DNA of 64,000 bases, from contig JARGFP010000002.1 of the NCBI GenBank assembly GCA_029210585.1, forward strand, positions 248,001 through 312,000, given 5' to 3'. The notes beneath the pieces were generated by a model. That model was not told the origin of the DNA. It did no database searches and was given only the letters and a program-made list of their open reading frames with translations. How positions within the stretch are numbered: position 1 is the first letter of the stretch; every line of letters begins with the position of its first letter. The position numbers were made by a program, and so were the translations under genes. This document shows positions 1 through 64,000 of this stretch, piece by piece. This DNA comes from Bacteroidales bacterium. Its GTDB lineage: Bacteria; Bacteroidota; Bacteroidia; Bacteroidales; GCA-2748055.

Positions 1-953
1 GCGGCAATGCGGATCTGTTCCCTGACGATATCCAGGCCGGTGATCATTTCCGTTACCGGGTGTTCCACCTGGATGCGGGTGTTCATCTCGATGAAGAAAA
101 AGTTTTCCTTGTCATCCATCAGGTATTCGATGGTTCCGGCATTGGAGTAGTTGATACCCCGTGTAAGTTTCAGGGCACTGTCGGTGAGTTTTTTCCGGGT
201 CGTTTCGGAAACCGAAGGGGAGGGGGCCTCTTCGATGATTTTCTGGTAGCGCCGCTGCAGCGTGCACTCACGCTCGAACAGGTGGACCGCGTTTCCGTGC
301 CGGTCGGCCAGCACCTGTACTTCAATGTGCCTTGCTTCCCTGATGTACCGTTCAATATACAGCTCCTCCGATCCGAAATAATTTTTTGCTTCGCGGGTAG
401 CATCCGTGAGTGCATCCTCCAGGTCTTCGCGGGATGTGACAATATGCATTCCTTTGCCGCCGCCGCCTGCTGCAGGTTTGATCAGAACCGGGAATTCCAG
501 GTCACCGGCCCTTGCCAGGATCTCTTTTACCGATCCTGTGATGCCCTCGATCACCGGCACCCCTGCTTTTTTGGCCGCGTTGCGGGCGTTGGACTTGTTG
601 CCCATCAGGTCGATCACTTCCGGGTCTGGCCCAATGAAGGTGATGCCGTTCTCCTTGCAAAGCGCCGCGAAAGCTGCATTTTCGGACAGAAATCCATACC
701 CGGGATGGATGGCGGATGTACCTGAACGTTTCGCGATATCGATGATTTTCTGCTGGTTAAGGTAGGTTTCGGCAAGGGTGCCCTGTCCAAGTGACCAGGA
801 TTCATCGGCCATTTTTACGAACGGCAGATCCCTGTCCACCTCGGTGTGGACGACCACGGCCTTCATTCCTGCTTTCCTGACGGCTTTGATGATCCTGACA
901 GCGATCTCGCCGCGGTTGGCGATCAGTATGGTATTCAATGGGTGGTTATTCAT
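1..953 (-). CDS. Acyl-CoA carboxylase biotin carboxylase subunit (partial, 3' end outside window)
   Basis: This subunit performs the ATP-dependent carboxylation of biotin that feeds the carboxyltransferase encoded two genes upstream. About 317 residues are present and the reading frame runs off the window at base 1. Visible family motifs are ANRGEIAVRI near residue 11, HPGYGFLSEN near 84, the ATP-grasp glycine loop AAGGGGKGMH near 163, and the metal/biotin-site stretch EMNTRIQVEHPVTE near 295. The ATG at 953 overlaps the end of the hydratase gene by eight bases (ATGAATAA), so translational coupling is likely. Linkage to an AUH-type hydratase and an MCC-like beta subunit argues for methylcrotonyl-CoA carboxylase rather than acetyl-CoA carboxylase. 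The exact acyl-CoA substrate is inferred from this context. Any C-terminal biotin carrier domain would lie outside the window. Confidence 0.93.
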   Translation of the reverse strand, partial: MNNHPLNTILIANRGEIAVRIIKAVRKAGMKAVVVHTEVDRDLPFVKMADESWSLGQGTLAETYLNQQKIIDIAKRSGTSAIHPGYGFLSENAAFAALCKENGITFIGPDPEVIDLMGNKSNARNAAKKAGVPVIEGITGSVKEILARAGDLEFPVLIKPAAGGGGKGMHIVTSREDLEDALTDATREAKNYFGSEELYIERYIREARHIEVQVLADRHGNAVHLFERECTLQRRYQKIIEEAPSPSVSETTRKKLTDSALKLTRGINYSNAGTIEYLMDDKENFFFIEMNTRIQVEHPVTEMITGLDIVREQIRIA

Positions 954-1734
954 TTGTCCAGCGGGGTTGACGTTTCTCAAAAAATGCGCGGATGCCTTCC
1001 TGGCCCTCTTCCGATACCCGGAATTCAGCAATCAGTCGGGATGTCGCCTCGATCAGCTGATCAGGGTGCAATTGCAGGTTTCCTTCCCTGAACATGCGCT
1101 TCACGCCCTGCATGGCTTCCGGACCGTTGCGCAGGAGCGGTTCCAGCAGTTTTTCAGGCTGCCGGGCTTCCTCATCCGAAACGATCCGCGATATGAGGCC
1201 TTTTTGCATGGCCTCGGCAGCAGTGATGGGCCTGCCCGAAAGCATCCATTCGTTTGCTGCGGCAGCACCTGCACGCTGCACGATATAGGGGGCGATCGTG
1301 GCAGGGATCAATCCCAGTTTTACTTCTGAAAATGCAAACGAGGCGTCGGGTGTGGCCAGCGGAATATCGGCAGCTGCCATGATGCCATTGGCACCTCCCA
1401 TCACCTTTCCCTTTGCCAGGGCTACGGTAACCCGGGGTGAGTTGTATATATCATTGAACAACATGGCCAGTTCCCTGCTTTCGCGGTAGAGTTCCTCTTG
1501 TTCCTGGTCAAGTCCCTTTCTCATCCATTCGAGGTCGGCCCCTGCACTGAAGTTCGGTCCGTTTGCAGAGATCAGGATGACCCGGATGCCGTCGCGCGTG
1601 TTGTATTCCCTGATGGCCTCCGAGATCTCGCGGATCATTCCTATGTGCATGGCGTTATGCACACCGGGCCGGTTCAGTATGATGTGGCCCGTGTGGCGCA
1701 CTTCGGTCGTTATGATATATTCCCTGTTCATCAC
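946..1734 (-). CDS. Enoyl-CoA hydratase/isomerase family protein (methylglutaconyl-CoA hydratase-like)
   Basis: A 262-residue crotonase-fold enzyme. The family adds water to 2-enoyl-CoA, and next to an MCC-type carboxylase the expected substrate is 3-methylglutaconyl-CoA in leucine degradation. Seen: the CoA-binding/oxyanion segments [10 protein letters not shown] near residue 60 and [15 protein letters not shown] near 113, then [13 protein letters not shown] near 133 with the position expected for a catalytic Glu. Length is normal for a stand-alone crotonase. It sits between the two carboxylase subunits and overlaps both: its start overlaps the 3' end of the beta-subunit gene by four bases, and its stop overlaps the biotin carboxylase start. 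This is a compact, coupled operon. The leucine-pathway assignment is inferred. Confidence 0.9.
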
Positions 1735-3416
1735 ATTCTGTATACCCCGGACCGGGGTTCCTTGAATTTTGCGTTCAGGGAGACAGAAATCGCCATCCCC
1801 AATATTTTTCTTGTATCAGCCGGGGCAATGATCCCGTCGTCCCAGATTCTGGAGGTGCTGTAGTATGCAGAACCTTCCTTCTCGTATTTTTCTATGATCG
1901 GCCGACGAATTTCCTCCTTCTGGGCATCTGTCATTTCCACCCCTTTTGCTTTCATCTGGTCCTCGCGGATGGTTGCCAGCACATCGGCGGCCTGCTCGCC
2001 TCCCATGACGGATATCTTTGCGTTGGGCCACATGAACAGCAGGTTGGGATCGTAGGCCCTTCCCGACATGGCATAATTCCCGGCACCAAAGGAGCCACCG
2101 ATGATCACGGTGAACCTGGGCACACGGGTGTTGGCAACGGCATGCACCATTTTTGCACCGTCCTTGGCAATCCCGCCATGTTCATACTCCTTGCCCACCA
2201 TGAATCCTGAAATATTCTGCAGGAAGACAATAGGAAGTCCCCTGTAATCGCATAGTTCAATGAAATGGGTTCCTTTCAGGGAGGAATCGGAGAAGAGGAT
2301 GCCGTTGTTGGCAACAATGCCCACCGGGTATCCCATGATGCGGGCAAAGCCGGTAACCAGTGTGGTGCCGTAGTTTTTCTTGAATTCTGAAAATTCACTG
2401 CCATCCACCAGTCGTGCGATCACCTCCCTGACATCGTAGGGCTCCCGGCTGGAAACGGGAATGGCACCGGCAATCTTCCGGGTATCGTAGAGCGGTTCAC
2501 TCGGCCCGGTGCGGTCGAGTTTCTGCCGTCCGGGTACCTGGATCGTTTCAAAGATGTTCCGGCAGATCTGCAATGCATCCCTGTCATTTTCCGCCAGGTG
2601 GTCGGCCACTCCCGAAATGGAGGTGTGCACATGTCCCCCGCCCAGTTCCTCTGCTGTCACATCTTCACCTGTGGCAGCTTTCACGAGCGGAGGTCCGCCG
2701 AGAAAAATGGTGCCCTGTTCCTTCACGATGATGGTTTCGTCGCTCATGGCAGGAACGTATGCGCCACCCGCGGTACATGAACCCATCACGACGGCCACCT
2801 GCGGGATGCCTTCGGCTGATAGCCGGGCCTGGTTGTAGAAAATCCGTCCGAAATCGTCTTTGTCGGGAAACACCTCCGCCTGGTTGGGAAGGAAGACGCC
2901 CCCGGAATCCACCAGGTACACGGCCGGTATCCTGTTTTTCAGGGCAATTTCCTGGGCACGCAAATGTTTTTTAATGGTCTCTTCGATATAGGTGCCTCCT
3001 TTTACCGTTGCATCGTTGGCAACAATGACCGTTTCCTTGCCATGTATCAGCCCGATGCCGGTGACGATTCCTGCAGAGGGAAACGCGTTTTCATATTGCC
3101 CGAATGCAGCCAGGGAAGACAATTCGAGGAACGGGGTGTTTGGATCCAGCAGCAGGTTGATCCGGTCTCTTACCAGCAATTTTCCACGGGAAGTATGCTT
3201 CTGCCGTGCTTTTTCAGGACCCCCTTTGGTCACTTCGGAAAGTACTGACCGGTATTCATTCAGCAATCCTTCGTGGTGCCTGAGCCTGGCTTCAAATTCA
3301 CTTTTTCCCGCTTCTGTTTGAGATTTCAGAGGTTGCAATGCAATTTGTTTTTGTGATACACCATTAACACGCTTACAGAAATTTTGTTTAAAATTTACAA
3401 CAAAAAGTCTAAACAA
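1731..3416 (-). CDS. Acyl-CoA carboxylase carboxyltransferase (beta) subunit, methylcrotonyl-CoA type
   Basis: This subunit moves the carboxyl group from biotin to the acyl-CoA. The frame encodes up to 561 residues with typical MCC/PCC beta motifs: [16 protein letters not shown] near 70, [57 protein letters not shown] and the C-terminal [18 protein letters not shown]. No ATG precedes the conserved core. The frame can open at a TTG at 3416, but two TAnnTTTG promoter elements lie at 3431-3424 and 3421-3414, so that codon would be at or upstream of the transcript start. A TTG at 3338 (codon 27) gives an N-terminus of the length usual in the family and is my preferred start. It is the first gene of the operon. 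Confidence 0.92.
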
Positions 3417-3620
3417 AGCTAAACAAAGTTATGAAATGAACATACTATTTTTTATCCAAAAACAGGGGCAGCAGCATGATAAAACCACTTTCTGCGATAC
3501 AAGATCGGTTTACCCGGATTTCTTTTTACAATTTAGAAAAATATTTCCGGATACAAGGTTGTGATGAAAAAGGTTATGAAACATAAGAGCGTGGAGTGTA
3601 CATCATTATTGAATGGTATT

Positions 3621-4397
3621 TTATCGGTTTTTCTGCCCGAATTCCTGGTTGGGATCAAGGTGGAGATAGCGGGAAAGGTATTTTACACCGATATAGAACG
3701 GGATGGTGTCCAGTAAGGCAGCGACCATCTTAAAGCTGTAATTGGAAAGGATCAGGATGAACAGTCCGTGGGCAATCGTTTCACCGGGATGAATATGGAT
3801 GGCGTCGGAGAAGGAATAGGTAATGAGGATCACCGCGATCGAGTCTACCAGCTGGCTGGTAAGGGTTGATCCGTTGTTTCTCAGCCAGAGAGCTTTTCCC
3901 CTGGTAAGTTTTTTCAGCATATGGAACACCTGCACATCCACGAACTGTGCGGTGAGATAGGCAATCATGGAGGCTGCCGTGGCCATCCCGGTGAGTTTGC
4001 GTATGTAGAAATAGCTGAAATTGGGATGTGCAATGTCCGGCAGTCCATCGGGACCAAGTTCAGGCCTGGGAGGGAGCACGCCGCCGAGCCAGAGGATAAA
4101 AAGCACCCAGATATTAAGAAGGAGCCCGACCCAGACCACGTAATTTGCGCGCCTCCGACCATATAGTTCACTGATAAAATCAGTGCATAAAAATGTGATG
4201 GGATATGGGAGGACACCCACGAATACAACGAAAGGAATTTCCCATTGTCCTATGGAGAATGAGAAATCGATCTGGCGGGAAAGCCCCAGGATATTCAGCA
4301 CGGCAAGGGTCCCGAGAAAAATCCCTGACAGGATAATAAATACCAGTTCGCGCCTGCGGGCAATTTTTTTTTCTACTCCTTCATCGGGTTCAAACAT
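3621..4397 (-). CDS. yhhQ: Queuosine precursor transporter (VUT/YhhQ family)
   Basis: A 258-residue inner-membrane protein with about six hydrophobic segments. The family imports queuosine precursors such as preQ0/preQ1 or queuine for tRNA modification. Seen: a short charged N-terminus, a first membrane helix near residues 17-37, the segment GVLPYPITFLCTDFISELYGRRRANYVVW near 60-88 that is characteristic of the family, and the C-terminal stretch GLFILILSNYSFKMVAALLDTIPFYIG. Length is typical. It follows the flavodiiron gene by about 48 bases on the same strand and may share its transcript. The substrate is assigned from the family. Confidence 0.88.
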   Translation of the reverse strand: MFEPDEGVEKKIARRRELVFIILSGIFLGTLAVLNILGLSRQIDFSFSIGQWEIPFVVFVGVLPYPITFLCTDFISELYGRRRANYVVWVGLLLNIWVLFILWLGGVLPPRPELGPDGLPDIAHPNFSYFYIRKLTGMATAASMIAYLTAQFVDVQVFHMLKKLTRGKALWLRNNGSTLTSQLVDSIAVILITYSFSDAIHIHPGETIAHGLFILILSNYSFKMVAALLDTIPFYIGVKYLSRYLHLDPNQEFGQKNR

Positions 4398-4445
4398 AGG
4401 CGCAAAATATGGTTGCGGATCCGGTATTTACATGTATACCGGGAT

Positions 4446-5651
4446 TTATTCCTGTTCAAGGAGTTGCTTACCGAAGGCTTTCCCAAACTCGAAGATTTCC
4501 TCTGCCTTTTCCCCGTTGGGATAGAACTTGGCGGAGAGGCTGCTGGTGACCTGCAGCTTCAGGTTCGCCAGGTGGTCCTCGATCAGCTTCACCGCTTCAC
4601 CGCTCCATCCGTAGGACCCGAATACTGCGGCTGGTTTCCCTTTGTCACGTATCGGGTTGATCACTGAAAAGAGTTTGTAGATCGGCAGCAGGGTGTTCTG
4701 GTTAATTGTGGGAGAGCCCACGATAATTGCATCAGCGCGTACCACTTTTTCCTCCAGGTCACCCAGCAGGATATTTTCAATGTCTACAAGGTCGATATCG
4801 AACTGTCCGCCCGCCTGAAGTCCTTCCGAAATTTTCACGGCCATCTCGCGGGTATAGCCATAGGCCGAGATATAGGCGATAAGCACCCTGTTCTGCTTTT
4901 GAATATTGTGCATATACGCTTCGGCAAGCTCTTTGGAACGGTTCACTTTTTCCTTCCAGGTGCTGCGAAGGATGGGTCCGTGTCCCGGGCAGACCCGGTC
5001 GATCTCCAGGTCCTCGATCTTTCCGATCGCCTTCAGCATGAATTTGCTGTAGGGTTTCAGGATCACATCGAAATAATAATCGAACGATGCAGCATAGTCG
5101 TCCACCTGGTCGTCAAACATGTTCGGATCGGCATAGTGCGCACCGAACGAATCGCAGGTGAACAGCGTCTTCTCTTCTTCCAGGTAGGCATAGATCGTAT
5201 CGGGCCAGTGCAGGTTCGGGGCACCAATGAACCGGATGGTCTTGTTCCCGAGGTCCAGCGTATCACCATCCTTCACTTTCTTCCACTTGAAGGGTTTGCC
5301 GACCATTTCGGCCAGGTAATTGATGGCCTGTCCGCTTCCAACAACCGTTGCTTCCGGGGCAAGGTCAAGGAGTTGTCCGAGTGAGCCTGAATGGTCCGGC
5401 TCAGTATGTGTACAGATGATATATTCGATCTCAGCGGGATCGGTCACCTGTTTGAGTTTATCGAGGTAGGTGTCGAAGAAGCTTTCCTTGACGGTGTCAA
5501 CCAGTACTCTTTTGTCTGCATCAATGAAATAGGAATTGTAGGTGGTGCCGTTTTTTGTTTCCATCACAATATCGAATGTGATGATGTCATGATCCAGCAC
5601 ACCTGTCCAGGTAATATCTTCCGTAACTTTTAAAATCTTGTCGTCGCGCAT
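4446..5651 (-). CDS. FprA-family A-type flavoprotein (flavodiiron protein)
   Basis: A 401-residue cytoplasmic protein of the class that reduces O2 to water or NO to N2O in anaerobes. The N-terminal metallo-beta-lactamase-like domain (about 1-250) has the diiron ligand motif HTEPDH with His82, Glu84, Asp86 and His87, plus later ligands in CDSFGAHYADP near 165-175 and VCPGHGPIL near 220. The C-terminal flavodoxin domain (about 255-400) shows the FMN-binding AYISAYGYTREMA segment and SPTINQNTLLP. There is no C-terminal rubredoxin or flavin reductase extension, so it depends on a separate electron donor. It fits a strictly anaerobic host needing oxygen detoxification. Confidence 0.94.
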   Translation of the reverse strand: MRDDKILKVTEDITWTGVLDHDIITFDIVMETKNGTTYNSYFIDADKRVLVDTVKESFFDTYLDKLKQVTDPAEIEYIICTHTEPDHSGSLGQLLDLAPEATVVGSGQAINYLAEMVGKPFKWKKVKDGDTLDLGNKTIRFIGAPNLHWPDTIYAYLEEEKTLFTCDSFGAHYADPNMFDDQVDDYAASFDYYFDVILKPYSKFMLKAIGKIEDLEIDRVCPGHGPILRSTWKEKVNRSKELAEAYMHNIQKQNRVLIAYISAYGYTREMAVKISEGLQAGGQFDIDLVDIENILLGDLEEKVVRADAIIVGSPTINQNTLLPIYKLFSVINPIRDKGKPAAVFGSYGWSGEAVKLIEDHLANLKLQVTSSLSAKFYPNGEKAEEIFEFGKAFGKQLLEQE

Positions 5652-5718
5652 CTGTGTGTTTAATTTGACGTAAAGATAAAAAGATTGGCTGTTTCACGCG
5701 GGCTGGCAACAAAAAAAA

Positions 5719-5742
5719 GCTGCCCCGAATGAACGGGGCAGC
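5719..5742 (-). terminator. Rho-independent terminator of the small secreted repeat protein gene
   Basis: A perfect inverted repeat, GCTGCCCCG and CGGGGCAGC, separated by six bases. Read on the minus strand it is followed directly by a run of eight T (complement of the A run at 5711-5718). It lies about 55 bases after the stop of the gene at 5796-6047 and before the flavodiiron gene, so it separates those transcripts. Confidence 0.85.
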
Positions 5743-5795
5743 CTAAAACTCACAATCTGACTGTAACGGATCTAACTAAGTTTTTTCAGGGATGA

Positions 5796-6047
5796 CTATT
5801 TGTCGCCATCACATTTTTTTTCGCAATCAGCTTTTTTCGCATCTCCGCATTCAGCCTTCTTTGCGTCACCGCATTCGGCTTTTTTAGCATCGCTGCACTC
5901 GGCTGATTTTTCAGCTTTCTTTGCTTTTTTGGGATCTTTGTCTGCTTGCTCAATCATGAAGATTGCAGCATTGTCATTCGCGATTGCTGGAGCACTCATT
6001 CCACCCAGGAATGCTACAAGTGCTAATACGGCTAAGAATTTTTTCAT
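5796..6047 (-). CDS. Small secreted Lys/Cys-rich octapeptide-repeat protein
   Basis: An 83-residue protein I cannot assign to a named family. Residues 1-23 form a clear Sec signal peptide (MKKFLAVLALVAFLGG followed by a cleavage-type APAIA). The mature part starts with a short acidic segment, then a Lys-rich stretch, then tandem octapeptides of the type AECGDAKK, ending in CEKKCDGDK. About five cysteines are spaced eight residues apart with flanking Asp/Glu/Lys. The repeats are also visible as a roughly 24-base repeat in the DNA (5810-5900). It has its own strong terminator and stands alone. A periplasmic or surface metal-binding role would suit the composition, but that is inference. Confidence 0.8.
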   Translation of the reverse strand: MKKFLAVLALVAFLGGMSAPAIANDNAAIFMIEQADKDPKKAKKAEKSAECSDAKKAECGDAKKAECGDAKKADCEKKCDGDK

Positions 6048-6145
6048 GGTTTATTGTTTTTTAAAAAGTAATTATTTGATCGCAAGTTAAGCCATGCAAC
6101 GCAGAATCCCTGTTAAAGGGTTGTTAAAAAAGACTTTTTAGTATT

Positions 6146-6802
6146 TTAATTTCCGATCCTGGCGATGGAGGTGACTCCGCCGGTGGTTGTATCGCCCAGT
6201 TCTACGAGGATATTTGCATCAGCAGGCAGGAACACATCCAGGCGTGAACCAAACCTGATGAATCCCATTTCAGTAGATTGTTCAACGGTTTTTCCCGGGT
6301 TGGCATAACAGATGATCCGGCGGGCAACATACCCGGCGATTTGCCTGACAAGTATTTCGGTTTGCTCGTTGCTGATGACTACCGAAGTCCTTTCATTCAG
6401 CGCTGAGGATTTGGGATGCCTGGCCAGGAGGTATTTTCCCGGGTGGTATTTGAAATATGCAATGTTGCCGCCGATGGGAAACCAGTTGATGTGTACATTA
6501 TGGATACTCATGAAAATGGAGACCTGGATCCGGTCGTCCTTGAAGTATTCGTCCTCACGGACCTTCTCAATGGCTACTACTTTACCGTCGGCAGGGGCCA
6601 TCACGGCACCTCTTTCAATTTTCATGATTCTCCGGGGAATCCTGAAAAACCGGAATACAAGTACGAGGATAGTGGTAAGTATAACGAGCGTAGCGATGAA
6701 CAGCCATGGTGAGAAGAAGTAAGCGCTTACGATAACGATCATGGCGATCATGATTGAAATACCGGAGACAATGGTCATTCCTTCGCGATGGATACGGATC
6801 AT
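6146..6802 (-). CDS. psd: Phosphatidylserine decarboxylase family protein
   Basis: A 218-residue membrane-linked enzyme that makes phosphatidylethanolamine from phosphatidylserine. It is the short, class-II-like form usual in Bacteroidetes. Two hydrophobic segments near residues 12-50 anchor the N-terminus. The self-cleavage site that generates the pyruvoyl cofactor is the Gly-Ser in GFIRFGSRLDVFLP near residue 185. Motifs APADGKVVAIE near 90 and SIFMSIHNVHINWFP near 125 also match the family. The start overlaps the cdsA stop by four bases (ATGA), so the two phospholipid genes are coupled. Confidence 0.92.
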   Translation of the reverse strand: MIRIHREGMTIVSGISIMIAMIVIVSAYFFSPWLFIATLVILTTILVLVFRFFRIPRRIMKIERGAVMAPADGKVVAIEKVREDEYFKDDRIQVSIFMSIHNVHINWFPIGGNIAYFKYHPGKYLLARHPKSSALNERTSVVISNEQTEILVRQIAGYVARRIICYANPGKTVEQSTEMGFIRFGSRLDVFLPADANILVELGDTTTGGVTSIARIGN

Positions 6803-7617
6803 AGTGATGCAATGATTTGCAGGGTTACAAAAAACAATGGTGCTGCGAACAGCATGGAATCGAACCTGTCGAGGATGCCTCCGTGTCCGGGAATCAGGTT
6901 CCCTGAATCCTTGATGCCGGCTTCCCGTTTCAGCTTGCTTTCCAGGAGATCGCCTGCAGTGGCCCCGATGCTTATTACAACACCCAGCAGGATCCAGGCC
7001 AGCACCGTATGTTCACCTGTTATTCTGAATACCACGTATCCTGCCAATGCATTAAGCAGTGTGCCACTCAACAGGCCTTCCAGTGTTTTTCCCGGTGAAA
7101 TCGCCGGAGCGATCTTCGTTTTCCCGAGGAGGGACCCAAACACGAAGGCCCCCACATCGAAAAGCCAGATCATGATCAGCAGGATCAGCGGGTAAAGCGC
7201 ATGATAGGATGCCGGGTCTTTCTGGCGCCCCAGTGCAATGAAAAAGACAAGTGATCCGGCGAGCCAGACCATCGCGGAGAGGAACTTGCCCGCTTCAGCG
7301 ATGGTTGCTTTTTTACTGACCAGCACATGGGTAAAGATAACAGTAAGCAGCAATGCAGTAGCACCAAGCATCAGGGGCGTATCGATTCTCCCCGACAGGA
7401 AGAGGAAGAAGGTTACAAGTGCAGCCAGTCCCGTAACCAGGAATGTCAGGAACAGCGACCGGTCCTGCACATTGAACATTTTCCGGAATTCATAAAAGCC
7501 CAGCGAAAAGACTACCAGTGTTAGGGCGAGCATCGCGTATTCGTTCCAGAGGACCGATCCAACTACGATCAGCACCAGTATGATCCCTGAAACCGTTCTG
7601 GCGAGCAGGTTATTCAT
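6799..7617 (-). CDS. cdsA: Phosphatidate cytidylyltransferase
   Basis: A 272-residue polytopic membrane enzyme that converts phosphatidic acid and CTP to CDP-diacylglycerol, the precursor of all bacterial phospholipids. About eight hydrophobic segments are visible. The C-terminal family signature is complete: SKLKREAGIKDSGNLIPG followed by HGGILDRFD near residues 225-252, containing the conserved Lys-Asp and Asp-Arg-x-Asp residues. It overlaps the upstream small gene by eight bases and psd downstream by four bases, giving a tightly coupled lipid operon. Confidence 0.95.
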   Translation of the reverse strand: MNNLLARTVSGIILVLIVVGSVLWNEYAMLALTLVVFSLGFYEFRKMFNVQDRSLFLTFLVTGLAALVTFFLFLSGRIDTPLMLGATALLLTVIFTHVLVSKKATIAEAGKFLSAMVWLAGSLVFFIALGRQKDPASYHALYPLILLIMIWLFDVGAFVFGSLLGKTKIAPAISPGKTLEGLLSGTLLNALAGYVVFRITGEHTVLAWILLGVVISIGATAGDLLESKLKREAGIKDSGNLIPGHGGILDRFDSMLFAAPLFFVTLQIIASL

Positions 7618-7819
7618 TTTTATGAAAATCCCCGATTAGTTTTTTTGCCCTTATTAAATCATCCTTGTATACCAGGAGCTCGATATCACCAAAATGGTAG
7701 GCCGAATCCATCTTGTTCAGGATAAAGGCCGTTATCTGATGATCGGACAGGTATTTCCTGATCATTTCAGCTTCGAAAAGCTGGTTGGTCGTATATGCTA
7801 TGACTTTGTCAACTGTCAT
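7610..7819 (-). CDS. DUF2007-type small protein
   Basis: A 69-residue protein with the sequence features of the DUF2007 (putative signal-transducing) family: an ACT-like fold beginning VIAYTTNQLFEAEMIRKYL and ending with DIELLVYKDDLIRAKKLI. No function is established. I place the start at the ATG at 7819, which overlaps the ftsH stop by 11 bases. An in-frame ATG at 7849 would add ten residues inside ftsH. It bridges ftsH and cdsA in one overlapping gene string. Confidence 0.8.
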   Translation of the reverse strand: MTVDKVIAYTTNQLFEAEMIRKYLSDHQITAFILNKMDSAYHFGDIELLVYKDDLIRAKKLIGDFHKNE

Positions 7820-10016
7820 TTCCTGACTTTTTTTCGGGGCTTTTGGCATTCCCGGCCTTCGCTTTTTTAGAATCCACCTGTTTCTTTTTCCTGTCGCCGT
7901 TTTCCCCAGGTGATTCTCCCGGTGCCTTCGCGGAATTATCTTCTCCTGGCAGCTCCTCGGAACCCGGGGCTACTGTTTTCCCGGAAGAATCCTGCTGTTT
8001 CGTTTTGTCTATTCTCTTGTGTTTTTCCCGGGCTTTTTCAACGGATTTCTGTTTTTCCTGTTCTTCTTCCGTGTTCCACGGGCGTTTTCCAAAGATCTCT
8101 TCCAGGTTATCGCTGAAAATCACTTCCGACTCCAGCAGCTGCTCGGCAAGCTTGGTGAGCTTGGCCTTGTTTTTCCGAAGGATGCCCAGGGCGCGCTGGT
8201 ATTGCGCATCTATCATTGTCTTGACTTCGTCATCGATCAATTCCGCGGTTTTCTCGCTGTAGGGTTTGCTGAATGAATACTCCCCCTGTCCTGATGAATC
8301 GAAATAACTCCGGTTTCCTATCTTTTCACTCATGCCAAAGTAGGAGATCATTGCATAGGCCTGTTTGGTGACCCTTTCCAGGTCGTTCAGCGCCCCTGTC
8401 GAAATCTTTCCGAAGATGAGGGCTTCAGAGGCTCTTCCTCCCAGCGTGGCACACATTTCATCGAGCATCTGTTCTGTAGTGGTGATCTGCCGCTCTTCCG
8501 GCAAATACCAGGCAGCACCCAGTGCCCTGCCCCGCGGTATGATGGTTACCTTTACGAGCGGATTGGCATGTTCCAGCAGCCAGCTGACCGTGGCATGGCC
8601 AGCCTCATGGAATGCGATGGCCCTTTTCTCATCTCTCTTGATGATCTTGTTCTTTTTCTCCAGTCCGCCAATGATCCTGTCAACGGCATCCAGGAAGTCC
8701 TGTCTCTCAACGGCCTTCTTGTCGCCACGTGCGGCGATCAGAGCGGACTCATTGCACACGTTGGCAATGTCGGCACCGCTGAACCCGGGGGTTTGCTTTG
8801 CCAGGAAGTCCAGGTCCACATTGTCGCCCAGTTTAAGGGGCTTGACGTGCACTTTGAAAATTTCCTTCCGCTCATTGAGATCGGGCAGTTCCACATGGAT
8901 CTGCCGGTCGAACCGGCCTGCACGCAAAAGCGCTTTATCGAGCATGTCGGCACGGTTGGTTGCTGCCAGTATGATCACGCCGGTATCGGAACTGAATCCG
9001 TCCATTTCCGTAAGCAACTGGTTGAGTGTGTTTTCACGCTCATCATTGGATCCGAAATTCGGGTTCCTGCCACGAGCACGTCCAACGGCATCGATCTCAT
9101 CGATAAATACAATACACGGTGCTTTTTCCTTTGCCTGCTTGAAGAGGTCCCTGACACGGGAGGCGCCTACCCCGACAAACATCTCCACGAAATCGGAACC
9201 CGACATGGAGAAGAAGGGTACATTGGCTTCGCCAGCCACTGCTTTTGCAAGCAGGGTTTTTCCTGTTCCCGGAGGGCCCACGAGCAGTGCACCTTTGGGA
9301 ATCTTGCCCCCCAGGTTGGTGTATTTTTTCGGATTTTTCAGAAATTCCACGATTTCACGAATCTCCACCTTGGCCTCTTCCAATCCTGCCACATCAGAGA
9401 AGTTTACCTTAACATTGGTATCCTTGTCGAAGATCTGGGCACGTGATTTCCCCACGTTGAAAATACTGTTTGCTCCACCAGGGCCGCCACCGGCACCGCC
9501 ACTCATTCGCCTGAGCATGAACACCCAGATTCCCAGGATCAGCAAAAAAGGAAGTATCCAGAGCAGCATTTCACCGAGGACGTTTTTCCGCGTGACAGTG
9601 GTATACTGCGGGGTTTTCTCGGGCGGTAATTCGTTCATTACGTCATTTAACTGCTGACCGAACACATCGGGGAAGACAATGGTGAAGTAATACTGGGGAA
9701 GATTCTGTCCCAGCATGGAGTTGCTTCTCTTTTCGTTCATCTCAGAATATTTCGCATCCGAAAGTCTTTCCGGCTTGATATAGATCTCTACTTTCTCCTT
9801 GTTGACGATCACTATTTTTTCAACGTCACCCGCCCGCAGCATTTCGAAAAATGAATTTGAGTCGGTCTCGACCATGGTGCCGGTATTGTTCAGGAACTGC
9901 ATGCCGATCAGGGCAAGCAATACAATACCGATGATCCAGTAGGTATTGAATTTGGGCTTATTGCCCGGTTTATTTGGTCCGCCGGGAGTTCCCGGCCTGT
10001 TTGTTTTTTCTGCCAT
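7809..10016 (-). CDS. ftsH: ATP-dependent zinc metalloprotease FtsH
   Basis: A 735-residue membrane-anchored AAA+ protease that degrades membrane and short-lived cytosolic proteins. Order of parts: a Pro/Gly/Asn-rich N-terminus, a membrane helix near 25-42, an exported domain to about 135, a second helix near 140-165, the AAA domain with Walker [15 protein letters not shown] near 245 and Walker [17 protein letters not shown] near 305, the second region of homology [19 protein letters not shown], and the zinc site [10 protein letters not shown] near 465. The last 80 residues are a low-complexity Lys/Ser/Pro/Glu tail, longer than in E. coli FtsH. It lies 11 bases after rsfS. Confidence 0.97.
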
Positions 10017-10027
10017 TTCTTAATTAA

Positions 10028-10402
10028 TTACAAATCATCATCAATTCTGCTCAGCACTCCGTCGGCCCATACATCCTCCAGGTTATAGAACGTTCTTTGC
10101 TCTTCCAGGAAGATGTGTACCACAATATCCGAATAATCCATTAAAACCCACAATGAATTATTCTTTCCTTCAACATGATGTGCTGCAGTGTTCAGTTCCT
10201 TTTTTACTTTCCGGTGAACGGAATCAGAAAGCGCATCCACCTGTGTAGTGGAATTGCCCTGGCAAATTACGAAATGATCACATATGGCGTTTTCAACCTC
10301 CCTGAGGTCGATGGTGACGATATCTTTTCCTTTTTTTTCCTTCAGAGCATCGAGGATTACCCCGAGCATTTCACCTGGTCTTGCTTCTTCGGTTTCTGTC
10401 AT
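10028..10402 (-). CDS. rsfS: Ribosomal silencing factor RsfS
   Basis: A 124-residue protein of the RsfS/YbeB/Iojap family, which binds ribosomal protein uL14 and blocks subunit joining under starvation. Family stretches are KGKDIVTIDLREVENAICDHFVIC near 20-45, GNSTTQVDALSDSV near 50, and SLWVLMDYSDIVVHIFLEEQRTFYNLEDVWADG near 85-115. Length is normal. It heads the ftsH-DUF2007-cdsA-psd string and is divergent from birA. Confidence 0.94.
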   Translation of the reverse strand: MTETEEARPGEMLGVILDALKEKKGKDIVTIDLREVENAICDHFVICQGNSTTQVDALSDSVHRKVKKELNTAAHHVEGKNNSLWVLMDYSDIVVHIFLEEQRTFYNLEDVWADGVLSRIDDDL

Positions 10403-10476
10403 TCAGAATTCTCAAATCAATTACTTTGTGTCTTCAACGTTATGATACAAATTTATATGTTATTTTATAACCTGAT

Positions 10477-10508
10477 TTTGTATCAAAAGTTTATTTTCCC
10501 TAGAATGT
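10477..10508 (+). promoter_or_regulatory. Bacteroidetes-type promoter for birA
   Basis: A -33 element TTTG (10477-10480) is followed after 20 bases by TAGAATGT (10501-10508), a partial match to the TAnnTTTG -7 element. The predicted transcript start falls just before the birA ATG at 10522. Confidence 0.5.
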
Positions 10509-10521
10509 CAAAAACTATACC

Positions 10522-11265
10522 ATGAAACACAAGCCGTTAACTTATCGGGAGATTGACTCAACGAATGCGGAAGCAGCACGATTGCTCCGATCGGGTAATC
10601 TTCCCGGGGGGGTGGTTATTCTGACTGATTATCAGAGTAGTGGAAGGGGACAGGAAAAAAATGTATGGGTGAGTGATCCTGGAAAAAATATTTTAATGAG
10701 CTGGATTGTATACCCTGCATTTTTGTCAGTACAAGATCAGTTTCAACTGTCAAAAGCTGTATCTCTTGCCATTACAGACTTCCTCGGTGCGCATTCACTT
10801 GATGCGCGGATCAAGTGGCCCAATGATATTTTGTGCAGCGATGCCAAGATCTGCGGCATATTGATCGAGAACGGGATCATGGGCGGACAGATCAGGCACA
10901 GTATCGTGGGTATCGGGCTGAATGTGCGACAGGAGAGGTTCCCGGAATTTCCCTGGAAGGCCACCAGCATGTTCCTGGAAGCCGGAACAGATGTGGCTCC
11001 GGGTGGGCTGGCTGCATCACTTGCAGGTTTCCTTGACCTGCGATACGATCAGCTGGCCGGGGGAGGGGCGGAAGTGATCAACAGGGCCTACCTGCAACGG
11101 TTGTACCGTCTGGATGTTCCGTCGATATTCACCGATGGCAGATCGCAGTTCACCGGGGTGGTCCGGGGGGTGGATGATTCCGGGCGTTTACGGGTGGAAG
11201 CAGGTGCCGGGATCACGAGTTACGGGTTTCATGAAATACGGATGCTCTGCAGGTCCGGAAGCTGA
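10522..11265 (+). CDS. birA: Biotin--[acetyl-CoA-carboxylase] ligase
   Basis: A 247-residue cytosolic enzyme that attaches biotin to carboxylase carrier domains, such as that of the carboxylase at the left edge of the window. It is the short form without the N-terminal DNA-binding domain, so it should not itself be a repressor. Seen: STNAEAARLL near residue 13, the biotinyl-AMP loop SSGRGQEKNVW near 40, DARIKWPNDILCSDAKICGILIE near 95-117, and GIGLNVRQ near 132, followed by a small C-terminal SH3-like domain. It is divergent from rsfS with about 120 bases between starts. Confidence 0.94.
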   Translation: MKHKPLTYREIDSTNAEAARLLRSGNLPGGVVILTDYQSSGRGQEKNVWVSDPGKNILMSWIVYPAFLSVQDQFQLSKAVSLAITDFLGAHSLDARIKWPNDILCSDAKICGILIENGIMGGQIRHSIVGIGLNVRQERFPEFPWKATSMFLEAGTDVAPGGLAASLAGFLDLRYDQLAGGGAEVINRAYLQRLYRLDVPSIFTDGRSQFTGVVRGVDDSGRLRVEAGAGITSYGFHEIRMLCRSGS

Positions 11266-11274
11266 CCAGGTGAT

Positions 11275-11688
11275 TTATTTTTCCGGGATTTTGAATGTTT
11301 CGATTTCGTCGATAAGGGAATCCACAAAATTCTTCAGGTGTGGTTTTACCAGGCCCAGCATCACCTTGTTGATCAGGGGTTCGATGGTGATGCGCAGCCT
11401 CGTGTCGCCAGGCTGCACCTCCTTCAGCTGGATCCAGAGGTTAAAGTTGTATTCTGATACGGATGGATCGCTGCTGACCTTCACCAGTTGATGTGGTGTT
11501 TTCTCAACAATGGAAAGGGCCACCTTCCCCAGCAGGTCCATTCTGAAGCTGCAGTGATCGGGGCCGGCTTCCCAGCCGGAGATCTTGTCCTGCGGAATGA
11601 AATTGTTGAAATTCCTGAAATCTGCTATGAAATTATAGAGTGTTTCGGCAGGGTATTCCGATCGGCCGGTTTTGCTTTCAATTTTCAT
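11275..11688 (-). CDS. START-like (SRPBCC) family protein
   Basis: A 137-residue protein with the pattern of a START/polyketide-cyclase-like fold: PAETLYNFIADFRNFNNFIP near the N-terminus and a long C-terminal helix IEPLINKVMLGLVKPHLKNFVDSLIDEIE. This family binds hydrophobic ligands in some members, but nothing here shows a ligand. It overlaps the 3' end of pyrE by 11 bases, so the pair are co-translated. It ends ten bases from the convergent birA stop. Confidence 0.75.
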   Translation of the reverse strand: MKIESKTGRSEYPAETLYNFIADFRNFNNFIPQDKISGWEAGPDHCSFRMDLLGKVALSIVEKTPHQLVKVSSDPSVSEYNFNLWIQLKEVQPGDTRLRITIEPLINKVMLGLVKPHLKNFVDSLIDEIETFKIPEK

Positions 11689-12340
11689 GTGGTTGCTCGG
11701 TTGATGATGATGCGGACCAGTTTGCCGGGTCCTGTCTCCATTTTTTTAACAGCGGCACCTGTGATTCCGTAATATAACCGCTTTCCAGCGCCTGGGCAAT
11801 CATGGTGTCATAGTCTGTAAGTGTTCTGACTTCCAGGGCATGTTCAGCAAATTTTTCCTCTGAGATCCTGAATCCATAGGTAAAGGTAGCCACCATGCCA
11901 GTCACTATACATCCTGCTTCCCGGAGTGCTTCCACTGCACTGAGTGAGCTTCCGCCGGTGGAGATCAGGTCTTCGATCACGATCACTTTTTGCCCGGGTG
12001 TATATGCTCCTTCAATGAGGTTTTGCATTCCATGTCCTTTTGCACTGCTGCGGACATAAATGAAGGGGAGGTTAAGCGCGTCTGCAACCAGGGCTCCCTG
12101 GGCAATGGCTCCCGTGGCAACGCCTGCGATCACATCGGGAAGGGGAAATGAGTCGCGGATACATGCTACGTAGGCATCCCTGACAGCTGTTCTTATTTCG
12201 GGGTAGGAAAGCGTTTTCCGGTTGTCGCAATATATGGGTGATTTCCAACCGGATGCCCATGTAAACGGACTTGCAGGTTCTAATTTTATTGCTTTACTTT
12301 GCAGCAGAAATTCTGCTATGCGCCTATTGGTTCTCATCAT
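11678..12340 (-). CDS. pyrE: Orotate phosphoribosyltransferase
   Basis: Makes orotidine 5'-monophosphate from orotate and PRPP in pyrimidine synthesis. The phosphoribosyltransferase signature VIVIEDLISTGGSSLSAVEAL, holding the PRPP-binding acidic pair, is near residue 130. The N-terminal segment WASGWKSPIYCDNRKTLSYPEIR near 30 and the flexible loop region YVRSSAKGHGMQNLIEG near 105 also fit. I start it at the ATG at 12340; a further in-frame TTG two codons upstream would abut the divergent NUDIX gene. Only six bases separate the two divergent start codons. Confidence 0.94.
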   Translation of the reverse strand: MMRTNRRIAEFLLQSKAIKLEPASPFTWASGWKSPIYCDNRKTLSYPEIRTAVRDAYVACIRDSFPLPDVIAGVATGAIAQGALVADALNLPFIYVRSSAKGHGMQNLIEGAYTPGQKVIVIEDLISTGGSSLSAVEALREAGCIVTGMVATFTYGFRISEEKFAEHALEVRTLTDYDTMIAQALESGYITESQVPLLKKWRQDPANWSASSSTEQPHEN

Positions 12341-12346
12341 TGACAA

Positions 12347-12961
12347 ATGTATAAAGTTTTTTTCAAGGACAGAACGGTTTATTTCGGGGATGATTTTTCA
12401 AAGGCTTTTGGAAGGAATACCGGCTTGTTCTACAAGTTCAATAACCTGCAGGAACTGACAGAGCTGGTGTATGTCTTCAATGAGCTGACGAAGATCGATA
12501 AGCTGTTTATTTTTCATGATGACATTCTCACATTATTCGAAGAATTCAAGGCATGCTTTAATTATATTGAGGCAGCCGGTGGCGTAGTGATCAGGACCGA
12601 TGGCAGGTTCCTGGTGATGAAGCGTGATGGGATATGGGACCTTCCCAAGGGCAAGCTGGATCCCGACGAATCCACTGAAGAGGCAGCATTGCGCGAAGTG
12701 CAGGAGGAGACCGGGCTGGAAGGTCTGGAGATTGTTCAGCCCATTCTTTCAACTTTTCATACTTACCAGATGACCAGGGATATGAACCTGAAAAAGACCA
12801 AGTGGTTTGAGATGAAATATACCGGTGACGCAACACCGGTACCACAGGCGGAAGAAAACATCACTGAAATCGTTTGGGTTGAGCCGGGTAAAACGGATTT
12901 TATACGAAAGAATACCTATCCCAGCGTGCTGGATGTATTATATATCAGAGATCTCCTCTAG
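12347..12961 (+). CDS. NUDIX hydrolase with N-terminal extension
   Basis: A 204-residue protein. Residues 1-70 form an alpha/beta extension without a recognised motif (MYKVFFKDRTVYFGDDF...). Residues 75-200 are a NUDIX domain whose box reads GKLDPDESTEEAALREVQEETGL with the Glu metal ligands in REVQEE. Family members cleave nucleoside diphosphates linked to other moieties; the substrate cannot be read from sequence. It is divergent from pyrE with almost no intergenic DNA, and its last 17 bases overlap the end of the convergent TlpA-like gene. Confidence 0.88.
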   Translation: MYKVFFKDRTVYFGDDFSKAFGRNTGLFYKFNNLQELTELVYVFNELTKIDKLFIFHDDILTLFEEFKACFNYIEAAGGVVIRTDGRFLVMKRDGIWDLPKGKLDPDESTEEAALREVQEETGLEGLEIVQPILSTFHTYQMTRDMNLKKTKWFEMKYTGDATPVPQAEENITEIVWVEPGKTDFIRKNTYPSVLDVLYIRDLL

Positions 12962-14384
12962 ACCGCATTATCCTGAACAATTGCATTTCCAGTCCTTCGG
13001 TAGCCAGTGCTGCCGGTGATTGCACAAGTATGCCCTCCCTGTCGAGCAGGAAGCCGGCGGGAAATGCCCTTACATTGTAGTTTTGCAACAGTTCCTCATC
13101 ATTTCCGTAAAACAGGGAGGTCCAATTGTAATCGTTTCTTTCCATGAAGTCCTTCATTGTGGCGGGTTCCTCGGTTACCATGATCGTCACCACCTCAAGG
13201 TAATCGCTGTGTACTTCATAAATGGCTTTCATGAATGGAAATTCCTTCAGGCAGCTGTAATTGTCGGGGGTGCAAAAATTCAGGTACACATATTTCCCCC
13301 GGAAATCCCCGAAGGAGCGTAAATTGTCGTCCTGGTCAACAAGGCTGATTTCGGGCGGTCTTTCACCAATTTTCAGTCGTGTAAGGTATTCCTTTATGTC
13401 GCGGGCATAGGCGGCATATTCAGGCAGTTCCGGATTCCTGATGACCGTGTCAAGCAGCATCAGCAAGGCTTCGCCATAGAAGTAGTCCTTTGAATAGATT
13501 CCGAAAATCTCCTTAAGGACAATCAGTTCAGCAATTTTCCTGTCGGGTACGGCAGGGTGTTTCATCATGGTATCTTTCAGTGCAGCGAGATCCTGTTTCC
13601 GGTTGATGATAGTGCCGATACTTTTTCCTTCATCTGTCCTGGAGAAATAGAACAGGAATTCTGCGTACATTTCACCGAAGAGTTCCATATAGGCAGGGTT
13701 TTCAGTGAGCGGAATTTCGGTGGAGAGGAAATTTTCCATGAGGTAGGCCAGTCCGACATCCCTGCTGTTGATTTTCAGAATACCGTACCGGAAGCGACGG
13801 TACTGTTGAAAATATGAAGAGGTATTGTGCTGGTAGCTTTGTTCGATCGCAAGGATGACCGAATCTGAATTGAATGAACGGTGCAGCCTTCTCGCCTCCA
13901 TCATCTGGCGGTTCGTGGAGGATATGAGGGTGTCAAACCTGAAGATCCTGGAGTTGATGTCGTTGCCTGAGATACTGGTTTCCGGGGCACCTGTTGTGAA
14001 CTCCCTCGCGACCTGTATATGTGCGACCATTGGTTTGAAGAAAGGGTTCCGGATGTTGTTTTCGGTTTTTTCTGTTTTCGGGGGAAGGGTGATCTCATAT
14101 CCTTTTCCCGGCGTGATGAACATGGTGATCCGGAAGATTCCGGTATTGATGAAAAACCATTGGGGTTGCTGGCAGGCGAGCTGGTGATTGAAGGTGCCAT
14201 CTGCGCCAACATGCAATGTGTCGAGGATTGTTGCGTGGCCCGTGACAGGGTTGCTGATTTTGCGAATTACCAGGTATTCTCCGGCAAACTGGGGTGCTTT
14301 TCCCATAAGGACCACATGCTGCGAGGAAACATCCTGGCATGCGAGTACTGAAATCAGGAATACCAGCGTCCGAATCAATTGCAT
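12945..14384 (-). CDS. TlpA-like thioredoxin-fold protein with atypical active site
   Basis: A 479-residue exported protein. The start chosen is the ATG at 14384, one base after the coaD stop, which gives a signal peptide (MQLIRTLVFLISVLACQ). The N-terminal third resembles the DUF4369-like beta domain common in Bacteroidetes thiol-disulfide proteins. A helical middle follows, then a C-terminal thioredoxin-like domain (about 345-475). Where TlpA-type proteins have WCxxC, this one has NFCTPDNYSCLKEF: the conserved second Cys is kept, the first position is Asn, and an extra Cys sits seven residues earlier. The usual dithiol chemistry is therefore doubtful. The DUF4369 assignment is tentative. 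Confidence 0.78.
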   Translation of the reverse strand: MQLIRTLVFLISVLACQDVSSQHVVLMGKAPQFAGEYLVIRKISNPVTGHATILDTLHVGADGTFNHQLACQQPQWFFINTGIFRITMFITPGKGYEITLPPKTEKTENNIRNPFFKPMVAHIQVAREFTTGAPETSISGNDINSRIFRFDTLISSTNRQMMEARRLHRSFNSDSVILAIEQSYQHNTSSYFQQYRRFRYGILKINSRDVGLAYLMENFLSTEIPLTENPAYMELFGEMYAEFLFYFSRTDEGKSIGTIINRKQDLAALKDTMMKHPAVPDRKIAELIVLKEIFGIYSKDYFYGEALLMLLDTVIRNPELPEYAAYARDIKEYLTRLKIGERPPEISLVDQDDNLRSFGDFRGKYVYLNFCTPDNYSCLKEFPFMKAIYEVHSDYLEVVTIMVTEEPATMKDFMERNDYNWTSLFYGNDEELLQNYNVRAFPAGFLLDREGILVQSPAALATEGLEMQLFRIMRSRGDL

Positions 14385-14385
14385 G

Positions 14386-14856
14386 TCAGAGGTATTTGGT
14401 GATATCAATATGCTCCGGGAGGAACTGTGAAGCATCTCCGCCATTCCGGATGATATCGCGAATAATTGTTGAATTCACGGGTGTATGTTCGGGATTGGTG
14501 AGCAGGAAAACGGATTCCACTTCGGGAAGCATTTTTTTATTGATTTGGGCGATGGCACGTTCATATTCAAAGTCTGCCGCTGTCCGGATACCCCTCAGCA
14601 TATAGTTCGCGTTCACTTTCCGGCAAAAATCCACGGTCAGGCCCTCGAAGGAGGCACAAGTTATCTTCTCATCGTTACGAAACACCTCATTGATCATCGC
14701 CACGCGTGAAGCAACGCTCATCAGTGGTTGTTTCCCGGAATGTACCCCTACGGCCACGATGATCGTGTCGAAAAGGCTGACCGATCTTCTGACGATGGAT
14801 TCGTGTCCCACTGTAAACGGATCGAAGGATCCTGGAAATATTGCGATTTTCTCCAT
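14386..14856 (-). CDS. coaD: Pantetheine-phosphate adenylyltransferase
   Basis: Adds AMP to 4'-phosphopantetheine to form dephospho-CoA, the penultimate step of CoA synthesis. A 156-residue protein of normal length with the nucleotidyltransferase motif PGSFDPFTVGHESIV at residues 8-22 (TVGH form of HxGH) and the C-terminal VNSTIIRDI near 128, equivalent to the ISSTxxR motif. It is followed within one base by the TlpA-like gene, so the pair likely share a transcript. Confidence 0.95.
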   Translation of the reverse strand: MEKIAIFPGSFDPFTVGHESIVRRSVSLFDTIIVAVGVHSGKQPLMSVASRVAMINEVFRNDEKITCASFEGLTVDFCRKVNANYMLRGIRTAADFEYERAIAQINKKMLPEVESVFLLTNPEHTPVNSTIIRDIIRNGGDASQFLPEHIDITKYL

Positions 14857-14996
14857 TTGGAATTTGTTTATCTTCCTTTAAAACGTCAAAACCTGATGTA
14901 AATTGGGAAGGCATAATACAAAAAAAAATGGAATGAACAGTTGAACCCTCTCTTTTTTTAAAGATATTTGTACCCTGAGATGTTGCATTCAGTTGG

Positions 14997-15782
14997 ATGT
15001 GGCACCGGGAATGGAAACACATAACGAAAAAAAGCAGGGTTTTGATACAGGTACTGATTATAGACGATGAACCTGAAGTTCAGGATCTATTGTCGATCCT
15101 CCTCCGCGATTATCCCGGACTTGAGGTGGTGGGGCTGGCTCCGGATGTGGATACAGCCATTCAGTTGACAATGGATAAAAAACCCGACCTGGTACTGCTC
15201 GATATACAAATGCCCGGAAAAGACGGATTTACATATCTTGAAGAATTGCGGAGCCTGCACCTCTACCCGGGAATCATATTTGTAACAGCATATGAGAATT
15301 ACGCCATCCAGGCCATCCGCAATGCGGCGTTTGATTACCTGCTAAAGCCGATCAGGAAGGAGGAATTGTTCCAGTCCATCACCCGTTATACAGAATTCCT
15401 TGATCGTGACAAGCAAGAAGATATCTCCAGGTTGATTGAGCTGCTGAAGAAGGCGAAGCCGGGGAGGATCAGGCTGAATACACGGACCGGCTATTTTTTT
15501 GTGGATCCCCTGGATATCATGTATATCGAGGCAGATGGTAATTACAGTCACATCAGGCTTACGTCGGGAAAGTCGGAAATCACCACCATGATTCTGGGCA
15601 ATATCGAGAAGCTGCTGGAAGAACACAGTTTTCTGCGCATCAGCAGGTCGTATATCATCAATATGAAGTATATCTCCAGGGTCGACAGGCGCGACAATAT
15701 CTGTGAACTTGAACACTGCGGGGTGGCGCACAGGATCAAGTTCCCTCCAAAAAAGATCAGGCTCCTGGAGGGCTATTTCTAG
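14997..15782 (+). CDS. LytTR-family response regulator
   Basis: A 261-residue two-component regulator. The receiver domain (about 16-130) has the acidic pair in VLIIDDEPEV, the phospho-acceptor Asp69 in VLLDIQMPGKDG, and Lys117 in LLKPI. A LytTR DNA-binding domain spans about 155-258 (GYFFVDPLDIMYIEADGNYSHI, FLRISRSYIINMKYI). No histidine kinase is adjacent. The first ATG is at 14997; a TTG at 15042 would begin the protein as MIQVLIIDDEPEV, the form most common in this family, and is a good alternative. The 21-bp direct repeats 100 bases downstream are candidate binding sites. Confidence 0.92.
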   Translation: MWHREWKHITKKSRVLIQVLIIDDEPEVQDLLSILLRDYPGLEVVGLAPDVDTAIQLTMDKKPDLVLLDIQMPGKDGFTYLEELRSLHLYPGIIFVTAYENYAIQAIRNAAFDYLLKPIRKEELFQSITRYTEFLDRDKQEDISRLIELLKKAKPGRIRLNTRTGYFFVDPLDIMYIEADGNYSHIRLTSGKSEITTMILGNIEKLLEEHSFLRISRSYIINMKYISRVDRRDNICELEHCGVAHRIKFPPKKIRLLEGYF

Positions 15783-15882
15783 ATTGGCACGGCAGTGGCT
15801 TCGCGCGGTATAGCGCCAGAAGATGATCAGAATATTTCCGGGGTATATATAGATTCCGGAATTTGTTCACTGCGCATTTCTT

Positions 15883-15935
15883 ATTTCATACGCCCACACC
15901 CTCATTTCATACGTCAATACCCCTTGTTTATACAA
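15883..15935 (+). promoter_or_regulatory. 21-bp-spaced direct repeats, candidate LytTR binding sites
   Basis: The ten-base sequence ATTTCATACG occurs at 15883-15892 and again at 15904-15913, exactly 21 bases apart, with a degenerate third copy GTTTATACA at 15926-15934. LytTR regulators are known to bind paired direct repeats two helical turns apart, and the gene just upstream encodes one. The repeats precede the small sorting-domain ORF by about 90 bases. The link to that regulator is inferred. Confidence 0.55.
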
Positions 15936-16023
15936 TAAGTCACTGAACACTTTCAAGTGGTCGGATTACCGTTTATTTTTACCCCTGATTCAGTTCTTTA
16001 TTCGCAAATTTAACCCTTTGGCT

Positions 16024-16194
16024 ATGATTGAAGTGTTTAATCTTGACGGAATGCCGGTATACAAGTACAGGTCTGACGAGAACAAGTCATTTGAGCTCTC
16101 GGAACTTGAGTCGAAAGGCTTGCCTTGTGGTGTGTATTTCGTTAAAATCAGGACGAAAAGGGGTATAGAAACCTCTAAATTACTTATTTGCTAA
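16024..16194 (+). pseudogene. Orphan type IX secretion C-terminal sorting-domain fragment
   Basis: A 56-codon frame whose product matches the last 50 or so residues of type A T9SS sorting domains: EVFNLDGMPVY, then LESKGLPCGVYFVKIRTK and GIETSKLLIC. Such domains normally end large secreted proteins and direct them through the outer membrane. Here the frame is open upstream to 15853, but that part has no cargo-like or sorting-domain sequence, and the conserved N-terminal half of the domain (the YPNP region) is missing. The best reading is the stump of a deleted secreted-protein gene, with its LytTR-type promoter region still in front. A small expressed peptide is not excluded. Confidence 0.65.
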
Positions 16195-16211
16195 CTATCT
16201 GAAAAAGATTG

Positions 16212-16247
16212 AAAAAGCCGGTTGTATGATTGCTGCCGGCTTTTTTT
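16212..16247 (+). terminator. Rho-independent terminator (bidirectional shape)
   Basis: AAAAAGCCGG (16212-16221) pairs with CCGGCTTTTT (16236-16245) around a 14-base loop and is followed by further T residues. The flanking A and T tracts would let it act on both strands. It ends the sorting-domain transcript and closes the repeat array downstream of lon. Confidence 0.82.
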
Positions 16248-16253
16248 TACCCG

Positions 16254-16450
16254 TTACTTGCCGGCTGCTGCCCCGTCTGCCGGCACTTTATACCGGACAG
16301 TTGCCGGACGTTGCCTTTCCTCCTTCTAACCTGTTCCGGTCAGCTGATGCCCATTGCTGTTTCTCTTTTTGGCCTCACCTTGTCAGATACCGGCCATTGC
16401 TGTTTCTGCCTGTTGTTTGCTATGATCAGTTGATGGCTATTGCCTTATCC
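16254..16450 (-). repeat. 43-bp tandem array derived from the lon 3' end
   Basis: Five units with an exact 43-base spacing. The anchor bases TCAG or their variants lie at 16426 (inside lon, including its stop), 16383, 16340, 16297 and 16254. On the plus strand the following bases read TTGATGGCTATTGCC, ATACCGGCCATTGCT, CTGATGCCCATTGCT, TTGCCGGACGTTGCC and TTGCCGGCTGCTGCC. Divergence from the lon copy increases with distance. No ORF covers the array. Confidence 0.8.
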
Positions 16451-18873
16451 ACCTTTTCTTTCAGCAGGGCCCGGTCCAGTACGCCAAAGATGTCCTGCAC
16501 ATAAGTAAAGTTGAGTCCTTTCCTGTAGATTTCCTTGATCTCTTCCACATCCCTTCGGTTTTCTTCGGAGATCACGATGGTGGTGATGCCGGCGCGTCGG
16601 GACGCGAGTATTTTTTCCTTAATTCCCCCTACGGGAAGCACCTTTCCCCGCAAGGTGATCTCACCTGTCATGGCGATCTGCCTGCGCACTTTCCGCTGGG
16701 TGAATGCCGAGGCAATGGAGGTCACCATGGTGATCCCGGCCGACGGACCGTCTTTTGGAATGGCTCCTTCCGGAACATGGATGTGTATGTTCCACCTGGA
16801 AAAGAGCGCAGGATCCACACCGATGATATCCGGGTGTGATTTGAGGAATTCCAGTGCAATGACTGCCGACTCCTTCATCACATCACCCAGGTTCCCCGTA
16901 AGTGTGAGTTTGCCTTCACCTTTGCTGAGGGAGGTTTCCACGTAGAGGATTTCGCCCCCGCTGGCAGTCCAGGCCAGTCCGGTGACCACACCGGCAAAAT
17001 GGTTGTCCTGGTATTTTTCCTTGGTGTACCTGGGTTTTCCCAGGATTTCCTCCAACTTGTCAACAGCGATTTTCCTGTCCACCTCTTCGTTAAATGCCAG
17101 CTGTTTGGCCCTTACCCGCAAGGTTTTCGCAATCTGATTATCCAGCTGTCTCACGCCCGATTCGCGGGTATAGTCCTCGACGATCTTTTCGATACTTTTC
17201 TTTGGAAAGGTTACCTGTTGCCTGGTGAGTCCGTGATTTTCCAGTTGCTTGGGGATCAGGTGTCGTTTTGCGATCTCGATTTTCTCTTCCACGATATACC
17301 CGGAAACGTTGATGATCTCCATCCTGTCGAGCAGGGCGGGGTGAATCCCGGAAGTGGTGTTTGCCGTTGCGATGAACATGACCCTTGAGAGGTCATAATC
17401 TATTTCCAGGAAATTGTCGTGAAAGGTGGAGTTTTGCTCCGGGTCGAGCACTTCGAGAAGTGCAGATGCAGGGTCACCATGTGCATCACGGCCGATCTTG
17501 TCAATTTCATCGAGGACGAATACAGGGTTCGAGGACTTCGCCTTTTTCAGGTTTTGCACGATCCTTCCCGGCATTGCGCCGATATACGTTTTCCTGTGCC
17601 CGCGTATTTCGGCTTCATCGTGGAGTCCGCCCAGTGACATCCGGATGTATTTTCGGCCCAGCGCTTCTGCAACAGATTTGCCCAGGGAGGTTTTACCCAC
17701 ACCCGGGGGGCCGACCAGGCAAAGAATCGGAGATTTCATATCTCCCTTCAGCTTGAGTACGGCCAGGTGTTCGAGGATCCGGTCCTTGACTTTTTCAAGA
17801 CCGAAATGGTCCTTTTCCAGGATCCTTGTTGCGCGGTTCAGGTTAAAATTGTCCTTTGTGAATTCATTCCAGGGCAGTTCCAGCATGGTCTGGATATAAT
17901 TGACCTGCACAGAATACTCACCTGTGGCAGGATTGAGGCGTTGCAGTTTATCCAGCTCCCGGGTAAAGTCTTTGGCCACTTCTTCGGACCATTTCTTTTT
18001 TTTGGCTTTCTGCTTGTATTCCGCAATCTCCTGGTCCATGGGGTTGCCACCCAGTTCATCCTGGATGGTTTTCATCTGCTGGTGCAGCAGAAATTCACGC
18101 TGCTGCTGGTCGAGATCGGTCTTTACCTTCGACTGGATATCGCTTTTCAGTTCCAGCATCTGCACTTCCTTGGAGAGGTGCTCCAGCAGGTAGAGTCCAC
18201 GCTTGACCACATTGTTCATTTCCAGCAGCTTCTGCTTCTCTTCCATGTTCAACTCACTGTTGGAAGCGAGAAAATTGATCAGGAACGAGGGGCTCTCAAT
18301 ATTCTTCACTGCAAAAGTAGCTTCTGCGGGGATATTCGACGATAATTTGATGATCTTGATGGCCAGGTCCTTCAGGGTAGCAGCAACGGCGTTGGCTTCT
18401 TCCCTGGGTTCTTCAACTGTATCCTCTAAGGGTGAAATCCTGGCAACATGATAGGGTTTGTCTGTCAGCAAGTCTTCCACCTTGAACCGTTTCTTACCCT
18501 GGATGATCACGGAGGTCGACCCGTCGGGCATCTCCAGGATCTTCAGGATATGGGCCACGGTTCCCACATGGTAGATATCCCCCATTTTCGGGTCTTCGAC
18601 ATTGGCATCCAGTTGTGAAACTGCACCAAGGATCTTGTTTTTTTTATAGACATCCTGGATCAGCTTGACAGATTTGTCCCTGCCCACGGTAATGGGAATC
18701 ACCACGCCGGGGAACAATACGGTATTCCGCAGTGGCAGGATGGGCAGTACATCGGGAACATTCATTTTTCCCATTGCCTCATCTTCATCATCTGCAAGCA
18801 ACGGGATGTATTCTGTATCTTCGTCAATTGGCACAAACAAATCTTCAAATCCTTTTGAAAAATCACTCTTCAT
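16426..18873 (-). CDS. lon: ATP-dependent protease La (Lon)
   Basis: An 815-residue cytosolic AAA+ serine protease that removes misfolded and regulatory proteins. Order: N-terminal LON substrate-binding domain ([20 protein letters not shown] near 38), a coiled helical region, the AAA module with Walker [15 protein letters not shown] near 390 and the Walker B region ending [11 protein letters not shown] near 455, and the C-terminal protease with the catalytic Ser in [10 protein letters not shown] near 716 and Lys in [14 protein letters not shown] near 758. Length is normal. A Shine-Dalgarno-like AGGAG precedes the ATG. The last codons form the first unit of a 43-bp tandem array continuing past the stop. 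Confidence 0.97.
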
Positions 18874-18973
18874 TATGCTATTCTCCTAAAATCTATTTTT
18901 ACAGTCAATATGTCAGTTTAATTTTTTTTAAACCGGGGTTCTCTAATATGACAATAAACATGCCATACTAACA

Positions 18974-18997
18974 AGTGTCTGTCAAACGACAGACACT
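18974..18997. other. Perfect hairpin between lon and the SpoIIE gene
   Basis: AGTGTCTGTC and GACAGACACT form a perfect ten-base stem around the four bases AAAC. No T-run follows on either strand, so it is not a typical intrinsic terminator. It lies 33 bases beyond the SpoIIE-gene stop and about 100 bases upstream of the lon start. It may be an operator for lon or an RNA-stabilising 3' hairpin. Confidence 0.6.
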
Positions 18998-19029
18998 ATA
19001 TATAATACGATATAACCCGGCAATTGTTC

Positions 19030-20214
19030 TCAGATGTACCGGATGGAGACCTCTTTCAGGAATTTTTCTTCCAGCAGGCGTGCCATTCTCTTCACAACGG
19101 TGCGGCGGATCTCCAGTTCGACGGGCAGGTTGGGGTCCTGGTGGGCGATATTGATCCGGGTGCCGATGATGATCTCTATTTCATCACTTTCACGGACGAG
19201 TTTGATGATCCTGTCTGCAGGTCCGTTGCCAAGTTCGTATGATGGTGAATAGTCTTTCAGAATCCGTGTCACCTTTGTGATGGTAAGAATCCCCTCGGTG
19301 ACCAGGTCAATCCCGGGCATGTTTGATACCGGGGGCAGGTCGGGATCAGAGAACTCCAGGCTGTCTTCGATTTCCACGCCAAGTTCCCTGGCGACAATAT
19401 CTGCGGTAGTGGCCCCGCAAACAATTTTTTTACCTTTGAATTCCTTCACTGCCTGGCCCAGCTTTTTGTCGTTTTCCTCTTCATACGGAGGTCCGGTGGA
19501 AATAAGCAGTTTCCTGGGTTCCCGGAAATAGATACTCGCACAGCTGGTATCATCCTTCGAACTGTAATTGTCATTGCGGTAAGCCATATTGACAATTTTT
19601 TCGGCAAGTTTGACAGCAGAAATGCCTGTTCCGTTCTTCACCAGCTTACAGGCATATTCGTTCAGGTTGTCGTGTCCCCAGCCCAGGGGGTATTTTTCGG
19701 TCCCTAGTCCGCTCTGTGTGATACCGTCGGAAAAGAAGAGGATCCGGTCCTCCTTCCTCGGTTTGAAATGGCAGGTACGGATCTCCTTTCCTTCGTTTTT
19801 GTCGGTATGCATCGTGATGTGTTGCCAGCCGGGGTCAAAACTTTTCAGGTTCCGTATGACGATGGTTTGCGGATTGTCGTATTCCAGGATGGTAATGTGT
19901 CCGTCGGCCTCGATATCGACAATGGTAAAGGTGGAATAACTCATCCTGCGCTCGCTGCACACCGGAAGGGTATTCATGATGATGTCGGCAATGGTTTCCG
20001 GGTGTTTGTGTTCGATGGTGAAATTGACTGCCATCGTGGAGGTAAGTGTTGCCAGCACGTTGGCTTTGACCCCGTGTCCCATGCCATCTGAAAGTACGGC
20101 GATGGTCCTGTTTTCTTCCCGGATTTTTCTTGATATGAACACATCGCCGCAGATTCTTTCGTTCCCGTAGTTGCGTTGTTCGCAGGCGACTTCTATGTAA
20201 AAATTTGTGTTCAT
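19030..20214 (-). CDS. SpoIIE-family PP2C-type phosphatase, hydrogenase-locus associated
   Basis: A 394-residue protein. Residues 1-235 are a SpoIIE/PP2C phosphatase domain with the metal-binding aspartates in SDGMGHGVKANV (Asp43), FFSDGITQSG near 170 and KDDTSCASIYF near 228. Residues 240-394 form a second domain of unknown role that begins LLISTGPPYEEENDKKLG and includes KIVCGATTADIVARELG. No kinase or anti-sigma partner is adjacent. It is 12 bases downstream of the Fe-S/PAS sensor gene on the same strand, so redox sensing and dephosphorylation are probably linked. Similar phosphatases near bifurcating hydrogenases are known in other anaerobes; their targets are not established to my knowledge. 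Confidence 0.85.
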   Translation of the reverse strand: MNTNFYIEVACEQRNYGNERICGDVFISRKIREENRTIAVLSDGMGHGVKANVLATLTSTMAVNFTIEHKHPETIADIIMNTLPVCSERRMSYSTFTIVDIEADGHITILEYDNPQTIVIRNLKSFDPGWQHITMHTDKNEGKEIRTCHFKPRKEDRILFFSDGITQSGLGTEKYPLGWGHDNLNEYACKLVKNGTGISAVKLAEKIVNMAYRNDNYSSKDDTSCASIYFREPRKLLISTGPPYEEENDKKLGQAVKEFKGKKIVCGATTADIVARELGVEIEDSLEFSDPDLPPVSNMPGIDLVTEGILTITKVTRILKDYSPSYELGNGPADRIIKLVRESDEIEIIIGTRINIAHQDPNLPVELEIRRTVVKRMARLLEEKFLKEVSIRYI

Positions 20215-20226
20215 ACCCTGTTTGTC

Positions 20227-22071
20227 TTACTTTTTTGGTTTGTAGGATTCAATGATCGAGTTGAGCATGCGTTCGGTTTCAGAGGCGCCTTCTCCAAGGA
20301 TGAAGCCGATCTGCTGGACAAGGCTCAGGTTCTTGTCGACCACGTCGGTGAGTCGTTTTACAATCTCTTCTTTCTGTACTTCAGGTGCAGAGAGGTCGCG
20401 GATCACAGCCCCCACGATTTTCTGTTTTCGGATAACGAATACGGAAATGCTGTACTGTTTTTCATTCAGGAGAATGTCGCGGTCGGTGATGTTCTCATTG
20501 TTGGCCAGTACATAGGTGAACAGGTTATGAATGTTGTAGGGGAGGAGGGTCTTCAGGTCTGCTCCTGTCAGTCCGGGTACCACTTCATTGATTTCCATGG
20601 CCTCTTCGCCCAGCAGGCCAATGAGGCTTTCATTGGCCTGGATGACCTTCAGGGTTTCGTCGAGGATCACTACGGCAGAGGGCAGTTTCTGCAACATGGT
20701 CCGGGTAATTTCAGAAGCCTCGCGGGCCGATTCTTTCTCCTTCTGGGCGATCTGCTCCGACTCCTTTAGGGCCACCTGTGCCTGGGCCAGCTTTTCGTTG
20801 CTGATCTTCAGGGACTGGATGTGGTCCATGGTATTCCGGGAGGCATAGAAGTTGCACATTTCCGGCACGGCCAGTCCCTGGGCGATCGCCACTGCAAATT
20901 CGTGGCAGGATCTGTATCCGCATGCGCCACACCCCCTTTCCTGGTCACCATGCTTGCGCAGTTCGGCCTGGATCTTTTCCACTTCTTCCGCAGGGGGAGC
21001 TTCCATCCGCTGGTCGTCGTTTCTGAATGACCTGGTGAGACCGATGCCGGAATACTCCAGCAGTGCCTTGTCGTGTGCCTCCTGGTCAAATGTTTTTTCC
21101 CGCTTGTTGAGGTACCGGATGAGCTGGCTCCTGCGCAACCATTTCCGTGCATTGGGAGAGGTACCCCTTCCCATGATGAATTCCTTGTAGAATATATTGA
21201 AGTGTGATTTGATGGTGGTGATGTCTTCTTCAAACTCACGGATACTGTCAAACACCAGGTCGCCCTCTACGGTAATCACCTTTGAAGAAAGCACCCGCTG
21301 TTCGATCCCGGCGGCCTCCAGGATCCCGCTTGACAGCGGAAAAAGGGAGCCCAGGTACCCGATCGGATTATCGAATTCACTGTATTCAAGGTTCTTTTCG
21401 TCGATTTTGTATTCACTGAACAGTTCCCTTAGCTCGATGAATGTGAGCACAGCATCGATCTTTTCATCTTCTGCCAGCCGCACAGCCTCCTGCTTGCTGG
21501 CGATCAGCGGGGAGATATACGCAACCCGCATGTCGTTTCCATATTTTTGTCGCACGACCCTTGCCGTGGCGACGACCGGGGGCATGATGGGAGCCAGGTT
21601 CCTGGTGAGCTCCGGCTTGTATTTTTCCACGTACATTACCGAAATGGGACAGTTGGAAAAGAGGTAATATTTTCCCTTGCTGTCGTCGACGAGCTTACGG
21701 TATTCGGCGGCTACCAGTTCTACCCCGAATGCCACTTCATTTACAAAGCGGAAGCCCAGTTTGCGGACCATGCTCACGAATTTCCTGTAATCGGTGATGT
21801 CAGGAAACTCCCCTGCAATGGAAGGGTCCAGCAGCGCAGTGACTTCCTCCCCCTGCTTGAGGAGCTTGCGCAAATCCGTTTTTCCGTCGCGGATGATAAT
21901 GGCATCCTCGCCACATGCGGCATGACAATTACCGCAGCCAATGCAACGGTCAGGGATGATCATAGGCGCCGGCCTGTCGGGCTCGACCTTGATCGCTTTC
22001 ACCGGGCACGACCTCACGCAGGCATAGCATGCGGTACATTTCTCCTGGTCTATTTTAACTACGGGCTCCAT
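20227..22071 (-). CDS. Fe-S/PAS sensor with degenerate [FeFe]-hydrogenase domain (HydS-like)
   Basis: A 614-residue protein starting at the ATG at 22071 (an in-frame upstream extension to 22149 lacks family character). Two 4Fe-4S ferredoxin motifs lie at Cys12/15/18/22 and Cys43/46/49/53. Residues 75-310 match the hydrogenase large-subunit C-terminal domain. Its first H-cluster loop reads SNCP (Cys141 kept, proton-relay position Asn140), the second reads SPLIA with no cysteine at 189, and the third loop near 293-304 has none. An H-cluster is therefore unlikely. A further Fe-S motif, CGACGYRSC plus Cys406, follows at 381-406, then a coiled segment and a PAS domain at about 462-570. It is probably a redox sensor passing its signal to the adjacent phosphatase. 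Confidence 0.87.
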   Translation of the reverse strand: MEPVVKIDQEKCTACYACVRSCPVKAIKVEPDRPAPMIIPDRCIGCGNCHAACGEDAIIIRDGKTDLRKLLKQGEEVTALLDPSIAGEFPDITDYRKFVSMVRKLGFRFVNEVAFGVELVAAEYRKLVDDSKGKYYLFSNCPISVMYVEKYKPELTRNLAPIMPPVVATARVVRQKYGNDMRVAYISPLIASKQEAVRLAEDEKIDAVLTFIELRELFSEYKIDEKNLEYSEFDNPIGYLGSLFPLSSGILEAAGIEQRVLSSKVITVEGDLVFDSIREFEEDITTIKSHFNIFYKEFIMGRGTSPNARKWLRRSQLIRYLNKREKTFDQEAHDKALLEYSGIGLTRSFRNDDQRMEAPPAEEVEKIQAELRKHGDQERGCGACGYRSCHEFAVAIAQGLAVPEMCNFYASRNTMDHIQSLKISNEKLAQAQVALKESEQIAQKEKESAREASEITRTMLQKLPSAVVILDETLKVIQANESLIGLLGEEAMEINEVVPGLTGADLKTLLPYNIHNLFTYVLANNENITDRDILLNEKQYSISVFVIRKQKIVGAVIRDLSAPEVQKEEIVKRLTDVVDKNLSLVQQIGFILGEGASETERMLNSIIESYKPKK

Positions 22072-22081
22072 GTTTGTTGAT

Positions 22082-22327
22082 TTAGTTGAAAGTGTGCTCC
22101 AGGATTTCCAGGATGTTGTCGGAGTTGATGTTTTCGTATAACCTCTCATTGATCTTCACCACCGGTCCTTTGCTGCAATCACCAAAGCAGTGGTTGCCCT
22201 TCAGGACCACATCTCCCTCCAGCCCATGCTCTTTCAGGTAATGCTGAATCACCTTCAGGGTCTTGTTGTTCCCGCGACTGAAACAGGAGCTCCCCATGCA
22301 GATTTGTATGACTACCTTCTCTTTCAT
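22082..22327 (-). CDS. Thioredoxin-like 2Fe-2S ferredoxin-domain protein
   Basis: An 81-residue protein of the NuoE-like ferredoxin fold. The four cluster ligands are Cys10 and Cys15 (CMGSSC) and Cys47 and Cys51 (CFGDC), the C-x4-C plus C-x3-C pattern. It lacks the helical N-terminus of full NuoE. It is the first gene of the leftward arm, ten bases before the Fe-S/PAS sensor, and divergent from the hydrogenase operon. A role in delivering electrons to the sensor is plausible but inferred. Confidence 0.85.
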   Translation of the reverse strand: MKEKVVIQICMGSSCFSRGNNKTLKVIQHYLKEHGLEGDVVLKGNHCFGDCSKGPVVKINERLYENINSDNILEILEHTFN

Positions 22328-22368
22328 TTCAGCGAAGATACAAAGTAAATTGATGCGTTATCTGCGAA

Positions 22369-22385
22369 TTCCGGAGAAACCGGAA
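22369..22385. promoter_or_regulatory. Palindrome in the leader of the sensor operon
   Basis: TTCCGG and CCGGAA separated by AGAAA, about 40 bases upstream of the start of the 2Fe-2S protein gene. Perfect six-base arms suggest an operator or leader hairpin; the binding factor is unknown. Confidence 0.4.
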
Positions 22386-22517
22386 GTACTGAAACTCAAT
22401 TTATATTCCGTTTAAATTAATATTTTATTTTCGTAAAACTTTGGAAAACAATGCATAAAAGCAGTATTTGCAGTATTGTTATTGGAAATTTGTTGATTAT
22501 ATGTTATAAAAATCACA

Positions 22518-22535
22518 TTGTTTGTAAATTCACAC
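22518..22535 (+). promoter_or_regulatory. Candidate Rex operator overlapping the hydrogenase-operon promoter
   Basis: The 18 bases starting TTGTTTG and ending TTCACAC resemble the Rex consensus TTGTGAAnnnnTTCACAA, with one strong half-site. It overlaps the -33 element TTTG (22521-22524). The -7 element TATATTTG lies at 22548-22555, and the first gene starts at 22572. Rex itself is encoded at the end of the same gene set. Confidence 0.5.
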
Positions 22536-22571
22536 TAAAATGCAATATATATTTGCAAACAATGATTGCAT

Positions 22572-23033
22572 ATGGACAGGATCGACCAGATATTGAATGA
22601 TTTCCGGCAGGTGAACCGGGATGCACTCATACCGGTGCTGCAGGCTGTACAGGATGAGTTTGGCTACCTTTCGGGTGAGTCCCTGGAAAAAATTGGTGCG
22701 CACCTGCGGCTGCCCGCCAGCAAGATCTATGGATTGGCAACATTTTACAGCCAGTTCACCTTTGCACCCCGGGGAAAATACCACATCAGGGTATGCAATG
22801 GTACCGCGTGTCATATCGACCGGTCCACCTCCATCCTCAAGGAGTTGAACAAGCAGTTGGGAATTGTGGACGGTGAGGCGACGCGGGACGGGATGTTCAG
22901 CCTCGAGGTGGTGGCCTGCATGGGGGCATGCGGACAGTCGCCGGTGATAGCGATCAACGAAGATTATTATCCGAAGGTCAGGAGTTCAGCCATCAGGGGA
23001 TTGCTGGATGACATCAGGACGAAACACAGATAG
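22572..23033 (+). CDS. NuoE-like subunit of NAD-dependent [FeFe]-hydrogenase-type complex
   Basis: A 153-residue 2Fe-2S subunit (HydC/HndA type) that passes electrons between the flavoprotein and the Fe-S chain in bifurcating hydrogenases. A helical N-terminal half precedes the thioredoxin-like domain, with cluster ligands Cys75 and Cys80 (CNGTAC) and Cys116 and Cys120 (CMGAC). The start is the ATG at 22572, only about ten bases after the predicted transcript start, so the leader is very short. The flavoprotein gene begins 12 bases later. Confidence 0.93.
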   Translation: MDRIDQILNDFRQVNRDALIPVLQAVQDEFGYLSGESLEKIGAHLRLPASKIYGLATFYSQFTFAPRGKYHIRVCNGTACHIDRSTSILKELNKQLGIVDGEATRDGMFSLEVVACMGACGQSPVIAINEDYYPKVRSSAIRGLLDDIRTKHR

Positions 23034-23045
23034 AAGCATACAACG

Positions 23046-24995
23046 ATGACGGAGGAGGTACATACAGGTTCCATCAAAAAGCTGATCCCTGAATTCATCG
23101 AGAAGGATCCGAAGGAATATTCCCCGGAACTGGTGGAGTTGATTGAAAGGTTAACACACCTGAAGATACTGAAACCGCTGATCATGGTTGGCCTGAATAC
23201 TTCGGGAAGGATCGCCGGGGCCAGGAGGGTATTTGAGGCGGTGACGGGCTACCTGAAGGAACGGGATATTGATGCCGAGATGGCAGAAACAGGAGCGATA
23301 GGGCTAAATTCAGAGGAACCTGTGCTGAGTGTGCAGCTCCCCGGGAGGACCCGTGTATTGTTTATCAATGTTGCCGTTGATGATGTACAGGTTATACTGG
23401 ATGATGTATTTCACCATACCATTCCCCGTGAAAAGTTGCTCGGACAGATCAGGGATGAAAACATGGATGCATGGCAGGATGTTCCATTCCTTGATGAGCT
23501 TGCGTTTTTTTCCAGGCAGCGCAGGATCCTGCTGAAGCAAAACGGGATCATCGATCCACTGTCGATAGATGCATATATCGCACATGGAGGTTACCGGACC
23601 TTTCTCAAAACCATCAGGTACCATACGCTTGAAGAAATTTGCGTGATGATGGAAGAAAGCGGGTTACGCGGACGATCGGGTAGTGGTTTTCTGACGGGGA
23701 AAAAGTGGATGGTGGCACAGCAAACACCAGCAGAGCAGAAATACCTGGTATGCAACGCAGAGGAAAGTGATCCGGGAGCATTCATGGACCGTGCGCTGAT
23801 GGAAGGCAATCCGCATCAACTGATCGAAGGGATCTGCATTGCCGCCTATGCCATTGGGGCAACGAAAGCATATATCTATATCCGGTCGGAATACAATGAT
23901 TCCATCCGTAAATTGTCTGCTGCCATCCAGGCGGCCCGGGATTACGGTATCCTGGGGCACAATATATTTTTCAGTGGATTTAACCTGTCGATCAGCATCA
24001 GGAAAGGTCCGGGGGCTTTTGTGTGCGGGGAGGAGACGGCGCTGATCGCCAGCATGGAAGGGAAGCGGGGGATGCCACAGTCCAAGCCACCTTATCCGGC
24101 AGAACGTGGATTCCATAAAAAGCCCACCATTGTCAATAATGTGGAGACGCTCTCCAATGTACCCCATATCATTGCCAACGGTCCGGAATGGTTCAGGGGG
24201 ATTGGTACAGGGGACTGCACAGGGACAAAGATTTTTTCCGTCAGCGGAAGGGCGCGCACAAGGGGGCTTATCGAGATCCCCATGGGCACCAGCCTGGAGG
24301 TGCTCGTCCAGGAAATTATCGGTGGCAGTCAGCCAGGTCGTACGCTGAAAGCGGTGCATATCGGTGGCCCCTATGGGGGGATGTTGCCGGCCAGTAAACT
24401 GAATATTCCCGTCTGTTACGAAACCTTCAGGCGGGCGGGGGCTGTGTTGGGTGCCGGGGGGATCCTGGTGCTGGATGAAAAAACCTGCGTGGTGGATCTT
24501 GTGAAGTATTTCATGGGATTTATGAAGCACCAGAGCTGCGGGAAATGTATCCCCTGCAGGGAAGGTACCAAGCGGATGTCGGAACTGCTGGACGAAATCA
24601 CCAGGAAGCCACTGGCAGAGGACCAGCATGATACGCTGGAGAAATTCCGCGGGTTGATGCAGCTTGAGAAACTGGCGGATGTGATGCGGGATACCTCGCT
24701 TTGCGGACTGGGACAGCTGGCAGCCAACCCTCTGATCAGCGCATTGTGGCATTTCAGGGAGGAATTTGAGGAACATATATTCGACCGGCATTGCAAGCCT
24801 AATGTTTGCAGGGAGTTGCGTACCTATTATATTGATGTGGAACTGTGTACGGGGTGTACCGTGTGTGCAAAACGATGTCCTGAAGATGCGATTATCGGCA
24901 CCGAGCGGCACCCGTACTTCATCGTGCCGGATAAGTGTACCGGTTGCGGAATTTGTAAGGAGGTCTGCAAATTCAGCGCAGTTTTTTATAATTAG
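23046..24995 (+). CDS. NuoF-like flavoprotein subunit of the hydrogenase-type complex (HydB/HndC)
   Basis: A 649-residue NADH/FMN subunit. The N-terminal thioredoxin-like region (about 40-110) aligns with the 2Fe-2S domain of HydB but has lost its cysteines: VGLNTSGRIAGA near 48-59 and TGAIGLN at 82-88. The FMN/NADH module is intact (GRSGSGFLTGKKW near 210, CNAEESDPGAFMDRALMEG near 238, EETALIASMEGKRG near 338). A 4Fe-4S site follows in SCGKCIPCREGT near 500 with a later cysteine in SLCGLG. Two C-terminal ferredoxin motifs, CTGCTVCAKRCP and CTGCGICKEVC, end the protein. It lies 14 bases before the large-subunit gene. Confidence 0.93.
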   Translation: MTEEVHTGSIKKLIPEFIEKDPKEYSPELVELIERLTHLKILKPLIMVGLNTSGRIAGARRVFEAVTGYLKERDIDAEMAETGAIGLNSEEPVLSVQLPGRTRVLFINVAVDDVQVILDDVFHHTIPREKLLGQIRDENMDAWQDVPFLDELAFFSRQRRILLKQNGIIDPLSIDAYIAHGGYRTFLKTIRYHTLEEICVMMEESGLRGRSGSGFLTGKKWMVAQQTPAEQKYLVCNAEESDPGAFMDRALMEGNPHQLIEGICIAAYAIGATKAYIYIRSEYNDSIRKLSAAIQAARDYGILGHNIFFSGFNLSISIRKGPGAFVCGEETALIASMEGKRGMPQSKPPYPAERGFHKKPTIVNNVETLSNVPHIIANGPEWFRGIGTGDCTGTKIFSVSGRARTRGLIEIPMGTSLEVLVQEIIGGSQPGRTLKAVHIGGPYGGMLPASKLNIPVCYETFRRAGAVLGAGGILVLDEKTCVVDLVKYFMGFMKHQSCGKCIPCREGTKRMSELLDEITRKPLAEDQHDTLEKFRGLMQLEKLADVMRDTSLCGLGQLAANPLISALWHFREEFEEHIFDRHCKPNVCRELRTYYIDVELCTGCTVCAKRCPEDAIIGTERHPYFIVPDKCTGCGICKEVCKFSAVFYN

Positions 24996-25009
24996 GCGGG
25001 ATCTGTGTC

Positions 25010-26731
25010 ATGATAAAAATAGAAGTAAATAAAAAAGCAGTCAGTGTTGAAAAGGGACAAACCATCCTTTCTGCCCTCAGGGAGCATGGTATTATGGTCC
25101 CAACGCTCTGCAGCATGGAAGAACTTACGCCCACGGGGGCGTGCAGGATGTGCGTGGTAGAGGTGGAGGGATTTGACAACCTGGTGCCCGCCTGTTCATT
25201 CAAGGTACAGGAATGGATGAAGATCAAAACCCACAGTGCACGGGTGCTCAGGGCGCGTAAAGCCAATGTTGAACTGTTGTTGTCGAACCATCCCGACGAC
25301 TGCCTCTACTGTGAGCGCAGCGGTAACTGTGAATTGCAAAAGCTGGCCGAGGATCTGAATGTGCGCAACAGGAGGATCCAGGGAAAACGAACCAGTGCAA
25401 AGATCGATTCTTCCAGCCTGGGCATCGTAAGGGATCCCGATAAATGTATCCTGTGCGGAAGGTGTGTGCGCGTTTGCGAGGAGATCGTAGGCATCTCCAC
25501 CATTGATTTCGAAAGAAGGGGAGACCAGCTGAAAATCGCCACCGCGATGTCGGAACCCCTGCAGTTTTCCAGCTGCATTGACTGCGGCCAATGCGTGGTA
25601 GCTTGTCCCACGGGCGCCCTGATCGATCACAACCAGTTCCAGGAACTCGACACTTCGCTGGACGATCCTGATATGATTGTCACTGTTCAGTATACTCCGG
25701 AAGTGACCGTCTCACTTGCCGAAGCGTTTGGATTCAGGCCGGGCACAGATATGAAGGGGATCATCAACACTGCCTTGCGCAGGATCGGTTTCGACTATAT
25801 TTTTGAAACCGCTTTCGGGGGAGATGTCTTTATCCAGGAGCAGGCTGCTGAACTGATTGCGCGATTCAGGAGAAAGGAGAAGATGCCGATGATTACTTCC
25901 CGTTGCCCTGCCCTTGTCAACTATGTGGAGGAATTTCGTCCTGAACTGATCTCATTCCTTACGCCGGTGCGTCCCCCGCACCAGATCATGGGGAAACTCA
26001 TCAACAAATGGTTTGCCACAAAAAAGCAGGTGCCCTCCAACCGTATCCAGAATGTACTGATCACCAATTGTACCGCTGCAAAATACGAGGCAAGCAGACC
26101 GGAGTATGCCTCGGATAATTCCCCTGATGTGGACTATGTGCTTACCACCAGGGAACTGGCAAGACTCATCAGGCTGAACGGTATCAATATCAACGGACTA
26201 GACCCGGAACCGGCCGACGGGCCCTTCAATGCGATTACTTCTGCCGGAAAGTTGCTTGCCAATGCAGGTGGCGAGGCAGAAGCGACCACGCGCACCGTGT
26301 TCAGGGAAATCAGCAAAAAAGAGATGCAGGATCCGCGCATTACTAAGTTGCGCGGGAACAAATACCTCAGGGATGCTGTGATTGCTACGCCGAAGGGAGA
26401 CCTGCGGGTTGCCGTGGTACACGGACTGAAACATGCCCTGAAGGTCATGGATGAGATCAGCACGGGAAAAAGTGAGTATGACCTGATCGAGATCATGGTC
26501 TGCCGCGAAGGATGTGTGAATGGCGGCGGGCAGCCCATACCTGCAAATGTCAATGTGATCAGGGCCAGGACAAAGACCATTTACGACATCGACAAGAGCG
26601 AAAGCCTGCATTGTGCCCATAAGAACAATGCCGTTGCAAAAATGTACGAAGAATTTGCCAGGGCCCCGGCATCGGACCAGAGCAGGGATCTTTTTATGAC
26701 CAGGTTTGCACACAGGAAAGTACTGAAATAG
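25010..26731 (+). CDS. [FeFe]-hydrogenase large-subunit homologue with altered active site (HydA/HndD type)
   Basis: A 573-residue protein. The N-terminus has a 2Fe-2S domain (Cys in TLCSMEELTPTGACRMC), the His-Cys 4Fe-4S motif HPDDCLYCERSGNC, and two 4Fe-4S motifs (CILCGRCVRVC, CIDCGQCVVACP). The H domain keeps all four cluster ligands: Cys299, Cys354, Cys498 and Cys502, and Met496. However, the usual TSCCP is TSRCP (Arg298 replaces the proton-relay Cys), the usual MPC is TNC (Thr352-Asn353), and the third loop is VCREGC instead of ACPGGC. Catalytic H2 turnover is thus uncertain. Length and domain order match electron-bifurcating hydrogenases. The 3' end is repeated downstream in tandem. Confidence 0.92.
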   Translation: MIKIEVNKKAVSVEKGQTILSALREHGIMVPTLCSMEELTPTGACRMCVVEVEGFDNLVPACSFKVQEWMKIKTHSARVLRARKANVELLLSNHPDDCLYCERSGNCELQKLAEDLNVRNRRIQGKRTSAKIDSSSLGIVRDPDKCILCGRCVRVCEEIVGISTIDFERRGDQLKIATAMSEPLQFSSCIDCGQCVVACPTGALIDHNQFQELDTSLDDPDMIVTVQYTPEVTVSLAEAFGFRPGTDMKGIINTALRRIGFDYIFETAFGGDVFIQEQAAELIARFRRKEKMPMITSRCPALVNYVEEFRPELISFLTPVRPPHQIMGKLINKWFATKKQVPSNRIQNVLITNCTAAKYEASRPEYASDNSPDVDYVLTTRELARLIRLNGININGLDPEPADGPFNAITSAGKLLANAGGEAEATTRTVFREISKKEMQDPRITKLRGNKYLRDAVIATPKGDLRVAVVHGLKHALKVMDEISTGKSEYDLIEIMVCREGCVNGGGQPIPANVNVIRARTKTIYDIDKSESLHCAHKNNAVAKMYEEFARAPASDQSRDLFMTRFAHRKVLK

Positions 26732-26867
26732 TATCTGCAGGACAGGCAAGTTGCAGCCCGGAGAAGTAAAATTTGCAAACTGCCGGCCAGGCTTAATGCA
26801 GCTCAGGGAAGAAAATTGGAAACTACCGGCCAGGCTTATTGAAGCCCGGAGAAGTAAAATTTGCAAA
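26698..26867 (+). repeat. 42-45-bp tandem repeats derived from the hydrogenase large-subunit 3' end
   Basis: Four units. The gene's own tail carries GACCAGGTTT at 26698, and echoes carry GGACAGGCAA at 26740, GGCCAGGCTT at 26785 and GGCCAGGCTT at 26828. Each is followed by a GCAG/GAAG-CC-GGAGAAGTAAAA-like segment matching the gene's GCACACAGGAAAGTACTGAAA. The first and third echoes share GAGAAGTAAAATTTGCAAA exactly. No ORF covers the echoes. Confidence 0.75.
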
Positions 26868-26889
26868 TCAAATACTCTTTTTTTGTATA

Positions 26890-26907
26890 TTGTTCAAAAA
26901 ATAACAG
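26890..26907 (+). promoter_or_regulatory. Candidate Rex operator upstream of rex
   Basis: TTGTT and AACAG flank eight bases (CAAAAAAT) in an 18-base near-palindrome resembling TTGTTAAnnnnTTAACAA. It lies about 110 bases before the rex start, suggesting autoregulation. Confidence 0.4.
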
Positions 26908-27017
26908 TACATATCAGGTAGGTTTTTACATCTTTGTATATTCAGTTATGTATATAATTAGATATATGAGAAACAATCCCTGAAACGAACACGTGCCAGA
27001 AGCATAAAACAGATACA

Positions 27018-27656
27018 ATGAAACTCCCGGAAAGAACCGTTGAAAGGATCAGTGCTTACCGCAGGTCACTATTGAATTGTCTTGCAGAAGGCAAAACCCA
27101 TATTTATTCCCACGAGCTGGCGCAGATGCATCACAATACTGCCGTGCAGGTCCGCCGCGACATCATGTTTATCGGTTACAGCAGCATGCAGCGGAAAGGA
27201 TACGATGTAAGGGAACTCATCGACGTTATCGGTGAAATCCTTGACAGTGACCAGGGGTTGAACGTGGCGGTGGCAGGCATTGGGAACCTGGGTCGGGCCA
27301 TCACTGCCTATTTTATGGGAAAGCGCTCAAAACTGAACATCGTGGCAGCATTCGATGTAGACCCCAGCAAGGTCAACAGGGTCATCTCGGGAGTGAAGTG
27401 TTATTCCATCAGCCAGATACAGGAGGTAATCGTCGATAAGAAGATTTCCATAGCGATCATTACCGTGCCGGCCGACCAGGCCCGCGAAGTCGCGGAGAAC
27501 CTTTACCTGGCAGGTGTTAGTGGATTCCTGAATTTTACGACGGTGCCACTTAATGTTTCTCCTGAGGTGTATATTGATGAATATGATATGATCACCTCGC
27601 TTGAAAAGGTCGCCTATTTTGTGAAACTGCACCAGGTACGCAAAGAAACTGTCTGA
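27018..27656 (+). CDS. rex: Redox-sensing transcriptional repressor Rex
   Basis: A 212-residue DNA-binding protein that senses the NADH/NAD+ ratio. The N-terminal winged-helix domain (about 1-75) includes YSHELAQMHHNTAVQVRRDI and the segment GYDVRELIDVIGEIL. The Rossmann NAD(H)-binding domain begins VAVAGIGNLGRAI near residue 78, with AAFDVDPSKVNR following. Length is typical. It lies about 290 bases after the hydrogenase genes and four bases before the TM1266-like gene. Candidate binding sites precede both the hydrogenase operon and rex. Confidence 0.95.
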   Translation: MKLPERTVERISAYRRSLLNCLAEGKTHIYSHELAQMHHNTAVQVRRDIMFIGYSSMQRKGYDVRELIDVIGEILDSDQGLNVAVAGIGNLGRAITAYFMGKRSKLNIVAAFDVDPSKVNRVISGVKCYSISQIQEVIVDKKISIAIITVPADQAREVAENLYLAGVSGFLNFTTVPLNVSPEVYIDEYDMITSLEKVAYFVKLHQVRKETV

Positions 27657-27660
27657 TCCC

Positions 27661-27921
27661 ATGGAAAGACCTGGTTCATTGGAAAAGCGGATCGGGGCAG
27701 TGGTGATCATTGTCATGGAAAGCGACAGGATTGATGCGCTGAACAGGATCCTTTCAACCCATGCCTCTATGATCCTCGGGCGCCAGGGAATCCCGCTCCG
27801 CGACCGCGAAATGAATGTCATCTCCCTTGTCCTTGAGGGTACTACCGATGAGCTTGGTGCACTTACCGGAAAGCTGGGCAGACTGCCTGGTATTCGTGTA
27901 AGATCGGTCATGGCCACCTGA
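27661..27921 (+). CDS. TM1266-type iron-only hydrogenase system regulator
   Basis: An 86-residue ACT/NikR-C-like domain protein. The pattern EKRIGAVVIIVMESDRIDALNRIL, then SLVLEGTTDELGALTGKLGRLPGIRV matches the small family that occurs with [FeFe]-hydrogenase maturation and structural genes. Its molecular role is unproven. It starts five bases after the rex stop, so the two regulators are co-expressed. No hydrogenase maturation genes (hydE, hydF, hydG) are in the window. Confidence 0.85.
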   Translation: MERPGSLEKRIGAVVIIVMESDRIDALNRILSTHASMILGRQGIPLRDREMNVISLVLEGTTDELGALTGKLGRLPGIRVRSVMAT

Positions 27922-28019
27922 TTTGTTAAAAGAACCCCGTTTTTTTGTTAAAATCTATTCCCTTAACAACTTTTTTAACGGTTAGGGGTTTATATTGTTG
28001 AAAGTAATTGTTGGGGTGC
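27922..28019 (+). other. Imperfect hairpin region after the TM1266-like gene
   Basis: Nested inverted repeats: AACCCC at 27933 with GGGGTT near 27985, and TTGTTAA at 27945-27951 with TTAACAA at 27963-27969. The spacing of the TTGTTAA pair (11 bases) is wrong for Rex. No ORF is present. The region may fold in the 3' untranslated transcript. Confidence 0.35.
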
Positions 28020-28078
28020 AAGGCAGGCTGCTAATCTTTTTGAGGGTTTTAGGAAGAACAGCAGTCTGCCTTATTTTT
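28020..28078 (+). terminator. Probable terminator of the rex operon
   Basis: AAGGCAG (28020-28026) and CTGCT (28028-28032) pair with AGCAG (28060-28064) and CTGCCTT (28066-28072), with a one-base internal mismatch and a 27-base loop, followed by ATTTTTT. The 240 bases from here to the next gene hold no ORF I can support, only a TATCTTTG -7-like element at 28291-28298. Confidence 0.6.
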
Positions 28079-28318
28079 TCTCATTTTTTTACTATAGTCT
28101 CCGCTGATTTTCTCACCATACCTTTTCTCATTATTTACAATGTTCTCCTCTCGTTTTTCCCATCTTACCTCCTGATTTTTCAGATTCCGGATTTCGCACA
28201 TTGATGCCCGGTAAGAGCGTTTCATGCATACATCTTTTCTGTTATGTTTTAAGACAGCCCGCTGAATTCCCCGCCTGTAGCAGGCTTTTCTATCTTTGAA
28301 TGACATAAATGCTCATTC

Positions 28319-30385
28319 ATGATTACTCGTCAGCTTATTGAACCAGAAAGCATTGTAATTATCGGTGCTTCCAATAACCTCATCAAGCCAGGTGGCAAGA
28401 TCTACCACAATATCAAAACTGGTACATTCAAAGGCGCATTGTATGCCGTCAATCCGAAAGAGGAAAAGATCCAGGGTGATCCCTGCTACAGGGAGCTGGC
28501 GGACCTTCCGGAGACCGACCTTGCGATCCTGGCCATACCGGCAAAATTCTGTGCCGAATCGGTGGAATACCTGGCCGCCAGAAAAGCAACCAGGGCCTTC
28601 ATCATCATTTCAGCGGGTTTCAGCGAGGAGAATGAAGAAGGTGCTGCCATTGAACAGCAGATCAAATTGATCTGCGACCGGCACGAAGCTGCCCTGGTGG
28701 GACCCAATTGCATTGGGGTAATGACGCCCGGATACCAGGGGGTGTTTACCCTGCCGATCCCGAAGCTGGACCCAGCCGGATGCGATTTTATTTCGGGGAG
28801 TGGTGCCACGGCCGTATTCATCATGGAAGCCGGCCTGCAGAAGGGGTTGAAATTCAACAGCGTTTTTTCTGTGGGGAATTCGGCGCAGAATGGCGTGGAG
28901 GATGTGCTTGCCTACCTCGATGAAACCTATACCGATGGGATCAGCTCAAAAGCCAAGATCCTCTATTTTGAGTCGATCGGGAATCCCGATAAATTGCTGA
29001 AGCACGCTTCCAGTCTCATCAGGAAGGGTTGTCGCATCGCCGCCATCAAGGCAGGGACCTCCGAGGCAGGAAGCCGGGCTGCTTCCTCGCATACCGGGGC
29101 ACTGGCCAGTTCCGACCAGGCGGTGGATGCGCTGTTCTGCAAGGCCGGGATCATTCGTTGCTATGGAAGGGAAGAACTGGCAACAGTGGCATCCCTGCTG
29201 CTGTATCCCCAGATGCCGGGGAAGAACTACGCAATCATTACCCATGCGGGCGGACCGGCGGTGATGCTGACCGATGCGCTGGCGGAAGGGAAACTGGATG
29301 TGCCAAAACTGGAGGGAAAAGATGCCGAAGCATTGCTGGCACAATTGTTCCCGGGCTCGTCTGCCGCCAATCCCATCGATATTCTTGCCACAGGTACTGC
29401 CGAACATGTGAAACTTTGCCTGGAATATTGTGAGCACAGGTTCGATGAGATCGACAGTGTCATTCTCATTTTCGGAACACCCGGTCTTGCTCCCGTATAT
29501 GACGTGTACGAAGTGCTGCACACACATATGATTACCAGTAAAAAACCGGTCTACCCGGTACTTCCCTCGGTGACGACAGCGGCAGACGAAGTGGCGCAAT
29601 TCCTTTCTTACGGGCACATGAATTTTCCGGATGAAGTCCTGCTGGGTAAGGCCCTGGTGAAGATCAGGTCCGTTGAACCACCTGCCGCCGAAAGTATCTA
29701 CCTGGAGGGCATCAACCTGAAGGAGATCAGGAACATCATTGATACTTCCGGTGACGGGTACCTGGCTCCGGAACGCGTAAATGCCCTTCTGACGGAAGCA
29801 GGAATCCCGGTGGTGAAGGAATATGTGGGCAAGGATCCGGCAGCACTTGCGGCAGCAGCGGAAGAACTGGGATACCCCCTGGTGATGAAGGTGGTCGGCC
29901 CGGTACACAAAACCGATGTCGGCGGGGTGGCACTGGATATAACCTCAGAACAGGAGTTGCTGGAAACCTTGCGTCGCATGGAAAAGATCAAAGACTTCGA
30001 GGCCGTACTTATTCAGCCAATGGTCAGCGGACTGGAATTGTTCGTCGGGGCAACGTATGAACCAGGATACGGCCACGTGGTGATGTGCGGACTGGGAGGG
30101 ATCTTCGTGGAAGCACTGAGGGATATAGCCACGGGGCTTGCACCCCTGACGATGGCAGAGGCAGATCGCATGATCAGGTCACTGCGCTCTTACCGTATGC
30201 TCACCGGTACCAGGGGACAGGAGCCGGTGGATATACACAAATTTGCCGGCATCATTGTGCGCCTCTCCACCATGCTGCATTATTCCCACGAGATTGCAGA
30301 AATGGATATGAATCCGCTCATCGCCGGCGCACAGGGGATTGTAACCGTGGATGCCCGGATCCGGCTGGAAAAAATGGTTCCATAA
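28319..30385 (+). CDS. Acetate/acyl-CoA synthetase (ADP-forming), fused alpha-beta
   Basis: A 688-residue enzyme that converts acyl-CoA, ADP and phosphate to the free acid, CoA and ATP. The alpha part (about 1-450) has a CoA-binding Rossmann fold (VIIGASNNLIKPGGKIYHN near 13) and the phospho-histidine site ASSHTGALASSD with His258. The beta part (about 465-688) is an ATP-grasp domain (PLVMKVVGPVHKTDVGGVAL near 527). Length is that of single-chain ADP-forming acyl-CoA synthetases. It lies 75 bases before the aminotransferase and upstream of the 2-oxoacid oxidoreductase operon, which would supply its acyl-CoA substrate. Confidence 0.92.
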   Translation: MITRQLIEPESIVIIGASNNLIKPGGKIYHNIKTGTFKGALYAVNPKEEKIQGDPCYRELADLPETDLAILAIPAKFCAESVEYLAARKATRAFIIISAGFSEENEEGAAIEQQIKLICDRHEAALVGPNCIGVMTPGYQGVFTLPIPKLDPAGCDFISGSGATAVFIMEAGLQKGLKFNSVFSVGNSAQNGVEDVLAYLDETYTDGISSKAKILYFESIGNPDKLLKHASSLIRKGCRIAAIKAGTSEAGSRAASSHTGALASSDQAVDALFCKAGIIRCYGREELATVASLLLYPQMPGKNYAIITHAGGPAVMLTDALAEGKLDVPKLEGKDAEALLAQLFPGSSAANPIDILATGTAEHVKLCLEYCEHRFDEIDSVILIFGTPGLAPVYDVYEVLHTHMITSKKPVYPVLPSVTTAADEVAQFLSYGHMNFPDEVLLGKALVKIRSVEPPAAESIYLEGINLKEIRNIIDTSGDGYLAPERVNALLTEAGIPVVKEYVGKDPAALAAAAEELGYPLVMKVVGPVHKTDVGGVALDITSEQELLETLRRMEKIKDFEAVLIQPMVSGLELFVGATYEPGYGHVVMCGLGGIFVEALRDIATGLAPLTMAEADRMIRSLRSYRMLTGTRGQEPVDIHKFAGIIVRLSTMLHYSHEIAEMDMNPLIAGAQGIVTVDARIRLEKMVP

Positions 30386-30460
30386 CACATCACGATTATG
30401 TTTAAGGGCACCCCGTCATTGATGTGCTATTTATATTTTCACGGTGCAAAAAAAACAGGT

Positions 30461-31780
30461 ATGAAAAAAACACCCATCGATTCGGAAGTTGTGAACAAAG
30501 TCATTGACGATTTCGGTATCCACCCGGTGGGAAGGGCTACCATCAGGGAGATTGTAAAGATCGTCAATGATATTCAACAGATCACCGGTGAGGAGTTCAT
30601 CCGCATGGAGATGGGTGTGCCGGGCCTGGCTCCGGCGGAAGTAGGTGTTCAGGCCGAGATCGAAGCCCTCAGGTCGGGCGTTGCATCGCAGTACCCCAAT
30701 ATTGAAGGCATACCACCCCTTAAGAAAGAGGTTGCAAGGTTTGTTAAGCTGTTCATGGACATTGATGTGCCTGCGGAATGCTGTATTCCGACAGTAGGTT
30801 CCATGATGGGAGGCATGGCCTCTTTCATGGTGGTGAACAGGTCGGACCATTACCGGACCGGCACCCTTTTCCTTGATCCAGGATTTCCTGTTCAGAAGCA
30901 GCAGTGCCTGGTGCTGGGACATACCTACGGGTCGTTCGATCTATATGATTTTCGGGGCGACAGGCTCGAGGCCAAACTGGAAGAGGAGATCAACCTGGGC
31001 AGGTATTCATCCATCCTCTATTCCAACCCGAATAACCCGTCATGGATCTGCCTCACGGAAAAGGAACTGGAGATCATCGGCAGGATTTCACGCAAATATG
31101 ATGTTACGGTAATTGAGGACCTGGCCTATTTCGGTATGGATTTCCGGAAGGACATGTCACAACCCGGGAAGCCGCCTTACCAGCCTACTGCCGCAAGGTA
31201 TACCGATAACTGGCTGATGCTTATTTCGAGCTCCAAGGCATTCAGTTACGCCGGGCAACGTATCGGCATGATGGTGGTATCGCCTACGCTGTATGACAGG
31301 AGGTTTCCTGATTTGAAGCGGTATTACAGTTCCGATAAATTCAGTCATGCCATGATCTACGGCGCGCTGTATGCACTTTCAGCCGGGGCTGCACATGCAC
31401 CGCAATATGCGCTTGCCGCCATCCTGAAAGCAGTGAATGACGGCACCTATGATTTCATCAAGGTAGTGCGGGAATACGGGGAAAAGGCAAAGATCATGAA
31501 GGCACTTTTTTTGAAATACGGCTTCAGGATTGTATATGAAAAGGACCTTGACGAACCGATAGCGGACGGGTTCTATTTTACCATTGCCTACCCGGGATTC
31601 CAGGGAACGGCGCTGGTGGAAGAGTTGCTGTTTTACGGGATCAGCGCCATTGCACTGAACATCACGGGAAGTGCCTACACGGAAGGTTTGCGGGCCTGTG
31701 TGTCGCAGGTGCGCAGGGACCAGTTCGGGGTGCTGGAAGATCGCCTCCGCCGTTTTGCTGAAAACCATCCCGTTGCATAA
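30461..31780 (+). CDS. Aminotransferase class I/II (PLP-dependent)
   Basis: A 439-residue enzyme starting at the ATG at 30461. An ATG at 30398 would add 21 residues with no family character. The PLP-binding lysine is in LISSSKAFSYAGQRIG near residue 262, and the SNPNNPSW motif near 188 and the Asp-containing VIEDLAYFGMDF near 217 complete the cofactor site. It supplies 2-oxoacids from amino acids. It lies between the acyl-CoA synthetase and the oxidoreductase genes, which together make a deamination, oxidation and substrate-phosphorylation route. The exact amino acid cannot be read. Confidence 0.9.
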   Translation: MKKTPIDSEVVNKVIDDFGIHPVGRATIREIVKIVNDIQQITGEEFIRMEMGVPGLAPAEVGVQAEIEALRSGVASQYPNIEGIPPLKKEVARFVKLFMDIDVPAECCIPTVGSMMGGMASFMVVNRSDHYRTGTLFLDPGFPVQKQQCLVLGHTYGSFDLYDFRGDRLEAKLEEEINLGRYSSILYSNPNNPSWICLTEKELEIIGRISRKYDVTVIEDLAYFGMDFRKDMSQPGKPPYQPTAARYTDNWLMLISSSKAFSYAGQRIGMMVVSPTLYDRRFPDLKRYYSSDKFSHAMIYGALYALSAGAAHAPQYALAAILKAVNDGTYDFIKVVREYGEKAKIMKALFLKYGFRIVYEKDLDEPIADGFYFTIAYPGFQGTALVEELLFYGISAIALNITGSAYTEGLRACVSQVRRDQFGVLEDRLRRFAENHPVA

Positions 31781-31867
31781 TGCATATTGCTTCTAAATTG
31801 AGGCTTTTTGGGATAAATCATTTTATACGGGGATAACTTTTTTTTAATATCGGCAGGTTATCTATAC

Positions 31868-31895
31868 TTTTCCGTAGTAAATGGCCGACGGAAAA
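31868..31895. other. Inverted repeat upstream of the ferredoxin oxidoreductase operon
   Basis: TTTTCCGT and ACGGAAAA with a 12-base loop, about 80 bases before the first gene of the operon. It could be an operator or leader hairpin. A TAACTTTT -7-like element lies just upstream near 31833. Confidence 0.35.
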
Positions 31896-31974
31896 ACACC
31901 GGGAAATCCGGGAAAAAAGATGTGGGACACCTCAACATCATGGTACATTGAGAAAGTAAACTAAAATCTGAGTT

Positions 31975-32205
31975 ATGGGAAAAATGAGAGGAGCCATCGT
32001 AGTAGATACCGAACGCTGTAAAGGGTGCGAGGTATGTATTGTAAATTGCCCGACAGATACCATTGGCATGGCAGAAGAAGTAAATGGGAAAGGATATCAC
32101 TACGCCTATATGAAACATCCCGAAAATTGTACTGGTTGTGCGAACTGCGCAATCGTATGTCCGGATGGCGTCATCACGGTCTACAGGGTAAAAACTGAAA
32201 AATAA
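31975..32205 (+). CDS. 2-oxoacid:ferredoxin oxidoreductase, ferredoxin (delta) subunit
   Basis: A 76-residue bis-4Fe-4S ferredoxin subunit with motifs CKGCEVCIVNCP near residue 15 and CTGCANCAIVCP near 52. It is the first gene of the delta-alpha-beta-gamma operon and is followed by the alpha gene after 12 bases. It receives electrons from the TPP-containing core and passes them to soluble ferredoxin. Confidence 0.93.
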   Translation: MGKMRGAIVVDTERCKGCEVCIVNCPTDTIGMAEEVNGKGYHYAYMKHPENCTGCANCAIVCPDGVITVYRVKTEK

Positions 32206-32217
32206 AGAAATACAGAT

Positions 32218-33288
32218 ATGGGTGAAATTCAATTAATGAAAGGGAATGAGGCCGTTGCAGAAGCAGCGATCCGGGCCGGACTGGATGCGTATTTCGGCTA
32301 TCCCATCACACCGCAGTCTGAGGTGCTTGAATACCTGACACTTCAGCGGCCGGAGGAACGCACCGGCATGGTGGTGTTGCAGGCAGAAAGTGAGATTGCT
32401 GCAATCAATATGGTATATGGTGCCGCCGGTACCGGCAAAAAAGTCATGACCTCCTCTTCCAGTCCGGGCATCAGCCTGAAAATGGAAGGGATCAGTTATA
32501 TAGCGGGAGCTGAATTGCCTTGCCTGATTGTGAACGTGGTCCGTGGCGGTCCCGGACTGGGGACCATACAGCCTTCGCAGGCAGACTACTTCCAGGCTAC
32601 CAAGGGAGGCGGACATGGCGATTACAGGCTGTTGGTGCTGGCGCCTGCATCGGTGCAGGAGATGGCAGATTTTGTTGACAAGGGAATGGAGCTGGCGTTT
32701 AAATACCGGAACCCCGTGATGATCCTCTCTGACGGACTGATTGGCCAGATGATGGAGAAGGTGGAACTGCCCCAGCAGAAGGAGCGTGTGACCGAATTTG
32801 ATCCCAGCTGGGCCACCACCGGGAAAACGCCCGATCGTGAAAGGAACATCATCACTTCCCTGAACCTGGATCCTGAAAAGCAGTATGAGCATAATATGAA
32901 ACTCCAGGAGAAATATGCCCGCATGAAGGAAGATGTGATGTATGAAACCTTCGATTGTGATGATGCTGAATTCCTGCTGGTGGCCTATGGATCCAGCGCC
33001 AGGATTTGTCAGAAAGCTGTTAATGTGGCACGCAGCCGGGGTAAAAAGCTCGGACTGTTGCGACCGATTACCCTGTTTCCTTTTCCAACAGAGATCATTG
33101 CAAAATTATCACGACAGGTTAAAGGGATCCTTTCTGCTGAACTGAATGCAGGACAGATGGTGGAAGATGTCAGGCTGGCAGTAAACGGGCGCATCCCTGT
33201 GTACCATTACGGGACCCCGGGCGGTAAGATCTACTCGCCCGATGATATTTTGAAAGCAATTGATGAAAAACTAATGGGAGGATACTAA
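32218..33288 (+). CDS. 2-oxoacid:ferredoxin oxidoreductase alpha subunit (VorB-like)
   Basis: A 356-residue subunit with the pyrimidine-binding and transketolase C-terminal-like domains. Seen: MKGNEAVAEAAIRAGLDAYFGYPITPQSEV near the N-terminus, SSPGISLKMEGISYIAGAELP near 80, and the C-terminal AYGSSARICQKAVNVARSRGKKLGLLRPITLFPFP near 260-295. This short form is usually named 3-methyl-2-oxobutanoate dehydrogenase VorB in Bacteroidetes. The substrate could equally be 2-oxoglutarate or aromatic 2-oxoacids. Its stop abuts the beta-subunit ATG. Confidence 0.92.
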   Translation: MGEIQLMKGNEAVAEAAIRAGLDAYFGYPITPQSEVLEYLTLQRPEERTGMVVLQAESEIAAINMVYGAAGTGKKVMTSSSSPGISLKMEGISYIAGAELPCLIVNVVRGGPGLGTIQPSQADYFQATKGGGHGDYRLLVLAPASVQEMADFVDKGMELAFKYRNPVMILSDGLIGQMMEKVELPQQKERVTEFDPSWATTGKTPDRERNIITSLNLDPEKQYEHNMKLQEKYARMKEDVMYETFDCDDAEFLLVAYGSSARICQKAVNVARSRGKKLGLLRPITLFPFPTEIIAKLSRQVKGILSAELNAGQMVEDVRLAVNGRIPVYHYGTPGGKIYSPDDILKAIDEKLMGGY

Positions 33289-34085
33289 TGGATATCAAAG
33301 AAATTATTCAACCGGAAAACCTGGTCCATAAGCGCACGCCGCTGATGACTGATGCGACATTGTCATACTGTCCCGGATGCGGTCATGGCACTGCACACCA
33401 CCTGGTCATGGAGGTCATTGAGGAAATGGGTATTCAGCAGGACACCATCGGGATCGCCCCCGTGGGTTGTTCCGTCCTGGCATATGATTTCATGGATATT
33501 GACATGTCGCAGGCGGCACACGGACGTGCACCTGCCGTAGCTACCGGCATTAAGCGACTGTGGCCTGAAAAATATGTGTTCACTTACCAGGGCGATGGCG
33601 ACCTTGCGGCCATAGGTACCGCGGAGACTATCCATGCCTGTAACAGGGGAGAGAACATTGTGATCATCTTTATCAATAACGGTATCTATGGCATGACCGG
33701 CGGACAGATGGCACCTACCACGCTGGAGGGAATGAAATCATCTACCACTCCTTACGGACGCGATGCCAAACAGATGGGTCATCCCCTGAAGATCACAGAG
33801 CTTGTGGCACAGCTTCCCGGTACTTATTATGTGACCCGACAGGCAGTGCACAAGGCCGGGAATGTAAGGAAAACCAGGAAGGCGATCATGAAAGCCTTCG
33901 AGGTACAGCGTGATAAGAAGGGCCTGGCTTTCGTAGAAATCGTCTCCAACTGCAATTCAGGATGGAAGATGACCCCCAATGAATCCAATGAGTGGATGGA
34001 AGAACATATGTTCCCTTTCTACCCGCTGGGGGACATAAAAGTGGAAGGAAAGATCGTCAAGGACCTGTTAAAGGAGCTGATGTAG
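33288..34085 (+). CDS. 2-oxoacid:ferredoxin oxidoreductase beta subunit (TPP-binding)
   Basis: A 265-residue thiamine-diphosphate subunit. The 4Fe-4S-type N-terminal motif YCPGCGHG is near residue 23 and the TPP motif runs from GDGDLAAIGTAETIHACNRG near 103 to the NNGIYGMTGGQ segment near 130. It decarboxylates the 2-oxoacid and transfers the acyl group to CoA. It overlaps the alpha gene by one base. Confidence 0.94.
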   Translation: MDIKEIIQPENLVHKRTPLMTDATLSYCPGCGHGTAHHLVMEVIEEMGIQQDTIGIAPVGCSVLAYDFMDIDMSQAAHGRAPAVATGIKRLWPEKYVFTYQGDGDLAAIGTAETIHACNRGENIVIIFINNGIYGMTGGQMAPTTLEGMKSSTTPYGRDAKQMGHPLKITELVAQLPGTYYVTRQAVHKAGNVRKTRKAIMKAFEVQRDKKGLAFVEIVSNCNSGWKMTPNESNEWMEEHMFPFYPLGDIKVEGKIVKDLLKELM

Positions 34086-34112
34086 TTTGAAACAACGACA
34101 AAATCTGTAATT

Positions 34113-34661
34113 ATGACTGAAGAAATAATCATAGCCGGTTTCGGAGGACAGGGCGTACTTTCCATGGGTAAGATCCTGGCCTACTCGGGGATCATGCAGG
34201 AGCAGGAAGTAAGCTGGATGCCCTCCTACGGGCCGGAAATGCGGGGTGGTACTGCCAATGTTACTGTGATACTCAGCGATGACCGGGTAAGTTCTCCCGT
34301 GTTGCATAGTTTTGATACGGCCATCATCCTGAACCAGCAGTCGCTCGATAAATTCGAATCGGCCGTGAAACCGGGCGGGCTGTTGCTGTATGATCCCAAC
34401 GGGATCACCCGTCATCCCGAGCGGGAGGACATACGCATCTTCAAAGTCGAGGCTGCAGCGGAAGCTGCCGCGATGAAGTCGCCCAAAACGTTCAATATGA
34501 TCGTGCTTGGCGCCTATCTGAAAGTCAATCCTATCGTTGAATTCGACAATGTCATCAAGGGGCTTAAAAAATCACTGCCCGAACGCCATCACCACATGAT
34601 CCCTGCCAACGAGAAAGCCATTCACCGGGGCATGGAGATCGTAACCGAGGCCAAACTGTAG
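34113..34661 (+). CDS. 2-oxoacid:ferredoxin oxidoreductase gamma subunit
   Basis: A 182-residue subunit carrying the conserved start IIIAGFGGQGVLSMGKILAYSG and the segment SWMPSYGPEMRGGTANVTVILSD near 36-58, which form the CoA-binding domain. It completes the four-subunit enzyme and lies 27 bases after the beta gene. The 240 bases after its stop contain no ORF. Confidence 0.93.
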   Translation: MTEEIIIAGFGGQGVLSMGKILAYSGIMQEQEVSWMPSYGPEMRGGTANVTVILSDDRVSSPVLHSFDTAIILNQQSLDKFESAVKPGGLLLYDPNGITRHPEREDIRIFKVEAAAEAAAMKSPKTFNMIVLGAYLKVNPIVEFDNVIKGLKKSLPERHHHMIPANEKAIHRGMEIVTEAKL

Positions 34662-34833
34662 GTAACTGTGTGAAGCGGGATCCCTGTATGTCTGCCTGGA
34701 GAAATTTGTTGAAAAAGGATTTCGTCCGGTCAATCTTTGCCACCGGCTCATCTATTGCCATGATATGTTGGTCCATGAAAACAAGCATGTTATAAAGTTC
34801 GTGTGAAAATCTTCATACATTGGTTATAAATCC

Positions 34834-34865
34834 TTTGACAGACTCCGATTTATGCAATAACTTTA
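34834..34865 (+). promoter_or_regulatory. Bacteroidetes-type promoter of the DinB-like gene
   Basis: TTTG (34834-34837), a 20-base spacer, then TAACTTTA (34858-34865), seven of eight matches to TAnnTTTG with ideal spacing. The TTG start codon at 34902 follows about 30 bases after the expected transcript start. Confidence 0.65.
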
Positions 34866-34901
34866 GTATTCATGTTGCCCACTTATTAATACCATCTGGC
34901 A

Positions 34902-35399
34902 TTGGAATCGGAATTAAAAAGTATATCTCAGGAAATAAGGAAGATAGCGTTTGAATGGGAGGTGCTTCTGAAAGACCTTCCCGAAGATGTGATCGTGGCC
35001 AGGCTCAACAGGCAGGGAAGAAACATCAAGCAGATCATCGGCCACCTGATTGATTCTGCATCGAACAACCACCAGCGAATGGTGCGACTTCAATATACTT
35101 CCAACCTTATTTTTCCCGACTATACCCTGGAAAATGATATGTGGATCTGCATACAGCAGCACCAGCAGGAGGACTGGTATGAAATGTTGCAGCTATGGAA
35201 GTTTTTTAACCTGCACATAGCGCATTGTATCTCGCATACCGACAGGAGCTGGCTGAACAATGAATGGTCGGATGGCAACCGTGATCCTGTTTCACTGAAG
35301 GATATCATCTTTGATTACCTGGCCCACCTTACGCTGCATATCAGTGAGATCAACAGCTTGATTGCCAATCATAGTCAGCTTATTGAAAAAGATGCCTGA
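34902..35399 (+). CDS. DinB-family protein
   Basis: A 165-residue four-helix-bundle protein. The metal-site histidines of the DinB/YfiT fold are seen in IIGHLIDSASNNHQRM near residue 45 and YLAHLTLHISEINSLI near 145. The frame has no ATG; TTG at 34902 is the likely start because an in-frame stop lies five codons upstream and the promoter is well placed. Function is unknown; members include thiol-dependent transferases. Confidence 0.82.
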   Translation: MESELKSISQEIRKIAFEWEVLLKDLPEDVIVARLNRQGRNIKQIIGHLIDSASNNHQRMVRLQYTSNLIFPDYTLENDMWICIQQHQQEDWYEMLQLWKFFNLHIAHCISHTDRSWLNNEWSDGNRDPVSLKDIIFDYLAHLTLHISEINSLIANHSQLIEKDA

Positions 35400-35409
35400 A
35401 CAGGCAGGT

Positions 35410-35988
35410 TCACTGCTCGTAAAAATGCATTTCCCTGATGTATGTATAGGTTTTTGGAGGAAGAAAATGGCGCATGTCTTTGCCCTCACTGATGGCTTGC
35501 CTGATAAAGCTTGATGAGATTTCCATTAACGGGGCATTCATGAGCGTAACGTTCTTTTGTTTCTCAATCATTTCCCTGGACAGGCCCGGCCTGGGGTATA
35601 CCAGGCGGTGGTAGTGCTGTTCAATGAGATCTGCATTTTTCCAGCGATGAAAGTGCTTCAGCCCGTCGCTTCCCATGATCAGGACGAATTCCCTGCTGGG
35701 GTGTTTTTCTGACAGGTAGGTCAGTGTATCAATGGTATAGGATGGCCTGGGCATTCTGAATTCGATATCAGAGACATCGAACCTGTCATCATCTTCAATC
35801 GCACGCTGTGTCAGCTCCAGCCTGTCGTAATCGGCAAGAAGTGTTTTCTTCTCTTTCAACGGATTCTGCGGACTCACAACGAACCACAGCTCCCGGAGGT
35901 CGGAAAACTCCATCATATAGCTGGCGATGGCCAGGTGCCCGATGTGTATCGGATTGAATGAGCCGAAAAATAAGCCGGTCTTGGTCAT
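35410..35988 (-). CDS. nadD: Nicotinate-nucleotide adenylyltransferase
   Basis: Makes nicotinate adenine dinucleotide from NaMN and ATP in NAD synthesis. The 192-residue protein has the nucleotidyltransferase motif FFGSFNPIHIGHLAIA near residue 8 and the C-terminal ISSSFIRQAISEGKDMRHFLP near 158-178, with the ISSTxxR-like signature. It follows gmk on the same strand by 14 bases. Confidence 0.95.
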   Translation of the reverse strand: MTKTGLFFGSFNPIHIGHLAIASYMMEFSDLRELWFVVSPQNPLKEKKTLLADYDRLELTQRAIEDDDRFDVSDIEFRMPRPSYTIDTLTYLSEKHPSREFVLIMGSDGLKHFHRWKNADLIEQHYHRLVYPRPGLSREMIEKQKNVTLMNAPLMEISSSFIRQAISEGKDMRHFLPPKTYTYIREMHFYEQ

Positions 35989-36002
35989 GGATTGAAGTTA
36001 TA

Positions 36003-36575
36003 TCATGGGGTGAAATTAAGAAAATCTTTAACGCATCTTTCTGCTTCTTCGAGGGAATCGGCCAGGTTGTCATTGACAATCATATGGTCGAATTTATCTT
36101 CGTAGGTCAATTCCTCCGCTGCCTTGCTGAGGCGTTTTTTCAATTGCTCCGTGGAATCTGTTCCCCGCGAACGTAAGCGCTGTTCCATTACCTCAATCGA
36201 TGGCGGCCTTACGAAGATGGCCAATGCATTATCTCCGAACTCATGCTTCAGGTTAAGTCCGCCAACCACATCAATGTCGAATACCACGTGACGTCCTTTG
36301 TTCCGGATCCGTTCCACCTCTGAACGGAGTGTTCCGTAAAACTGGTCAGCATATACCTCTTCCCATTCCAGGAAGGCACCTTCTTCAACCTTCTTCAGAA
36401 AAGTTTCCGGGTCGAGGAAATAATAGTCCACACCATCTTTCTCGTTGCTCCGCGGCTTCCTGGAAGTTGCCGAAATACTGAATTCCAGTCCCAGTCCGAG
36501 GGACAGGAGGTGGCGTACGATGGTTGTTTTCCCTGAGCCTGAAGGGGCAGATAAGATGATCAGTTTTCCCAGCAT
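36003..36575 (-). CDS. gmk: Guanylate kinase
   Basis: Phosphorylates GMP to GDP. A 190-residue protein of normal length with the P-loop SAPSGSGKTTIVRHL near residue 9, the GMP-binding ATSRKPRSNEKDGVDYYF near 37-54, and VVFDIDVVGGLNLK near 95. It lies between yicC and nadD, a common order in Bacteroidetes (yicC-gmk-nadD). Confidence 0.96.
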   Translation of the reverse strand: MLGKLIILSAPSGSGKTTIVRHLLSLGLGLEFSISATSRKPRSNEKDGVDYYFLDPETFLKKVEEGAFLEWEEVYADQFYGTLRSEVERIRNKGRHVVFDIDVVGGLNLKHEFGDNALAIFVRPPSIEVMEQRLRSRGTDSTEQLKKRLSKAAEELTYEDKFDHMIVNDNLADSLEEAERCVKDFLNFTP

Positions 36576-36590
36576 GACGGAGTAAATTGA

Positions 36591-37460
36591 TTACAAAACA
36601 TTCAAAAGCTGCTCCTTGATCCTTTCCAGCTCATCTTTCATTTCCACCACGATCCGCTGTATTTCGCTGTGGTTGGCCTTGGAACCAAGGGTATTGATCT
36701 CGCGTCCGATCTCCTGGCTGATGAATCCCAGTTTTTTGCCGTTTGGACTCCCTTTTTCAAGGATCTCGATAAAATAGTCCAGGTGGTTTCTCAGCCGTAC
36801 TTTTTCTTCATTGATGTCGAGTTTCTCAAGGTAGTAGAGGAGTTCCTGTTCGAAACGGTTCTTGTCGATATCCTCGTTGAGCCTGAGTTCCTCCAGGTTA
36901 TTGGAAAAGCGCTGCTTCAGTTTCTCGATCCGTTCTGTTTCAAAGGGTTCTGTCTCCAGCTGTTTTGCCCTGATATTTTTGATGCACTCCGACAGGTCCT
37001 TTTCCAGAGCGGCACCTTCCTGGATACGAAACTGGTCCAGTTCGGCAAGCGCCTCCATGAGCGCTTTTTTTACCGATTCCCATTCTTCTTCCGCAAGTTC
37101 TGCCTTGTCGGAAGTAACCGTATCAGGAAGCCGCATCACCGCAGATAGCAGGTCGGCCGGGTCAACGTCATGTTCATCCGTAACCTCTTTGAGTTGACGG
37201 AGGTAATCCCTGATCACCATGGTATTGATGGTTGCGGCTGCTCCTTCGATTACTTCATAATGGAAATTGCATTCAACCTTGCCGCGTTCGAGCTGACTTG
37301 AGAGCAACTGCCTGATTTCCATTTCTTTTTCCTTGTAAATGGCAGGAAGCCGCGTGCTGGTATCAATCTGCTTGCTGTTCAGCGATTTGATTTCAATGGT
37401 GAGTTTCCTGGCCGGGAGCATGCATTCGGCCTTCCCGAAACCAGTCATGGATTTGAGCAT
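36591..37460 (-). CDS. yicC: YicC/YloC-family endoribonuclease
   Basis: A 289-residue protein with the family N-terminus MLKSMTGFGKAE and the conserved C-terminal block FISQEIGREINTLGSKANHSEIQRIVVEMKDELERIKEQLLNV. E. coli YicC acts as an endoribonuclease affecting small-RNA stability. The start is the ATG at 37460. It is the first gene of yicC-gmk-nadD. A truncated two-component gene lies immediately upstream and runs into its start region. Confidence 0.92.
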   Translation of the reverse strand: MLKSMTGFGKAECMLPARKLTIEIKSLNSKQIDTSTRLPAIYKEKEMEIRQLLSSQLERGKVECNFHYEVIEGAAATINTMVIRDYLRQLKEVTDEHDVDPADLLSAVMRLPDTVTSDKAELAEEEWESVKKALMEALAELDQFRIQEGAALEKDLSECIKNIRAKQLETEPFETERIEKLKQRFSNNLEELRLNEDIDKNRFEQELLYYLEKLDINEEKVRLRNHLDYFIEILEKGSPNGKKLGFISQEIGREINTLGSKANHSEIQRIVVEMKDELERIKEQLLNVL

Positions 37461-38420
37461 CTGGTTGTTTTGTTAAAATTTCCGTAAAGTTAGTAAAATG
37501 GCCGAAAGGTCGCTTTCCCGGGATGGATTGTCGATTGAAAAGCTGTATTTTCCAGTGGTCTTCCAGGTTGCGCAGCCTGTAGCGGTAGTTGAGTTTTTCC
37601 GGGATATGATGATTGAGTGCTGCAAATTCCAGGGAAAAGAAGCGCTGGTTGTAATCCAGCCTGATCTCTTCGAGGTAGGTAACGTGCCTGTGCAGGTAAA
37701 AGTTCTCAACCATCTCGATCAGCCCGTTCGGCAGTGCTGATGTGTCCTGCATGATCCCGTCACTGATTACGCGGACGTCCTTGCCCATTATCTCCAGTCG
37801 GCTGATGATCAGTTCGGCATTGTTTTCCAGTGGTACGAGTTTCTCCGGATCAATGATGCTCAGTCCGTAGATCCCTCCTGCATAGAGCAGTCCGGAGCTG
37901 CCCTGGTGAAACGCACCGCCATTGAATTCATTGCTTTGCAGCCCGTCGCGCACATCGAAATTCTTGAAACGGAATTCAGTAAGGTCCAGCCTGGAGACCC
38001 CCTTGTTCGTGGTCATCCACAAGCGGTTGTTGCGGTCCGCCATGATACCGTAAATCACCTCATTGGGCATGCCGTCTTCAATGCCATATTTTTTGAATTT
38101 TCCCGTGGCAGGATTGAAGAGGTTGAGGCCATTGTTGGTACCGATCCAGGCGCGTCCCTGTTCATCAACACTTATCGTGTATACCTGCTTTTTCCCGGGC
38201 CTGCAGTCAAGATCAATTTCTGACACTTCGCTGGTCCTTACATTGATGCGGTTGAGGCCATCCATGGTACCGGCCCAAAGGTAGTCTCCGTTCAGGGCCA
38301 TGGAAATAACGGTATCGTTTACGATCGCGTTGTGGCCGTTATTGTCGGAAAGGAACCTGTCGAGTTGTTCCGTTGCAGGATCCAGCCTGGTGAGCCCGTG
38401 CCTGGAGCTGAGCCAGGGTT
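37461..38420 (-). pseudogene. Fragment of a hybrid two-component sensor (beta-propeller and Y_Y_Y domains)
   Basis: A frame open from about 38420 to 37393 encodes beta-propeller blades of the Reg_prop type (WLSSRHGLTRLDPAT, LWAGTMDGLNRIN, RAWIGTNNGLNLFNP, RLWMTTNKGVSRLD, LLYAGGIYGLSIIDP) followed by the start of a Y_Y_Y domain (FFSLEFAALNHHIPEKLNYRYRL). The N-terminal blades and signal peptide, and the whole membrane, kinase and regulator part, are missing. The left end dissolves after NLEDHW, just before yicC, and the right end meets AT-rich DNA at about 38425. The gene is clearly broken at both ends. Confidence 0.82.
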
Positions 38421-38531
38421 CGCATTTGCGAATTAAACGTAAAATAATTAAGTAAATTACGTATTATTCATTGTATCTTCAAGTGAATTGATGACTCGCT
38501 GATTAAATTAAGATATTTTAACAGTCAGTCG

Positions 38532-39905
38532 TCATTTTTTACGGGATGGTGCAGCTGCAGCCTCCGGTACTACTTTTTTCACCACAACTTTGGATTTCCA
38601 CCTTCCCATTTTGTAGTAGATCAGGGTCAGCACCAATCCGACAGTCCATCCGGAAGGGATGGACCACCAGATGCCTGTTTCTCCGAATTCACGGCTCAGG
38701 GCGAATGCTGCCGGGATCCGGATGAACCAGAGCGCAAAGAGGGTAATGAACATAGGGATCAGGGTATCGCCCGCTCCTCTCATAACGCTTCCAAAGATGA
38801 ACATGGATGTAAAAATCAGGTAAAATGATGTGACGATGGTCAGGTATTCCCCGCCGATCTGAATAACGGTGGTATCTTCGGTGAACCAGCCCATCAGCGG
38901 ATACTTGAAAATGATCACGATCGCGGTCATTACAACAGAAACTACCGACGACATGAAGAAGGTGGTCCAGAGCCCCCTGTTCACCCGTTCAAGCTTCCCG
39001 GCTCCCATGTTTTGACCGACGTAGGTGGCCAGGGCCTGGGCGAATACCATGGCAGGGATCACCGCCAGGCTGTCGAGTCTTCCTGCTGCAGTGTATGCTG
39101 CGGTAACATCGGTTCCGAATGTGTTCACGATTCCCATCAGGGCCAGCATTCCGAGTGAAACAAAGGTATGCTGTAATCCTGTGGGAAGTCCGATCCGCAT
39201 GCTTTCCCTGAAGACTTTGCGATCGAAGGAAAAATTCCTGATATTGAAGTTGATCAGTTCGTGGTACCTGTCGAGGTAGATCGCAGCTGCCAGGAAGGCA
39301 ACTCCCTGTGCGATCAGTGTGGCCCATGCGGCTCCTTCCACACCCCAGCCCCACACTACAATAAAGAGCAGGTCGAGCCCGATGTTGAGCACCGTGGCCA
39401 GGATCAGGAAATAGAGTGGCGTGATCGAGTCCCCGAGTCCGCGCAGTATGGCGGCAACTCCGTTATATCCGAAAAACAGGACAAGTCCGCCAATGTACAC
39501 TGAAAGGTATGCAACTCCCTGGTCCATGAGTTCCTCGGGCAGCTGGATCAGCCGGAAGATCTGCTCAATAAAGGGATATCCTGCTGCAGTGAGGATGATT
39601 GCAGCGATGAACAGCATAATGAAGACCGTATCGATGGCCCGTTTCACCATCCTGAAGTCCTTGGCCCCAAAAAATTGCGAGATCACAATCGTACCACCAC
39701 TTGCAATACCAATCACCAGGGCAATGAGCGTGAAGATAATGGGAAAAGAGGCACCCACTGCGGCAAGGGCTTCCTTACCGAGAAAATTTCCCACAATGAT
39801 CTGGTCGACAAATGTATACAGCTGTTGAAACATTTGTCCGATCAGCATCGGTAACGCAAATTTAAAGATGGACAGCCCGATTCTTCCTGTTGTGAGATCT
39901 TTCAT
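38532..39905 (-). CDS. MATE-family efflux transporter
   Basis: A 457-residue inner-membrane exporter with about twelve hydrophobic segments in two repeats. The N-terminal FALPMLIGQMFQQLYTFVDQIIVGNFLGKEALAAVGAS and the internal repeat GLPTGLQHTFVSLGMLALMG near 240 are typical. Substrates are usually cationic drugs or toxins, driven by Na+ or H+; none can be read here. The C-terminus is a Lys/Ala-rich tail. A perfect palindrome lies six bases upstream of the start. Confidence 0.93.
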   Translation of the reverse strand: MKDLTTGRIGLSIFKFALPMLIGQMFQQLYTFVDQIIVGNFLGKEALAAVGASFPIIFTLIALVIGIASGGTIVISQFFGAKDFRMVKRAIDTVFIMLFIAAIILTAAGYPFIEQIFRLIQLPEELMDQGVAYLSVYIGGLVLFFGYNGVAAILRGLGDSITPLYFLILATVLNIGLDLLFIVVWGWGVEGAAWATLIAQGVAFLAAAIYLDRYHELINFNIRNFSFDRKVFRESMRIGLPTGLQHTFVSLGMLALMGIVNTFGTDVTAAYTAAGRLDSLAVIPAMVFAQALATYVGQNMGAGKLERVNRGLWTTFFMSSVVSVVMTAIVIIFKYPLMGWFTEDTTVIQIGGEYLTIVTSFYLIFTSMFIFGSVMRGAGDTLIPMFITLFALWFIRIPAAFALSREFGETGIWWSIPSGWTVGLVLTLIYYKMGRWKSKVVVKKVVPEAAAAPSRKK

Positions 39906-39911
39906 GATACG

Positions 39912-39927
39912 GCCGACAAATGTCGGC
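39912..39927. promoter_or_regulatory. Palindromic operator candidate upstream of the MATE gene
   Basis: GCCGACA and TGTCGGC with a two-base centre, starting seven bases upstream of the transporter start codon. The tiny centre argues against an RNA hairpin and for a dimeric repressor site of TetR or MarR type. No such regulator gene is adjacent. Confidence 0.5.
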
Positions 39928-40080
39928 TTTTATTTTTGAAATACAAGGAGTGGAACAAGGTGTAGTTGTAAAAGTTCACTGTTGTTCCGGCAGGGATATC
40001 AATCTAAATTGTGCGACTTCTGAAAATGGATAACAGGGCATTGACACTCCGCAGACTATTATGTTGTCAGCAATGCGCTA

Positions 40081-40173
40081 AGCGGTTAAATTTCGACGGT
40101 GAAATGTCACATAGGGCGCCTCTGTGGTCAGAGTGGTTGAAGTTCCACTGTGAAATGACGCATAAAGGGCGCC
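40081..40173 (-). repeat. 51-53-bp tandem echo of the tryptophanase 3' end
   Basis: The last 45 bases of the tryptophanase gene (40128-40173) recur just past its stop at 40081-40120. On the plus strand the own copy carries GGTTGAAGTTCCAC and TGTGAAATG before GGGCGCC; the echo carries GGTTAAATTTCGAC and GGTGAAATG before GGGCGCC. The main part is offset by 51 bases (17 codons), with two bases deleted near the outer edge. Confidence 0.8.
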
Positions 40174-41504
40174 TCATCGAGGATCCTGTATCCGCGGGTG
40201 ATCCTGTCCCTGCGGTCGTAGACATTCTTCAGTGTTGCAGCGATATAATCCATGTGGCTGCGGGTATACACGCGCCTGGGAATCGCAAGCCGTACCAGTT
40301 CCAGTTCAGGGTACCTGTTTTCCCGTGTATCCGGATCACGGTCGGCCAGCAGCGTCCCGATTTCTACCCCCCTGATCCCTCCCTCGAGGTAGAGCTCAAT
40401 GGCGAGGGTCTGCCCGGTATATTCTTCCTTCGGCACCTCCGGGAGGAATTTTTTGGCATCCACGAAAATGGCATGTCCTCCGAATGGTTCCTGGATGGGG
40501 ATACCATATGCTTTCAGCTTTTCGCCCAGGTAATGAACCTGCCTGATCCTGCTTTCGAGGAATTCGAAGGTGGTTGCTTCCATGAGTCCCACGGAGAGGG
40601 CTGCCATGTCGCGTCCGGCCATTCCCCCGTAGGAGAGAAAACCCTCGAACATGATGTTGAAATGCGACGCACTCCTGTACAGTTCATGATCGTGCATGGC
40701 CAGGAATCCTCCGATATTCACCAGCCCGTCCTTTTTACTGCTCATGGTCATCCCGTCGGCATAGCTGAACATTTCCCGTACGATTTCCCGGATCTCCTTT
40801 CCTGCATAACCTTCCTCACGGGTTTTGATGAAATATGCGTTTTCTGCAAAACGTGCGGAGTCGAAGAAGACCGGAATGTTGTGTTGCAGGGAAAATTCAC
40901 GCACCTGTTTCAGGTTCTCCATGCTCACCGGTTGTCCGCCCGTGGAGTTGCAGGTGATGGTAACAATGACCATGGGAATTTTATCGCGTCCGTATGTTGC
41001 GAGTGCCTGTTCAAGCTTGGCGATATCAACGTTGCCCTTGAATGGATGATACAGATCGGTACGCGAGGCCTCATCGATGGTACAATCGATGGCCCTTGCA
41101 TTGCGGAACTCTATATGCCCCTTGGTGGTATCGAAGTGAGCGTTTCCCGGGAGCACATCGCCGGCTTTTACGGTTGTTGAAAAAAGGACGTTTTCGGCGG
41201 CCCGGCCCTGGTGGGTGGGGAGCACATGCTGAAAACCGGTGAGTTCGCGGATGGTTTCGCGTAATTCGATAAAGGAGCGGCTACCGGCATATGCTTCATC
41301 ACCGGACATGATTGCGGACCATTGTTTCTGGCTCATGGACCCGGTTCCGGAATCGGTCAATAGGTCGATATACACCTGGTCACTGTCGAGGTAAAAGAGA
41401 TTGTAACGGGCTTCCCTGATCCATTGCTTGCGCTGTTCGGGGGTACTCCTGTGTATGGACTCAACGGTCTTGATCTTATAGGGTTCTGCGTATGGTAATT
41501 CCAT
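40128..41504 (-). CDS. tnaA: Tryptophanase
   Basis: A 458-residue PLP lyase that splits tryptophan to indole, pyruvate and ammonia. Seen: IDLLTDSGTGSMSQKQW near residue 48, GDEAYAGSRSF near 69, PTHQGRAAENVLF near 95, FFDSARFAENAYFIK near 214, and the PLP lysine in MTMSSKKDGLVNIGG near 258. Tyrosine phenol-lyase was considered. That enzyme has an Arg in its MERG motif, whereas this protein has GVEIG at the same place near 380, as tryptophanases do. The 290 bases upstream hold no leader peptide I can recognise. Confidence 0.9.
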   Translation of the reverse strand: MELPYAEPYKIKTVESIHRSTPEQRKQWIREARYNLFYLDSDQVYIDLLTDSGTGSMSQKQWSAIMSGDEAYAGSRSFIELRETIRELTGFQHVLPTHQGRAAENVLFSTTVKAGDVLPGNAHFDTTKGHIEFRNARAIDCTIDEASRTDLYHPFKGNVDIAKLEQALATYGRDKIPMVIVTITCNSTGGQPVSMENLKQVREFSLQHNIPVFFDSARFAENAYFIKTREEGYAGKEIREIVREMFSYADGMTMSSKKDGLVNIGGFLAMHDHELYRSASHFNIMFEGFLSYGGMAGRDMAALSVGLMEATTFEFLESRIRQVHYLGEKLKAYGIPIQEPFGGHAIFVDAKKFLPEVPKEEYTGQTLAIELYLEGGIRGVEIGTLLADRDPDTRENRYPELELVRLAIPRRVYTRSHMDYIAATLKNVYDRRDRITRGYRILDEAPFMRHFTVELQPL

Positions 41505-41793
41505 GATAAGGTTGTTTAATGCTTTGATTAAAAGGTGCTTGGCGAAACATGCCGGTTATTTTCCTGAACCCGGTAATTTTCAAGCACAAATACATGCGAC
41601 GTGTCTGGTTTCTGACAATAATGTGTTGAATTGGTTGTGAATTAGTTGCTTGCACAGAAATGGGGATTAAGGCTTGCGGACCTCAGGCAGCATAGGGATA
41701 TACATCCCTTTTTTTGATGTGGATGTAGCGTTGTTTCGGATGGTATCTGAACGCTTCGGTCATGGGTGCAAAATTACCTGCAAACTGGCTTAT
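41505..41793. other. Intergenic region upstream of tryptophanase
   Basis: No ORF is supported. It contains an imperfect inverted repeat, CCGGTT and AACCCGG (about 41552-41576), in the presumed tryptophanase leader, and a small hairpin AGGGAT/ATCCCT at 41694-41709 followed by eight T on the plus strand. That hairpin faces no plus-strand gene. Confidence 0.35.
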
Positions 41794-42954
41794 TTAATAA
41801 TCTTCCATGATGTTCTTGGGCAGGAGTACGTGACCTTGCGCCAGGTACATCTGGTAATATTTTGCCATCAACTCCTCTTTTTTCCTTTTGGCTTTCGCTG
41901 CGCGTGCTTCAAAATCAGACCGTTTTTCTCCCTTCTGCCTGGGCTGGAACAGCGGGTCATCTGCCATCTCTTTTTCGATTTCCTCACGGAAATATTTTAT
42001 GACAAAGATTTCCGGGTGAAGGCGGTGTACATTCAGTGTACCATCCATGCAGACACTCACAAAAGCCTCGCCGCCGGGCAGAAATTCAATATCGGGGATA
42101 CTGCCTTCGTTCTCCAGGAATGCATACAACTGTTCCCCGGAGGCCACATCCCACAGCTTGACGGACTGGTCGGCAGAGGCACTCAGCAGGTATTTTCCGT
42201 TTGGACTGAATTCGATCTCCAGCACCATGTCCTGGTGACCTCGCAGAAGCCGGTGGAGTTCTTTTGTTTCTGTGTTCCAGATCCGCACCGACTTGTCCAT
42301 GGAGCAGGCAGCAAGATATTTTCCATCCGGACTGAAGGCCACATCGTAAATGTTGTCGGAATGGCCTTGGAATGTTGCGATCACCTCCCTGGAAGCCAGG
42401 TCCCACAGGAACACCTGCCTGTCATTGGATCCACTGGCGATATATTTCCCGTTGGGACTGAAAGCCACGGCGAAGGTGATATCCCCGTGACCGCGCATGG
42501 GCTGCTCAACGGCTCCTTCATATACATTGATCAGCTGGAAGGTCTTGTTCACTTCCGTACTGACCATGTACTTGCCGGCCGGGTCCAGGTCCATGCTCCA
42601 CATCGTGTTGCGGTGGTGGGGCCAGGAGGTGATTTGCGTCCCGGTGCTGTCATACAACCTGATGGTATTTCCGGATGCAATAAAGATCACATCCACCTTT
42701 GGACTTATTTCAATATCGTAGATTGCCGCAGTCCCGGCATTTTCCACTTTCAACCGTTCTTCCAGGTTCATTGCATCCAGGATCCGCAATGTACCATCTT
42801 CGAAACCTGCGAAGATCAGCCTGCCATCGGGGGATACCTGTACCGCTGTGACCGGGGTCTTGAAAGAAACGGACCGCATTACATAATCACTGGTCTGCGC
42901 CGGTAAAACGGACATATACATGATTCCGAGGAATGCAAGGAGCAGTTTTTTCAT
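41794..42954 (-). CDS. Exported WD40-repeat protein
   Basis: A 386-residue beta-propeller protein. I start it at the ATG at 42954, which opens a signal peptide MKKLLLAFLGIMYMSVLPAQ. About seven WD40 blades follow, with typical AVQVSPDGRLIFAGFEDGTLRI, AVAFSPNGKYIASGSNDRQVFLWD and DVAFSPDGKYLAACSMDKSVRIWN. A charged C-terminal tail (about 330-386, EKRSDFEARAAKAKRKKEELM) suggests a helical extension. It is likely periplasmic or surface-bound and a scaffold; no enzyme domain is present. Confidence 0.85.
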   Translation of the reverse strand: MKKLLLAFLGIMYMSVLPAQTSDYVMRSVSFKTPVTAVQVSPDGRLIFAGFEDGTLRILDAMNLEERLKVENAGTAAIYDIEISPKVDVIFIASGNTIRLYDSTGTQITSWPHHRNTMWSMDLDPAGKYMVSTEVNKTFQLINVYEGAVEQPMRGHGDITFAVAFSPNGKYIASGSNDRQVFLWDLASREVIATFQGHSDNIYDVAFSPDGKYLAACSMDKSVRIWNTETKELHRLLRGHQDMVLEIEFSPNGKYLLSASADQSVKLWDVASGEQLYAFLENEGSIPDIEFLPGGEAFVSVCMDGTLNVHRLHPEIFVIKYFREEIEKEMADDPLFQPRQKGEKRSDFEARAAKAKRKKEELMAKYYQMYLAQGHVLLPKNIMEDY

Positions 42955-43361
42955 TGTTGGAACTGTTGTTGTAACAGCAAATATGGGAAAAGTAGTCCGG
43001 ATCACAAGCAATTACAACATTAAGTCGTCCTGCCATGGGTCAGACTGCACTACAATTACCGGAGTAGTTTTTCCGGACTGTATGATCTCCCTGAAAATTA
43101 TTCACTCGTAACGTATACACTGACTCCTGCAAAATCAGGAAAGCTCCTGGAAATCAGGCAGCAAGGAATTGCCGGCACTGAGGCAAAAGGAACATGCCAT
43201 TGCGGGATGGCACCAGGTATTGTCGGGGATGAAAAAACCGATTGAAGATGGTCCGCTCTCAGCGGAAGATGCTGAATAGCGCTTTTTCAGCTTAAAATTT
43301 ATTTATTTAGACTGATTCTAATATCTTTGTGGCCTGATAAACTACACAAGGGAGGTCGAAG
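42955..43361. other. Intergenic region before the metal-transport operon
   Basis: Contains the iron-box promoter described separately near its right end. At about 43127-43279 a 50-codon open stretch without start codon ends ...PLSAEDAE; it has coding-like composition but no family I recognise, so it may be a gene relic or chance. Nothing else is supported. Confidence 0.3.
43298..43329 (+). promoter_or_regulatory. Promoter with metal-regulator (Fur/DtxR-type) box
   Basis: A -7 element TATCTTTG (43322-43329) matches TAnnTTTG perfectly, with TTTA (43298-43301) as -33 at a 20-base spacing. Between them lies the palindrome TTAGA-CTGAT-TCTAA (43307-43321), placed to block RNA polymerase. This arrangement suits an iron- or manganese-dependent repressor. 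A Shine-Dalgarno-like GGGAGG precedes the ATG at 43362. Confidence 0.65.
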
Positions 43362-44633
43362 ATGTTGATGGAATATATTTCTGCTTTTTTCAGTGAGCTG
43401 TGGGTGCTGTTGCTGGAGATGGCGCCTTATCTTTTAATTGGATTTCTTTTTGCAGGAATCCTGAAGGTGTTTTTCCCGAAACGGCTCATCAGGCGATATA
43501 TCGGTAAATCGGATTTCAGATCGGTGCTGAATGCTTCATTGCTGGGGGTTCCCATGCCGCTCTGTTCCTGTGGCGTATTGCCCACAGGGATCAGTTTTTA
43601 CAAGAACGGCGCATCGCGGGGATCCACGGTCTCATTCCTGGTATCGACTCCGCAGACAGGCGTGGATTCCATCATCGTCACTTATGCGATGCTCGGATTG
43701 CCACTGGCAATAATCCGGCCAATAATAGCGCTTTTTTCCGGTGTGCTGGGCGGTGCGCTGACCAACTACCTGGGGGGGAGCATCGAGGCTTCTGAACAGC
43801 TTAAACAAGAAAAGGAGGAGGAGAACAGTGTGCGCTCCTTCCGGGAGATGTTACGGTATGGATTCGTGGAGATGATGCAGGATATCAGCAAGTGGCTGAT
43901 TATCGGTTTCCTGATCGCAGCGTTCCTGTCGGTTGTCATACCCGAGGATTTCTTTGTAGCAACCATCACCAACGAATATCTTTCCATGCTGCTGATCCTG
44001 GTGGCTTCCATTCCGTTGTATGTGTGTGCAACAGGTTCGATTCCCATTGCAGCGGTCTTGCTTATGAAAGGACTTTCGCCGGGCGCCGCAATCGTTTTCC
44101 TGATGGCCGGTCCGGCAACAAATGCCGCCACGATGGCTGTGATCAGCAATACCATGGGCAGGAGAACGTTCTGGTTGTATATGATCAGTATCATCGGGGG
44201 AGCCCTGCTATTTGGCACCCTGGTCAACGAACTGATCCCAAGGGGATGGATCCTGGGTGCACTGCCGGAGTTTGCACACGATCATGCGCATGGCGGAGCC
44301 GGTATTCTGAAAATCATTTCCGGGATCGTGCTGATACTCCTGGTCATTAATGGGTATCTTCAGAAATACCTGGAAAGAAGACGTGTACTGAAAGAAGAAA
44401 AAACATTCAACAATATGAAATCAATACAAGTATATACAGTGGAAGGCATGACCTGCAACCACTGCAAGGCCAACGTTGAAAAAGGGGTCCGTGAACTGGG
44501 TGCTGAAGGGGAGGTCTTCGCAGATCCTGCCACCAACGAGCTCAGGCTCTCATCGGTCGACATTCCCGAAAATGAGCTGAAGAAAAAGGTAGAGTCACTT
44601 GGCTATACATTCAAAGGCAGGAAACAGCGTTGA
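43362..44633 (+). CDS. Permease (SO_0444/YraQ type) fused to a heavy-metal-associated domain
   Basis: A 423-residue protein. Residues 1-345 form a two-part membrane permease of the SO_0444/DUF318 type, with the hallmark GVPMPLCSCGVLPTGISFYKNGASRGSTVSFLVSTPQTGVDS near 59-100 and the second half SIPLYVCATGSIPIAAVLLMKGLSPGAA near 215. Residues 355-423 are an HMA metal-chaperone domain with GMTCNHCKANVEKG. The family is annotated as Cu/Zn efflux, but co-transcription with FeoAB under an iron-type box suggests iron homeostasis. An internal ATG at 44415 could produce the HMA domain alone. Its stop overlaps the FeoAB start. Confidence 0.87.
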   Translation: MLMEYISAFFSELWVLLLEMAPYLLIGFLFAGILKVFFPKRLIRRYIGKSDFRSVLNASLLGVPMPLCSCGVLPTGISFYKNGASRGSTVSFLVSTPQTGVDSIIVTYAMLGLPLAIIRPIIALFSGVLGGALTNYLGGSIEASEQLKQEKEEENSVRSFREMLRYGFVEMMQDISKWLIIGFLIAAFLSVVIPEDFFVATITNEYLSMLLILVASIPLYVCATGSIPIAAVLLMKGLSPGAAIVFLMAGPATNAATMAVISNTMGRRTFWLYMISIIGGALLFGTLVNELIPRGWILGALPEFAHDHAHGGAGILKIISGIVLILLVINGYLQKYLERRRVLKEEKTFNNMKSIQVYTVEGMTCNHCKANVEKGVRELGAEGEVFADPATNELRLSSVDIPENELKKKVESLGYTFKGRKQR

Positions 44634-47233
44634 CACTTAACGATCTCCAGGCAGGTGAATCCGCCGTGATCAGACAGATCCACGGATCAGGGGCATTCAG
44701 GAAACGGATCACGGAAATGGGATTCGTTAAGGGACAGCCTGTGACCGTAGTGAAGTCTGCCCCATTCCAGGGCCCCATTGAATTCCGGATCATGTCGGGA
44801 ACCGTATCCCTGCGCCGCAGCGAGGCGATGCTCATCGATGTATCAGTGGCCGTGGCGGAGAAAGAACTCGAGATTTTCCCCTTTGAACCGATTTTCAGGG
44901 AAAGCACGATAGGGCCTGATACTTCCAGGAACCAAAAGAAAATTACGGTCGCCCTGCTGGGGAATCCCAACAGTGGCAAAACAACGTTGTATAACAGGCT
45001 GTCCCGTTCAAATGAACGCGTAGCCAATTATTCCGGTGTCACCGTTGGTATAAAGGAAACCACCTTTTCATACAAAGGATATGATATTTCGTTTACTGAC
45101 CTTCCGGGCACCTATTCGCTTTCGGCCTATTCCGAAGACGAGGTGATCGTCAGGGAATTCCTGAACAAAGTTCGTCCCGATATCGTTGTGAACGTGGTGG
45201 ATGCCGGGAATCCCGAACGTCACATGTACCTTACCACCCAGCTGATCGATATGGGGGTGCAGGTAATCATGGCCCTGAACATGTACGACGACCTGAAGGC
45301 ACGCGGTGACCAGCTGGACATCTCCAAACTGGGGGAACTTATCGGGATACCCATCGTACCCACCATCGGCAGGCACGGGAAGGGTGTATTCAGGTTGCTG
45401 AACCGCATTATCAAGGTGTACGAGGACCGTGAACCGGTGATCCGGCATATCCATATCAACTATGGCAAAGAGCTGGAACAGTCGATCGACCGGATCGAGG
45501 CAGAGCTGGAACGGTTCAGTGAAGAACTCAAGGGCCAGCACCTGCGTTATTACGCTGTGCGTTTGCTGGAGCGGGACGATTACTGCCTGCACAAACTTGC
45601 CCGGTTCGAAGATTTTGAGGACATCAGGCCGGTGATTACAGATGAAATCAACCGGTTGGATTCGCTTTTCAGGGAGGATACCGAAACGCTGATTTCCAAC
45701 CGCCGGTACGCCTTCGTCTCGGGAGCCCTGCGTGAAACCTACAAAAAGGGTACGCGCGACCGTGCATTGTCGCGGACCCAGAAAATCGACAGGGTGCTGA
45801 CGCATAAATATTTCGGGTTCCTTATTTTTATGCTGATCCTATTTGGTATGTTTCACGCCACGTTCTCTCTCGGGCAGTACCCGATGAACTGGATCGAGGC
45901 CGGTGTCGATCTCCTGGGGCGTGGCATGACCGATTTGATTCCTGCCGGTATGGTTCGGGATTTTTTTGTGGATGGCGTGATCGGCGGGGTAGGAGGTGTC
46001 ATTGTTTTCCTGCCGAATATCCTGATCCTGTTTTTCATCATTTCGCTCATGGAAGATACGGGATACATGGCACGTACCGCCTATATCATGGACCGCGTGA
46101 TGCACATTTTCGGTCTCCATGGAAAATCATTTATTCCCCTGGTAATGGGGTTTGGCTGCAATGTTCCCGCGATCATGGCCACCAGGATGCTGGAGAACAG
46201 GCGGGACAGGATCCTCACCATGCTGATCATCCCCTTTATGTCGTGCAGTGCCAGGTTGCCCGTGTATATCCTTGTTGCAGGAGCTGTTTTTCCCGGGCAG
46301 GCAGGCAATGTGATCTTCCTGATGTACCTGATTGGTATCCTGTTTTCCGTGGTGATGGCCATGATCTTCAAAACCACACTGTTCCGGAAAAGCGAGGCCC
46401 CTTTCGTGATGGAACTCCCGCCATACAGGGCACCAGGATTTCGCGTGGTGGTGAAGCACATGTGGCTCAAGGGTGCACTTTACCTGAAAAAAATGGGCGG
46501 CGTGATCCTGGTGGCTTCCGTGATCATCTGGGCGCTCGGGTATTTCCCGCGGGACGTGGTGATGTCGCGGGATTATGACCAGTTGATTGCCCGCGAAAAA
46601 GCTGAACTTGAAACGCTCCAGGCAACAGGAGATCCCGGCACGACGGATGCGGGGCAGGAGGTGCCCGGTGGTTCAGAAGTAAAGGAAGGTGGAGATACCG
46701 GGGAAAATGAATATTCCGTTCGGGAGACAGAAGAAGATAGAGCCTCGGAACTGGTTAGCCGCAAGCAGGAAGAGATCCGGGACCTTCAGTTCGCCCGGGC
46801 GAATGAGCAGCAGGCCGGTTCTTACATCGGGATGCTGGGACATGCCATTGAGCCGGTGATCCGGCCACTCGGATTCGACTGGAAAATGGGAGTCAGCCTG
46901 CTGGCCGGCTTTGCTGCCAAGGAGGTGGTGGTGAGCACTATGGGCGTGCTGTACCAGGTAAGTGAGAGTGAAGAAAATACGGTTTCCCTGCAGGAAAAAC
47001 TGAGAAACCAGGTGTATACCGAAGGAGAAAAAGAGGGCCAGAAGGTTTACAATCCGTTGTCTGGTTTCAGCTTCCTGATATTTGTATTATTGTATCTTCC
47101 CTGTGTTTCCGTTATTGCGACAGTGGGAAGGGAATCGGGCAGCTGGAAGTGGTCTGCTTTCGTGGTATTCTACACCACTTTCCTGGCATGGTTCGCAAGT
47201 TTTTGTCTATATCAAATAGGTTCTCTATTTTAG
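44630..47233 (+). CDS. feoB: Ferrous iron transport protein FeoA-FeoB fusion
   Basis: An 867-residue protein starting at a TTG that overlaps the upstream stop (TTGA). Residues 1-80 are FeoA-like (NDLQAGESAVIRQI, RKRITEMGFVKGQPVTV). The G domain follows: LLGNPNSGKTTLYNRL near 106, the switch region NYSGVTVGIKETTF, DLPGTYSL near 152 and NMYDD near 215. The membrane part (about 400-867) has two gate repeats, including GFGCNVPAIMATR near 507 and FAAKEVVVSTMGVLY near 763. An extra Glu/Gly-rich loop of about 60 residues sits near 665-725. It imports Fe(II). Confidence 0.95.
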   Translation: MTLNDLQAGESAVIRQIHGSGAFRKRITEMGFVKGQPVTVVKSAPFQGPIEFRIMSGTVSLRRSEAMLIDVSVAVAEKELEIFPFEPIFRESTIGPDTSRNQKKITVALLGNPNSGKTTLYNRLSRSNERVANYSGVTVGIKETTFSYKGYDISFTDLPGTYSLSAYSEDEVIVREFLNKVRPDIVVNVVDAGNPERHMYLTTQLIDMGVQVIMALNMYDDLKARGDQLDISKLGELIGIPIVPTIGRHGKGVFRLLNRIIKVYEDREPVIRHIHINYGKELEQSIDRIEAELERFSEELKGQHLRYYAVRLLERDDYCLHKLARFEDFEDIRPVITDEINRLDSLFREDTETLISNRRYAFVSGALRETYKKGTRDRALSRTQKIDRVLTHKYFGFLIFMLILFGMFHATFSLGQYPMNWIEAGVDLLGRGMTDLIPAGMVRDFFVDGVIGGVGGVIVFLPNILILFFIISLMEDTGYMARTAYIMDRVMHIFGLHGKSFIPLVMGFGCNVPAIMATRMLENRRDRILTMLIIPFMSCSARLPVYILVAGAVFPGQAGNVIFLMYLIGILFSVVMAMIFKTTLFRKSEAPFVMELPPYRAPGFRVVVKHMWLKGALYLKKMGGVILVASVIIWALGYFPRDVVMSRDYDQLIAREKAELETLQATGDPGTTDAGQEVPGGSEVKEGGDTGENEYSVRETEEDRASELVSRKQEEIRDLQFARANEQQAGSYIGMLGHAIEPVIRPLGFDWKMGVSLLAGFAAKEVVVSTMGVLYQVSESEENTVSLQEKLRNQVYTEGEKEGQKVYNPLSGFSFLIFVLLYLPCVSVIATVGRESGSWKWSAFVVFYTTFLAWFASFCLYQIGSLF

Positions 47234-47382
47234 TGGACCGAAATTTTGCCGGCCGGAAAAAGATGAAACGATGAAGCGGGCGAAGAAAACTTTATTGATA
47301 TACGTATGATTGTTTCATTCCTGGTGACAGGTAATGTTCGAAAATTTTGATGATGCACTCCGGCCCTGATATAAATATTTAA

Positions 47383-50300
47383 ATGATTCAGATGAAAATA
47401 CTGAAAAGACTATCCTTCCTGATTGGCATGCCTTTTACGGGCATTCTGCTGATGATGCTGATCATATCCATGGCCCTTGCAACATTCATTGAGAGTGCAC
47501 AGGGAACAAACGCAGCATGGGCAGTCATTTATGATGCCTGGTGGTTCGAACTGCTGTTTGCGCTGGTCCTTGTGAACCTGGTGGGCAACGTATTCAGGAT
47601 GAAGCTTTACAGGCGGTCCAAGCTGACAGTATTTGTATTTCACATTGCCTTTGCACTCATTATTATCGGGGGCGGAATCTCACGTTATTTTGCCGTGGAA
47701 GGAATGATGCATATCAGGGAAGGGTCCATGTCGGGGACATTGATCAGTGATGATACGTATATGAATGTAATGGTCAGTGACGGGGAGAACAAGCTCACTG
47801 ATACGGAGAAAGTACGGCTTTCGGTACTCACTCCCGGAAAATTCAGGTGGAGTGGCGAACTGAATGGCAGGAAGATCAGGATCAGGTCCGCGGACTATAT
47901 AAAAAACGCCGTTGTACAGTATGTGGCAGCGCCAGGCGGAGAGCCATACATGCAGATGGTGATGCTGGCCGGACGGCAGGTCAACGTGGGACTCACCAGC
48001 GGGGAAGAGGCTGCCTACCCGGGTATATCGGTAAGTTTCAACAAGCCAGGAAGTGAGGCGGACCTCCAGGTTGTCTCGCGCGGAGAAAACCTTATCGCGG
48101 TTTCGTCCTATCCTGTTGTCATTACTGCCATGGGAGGTGCTGAGATGCAGAATTTTGCTGCCGGCGAGGAGATATTACTTGAACAACAACAATTGTATGC
48201 GGTCAACAATGTGCGCTTTGCCCTGCAGCGTTTTCTTCCCTCGGCGAAAATGAAATTTGTGGATGCAGGATCTTCCGGACAGTCGACAGGGATGGATGTT
48301 GCAAAGCTGGAGGTGTCGCTCGATGGCATGAAATCGGAGCTCTACGTGCCCGGTCAGTCCAACCTGGAAGGGGAGCCGGCCTCCATTACCATGGGATCCA
48401 CCACGATCTCGTGCGCATATGGATCAAAACACATCCAGCTGCCTTTTGTGCTGCGTCTCCAGGATTTCAGGATCGACCGCTACCCGGGATCCAACAGTCC
48501 CTCCTCTTTCGAGAGCGATGTGGAGCTGATCGATGTGGAAAAGGATATCAAAGAAGTCCACAATATTTACATGAACAATGTGCTGAAGCACCGTTTTTAC
48601 CGTTTCTACCAGTCGTCCTACGACCAGGATGAACTGGGGACCATCCTTTCGGTGAAGCGGGACGTTACCGGCACGACCATCACCTATATTGGTTATTTCC
48701 TGATGATCGCAGGAATGATCCTGGCCCTTGTTGCCAGGGGGACGCGCTTTTCGGTATTGTCGCGGGCCACGGCTGGCAAAGGGGCGAAAGTGGCGCTGGT
48801 CATTGTCGCGATGCTCATGGCGGGATCCTACGCACATGCGCAACACTATCCCGTTCCTTCTAAAGAGGATGCGGCTGCATTCGGAAAGATATGGGTACAG
48901 GGGAAAGAGGGCCGGTTCAAGCCCATGAACACCCTTTCCAGCGAAGTAATGAGGAAGGTGGTGAATGAATCACATTTTGGCGGGCACACAGCCGACCAGG
49001 TAATGCTGGGCATGATTACTTACCCGGATGAATGGAAGCAGGTCCCGATCTTTGAAGTGGACAATCCCGAACTGCACCAGATGATTGGATTCAAGGGAGC
49101 CCTGGTGAGTTTCAATGATTTCATTGTGGAGGGGCGCTATGTGCTGTCACAGGTAGTGAATGATGCATATAAAAAACGTGTTCAGGAACGCACCGATCTC
49201 GACAAGGAGGTGATGAAACTGGATGAGAAGATCAACGTGTTTTATATGGTTCAAACAGGTGCTTTGCTGAAGATTTTCCCTGATCCGTCGGCAGCTGATG
49301 GTTCGTGGCATGCTGTTTCAGACCTCCTGAATGAAGACCATACTGTTACAGATACCCTTGGACAGGTTTTCCTTCTCTATACCCGCTCCCTGCGTGAAGG
49401 AGACAGCCAGATGGCCGGCGAGATACTGGAATTTATTCAGCAGCACCAGGTGAAGAACAGCCTGCATCCGTTGGACGAATGGGTGAAAAAGGCAGAGATC
49501 CTCTATAATAAGGTCAGCCTTTACGATAAGCTGATCGGTTTTTACGGGATCTTCGGATTTCTCCTGCTTGCGCTGCAGTTTTTCAGGATCTTTCGTCCGA
49601 GGAAATGGGTGGAGTATATGTTCAGGATTGGTGTGATCCACCTTGCGGTTGGCTTTGTATTGCATACCTTCTTCCTGGGACTGCGCTGGTATGTCAGCGG
49701 TCATGCCCCGATGAGCAACGGGTATGAATCCATGATCTTTGTTTCCTGGATTTCATTGCTGGCAGGACTGGTGTTTGTGCGCAGGACCGGGTTCGCGCTT
49801 GCACTGACGGCCATCCTGTCCATGCTTTCCCTGCTGGTGGCACATATGAGCTGGATGAACCCGGATATCACCAACCTGGTACCGGTGCTGAAATCACCCT
49901 GGCTGACCATTCACGTGACAGTGATCATGGCCGGGTATGGTTTCCTGGGGATGAGCATGCTGATGGGACTGATCAACCTGGTCTTTTTTGCCATCCTGAA
50001 CCGGAAGAACCGGGTACGGATCTCCGGTGTCCTCGAGCAGGTTACCAAGGTGAACCATCTCTCGGTGATCATCGGGCTCTATTTCCTCACCATCGGGACC
50101 TTCCTGGGTGGCGTATGGGCCAATGAATCGTGGGGACGATACTGGGGCTGGGATCCGAAGGAAACCTGGGCGCTCATTTCAGTTCTGGTGTACACATTTG
50201 TTACCCATATGCACAGGTTCCCGGGAATGAAGGGGACGTATGCCTTTAACCTGGCAACGTTGCTCGGGTTTTTCTCGATTCTCATGACCTATTTCGGTGT

Positions 50301-50457
50301 GAATTATTTCCTTGGCGGAATCCATTCCTATGCAGGTGGCGTTGCATTTGCCATACCGGGCTGGATTTACCTCGTGGTGCTCGCCCTGGCAACCCTCTCT
50401 ATTATTGCATACAACAAACAGAAAGTTCTAACAAGTGATTATCTCCCTGAATCATGA
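47383..50457 (+). CDS. Cytochrome c biogenesis protein, CcsB-CcsA fusion
   Basis: A 1024-residue system II cytochrome c synthase in one chain. Residues 1-455 are CcsB/ResB-like with membrane helices near 10-35, 55-70, 78-100 and 430-450 and a large exported domain between. A second exported region (about 485-700) follows. Residues 715-1015 are CcsA-like with multiple helices and the haem-handling WWD motif NESWGRYWGWDPKETWALIS near 920. Fused CcsBA proteins are common in Bacteroidetes and Epsilonproteobacteria. No cytochrome c gene is in the window. It overlaps the next gene by four bases. Confidence 0.93.
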   Translation: MIQMKILKRLSFLIGMPFTGILLMMLIISMALATFIESAQGTNAAWAVIYDAWWFELLFALVLVNLVGNVFRMKLYRRSKLTVFVFHIAFALIIIGGGISRYFAVEGMMHIREGSMSGTLISDDTYMNVMVSDGENKLTDTEKVRLSVLTPGKFRWSGELNGRKIRIRSADYIKNAVVQYVAAPGGEPYMQMVMLAGRQVNVGLTSGEEAAYPGISVSFNKPGSEADLQVVSRGENLIAVSSYPVVITAMGGAEMQNFAAGEEILLEQQQLYAVNNVRFALQRFLPSAKMKFVDAGSSGQSTGMDVAKLEVSLDGMKSELYVPGQSNLEGEPASITMGSTTISCAYGSKHIQLPFVLRLQDFRIDRYPGSNSPSSFESDVELIDVEKDIKEVHNIYMNNVLKHRFYRFYQSSYDQDELGTILSVKRDVTGTTITYIGYFLMIAGMILALVARGTRFSVLSRATAGKGAKVALVIVAMLMAGSYAHAQHYPVPSKEDAAAFGKIWVQGKEGRFKPMNTLSSEVMRKVVNESHFGGHTADQVMLGMITYPDEWKQVPIFEVDNPELHQMIGFKGALVSFNDFIVEGRYVLSQVVNDAYKKRVQERTDLDKEVMKLDEKINVFYMVQTGALLKIFPDPSAADGSWHAVSDLLNEDHTVTDTLGQVFLLYTRSLREGDSQMAGEILEFIQQHQVKNSLHPLDEWVKKAEILYNKVSLYDKLIGFYGIFGFLLLALQFFRIFRPRKWVEYMFRIGVIHLAVGFVLHTFFLGLRWYVSGHAPMSNGYESMIFVSWISLLAGLVFVRRTGFALALTAILSMLSLLVAHMSWMNPDITNLVPVLKSPWLTIHVTVIMAGYGFLGMSMLMGLINLVFFAILNRKNRVRISGVLEQVTKVNHLSVIIGLYFLTIGTFLGGVWANESWGRYWGWDPKETWALISVLVYTFVTHMHRFPGMKGTYAFNLATLLGFFSILMTYFGVNYFLGGIHSYAGGVAFAIPGWIYLVVLALATLSIIAYNKQKVLTSDYLPES

Positions 50458-50846
50458 ATCAACTTACATTGGCAACCCCGGCCCTGTTGTTTTCAGCAAT
50501 CTCGCTGATCATGCTGGCCTACACCAACCGGTTCCTGGCTTATGCATCGCTGGTGCGGAGTCTGCACGCACGCTACCAGGAACATAAGGACAAGGTGCTG
50601 CTCTGGCAGATACAGAACCTGCGCAGGCGGCTGACACTCACTCGCGGCATGCAGGTGTTGGGCATTTCAAGCCTGCTGCTGTGCGTGGCCACCATGTTTT
50701 TCATTTATATCAACACCATTACACTTGCTGAAATCATTTTTGGCATTGCCCTCATGTTACTGATCGGATCGCTGGCGCTGCTGATTTGGGAAATACAGAT
50801 ATCCACGCGTGCGCTTGACCTGCACCTGGGCGACATGGAAGAGTAA
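50454..50846 (+). CDS. DUF2721-type membrane protein
   Basis: A 130-residue protein with a membrane helix near residues 7-30 and a hydrophobic pair near 65-110, separated by a basic helical loop (LHARYQEHKDKVLLWQIQNLRRRLTLTRGMQ). The layout matches the DUF2721 family, whose function is unknown. Its ATG overlaps the CcsBA stop (ATGA), so it is translated with it and may assist haem or cytochrome maturation; that is inference. Confidence 0.8.
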   Translation: MNQLTLATPALLFSAISLIMLAYTNRFLAYASLVRSLHARYQEHKDKVLLWQIQNLRRRLTLTRGMQVLGISSLLLCVATMFFIYINTITLAEIIFGIALMLLIGSLALLIWEIQISTRALDLHLGDMEE

Positions 50847-50877
50847 TTGAGGCAGGCAGGGAGCAGGGTTGATGGCT

Positions 50878-51525
50878 TCAGAACGGGAGTTCGTTGAGGT
50901 TGCTTCGGTCCTGTTTCCCGAAATCGATCACACAGTTCACCCTGTACCGCTTGTGTTCCCTGATGACCACGCCAACGGAGTTGAATTCAGGATTGAGTAT
51001 ATTTACGCGGTGCCCTACATTTTTCACGCCTTCGTCGATCAGCAACGTGATCACAATGTCGATAGCACTGGCATGCCCGTATGAAGCATTTTCCCCTACG
51101 TTGGAATACGGGGCACCCATGAAGGGTTCGAACCGTTTTTCAAATCCCTTGTGTCCGACGTGACCCGTGCGTCCTGATTCCGTTGCATGACCTTGCGCGA
51201 TGCCCGTGAGATCCTCTTCGGGGATCAGTAAAGGAAGTCCTTTTACTTTCCGCAGGTCCCTGTAAAGTGAACGCAGGTAGGAACTGTTCTCTGTACCATT
51301 GGATGCAACATAGGCATCAAGCAGTGTTTCGGCAAACAGGTTGCCGTCGAGCCTGGCCAGGTTCATGAAAAACACCACCTTTTTTTCCTCATCGGAGTAA
51401 TATGAAAACGCTGCTGCTGTGTTTGCTTTTTCGAGTATTTCAGGATCCCACTGTTCCCTGACCGCTGACTGGCCCGGTGCAATGGTGCTGCAAAAAAGCA
51501 ATATGACTGAAACGATGTTTTTCAT
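50878..51525 (-). CDS. CAP-domain (SCP/PR-1 superfamily) secreted protein
   Basis: A 215-residue protein with a signal peptide (MKNIVSVILLFCSTIAPGQS) and a CAP domain. The domain residues include LARLDGNLFAETLLDAYV near 57, HATESGRTGHVGHKGFEKRF near 113-132, SNVGENASYG near 139 and GHRVNILNPEFNSVGVVI near 170. The two conserved His and Glu residues of the CAP pocket are present. Bacterial members are mostly uncharacterised surface or periplasmic proteins. It is convergent with the DUF2721 gene. Confidence 0.88.
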   Translation of the reverse strand: MKNIVSVILLFCSTIAPGQSAVREQWDPEILEKANTAAAFSYYSDEEKKVVFFMNLARLDGNLFAETLLDAYVASNGTENSSYLRSLYRDLRKVKGLPLLIPEEDLTGIAQGHATESGRTGHVGHKGFEKRFEPFMGAPYSNVGENASYGHASAIDIVITLLIDEGVKNVGHRVNILNPEFNSVGVVIREHKRYRVNCVIDFGKQDRSNLNELPF

Positions 51526-51679
51526 GCCTGGTTCCTCTCAATTTTCTGTTTAACCGGTAAAGGTCTTCAAAGGCTGCGGTCCTTCTGCCGGATCATTTAT
51601 TCAAGTACATCCTGAATTACAACATCCGGGATTGTTCCGAAGTTCATATCATGTAACGGAAAAAAAACACATGATTGGT

Positions 51680-51832
51680 CTACCTGGCATTGATCTTATG
51701 CGGATTGCGGATCATATAGATATCGTAATCGGTGAATGCCCTGAAGCCGACTTCACTGCCGCCCATGTCCAGTTCTTCCCAGAGCAGGAAGAGCTGTTCG
51801 TAATCCCCTGTCCGATACTCCCTGAAAACCAT
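51680..51832 (-). pseudogene. N-terminal fragment of a GNAT acetyltransferase
   Basis: A 50-codon frame begins MVFREYRTGDYEQLFLLWEEL, the typical first strand and helix of GNAT acetyltransferases, and stops after about 50 residues before the acetyl-CoA-binding motif. It starts five bases after the NfeD-protease stop, so it would be co-transcribed. Truncated gene; no continuation is visible downstream. Confidence 0.5.
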
Positions 51833-51837
51833 AGAAA

Positions 51838-53406
51838 CTATACTTTTACCACGTAAACCTGGCCTGTTTCGTAGCGCAGGATCTTTACTTTTTCTCCCTT
51901 GCTGATGTAGCCGAATTCTGCCTTGGCATCATAGATTTCGCCGTCTATCAGTACCCTTCCCGAGGGACGCAACACCGTGTATGCCTCCCCGGTCTTTCCC
52001 ACCAGTGTTTTCTGTTTTGCGTCCACGCCCAGGTAGCCATTTTCAACCTTCTGGTCGGTACCCAGTACCAGAGATGCAAAAGAAGTAGTGCTGAGCACCT
52101 TGCTGGCGGTCCATATGGAGGCGATGAGTCCAAGCATTGCCGAAAGTACCACTACGCCAAATGCTTTCATCAGGACATTGATGCCCTCACCGGTAAATTC
52201 AAAATCCCTTACTACTTCGTTGTCCACCATACTGAGAGCCAGGCCTGTTACCAGGGCAATGATCCCGGCCACTCCCGCGACGCCAAAGCCCGGGATGGCG
52301 AATATTTCCACCAGCATCAGTATGATCCCGGCCAGAAAAATGAGGAACTCCCAGTATTCCGCGAGCCCTTCCAGGTACAAGGGGGCAAAGTAAAGCAGTG
52401 CGGCGATGGCTGCCGCAATGATCGGGAATCCTACGCCTGGCGACTGCAGTTCAAAGTATATTCCCCCGATAATGATCATGATGAGGATTCCTGAGACGAA
52501 GGGATTGATCAGCAGCCCGATGATCCTGTCCATGGTGGTGGGTTCATAACTTTTCAGGGTATACTCTTCGATACCAATGTTTTCCAGGAGTTCCGGGATG
52601 CTATTGACGATCCCTTCGCAGTACCCATTCTCCATTGCTTCCGTGGCAGTGAAGGTAAGTACCTGGCCCGTATCGATGACGTTTTCCACGAACAACCTGG
52701 GATCCACCATTGCTTCAGCGATATCGGGATTTCTTTTCCACACCAGGGTGGTGTCGCCATTCACGATCAGCGTGTCCTTCCCTTGTGCTTCGGCGGTGGC
52801 ACGCATGGTGGCGCGCATATAGGACTGGAACTTGTCGGGCACCTGTTCGCCCGACTGGTTAACCACGGTGGCGGCACCGATCTTGGCACCGGGTTTCATA
52901 TAGATGCGGTCGCAGGCGATGGAGATCAGGGCGCCTGCTGATGCGGCATTGTCGTTGATAAACACATACACAGGGATTTTTGCATTCAGCAGGAAGGTAC
53001 GGATGGAGTCGGCAGCACCGACCTCTCCCCCGTAGGTATTCATGTCGATGATCACCAGGTCGGCATCCAGTGAATCGGCCTCTGCGAAGGCCAGTTTCGT
53101 GGTGCGCCAGATGGGTGCAGCGATCATCTCCTTGATGTCGAATACGTACACCAGTGGTTGCTCCTTTTCTTCTGCCAGGGAAACCGGGCCGGGCGGCAGC
53201 ACTGCAGTATCTGTCGCACCTGGCAGTCCGAATGAAGTATCCGTTGTTCCGGGTGACCTCATTGAAGTATCCTGTGAATCGGGATCCTGTTCTGGCTGCT
53301 GCGGGGACAGGTCAGCCAGTGCAGGTGACTGCGATGAATTATATTGCTGTGCATGCATGCCTGCAGCAAGGATGACTATGAACAGTATGTAAAGTTTCTT
53401 TCTCAT
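51838..53406 (-). CDS. NfeD-family membrane serine protease (ClpP-class)
   Basis: A 522-residue protein starting at the ATG at 53406, giving a signal peptide MRKKLYILFIVILAAGMHAQ. The frame continues upstream, but without protein-like character. Residues 20-80 are a Pro/Thr/Asp-rich linker with imperfect repeats (GTTDTSFGLPGATDTAVLPPG). A ClpP-like domain (about 88-290) has IDMNTYGGEVGAAD and the catalytic Ser in NDNAASAGALIS. Four or more membrane helices (about 305-430) precede the C-terminal OB-fold NfeD domain (about 455-522). Partners are usually stomatin-like proteins, but none is adjacent. Confidence 0.91.
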   Translation of the reverse strand: MRKKLYILFIVILAAGMHAQQYNSSQSPALADLSPQQPEQDPDSQDTSMRSPGTTDTSFGLPGATDTAVLPPGPVSLAEEKEQPLVYVFDIKEMIAAPIWRTTKLAFAEADSLDADLVIIDMNTYGGEVGAADSIRTFLLNAKIPVYVFINDNAASAGALISIACDRIYMKPGAKIGAATVVNQSGEQVPDKFQSYMRATMRATAEAQGKDTLIVNGDTTLVWKRNPDIAEAMVDPRLFVENVIDTGQVLTFTATEAMENGYCEGIVNSIPELLENIGIEEYTLKSYEPTTMDRIIGLLINPFVSGILIMIIIGGIYFELQSPGVGFPIIAAAIAALLYFAPLYLEGLAEYWEFLIFLAGIILMLVEIFAIPGFGVAGVAGIIALVTGLALSMVDNEVVRDFEFTGEGINVLMKAFGVVVLSAMLGLIASIWTASKVLSTTSFASLVLGTDQKVENGYLGVDAKQKTLVGKTGEAYTVLRPSGRVLIDGEIYDAKAEFGYISKGEKVKILRYETGQVYVVKV

Positions 53407-53582
53407 ATGCTTTTTTCTGTTGGAATAAAAATACAACAAATAATTGAGTTGTGTACCTGTGTTGGATACCACCTCCGTGTAACGCAGATCACTTGTTGTG
53501 ACCGGAATATTCGCCAACTCCGAAGCAGGGTGGATACATGGAACAATACGGATGATTGGTCTGATATTCTTATTTTTTCCGT

Positions 53583-53590
53583 TAAATTTG
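53583..53590 (+). promoter_or_regulatory. -7 promoter element of purB
   Basis: TAAATTTG, a perfect TAnnTTTG match 17 bases before the purB start. No well-spaced TTTG -33 element is seen; TTGG lies 23 bases upstream. Confidence 0.4.
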
Positions 53591-53607
53591 TGGTTTAACA
53601 TGAAATT

Positions 53608-54951
53608 ATGAGCTTACAAACGTTGATGGCCATCTCTCCCGTGGACGGACGATACAGGTCGAAGGTGGCGATTCTGGAAACATTTTTTTCTGAATACGGA
53701 CTGATCAAATACAGGCTCCGGGTGGAGGTGGAATATTTTATTGCACTCGTGGAGGTGGGAATCCCCCAGTTGTATGATTTTCCAAGGGATTCCTATGAAG
53801 ACCTGCGGAAGATCTATTCCGCATTCACGGCAGAAGATGCAGAGAAGGTGAAGGAGATCGAATCCGTGACCAATCATGATGTGAAGGCGGTGGAGTATTA
53901 CCTGAAGGAGCAGTTCAGGCAACTGGACCTGGAGGCGTTCGGTGAATTCATCCATTTCGGACTCACCTCCCAGGACATTAATAATACAGCGGTGCCGCTT
54001 TCATTCAAGCATGCCCTGGACAAAGTGTATTACCCGGCAATGGAAGACCTGATCGAACAGATCGAACACCTTGCTGCGGAGTGGCTGGAACTCCCTATGC
54101 TGGCCCGCACCCATGGGCAGCCTGCCTCACCAACACGGCTGGGGAAAGAGCTCAGGGTGTTTACTTCGCGGATCGATGAGCAGCTTACCCGCCTGGAGGA
54201 GATCGCTGTGCCGGCAAAGTTTGGCGGAGCAACGGGGAACATGAATGCCCATGTGGTGGCCTATCCTGACATTGACTGGTTTGCTTTTGGCGAGGAGTTG
54301 CTGGCCAATGCATTCATGCTGAAGCGGTCGTGGCCCACCACGCAGATCGAGCATTATGATAACCTGGCTGCCATGTTCCATGCCATGTCGCGGATCAATA
54401 CCATCCTGATCGACTTTTCGAGGGATGTCTGGACTTACATCTCCATGGAGTATTTCAGGCAGAAGATCAAGAAAGGAGAAGTGGGTTCATCGGCCATGCC
54501 ACACAAGGTCAACCCCATCGATTTTGAAAATGCAGAAGGTAATCTTGGAGTGGCCAACGCGCTTTTTGAGCACCTTGCCGCGAAATTGCCTGTCTCCAGG
54601 CTGCAGCGCGACCTGACAGATTCAACGGTATTGCGGAACATTGGTGTGCCGTTTGCACATACGCTCATCGCTGTGGATTCACTGCTGAAAGGGTTGAAAA
54701 AGCTGGTGGTGAACGAGGAAGCGATCCGCGCCGACCTGGAGAACAACTGGGCAGTGGTGGCCGAAGCGATCCAGACCATTCTGCGGCGCGAGGGGGTGCC
54801 CAAACCTTACGAGACACTTCTGGAGCTGACCCGCAAAAATACTAAGATCACGCAAGAGGCAATCAGCGACTTCATCGATACGTTAGATGTACGTAAAGAG
54901 GTGAAGGCTGAGTTGAAAAAGATCACACCGATGAATTACACCGGGTTGTAA
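53608..54951 (+). CDS. purB: Adenylosuccinate lyase
   Basis: Acts twice in purine synthesis, on SAICAR and on adenylosuccinate, releasing fumarate. A 447-residue protein with the superfamily signature GSSAMPHKVNPIDFENAEGN near residue 292, the N-terminal SPVDGRYRSKV and the catalytic-His region RTHGQPASPTRLGKE near 168. Length is normal and it begins with an ATG. It lies 11 bases before the ABC exporter gene. Confidence 0.96.
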   Translation: MSLQTLMAISPVDGRYRSKVAILETFFSEYGLIKYRLRVEVEYFIALVEVGIPQLYDFPRDSYEDLRKIYSAFTAEDAEKVKEIESVTNHDVKAVEYYLKEQFRQLDLEAFGEFIHFGLTSQDINNTAVPLSFKHALDKVYYPAMEDLIEQIEHLAAEWLELPMLARTHGQPASPTRLGKELRVFTSRIDEQLTRLEEIAVPAKFGGATGNMNAHVVAYPDIDWFAFGEELLANAFMLKRSWPTTQIEHYDNLAAMFHAMSRINTILIDFSRDVWTYISMEYFRQKIKKGEVGSSAMPHKVNPIDFENAEGNLGVANALFEHLAAKLPVSRLQRDLTDSTVLRNIGVPFAHTLIAVDSLLKGLKKLVVNEEAIRADLENNWAVVAEAIQTILRREGVPKPYETLLELTRKNTKITQEAISDFIDTLDVRKEVKAELKKITPMNYTGL

Positions 54952-54962
54952 CCCGATTCTGT

Positions 54963-56783
54963 ATGAGCCGATTCTTCAAATTATTGCGGTACCTGGGGCC
55001 ATATAAATGGAATGTGGTTCAGAATGTGCTGTTCAATGTGCTGGGTGCATTTTTTGCACTGTTCTCCTTTGCGATGATCATCCCGTTCCTGCAGGTGCTG
55101 TTCGAAAACCAGCCAATGGTGACCGAACCGATGGAGTTCAGCTTCAAGACTGAATATTTTTTCCATACCCTGAATTATTTGCTGAGCAAGGTGATGCTGA
55201 CCTACGGGAAGCCGATGGCAATGGTGATGGTAAGTGTGATGGTTGTATTTTTCAGCCTCCTGAAAAACGGGTTCCTGTACCTTGCCAACTACACACTTGC
55301 ACCCGTAAGGGCATATACCGTTCGTGATATCCGCAGGGAGATCTACCACAAGATCATCAGGCTTCCGCTTTCATACTACAGCGAAGCGAGGAAAGGAGAT
55401 GTGATGGCACGTATTTCGAATGATGTGCAGGAGATCGAAGCCTCCATCATGAGTTCGCTGCAGATGGTGTTCCGTGACCCGCTGACCATCATCATATACA
55501 TGTCCTTCCTGATGGCAACCAACTGGCAGCTTACGCTTTTTGTACTGTTGATCCTGCCGGTATCCGGATTGCTGATCGGGCGTATTGCCAGGAATCTCAG
55601 GAAAAAATCATTCCGGGGGCAGCAACGGCTGGGGACCGTCATGTCGGTGATCGAGGAGACACTCACAGGCCTGCGGATCATCAAGGGCTTTAATGGTGAA
55701 GACCAGATGGAAAGCAGGTTCGGGGATGCCAACAACAGGTTTGCCCGGATGATGAAGCGGATCATGCGCAGGAGGCAGCTGGCCGGTCCGCTCAGTGAAT
55801 TCATGGGTACCATTGTACTGATGCTTTTGATGGCATACGGCGGCTGGCTGGTTCTTTCAGGGCAGAACGGCATGACATCTGAGAGCCTGATTTTCTTCCT
55901 GGTGGTGTTCAGCCAGGTGATCACACCCGTGAAGAATTTTTCCAATGCCTGGTTTTCGATTCAGAAAGGAATGGCATCTGTCGACCGCGTGGATGAGCTG
56001 CTGGACGCTGATGAGCGGATCGTGGAAGTGCCCAACCCCATACCGGTCAAAGATTTTACCGATGCAATTGAGTTCAAAAATGTGACATTTCGCTATGATG
56101 AAGAAGATGTGGTGAAGGATGTGAACCTGAAGATCCGGAAGGGACAGTTGATCGCCCTGGTGGGAAAATCGGGAGCAGGGAAGTCCACGCTGGTGGACCT
56201 GTTGCCCAGGTTCATGGATCCGGTGAATGGAGAGGTGCTGCTGGATGGTGTCTCCCTGAAGGAATACAGTCTGAAGGACCTGCGGAACCTGATGGGGATT
56301 GTGTCGCAGGATTCGATCCTGTTCAATGACAGTTTTTACAATAACATCTCCTTCGGGGCGGTGGATCCCGATCCTTCCTCTGTGGATGAAGCTGCCAGGG
56401 TGGCCAATGCCATGGAGTTTATTATGGAAACTCCGGATGGGATGGAGGAGAGTGTGGGTGATGGTGGAAACAAGCTTTCGGGCGGACAAAAACAGCGGAT
56501 CAGCATCGCCCGTGCCGTGATGGCCAATCCACCGATCCTGATCCTGGATGAAGCCACTTCGTCGCTTGATACGGAGAGTGAGCGCGTGGTGCAGGATGCC
56601 ATCGAGCACCTGATGAAGAACCGCACTTCCATCGTGATCGCCCACCGTTTGTCGACCATTAAAAATGCCGACCTGATCGTTGTGCTGGATGAAGGGAGGA
56701 TCGTGGAGCAGGGCAGACACGAGGAGCTGGTGATGATCGAGGGAGGTGTGTACCAGAGATTGCACAGTATGCAGTCGTTTTGA
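54963..56783 (+). CDS. ABC exporter, MsbA-type (membrane domain plus ATPase)
   Basis: A 606-residue half-transporter. Residues 1-340 hold six membrane helices. The ATPase (about 360-606) has Walker A ALVGKSGAGKSTLVDL near 399, the signature LSGGQKQRISIARAV near 508, Walker B PPILILDEATSSLD near 527 and the H-loop VIAHRLSTI. The family exports lipid A core or other lipids and drugs; lipid export is likely but not certain. Possibly co-transcribed with purB. Confidence 0.93.
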   Translation: MSRFFKLLRYLGPYKWNVVQNVLFNVLGAFFALFSFAMIIPFLQVLFENQPMVTEPMEFSFKTEYFFHTLNYLLSKVMLTYGKPMAMVMVSVMVVFFSLLKNGFLYLANYTLAPVRAYTVRDIRREIYHKIIRLPLSYYSEARKGDVMARISNDVQEIEASIMSSLQMVFRDPLTIIIYMSFLMATNWQLTLFVLLILPVSGLLIGRIARNLRKKSFRGQQRLGTVMSVIEETLTGLRIIKGFNGEDQMESRFGDANNRFARMMKRIMRRRQLAGPLSEFMGTIVLMLLMAYGGWLVLSGQNGMTSESLIFFLVVFSQVITPVKNFSNAWFSIQKGMASVDRVDELLDADERIVEVPNPIPVKDFTDAIEFKNVTFRYDEEDVVKDVNLKIRKGQLIALVGKSGAGKSTLVDLLPRFMDPVNGEVLLDGVSLKEYSLKDLRNLMGIVSQDSILFNDSFYNNISFGAVDPDPSSVDEAARVANAMEFIMETPDGMEESVGDGGNKLSGGQKQRISIARAVMANPPILILDEATSSLDTESERVVQDAIEHLMKNRTSIVIAHRLSTIKNADLIVVLDEGRIVEQGRHEELVMIEGGVYQRLHSMQSF

Positions 56784-56838
56784 GGGAGAATTGGAGAGGG
56801 GGTGACCAGGAGACGAGGAGAGGGGGAGATGTGGAGAA
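56783..56838. repeat. Purine-rich low-complexity stretch
   Basis: G/A-rich degenerate units of the type GGAGAnGGGG between the exporter stop and the glycosyltransferase gene. Its plus-strand sequence partly resembles the exporter's last codons (GTACCAGAGA versus GTGACCAGGAGA), but too weakly to count as an echo repeat. Confidence 0.5.
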
Positions 56839-56888
56839 TTTTGATATTATTAATGTTTTAATGATCCGGATGAGGATCCGGCATACGA

Positions 56889-57851
56889 ATGAAGATCAGT
56901 GGTTTTTCCATGGGCAAGAATGCCCACAAGCTTTATTACCCGATGCGGTATGCGATCGAGTCGATCCTGCCCATCGTGGATGAGTTCGTGGTGGCCCTGG
57001 GCGACAGTGATGCGGATGATGCCACCCGGGAGGAGATTGAGCAGATTGGCAGTGACAAGATCCGGATCATTGATACGGTCTGGGATATTGAAAAGTATCC
57101 CCGTGGAATGGAGCATGCGCACCAGACCGATATTGCGAAGGAGTACTGTTCGGGCGACTGGCTCTTCTACCTGCAGTCGGATGAACTGGTGCATGAGTGC
57201 TATCTTCCCGTGATCGAAGCGCGGTGCAGGGAGCTGCTGGATGACCGGGAGGTGGAAGGGCTGCTGTTCAATTACCATCATTTCTGGGGGGACTACCGGC
57301 ATATCCAGGATACACATTGCTGGTACAGGAAGGAGATCAGGATCATCCGGAACGACCCGGAGATCCACTCCTGGGAATCGGCACAATCCTTTCGCAGGAT
57401 CCCGGATTTCGACGGGCTGCATTACCGTCAGCAGGAACATACCTATAAACTGAAAGTGGCACCGGTGGATGCCTGGATCTACCACTACGGATGGGTACGG
57501 CCTCCTGTGGTGATGCAGAACAAGATCAAGGCCTTTACAGCCAACCACGAGGGCACGGCATCGGTGGACCGGAAGATCAGGGAAAAAAAGTATCCCACCT
57601 ATTTTGATTACGGGAACCTTTCGCGTCTCACGACTTTCGAAGGGAGTCATCCAAAAGTGCTGTGGCCCTGGCTGGAGCAGTTCGACTGGCAGGACCAGTT
57701 GCGGTTCGCGGGTCCGGCAACCAGCCAGATCCCGATAAAGATGAAACACGACCGGCTGAAATACCGGGTGGTTTCATGGATTGAGAAACAGGTGCTGGGC
57801 GGCAGGAGACTTGGGGAATTCAGGAACTATATTCTGCTACGGGGAAAATAA
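56889..57851 (+). CDS. Family 2-like glycosyltransferase
   Basis: A 320-residue cytosolic protein with a GT-A-like N-terminal half: GFSMGKNAHKLYYPMRYAIESILPIVDEFVVALGDSDADD near 5-45 and the acidic LFYLQSDELVHE near 94-105 where the metal-binding DxD is expected. The rest (HYRQQEHTYKLKVAPVDAWIYHYGWVRPP) matches a group of Bacteroidetes sugar transferases. Acceptor and sugar are unknown. It follows the exporter by about 105 bases. Confidence 0.8.
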   Translation: MKISGFSMGKNAHKLYYPMRYAIESILPIVDEFVVALGDSDADDATREEIEQIGSDKIRIIDTVWDIEKYPRGMEHAHQTDIAKEYCSGDWLFYLQSDELVHECYLPVIEARCRELLDDREVEGLLFNYHHFWGDYRHIQDTHCWYRKEIRIIRNDPEIHSWESAQSFRRIPDFDGLHYRQQEHTYKLKVAPVDAWIYHYGWVRPPVVMQNKIKAFTANHEGTASVDRKIREKKYPTYFDYGNLSRLTTFEGSHPKVLWPWLEQFDWQDQLRFAGPATSQIPIKMKHDRLKYRVVSWIEKQVLGGRRLGEFRNYILLRGK

Positions 57852-57865
57852 TGTTGCAGCACAGC

Positions 57866-57990
57866 AACCCCGGCTTCGACAGGGTGGCATATCAAACCCG
57901 CCAGGGGGTTGATGTCTATAGCCCGGATGTTCCAACACCCCATCCCCGTCTTCGACAGAGTGAGATGTATCTCCATGGGGGTCGGAATGC
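57866..57990 (+). repeat. Two degenerate copies of a hairpin element
   Basis: Two copies share the core CTTCGACAG-GTG preceded by CCCC and followed about 30 bases later by GGGGGT. Copy one folds through CAACCCC with GGGGTTG; copy two through CCCCAT with ATGGGG. They sit between the glycosyltransferase and the echo array of the convergent gene. They resemble a small REP-like family, but two copies alone cannot prove that. Confidence 0.5.
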
Positions 57991-58107
57991 CTGTTTCAGT
58001 TTCTAAAGCTTATTGGTCTTGTTGTTTGCATAGGCTTCCCGGAACGCCTGGTGCAGATTCTATAGTTTATTGGTCTTGTCGTTTGCATAGGATAGCCGGA
58101 ACGCCTG
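57983..58107 (-). repeat. 57-bp in-frame tandem array from the 3' end of the gene at 58060
   Basis: Exact 57-base period. The stop codons lie at 58060 (own) and 58003 (echo), and the plus-strand motif CCGGAACGCCTG recurs at 58096-58107 and 58039-58050, with CGGAATGCCTG at 57983-57993. The own copy encodes QAFRLSYANDKTNKL then stop. The echo, in the same frame, encodes QAFREAYANNKTNKL then stop. A third copy is cut after QAFR. Confidence 0.88.
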
Positions 58108-58479
58108 CTCATCGTTGTAGGGAATAAATTCCGCATGGTGCTCCGGTATGTTGAAGTTATCATCTTTTTCATGCTGAATGCCGCACCAGTAGTGTTCCGT
58201 TTCAGCAAAAATCTTGGTCCAGTATTTCACCACGCCATTGGCATAACCGCAGTATGCGCAATTAATTTTCTGTAGGGGATTGAGGTATTTAAGTTGATGC
58301 CGGTCGATCTTGATGTACGCGCTTCGTTTTACATACTTCATGCTATAGAACGGGAAGCAAACCCGGTGGTACATTTCCACCCACAGGTCGAGGATCATGA
58401 TCGGGACCACCCCCAGGAAGATCATCGGATAGGTGGGAAGGTGGCGAAAGAAGCGGTGGGGCTGGGCGTAGTATTTCAT
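58060..58479 (-). CDS. Conserved hypothetical protein with membrane segment and Cys motif
   Basis: A 139-residue protein resembling uncharacterised Bacteroidetes proteins. It has a hydrophobic segment near residues 15-33 (TYPMIFLGVVPIMILDLWVEM), a basic stretch, then a cysteine cluster INCAYCGYANG near 73 and YWCGIQHEKD near 96, which could bind zinc, and an acidic tail. Catalytic residues cannot be identified. The codons for its last 15 residues are duplicated in frame past the stop. It is divergent from the DUF5916 gene. Confidence 0.8.
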   Translation of the reverse strand: MKYYAQPHRFFRHLPTYPMIFLGVVPIMILDLWVEMYHRVCFPFYSMKYVKRSAYIKIDRHQLKYLNPLQKINCAYCGYANGVVKYWTKIFAETEHYWCGIQHEKDDNFNIPEHHAEFIPYNDEQAFRLSYANDKTNKL

Positions 58480-58691
58480 TGCATGTGCATTTAAGAGGGT
58501 TTCAGTAGTACTTGTCTTATGCTTGTGGTATGTCAGGATTTCGCGCGGAAAAAGTAGACAAAATGATCTGAATCTGCAAGCTAACCTGATTTTGCCGTAA
58601 ATACGTTTTTGGGCCAGATTATTTCAGAAATAAGCTGTAACAAACTTTTCCTTCATTCGTCTTAGTATAAGCAAACCCCGATAAGCAAACC

Positions 58692-61325
58692 ATGAAAAAG
58701 TACTTCGCATTTACCGTTCTGCTTTTTTTTGTTGGAACGGTCCTGCCCGGACAGGCGGAATATCTTCCTAAAAAGCGCTACAAGGCATTTCGTGTTGAAA
58801 ATGCACCTGTGATCAATGGAGCATTTGATGATCCGGCATGGCAGCAAGGCACCTGGGCAGGAGGTTTTATTCAGCATGAGCCCTATGCCGACCGGCCGCC
58901 ATCGCAGGATACTGAGTTCAAGGTGGCATTTGACGACCTGAACCTGTATGTTGCCATCCGTGCGATTGACATGTCTCCGGACAGTATCACCAGCAGGATG
59001 AGCAGGCGTGATAACGGGGAAGGGGATATGGTTTTTGTGATTTTCGACAGTTACCATGATTTGCGAACGGGATTTGTATTTGGTGTGAGTGCGGCAGGTG
59101 TACGGTTCGACCAGATCTTTTCCAACAATGGTCAGAATGAAGATCCCAGCTGGGACCCGATCTGGCAGGCAAAGACGCAGGTCTATGACTGGGGTTGGGC
59201 AGCGGAGATGAAAATCCCGTTTACACAGTTGCGCTTCAAGAAAAACTCCAGCGAAGTGTGGGGATTTGAAGTGGCACGGCAGATCTTCCGTCATGAGGAG
59301 ATAAGCCTCTGGCATCCCATACCCAGGAATGCACCAGGACTCATACATGCAATGGGGGAATTGGAAGGACTGGAGGAGATCGAACCCAGGAAGCTACTGG
59401 ATCTGATGCCTTATGGTGTGGCTTCGAACAATACCTATGAACCAGAAGAAGGAAATCCATTTGCCGACGGCAGCGATCCGAAACTCAGTATTGGTTTGGA
59501 TGGTAAAGTGGGTGTAACGAACAACCTCACTATTGATTTTACCATCAACCCCGATTTCGGGCAGGTCGAGGCTGATCCTTCGGAGGTGAACCTGAGTGCA
59601 TTTGAGACCTATTTCCAGGAAAAGCGGCCCTTCTTTATCGAAGGCAGCAATATCACCAGTTTCAATGTGGGACTGGGTGATGGCGGTGTAGGGAACGACA
59701 ACCTGTTTTACAGCAGGCGCATCGGTCGCCGACCCCACGGAGATCCGGAACTGGAAGACGGGGAGTATGCAAAGATGCCGCTGTTTGCCCCGATTTTAGG
59801 TGCAGGCAAGATTACCGGGAAGACCCAGAATGGCATCTCGATGGGTGTGCTGGAGGCGGTAACTGCAGACACGAAAGCGATGATCGACAGGGACGGGGAG
59901 CGAAGGCAGGAAACGGTTGAACCACTTACCAATTATTCCCTGGCGAGGGTGCAAAAGGATTTCAACAAAGGGAATACGATCATCGGGGGAGCAGTAACCA
60001 ATGTTCTGAGGAGACTTGATGGTACCGGCCTGGATTACCTGCACCAGGATGCGACAACAGGTGGAGTGGATTTCGCACAGTATTTCAGGGACAGGAACTA
60101 TTCCCTGAATGCATCCCTGTATTTCAGTAATGTAGGCGGATCCACAGAGGCGATTTCGGAAACGCAGCGAAGTTCTGCCAGGTACTACCAGAGACCAGAT
60201 GCGGACCACCTGGAGTTTGATTCCACCCTGACACGGCTGAGCGGGTTGGGAGGGAAACTGGAATTTGGAAAGATCGGCGGCAACTGGAATTTTTTGTTCA
60301 TGAATGTGTTCAAAAGTCCGGGCCTGGAGCTGAATGATATGGGCTTTATGCGGCAGGCAGACCATATGCTGAATGTGTTGTGGTCGGGGTACAGTTTCAC
60401 GGAGCCATTCAGTATTTTCAGGAGTGTCAACCTCAACAATGATGTATTCGTATCTTCGGATTTCGGGGGGGAGGTGAACGGTGTAGGTTATGAGTACAAT
60501 GTGAGAGGTTATTTCAAGAATTTCTGGCATGCAGGTGTTGGAGGAGGTTTTAATTTCATGGAAGTTTCCACAACCATGCTGAGGGGTGGACCCTCCATGC
60601 TGATGCCCAACAGCAGCCGCTTGTATCTGAACCTTGGGACGGATGACAGGAAGGTCTTTTCTGCTGAATTTTTCGGTTCCAGGCATTGGGCGGCCAGTGA
60701 TAATTTTAGGCGCTGGTCTTATGATCTTGATTTTACGTTCAGGCCGTTCAATACGCTTTCCATCTCCCTGAATCCATCGTACATGGATCAGTTCGATGTC
60801 CTGCAATATGTCAGCATCCAGGAAATGGCGGGTGAGGACCGTTACATCTTTGCGCGCATCGATCAAAAAGTGCTGAGCATGTCACTGCGGGTGAACTACA
60901 ATATCACGCCGGACCTTACCATCCAGTACTGGGGGCAGCCGTTTATCGCCTGCGGGGAGTACACACAATTTAAAATGATCACGGATCCGCATGCCGATGC
61001 GTTCCGTGACCGGTACCGGGAATTCACCACGGATCAGATGACACTAGAGGATGAGGTGTATTTTATAGATGAAAACAGGGATGGGGTTTCGGATTACAGC
61101 TTTGATGTTCCGGATTTCACCGTGGATGAGTGGCTCTCCAACCTGGTGATCCGGTGGGAGTTCCTGCCCGGATCCACCGCATACCTTGTATGGTCGCAGA
61201 CCCGCGACTATTTTGATTCCTCGGGCACATTTGAAGTAATGGACAACGTGGATCAGCTGTTCACCGATAAAAGGGCGAATAACACAATTTTACTGAAAGT
61301 TTCGTATAGGATCGGACTGAGGTAG
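58692..61325 (+). CDS. DUF5916-type outer-membrane protein with CBM9-like N-terminal domain
   Basis: An 877-residue exported protein. A signal peptide (MKKYFAFTVLLFFVGTVLPGQA) is followed by a CBM9-like domain (about 30-210; DDPAWQQGTWAGGFIQHEP, FKVAFDDLNLYVAIRAID). The remainder (about 220-877) fits the DUF5916 pattern of a predicted outer-membrane beta-barrel, with NLTIDFTINPDFGQVEADPSEVNLSAFETYFQEKRPFFIEG near 280 and a final hydrophobic strand ending in RIGLR. The family is widespread in Bacteroidetes and uncharacterised. It stands alone with its own upstream region. Confidence 0.85.
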   Translation: MKKYFAFTVLLFFVGTVLPGQAEYLPKKRYKAFRVENAPVINGAFDDPAWQQGTWAGGFIQHEPYADRPPSQDTEFKVAFDDLNLYVAIRAIDMSPDSITSRMSRRDNGEGDMVFVIFDSYHDLRTGFVFGVSAAGVRFDQIFSNNGQNEDPSWDPIWQAKTQVYDWGWAAEMKIPFTQLRFKKNSSEVWGFEVARQIFRHEEISLWHPIPRNAPGLIHAMGELEGLEEIEPRKLLDLMPYGVASNNTYEPEEGNPFADGSDPKLSIGLDGKVGVTNNLTIDFTINPDFGQVEADPSEVNLSAFETYFQEKRPFFIEGSNITSFNVGLGDGGVGNDNLFYSRRIGRRPHGDPELEDGEYAKMPLFAPILGAGKITGKTQNGISMGVLEAVTADTKAMIDRDGERRQETVEPLTNYSLARVQKDFNKGNTIIGGAVTNVLRRLDGTGLDYLHQDATTGGVDFAQYFRDRNYSLNASLYFSNVGGSTEAISETQRSSARYYQRPDADHLEFDSTLTRLSGLGGKLEFGKIGGNWNFLFMNVFKSPGLELNDMGFMRQADHMLNVLWSGYSFTEPFSIFRSVNLNNDVFVSSDFGGEVNGVGYEYNVRGYFKNFWHAGVGGGFNFMEVSTTMLRGGPSMLMPNSSRLYLNLGTDDRKVFSAEFFGSRHWAASDNFRRWSYDLDFTFRPFNTLSISLNPSYMDQFDVLQYVSIQEMAGEDRYIFARIDQKVLSMSLRVNYNITPDLTIQYWGQPFIACGEYTQFKMITDPHADAFRDRYREFTTDQMTLEDEVYFIDENRDGVSDYSFDVPDFTVDEWLSNLVIRWEFLPGSTAYLVWSQTRDYFDSSGTFEVMDNVDQLFTDKRANNTILLKVSYRIGLR

Positions 61326-61435
61326 GGGGCTCGTCGGTTACATTCCTCATGTCCTTATAATAAATTTCAATTGAGAATTCCCTATTGTTGTCGAGGAAAT
61401 GTATGAAATGCTGGAAAGAAACGACAAAAAATAGT

Positions 61436-61461
61436 TATATTTGTCGAATAAAAACGACAAA
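61436..61461 (+). promoter_or_regulatory. Promoter and palindromic operator of the ATPase gene
   Basis: TTTGTCG (61440-61446) and CGACAAA (61455-61461) form a perfect palindrome with an eight-base spacer, ending two bases before the ATG. A third CGACAAA copy is at 61422-61428. The -7 element TATATTTG (61436-61443) overlaps the left arm, so a bound factor would block transcription. Confidence 0.6.
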
Positions 61462-61463
61462 AT

Positions 61464-62654
61464 ATGAATTCGTTGATTGAATTTCAGGAAATTCTACTTC
61501 ATTCGGTCGAGGATAATTTCAGAAGATACCTGCATCAACAGATTGACTGGGAGCAAAGAATGATTGCAATAAAAGGTCCGCGTGGAGCTGGGAAAACAAC
61601 CCTGATGCTTCAGCGGCTGAAATATGACCTGGGGCTGCCTTCAGACGCACTCTATATTACAGCTGATCATACATGGTTTTATACCCATACTCTTTTTGAA
61701 ACGGCCAATAGCTGGTACAGGCAAGGTGGTAAAATGCTATTTATTGATGAGGTGCACAAGTATCCTAAATGGTCGGTAGAACTGAAGAACATTTACGATG
61801 GCTTACCTGAAATGAAGGTCGTATTTACAGCATCTTCCGCATTGGATATCTACAGGGGGGAAGCTGATTTAAGCCGGCGGGTTATTCACTATTCTCTTGC
61901 CGGTCTGTCATTCAGGGAGTATCTTCTTATGAAAAATGAATTAGTCTATAGAAGCATTACATTCAACAGCCTGGTCAGGGATCATAGGGATATTTGCAGG
62001 ATAATTACACAGGATTTCAGGCCTTTACCTGTATTTCAGCAATATTTGAAAAGTGGATATTTACCTGTCTTTCTCGAAGGAGAAGGATCCTATCTGATGA
62101 AGCTGAACCAGATCATTAATACCACTGTTGAATCAGATCTTTCATCTGTTAGTCCATATAACGCTGGGACGGCAGTAAAAATCAAGAAACTCCTGGGTGT
62201 TATTGCTGAATCCTCTCCCTTTAAACCTAATATTTCAGCAATCGCACGTAAACTTGATTTAAGCCGTGACAGTGTGTATCATTACATGTACGAATTGAAA
62301 AATGCAAAATTACTCAACACCCTGAATGCAGCAGGAAAGGGGGTGTCGACATTGCAAAAACCTGAAAAAATTTACCTGGAGAATACGAATCTCTCCTTCG
62401 CACTTAACGAAAACCCTGAAATTGGTAATATCAGGGAGACTTTTGTGCTTAACCAGTTGTTGAACAGCGGACAGCAGGTGAATGCTCCGAAGGAGGGAGA
62501 TTTTGAGACCAATGGGTGGACCATTGAGGTTGGGGGTCGAAAAAAAAGTGCTTCACAGGTAAAGCATCTTGAACAATACCTGGTCGCCGCAGATGATATT
62601 GAAACAGGAAGTGCCGGAAAAATCCCGATCTGGTTGTTTGGATTTTTATATTAA
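61464..62654 (+). CDS. AAA-family ATP-binding protein, DUF4143 type
   Basis: A 396-residue cytosolic protein. Walker A is IKGPRGAGKTTLML near residue 36 and Walker B is GGKMLFIDEVHKYPKW near 92. The C-terminal half has a winged-helix-like segment (NISAIARKLDLSRDSVYHYMYELKNAKLL near 255-283) and the DUF4143-like end with VNAPKEGDFETNGWTIEVGGRKK. The family is often mobile and linked to defence or toxin-antitoxin-like loci, but its job is unclear. Codons are clearly more AT-rich than in genes to the left, and the gene borders a cas9 locus. Confidence 0.85.
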   Translation: MNSLIEFQEILLHSVEDNFRRYLHQQIDWEQRMIAIKGPRGAGKTTLMLQRLKYDLGLPSDALYITADHTWFYTHTLFETANSWYRQGGKMLFIDEVHKYPKWSVELKNIYDGLPEMKVVFTASSALDIYRGEADLSRRVIHYSLAGLSFREYLLMKNELVYRSITFNSLVRDHRDICRIITQDFRPLPVFQQYLKSGYLPVFLEGEGSYLMKLNQIINTTVESDLSSVSPYNAGTAVKIKKLLGVIAESSPFKPNISAIARKLDLSRDSVYHYMYELKNAKLLNTLNAAGKGVSTLQKPEKIYLENTNLSFALNENPEIGNIRETFVLNQLLNSGQQVNAPKEGDFETNGWTIEVGGRKKSASQVKHLEQYLVAADDIETGSAGKIPIWLFGFLY

Positions 62655-63030
62655 CATGGCCTTTCCCATGAACCGCTCCTTGCTGATATACCTGGCGTAC
62701 AGGAAAAGGAGCAGGATAAAACGGAATATCCGATGGATATTTTAAAATCAACTACATACCAGCTCCATATAAATGCTAAAATCCAGGTAAGCCGACCGTA
62801 TTTGCTGAGTAATAAACACCTCCAAAATAGTACTTGTCTCAGTCTATTAAAATATGATCTATTCAAATAATTTAATAACTTGTAGCTGGAAAGAGTTTGA
62901 TTCGCATAAATAGCCATGCAATTCTCTCAGTGATTAACCCAAATTAATTTTAATTGAGGAACACATGAATTGTACATGCCACGTTAATGTTATTATCGGC
63001 TTTAACAAAATCAATGTGAATCTCTATTAT
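62655..63030. other. Non-coding region between the ATPase gene and the tracrRNA candidate
   Basis: AT-rich and without a supported ORF. On the minus strand about 62655-62745 reads as a hydrophobic tail (FILLLFLYARYISKERF...), possibly a membrane-protein relic, but too short to assign. Confidence 0.3.
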
Positions 63031-63032
63031 CT

Positions 63033-63140
63033 AAAGAAAGAACCCTCACCGAGTAGGCGAGGGTATAGGATAACATCCTTCGGCATATAGCCTTATTGTG
63101 AAAAGATGTAAAATCATATCAAATCTAAGGATTATTTTAG
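63033..63140 (-). ncRNA. Probable tracrRNA of the type II-C CRISPR-Cas9 system
   Basis: Read on the minus strand, an AT-rich stretch (63140-63093, candidate anti-repeat, ending CACAATAAGG as in many type II-C tracrRNAs) is followed by three hairpins. These are GGC-TATAT-GCC (63092-63082), AGGAT-GTT-ATCCT (63079-63067), and a nine-pair stem ACCCTCGCC / GGTGAGGGT (63064-63042), then the T-rich end TCTTTCTTT. It lies just upstream of cas9 in antisense, a known type II-C arrangement. The CRISPR array is not in the window, so anti-repeat pairing cannot be tested here. Confidence 0.72.
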
Positions 63141-63180
63141 AAAAACAAAACTTTCACTCCATCATAAAATTTGTACAAAC

Positions 63181-64000
63181 ATGACTAGAATACTTGGATT
63201 GGACCTTGGAACTAACAGTCTTGGTTGGGCTGTTGTTGAAAAAGAGAATAACCAGGATTTTCAATTAATAGATAAAGGTGTTAGAATATTTCAAGAAGGC
63301 GTTAAAATTGAGAAAGGGATCGAGGGATCTAAAGCAGCAGAGCGAACTGTGTACAGAAGTGCCAGAAGGAATAAATTCCGTCGGAGATTGAGAAAAATAG
63401 AAACTCTGAAAGTGCTTTCTGAATACGGATATTGTCCTGAGTTGTCTGCTGAAGAATTAAATATTTGGCGCTATAAAAAAGAATATCCTAAGAACGAGTT
63501 ATTCAGGAATTGGTTGCTAACTGATGATAGCAGTGAAAAGCATCCGTACTTCTTCAGAGATTTGGCAGTTACACAAAAACTGGATATTAAAGGTGATGAA
63601 GACAGGTATAAACTGGGCCGTGCCTTCTACCATTTGGTGCAACGACGTGGTTTTTTAAGCAACCGCTTAGAGAACACAAAGGAAAACGATGGGAAAGTAA
63701 AACAAAGCATAGCTGATATTACAAAGCAAAAAGGTGAACAAACACTCGGACAATTTTTCTATCAAAAGTATTTAAAAGGAGAAAAAATTCGAGACACGTA
63801 TACACACCGTGTTGAACATTACATGGATGAGTTTAATAGAATTTGCGAATTCCAGGGTATCCCTGAAATTATACGAACAAAACTATATAAAGCAATCTTT
63901 TATCAACGTCCACTGAAATCCCAGAAAGGTCTGATCGGGAAGTGTGTTTTTGAAACAAATAAACCACGATGCTCTGTTTCCCGACCAGAGTTTGAGGAAT
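63181..64000 (+). CDS. cas9: CRISPR-associated endonuclease Cas9, type II-C-like (partial, 3' end outside window)
   Basis: The first 273 residues of an RNA-guided DNA endonuclease. The RuvC-I motif ILGLDLGTNSLGWAVVE holds the catalytic Asp8. The arginine-rich bridge helix follows at about 55-73 (ERTVYRSARRNKFRRRLRK). The recognition-lobe start has the family stretch LGRAFYHLVQRRGFLSNR near 143. The sequence resembles the long Bacteroidetes II-C forms. Base composition is strongly AT-rich relative to the rest of the window. No ribosome-binding site is obvious. The tracrRNA candidate is divergent and about 40 bases away. HNH and PAM-interacting domains and cas1/cas2 lie beyond the window. Confidence 0.96.
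   Translation, partial: MTRILGLDLGTNSLGWAVVEKENNQDFQLIDKGVRIFQEGVKIEKGIEGSKAAERTVYRSARRNKFRRRLRKIETLKVLSEYGYCPELSAEELNIWRYKKEYPKNELFRNWLLTDDSSEKHPYFFRDLAVTQKLDIKGDEDRYKLGRAFYHLVQRRGFLSNRLENTKENDGKVKQSIADITKQKGEQTLGQFFYQKYLKGEKIRDTYTHRVEHYMDEFNRICEFQGIPEIIRTKLYKAIFYQRPLKSQKGLIGKCVFETNKPRCSVSRPEFEE

What the first reader, a model, noticed from the sequence alone, without database searches (positions are those of the whole stretch)
25010..26731. Hydrogenase large subunit with Arg in place of the proton-relay cysteine
All four H-cluster ligands (Cys299, 354, 498, 502) are intact, yet TSCCP is TSRCP, MPC is TNC and ACPGGC is VCREGC. In studied [FeFe]-hydrogenases the relay Cys next to the first ligand is critical for H2 turnover. 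The codon CGT at 25901 is unambiguous. The complex may have low or shifted activity, act as a sensor, or use a different proton path or substrate.
Basis: partly seen in the sequence, partly recalled or inferred. Interest (0 to 1): 0.75.

Follow-up and report, generated by a model that had tools for sequence, protein, structure and literature searches.

The report
Hydrogenase subunit with eroded active site
A bacterial enzyme complex built like an electron-bifurcating hydrogenase keeps its iron-sulfur wiring but has lost many of the residues that hold and serve the hydrogen-making iron centre, so it probably no longer makes hydrogen and may instead pass electrons to redox-signalling proteins encoded beside it.

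Summary
In detail: HydA (25010-26731) has Arg298 (CGT, 25901-25903) where [FeFe]-hydrogenases have relay Cys299; all four cubane cysteines remain. But Arg is only part of it. Glu279 is Gln, Met353-Pro354 is Thr-Asn, and Lys358 beside the [2Fe] subsite is Ala. The Arg is real: the four genomes of this genus that were searched have it, through four different codons. Among 121 homologues the relay is neither Cys nor Asp in 29, and 28 of these also lack Lys358. All 34 relay variants fall in one 43-row Bacteroidota clade, mostly with a conserved neighbourhood (SpoIIE-type phosphatase, H-cluster-less HydS, [2Fe-2S] protein, Rex). Cys355, Cys499 and Cys503 are kept in all 121. HydB has co-lost N-terminal [2Fe-2S] cysteines (24 of 26 Lys358-less rows against 4 of 74). 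Close pairs from a sister genus evolve under purifying selection. I conclude: a BfuABC (HydABC) complex, very probably not an efficient hydrogenase, probably without [2Fe]H, keeping cubane and NADH/ferredoxin core. A role in redox signalling is inferred from neighbourhood only. Maturases hydE, hydF, hydG are in this genome; the maturase test in relatives was inconclusive. No such complex was seen in the listings.

The parts
25010..26731 (+). HydA*/BfuA: N-terminal [2Fe-2S] and [4Fe-4S] motifs, then H-domain with four cubane Cys (C299, C354, C498, C502) but eroded [2Fe] pocket
   Evidence: AF2 model pLDDT 90.2, best PDB match T. kivui HydA 8a6t_A, TM 0.94
25901..25903 (+). Arg298 codon CGT at the place of CpI relay Cys299
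   Evidence: alignment
25841..25843 (+). Gln278 codon CAG at the place of CpI Glu279 (second proton relay)
26078..26080 (+). Ala357 codon GCA at the place of CpI Lys358
23046..24995 (+). HydB/BfuB (NuoF type): FMN domain, B1, B2 (Cys481, His577, Cys583, Cys588) and two C-terminal [4Fe-4S] kept; N-terminal [2Fe-2S] (B5) Cys lost
   Evidence: ligand scheme from PMC9304861 section 6, mapped by spacing
22566..23033 (+). HydC/BfuC (NuoE type) with four [2Fe-2S] Cys (77, 82, 118, 122 of the printed frame); true start probably ATG 22572
22082..22327 (-). 81-aa thioredoxin-like [2Fe-2S] protein
   Evidence: PF01257
20227..22149 (-). HydS1*: two N-terminal [4Fe-4S], H-domain without L2 and L3 cysteines, C-terminal CX2CX4CX16C, weak PAS match (E 0.0058, below cut-off); start probably the ATG at 22071
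19030..20214 (-). SpoIIE-type (PP2C-like) phosphatase
   Evidence: PF07228
27018..27656 (+). Rex, redox-sensing repressor
   Evidence: NF003995 above cut-off
27661..27921 (+). TM1266-family putative iron-only hydrogenase system regulator
   Evidence: TIGR03959 above cut-off

Best explanation
This is a HydABC/BfuABC complex descended from a group A3 electron-bifurcating [FeFe]-hydrogenase. Its HydA keeps the H-domain fold and the [4Fe-4S]H cubane ligands but has lost most of the proton path and several residues that seat the [2Fe] subsite, so it works as an iron-sulfur electron wire and not as an efficient hydrogenase. NADH and ferredoxin enter at the HydBC core; electrons run along HydA to the cubane. 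Inferred step: the cubane hands electrons to, or takes them from, the neighbouring H-cluster-less HydS1*/[2Fe-2S]/SpoIIE-phosphatase module, so that the complex reports the NAD(H)/ferredoxin redox state. Shown: the residue losses, their joint occurrence, purifying selection in relatives, the locus. Inferred: no efficient H2 turnover (about 0.85), absence of [2Fe]H (about 0.65), signalling as output (about 0.3).
For: C299R plus E279Q plus K358A, M353T, P354N, F417L, Q325H, S232E in one protein. Only Asp replaces the relay Cys with detectable activity in the CaHydA saturation library, limit 14%; E279Q and C299A/S under 1% in CpI. Of 29 rows (of 121) with relay neither Cys nor Asp, 28 lack Lys358; of 5 Asp rows 4 keep Met-Pro and Lys358; all 87 Cys rows keep Lys358. 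Cys355, Cys499, Cys503 kept in 121 of 121; Cys300 kept in all 43 rows of the clade. HydB Cys84/88 incomplete in 24 of 26 Lys358-less rows against 4 of 74. H-domain dN/dS 0.04-0.22 in 7 pairs of the window's 18-row subclade, all from the sister genus; in 4 pairs of the window's own genus pS is saturated (0.75-0.88) and pN 0.11-0.30; Arg kept through four codons. Apo-HydABC without [2Fe]H holds all other clusters (PMC9499530, passages). Locus: phosphatase and HydS1 27 of 30, Rex 32 of 32 in the clade, against 0 of 16, 0 of 16 and 1 of 20 in the canonical sister clade.
Against: hydE, hydF, hydG are in the genome, so [2Fe]H could be supplied. G018 (82% complete) has hydE, F and G, yet its only PF02906 proteins at E up to 1e-15 are eroded HydA*, the H-domain kinase and HydS1, which could mean that maturases serve HydA*. 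Group C and D sensory hydrogenases lack the relay and still turn over H2 slowly (PMC10407848, passages). The role of Lys358 as hydrogen-bond donor to a cyanide ligand is recalled, not taken from a call. The tree offers only 3 independent pairs for the relay/Lys358 link, too few for significance. The H-domain kinase and REC-kinase also stand beside canonical HydABC in the sister clade, so signalling genes are not specific to the eroded state, and this genome lacks that kinase. HydB also lost B5 cysteines in 4 rows with Lys358.
Confidence: 0.6

Rival explanations
1. A slow, sensory-type hydrogenase: HydA* still carries [2Fe]H and turns over H2 at a very low rate through another proton path, as group C and D HydS do.
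For: Group C/D enzymes lack Cys299 and vary Met353, yet hold an H-cluster and have low activity (passages). Maturases are in the genome. Met497 is kept. Signalling genes nearby.
Against: Those sensory enzymes are reported to keep the residues that hydrogen-bond [2Fe] (PMC10055695, passage); here position 358 is Ala, 232 Glu and 354 Asn. The genome's own HydS (L005) reads PCAAK, with Lys three after the ligand Cys.
Confidence: 0.2
2. A Bfu enzyme with another third substrate or none: a non-hydrogenase oxidoreductase linking NADH and ferredoxin to an unidentified partner protein that docks at the cubane.
For: About half of the Bfu family use third substrates other than H2, and NiFe-Bfu has a [4Fe-4S] cluster in place of the H-cluster (PMC9304861, sections read). 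B1, B2, B3, B4 and C1 ligands are kept here.
Against: No catalytic partner gene was recognised next to HydA* among the genes identified; genes beyond Rex in relatives were not identified. Loss of B5 departs from the core described as invariant.
Confidence: 0.15
3. A decaying hydrogenase without function.
For: H-domain differs faster than the N-terminal domain (median ratio 1.78 in the 18-row subclade against 1.08 in the canonical sister clade).
Against: dN/dS far below 1 in both domains in relatives, cubane Cys kept, locus kept, new pocket residues fixed in the sister genus (S299, S354, A358 in 13 of 13 rows). Rows with Cys relay in the same clade show 1.41 and canonical Ignavibacteria-type rows 1.59.
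Confidence: 0.05
4. Arg298 is a working substitute: a pendant guanidine near the diiron site, as in [NiFe]-hydrogenases, giving a hydrogenase with another base.
For: Arg is conserved in the 4 searched genomes of the genus by different codons; [NiFe]-hydrogenases use a pendant Arg (PMC10430524, abstract start in listing).
Against: Related lineages with lost Lys358 have Ser or Ala there; Glu279 is Gln; in the CaHydA library, said to cover all 20 residues, only Asp and Cys were detectably active.
Confidence: 0.04

Closest known systems
Group A3 electron-bifurcating [FeFe]-hydrogenase HydABC (T. kivui 8a6t, A. woodii 7q4v, T. maritima 7p5h)
   Same: Three subunits, cofactor motifs of HydA, HydB core and HydC, fold (TM 0.94, 39% identity to 8a6t_A)
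   Different: Relay Cys, Glu279, Met353-Pro354 and Lys358 replaced; N-terminal [2Fe-2S] cysteines of HydB missing
BfuABC family (Schut et al. 2022, PMC9304861, sections 4-6 in part)
   Same: HydB/HydC core with B1-B4 and C1 ligands, including His577
   Different: B5 lost; no known third-substrate module recognised
Sensory [FeFe]-hydrogenases HydS, groups C and D (PMC10055695, PMC8163306, PMC10407848, passages)
   Same: No relay Cys; Met353 replaced by a small hydroxyl residue; linked to signalling genes
   Different: Domain order is that of HydA, not HydS; pocket residue 358 lost here, hydrogen-bonding residues reported as kept in HydS
Nar1 hydrogenase-like protein (PMC12621388, abstract and outline)
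   Same: H-domain relative with Fe-S clusters but no [2Fe]H
   Different: Eukaryotic Fe/S assembly factor; HydBC partners are not part of it (recalled)
hfsABCD locus of Thermoanaerobacterium (PMC11837493, passages)
   Same: Hydrogenase beside a PAS-hydrogenase sensor and a serine-phosphatase-like protein
   Different: HfsD is a ferredoxin-linked hydrogenase; hydABCD is a separate operon there

Membership tests
Group A [FeFe]-hydrogenase (TIGR02512) / A6 (NF040763) | Score above the curated cut-off | tested here: not met
   369.7 against 405.95 and 640.6 against 765 bits. Controls: canonical L060, L071, L085, L039, L038 pass both; eroded L041, L051, L118 fail both; Asp-relay L053 passes only TIGR02512 (430.3); but L125, with a canonical pocket in the same clade, also fails both (378.3, 632.5), so the failure is not specific to erosion
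Group A3 [FeFe]-hydrogenase | Four H-cluster cubane ligands | tested here: met
   C299, C354, C498, C502
Group A3 [FeFe]-hydrogenase | Proton path C299-E279-S319-E282 | tested here: not met
   R, Q, T, E
Group A3 [FeFe]-hydrogenase | [2Fe]H bound and H2 turnover | not testable with these tools
   needs protein; pocket residues 232, 353, 354, 358, 417 changed
Group A3 [FeFe]-hydrogenase | hydEFG in the genome | tested here: met
   HydE and HydF on C105, HydG on C28
BfuABC | B1, B2 (with His), B3, B4 and C1 ligands | tested here: met
   HydB Cys list and His577; HydC four Cys; mapping by spacing to the numbering
BfuABC | B5 N-terminal [2Fe-2S] in BfuB | tested here: not met
   positions 53, 84, 88 are S, A, N
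BfuABC | Electron bifurcation between NAD(H), ferredoxin and a third substrate | not testable with these tools
   biochemistry needed
Sensory HydS (group C/D) | C-terminal Fe-S motif (PF04060 type) and PAS or kinase on the H-domain protein | tested here: not met
   no PF04060, PAS or kinase match on HydA* at E up to 0.001; the neighbour HydS1* has PF04060

The most novel reading that the evidence does not exclude
A whole electron-bifurcating hydrogenase complex has been turned, several times within one Bacteroidota clade, into an H2-independent reader of the NAD(H)/ferredoxin balance: the diiron catalyst is discarded, the cubane kept as an electron outlet, and the signal passed to hydrogenase-derived Fe-S sensor proteins and a SpoIIE phosphatase encoded beside it.
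Probability: 0.3. Interest if true: 0.8.

Novelty: new variant of a known kind. Interest (0 to 1): 0.6.

Why it matters
It would show how a bifurcating hydrogenase loses its catalyst while keeping its wiring, with different stages alive in one clade: canonical pocket, Asp relay with intact pocket, and eroded. It gives natural sequences for testing which residues are needed to hold [2Fe]H, and whether NADH/ferredoxin coupling needs B5 or the H-cluster. In practice, calling such genes hydrogenases from Pfam PF02906 (237 bits here, far over its cut-off) would over-count H2 producers among Bacteroidales MAGs.

Tried and rejected
Artefact: rejected; intact frame, Arg in four genomes with four codons.

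Arg as the decisive feature: rejected; it is one of seven letters at the site in the clade besides Cys.

Maturase absence as proof: inconclusive. G014 (88% complete) has no hydE or hydG match and no hydF match over cut-off, and its only PF02906 proteins at E up to 1e-15 are eroded HydA*, the H-domain kinase and HydS1, which fits. G018 (82%) has all three maturases with the same three kinds of PF02906 protein, which does not fit. G016 (96%) lacks the maturases but carries two HydA with canonical motifs; G007 and G011 lack them too while holding HydA with canonical motifs. HydE was searched in 31 genomes, HydF and HydG in 119.

Curated NCBIfam scores as a mark of erosion: weakened by a control; L125 with a canonical pocket also falls below both cut-offs.

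Faster H-domain as a mark of erosion: weakened; ratio 1.41 for Cys-relay and 1.51 for Asp-relay rows of the same clade, 1.59 for canonical Ignavibacteria-type rows.

Conserved operator: an inverted repeat at 22516-22564 was not found by the same pattern in 8 related loci.

New third-substrate gene next to HydA*: none recognised; the 3.4-kb stretch between HydA and Rex in many relatives holds an H-domain histidine kinase and a REC-HisKA-HATPase protein, and these also occur with canonical HydABC.

Residue geometry around Arg298: not examined; the structure tool returned no coordinates.

Rows dropped: 4 short hits before the 125-row alignment. L149, L126, L034, L138 before the 121-row tree: with them the counts are relay not Cys 36 of 125 and Lys358 lost 31 of 125 (L034 Ser with Asp358, L138 Ala with Met358); L149, a frame of 527 aa against about 570, reads Phe at 503, the one cubane exception in 125. 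HydB rows with a gap at position 84 or 88 before the count of 100. One dN/dS pair (L105-L112) used the wrong row and is ignored. One of the 32 related sequences (L105) is an H-domain kinase, not HydS1, and is not counted.

Full report
1. The observation. The frame at 25010-26731 encodes 573 aa. Against CpI in the PDB alignment residue numbers run one below CpI in the H-domain. The relay Cys299 is Arg298, codon CGT at 25901-25903. The cubane cysteines are all present. The three other genomes of the genus that were searched carry Arg at this site with codons AGA, CGC and AGG, so the residue is real and has been kept while its codon changed.

2. In the same protein Glu279 is Gln, Lys358 is Ala, Met353-Pro354 is Thr-Asn, Gln325 is His, Phe417 is Leu and Ser232 is Glu. 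Ser319 is Thr; Glu282, Arg286 and Met497 are kept. In CpI, E279Q and C299A or C299S each give less than 1% activity, while C299D and its HydA1 counterpart keep 30-80% (PMC6226526, passages). In CaHydA a saturation library at this site found activity only for Asp, with a detection limit of 14% (PMC3485046, passages). That Lys358 hydrogen-bonds a cyanide ligand of the distal iron is recalled knowledge. A passage in PMC10055695 says that residues which hold [2Fe] by hydrogen bonds are kept in sensory hydrogenases, whereas C299, M353 and M497 vary there; it does not name Lys358. The HydS of this same genome (L005) keeps Lys at that place (PCAAK).

3. The organism. The nearest named records are Bacteroidales MAGs: L081 (JAUUZQ010000001.1) and L082 (JAIPBT010000043.1), both 61% identical. 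The genome has 4.61 Mb in 116 contigs, 99% complete, with five PF02906 matches: HydA*, its neighbour HydS1*, a HydS (L005) and two HydA with canonical pockets (L001 TSCSP/MPC/K, L002 TSCCP/MPC/K).

4. Homologues. From 119 genomes, this one included, flanked regions and the 80 best named loci of a capped list I aligned 125 distinct HydA and built a tree of 121 with the 24 pocket columns left out (quick method, SH-aLRT support only). A 43-row clade (97*) joins a 28-row clade in which every row is canonical (71 rows together, 100*). All 34 rows whose relay is not Cys lie in the 43-row clade; its other 9 rows have Cys. Arg occurs in 4 rows forming one clade (99*). The window's 18-row subclade (99*) has no row with relay Cys or Lys358; its sister pair L053/L055 has Asp with Met-Pro-Cys and Lys358 intact.

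5. Joint loss. Relay neither Cys nor Asp: 29 of 121. Lys358 lost: 29 of 121. Both: 28. The exceptions are L089 (Asn with Lys358) and L079 (Asp with Arg358). All 87 Cys rows and 4 of 5 Asp rows keep Lys358. The fewest changes on the tree are 5 for each trait. Only 3 independent pairs on starred branches exist, so no significance can be claimed. By contrast C355, C499 and C503 are kept in 121 of 121 (one exception in all 125, the cut frame L149), and C300 is Cys in all 43 rows of the clade. Thus the cubane is under constraint while the diiron pocket is not kept in its old form. In the 13-row clade next to the window's genus a new pocket is fixed: S299, S354, A358, Q279 and A232 in 13 of 13.

6. 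Selection. In seven pairs, all from that 13-row clade, H-domain dN/dS is 0.04-0.22 and N-terminal dN/dS 0.02-0.11 (simple counting method; dS is saturated in two of the pairs). Within the window's own genus synonymous sites are saturated (pS 0.75-0.88) while pN is 0.11-0.30 in four pairs, so no ratio is given there. The ratio of H-domain to N-terminal differences is 1.78 (median of 152 pairs) in the 18-row subclade, 3.71 in the Ala/Met lineage (7 pairs), 1.50 in single eroded rows, 1.41 in Cys-relay and 1.51 in Asp-relay rows of the clade, 1.08 (378 pairs) in the canonical sister clade, 1.00 in TSCSP rows of other phyla and 1.59 in canonical Ignavibacteria-type rows. Faster H-domain change is therefore not proof of lost function.

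7. HydB. Schut and co-workers (PMC9304861; section 4 part 1 of 2, section 5 parts 1-2 of 3, section 6 part 1 of 2) describe a conserved BfuBC core with clusters B1-B5 and C1 and propose that B5 stores electrons next to C1. Here the B2 ligands Cys481, His577, Cys583 and Cys588 are present, as are the B1 and C-terminal cysteines and the four of HydC (assignment by spacing to their numbering is mine). The N-terminal thioredoxin-like domain has lost its cysteines (S53, A84, N88). Across 100 HydB with positions 84 and 88 readable, these are not both Cys in 24 of 26 rows whose HydA lacks Lys358, and in 4 of 74 others (L053, L055, L065, L134); related rows are not independent. The losses travel together, also in the separate Ala/Met lineage (L118, L120, L122, L123, L129). 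L068 and L078 have lost Lys358 but kept both cysteines.

8. Locus. In the 43-row clade (window not counted) loci with enough flank show on the opposite strand a SpoIIE-type phosphatase in 27 of 30, HydS1 in 27 of 30 and the small [2Fe-2S] protein in 24 of 30, and downstream Rex in 32 of 32; in the canonical sister clade 0 of 16, 0 of 16, 0 of 16 and 1 of 20. The L3 motif is absent from the window's HydS1* and from 31 related HydS1, some of them cut short. The L2 cysteine is missing in the window's 18-row subclade (rows with a HydS1 read) and in L053, but present in the others where that part was readable. Downstream of HydA, 23 of 35 loci carry a protein with Fe-S motifs, an H-domain and HisKA-HATPase, and 26 of 32 a REC-HisKA-HATPase protein; the canonical sister clade has these in 23 of 24 and 22 of 22 (domains read in two examples of each). 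This genome lacks the H-domain kinase (best match is HydS1* itself, 36%). So signalling genes are an old companion of this HydABC lineage; the phosphatase, HydS1 and Rex belong to the clade in which erosion happened.

9. Structure. AlphaFold2 with 47 aligned sequences gives pLDDT 90.2 and pTM 0.89; the best PDB matches are T. kivui and A. woodii HydA and CpI. The fold is that of a hydrogenase; no coordinates were returned, so Arg298 geometry is untested. Published apo-HydABC without [2Fe]H holds all other clusters (PMC9499530, passages), so a HydABC without the diiron site is structurally sound. Nar1 is a precedent for a hydrogenase-like protein without [2Fe]H (PMC12621388, abstract).

10. Maturases. 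HydE and HydF lie together on C105 and HydG on C28 in this genome. This neither supports nor excludes [2Fe]H in HydA*, because two canonical HydA are present. Tests in relatives conflict (G014 for, G018 against, G016, G007 and G011 uninformative).

11. Conclusion. HydA* belongs to the HydABC/BfuABC lineage by descent and fold. It fails the curated scores for group A [FeFe]-hydrogenases, as do three other eroded rows, while five canonical controls pass; but L125 with a canonical pocket fails too. It fails the proton-path feature; hydrogenase activity was not testable. It most likely works as an electron-transfer subunit ending in the cubane. That the electrons serve a signalling output is an inference from the neighbourhood. 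The full-text searches (open-licence papers only, listings seen) showed no description of such an eroded HydABC, which is not proof that none exists.

Noticed in passing
window 20227-22149; 31 related loci: HydS1* is a HydS-like protein without the L3 H-cluster cysteines in every member read (some are cut short); the window's subclade has also lost the L2 cysteine. An H-cluster-less sensor family conserved with the phosphatase.
   Followed up: partly
L051:9962-11947 and L051:12371-13510, and equivalents in many clade and sister loci: A protein with Fe-S motifs, H-domain without L3, and histidine kinase, followed by a REC-HisKA-HATPase protein, beside HydABC.
   Followed up: partly
L001/L038 (own genome) and many rows of other phyla: TSCSP: the first cubane ligand position (CpI C300) is Ser with an otherwise canonical pocket; A. 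woodii HydA1 in the PDB reads the same.
   Followed up: no
L053, L055, L067, L080: Natural Asp at the relay with intact MPC and Lys358: wild counterparts of the active C299D mutant.
   Followed up: partly
L092, L099, L113, L114: HydB-like frames of 1088-1258 aa against about 650 aa, perhaps fusions.
   Followed up: no
L134: A canonical HydA whose HydB has nevertheless lost Cys84/88.
   Followed up: no
G007, G011, G016: Genomes with canonical HydA motifs but no hydE, hydG or over-cut-off hydF match; binning loss or real absence not settled.
   Followed up: no
window 22516-22564: Inverted repeat CATTGTTTGTAAAT/ATTTGCAAACAATG just before hydC, possible operator; same pattern not found in 8 related loci.
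   Followed up: partly
window 28319-33288: ADP-forming acyl-CoA synthetase type protein, aminotransferase and 2-oxoacid:ferredoxin oxidoreductase subunit downstream: perhaps an amino-acid fermentation set that would yield reduced ferredoxin.
   Followed up: no
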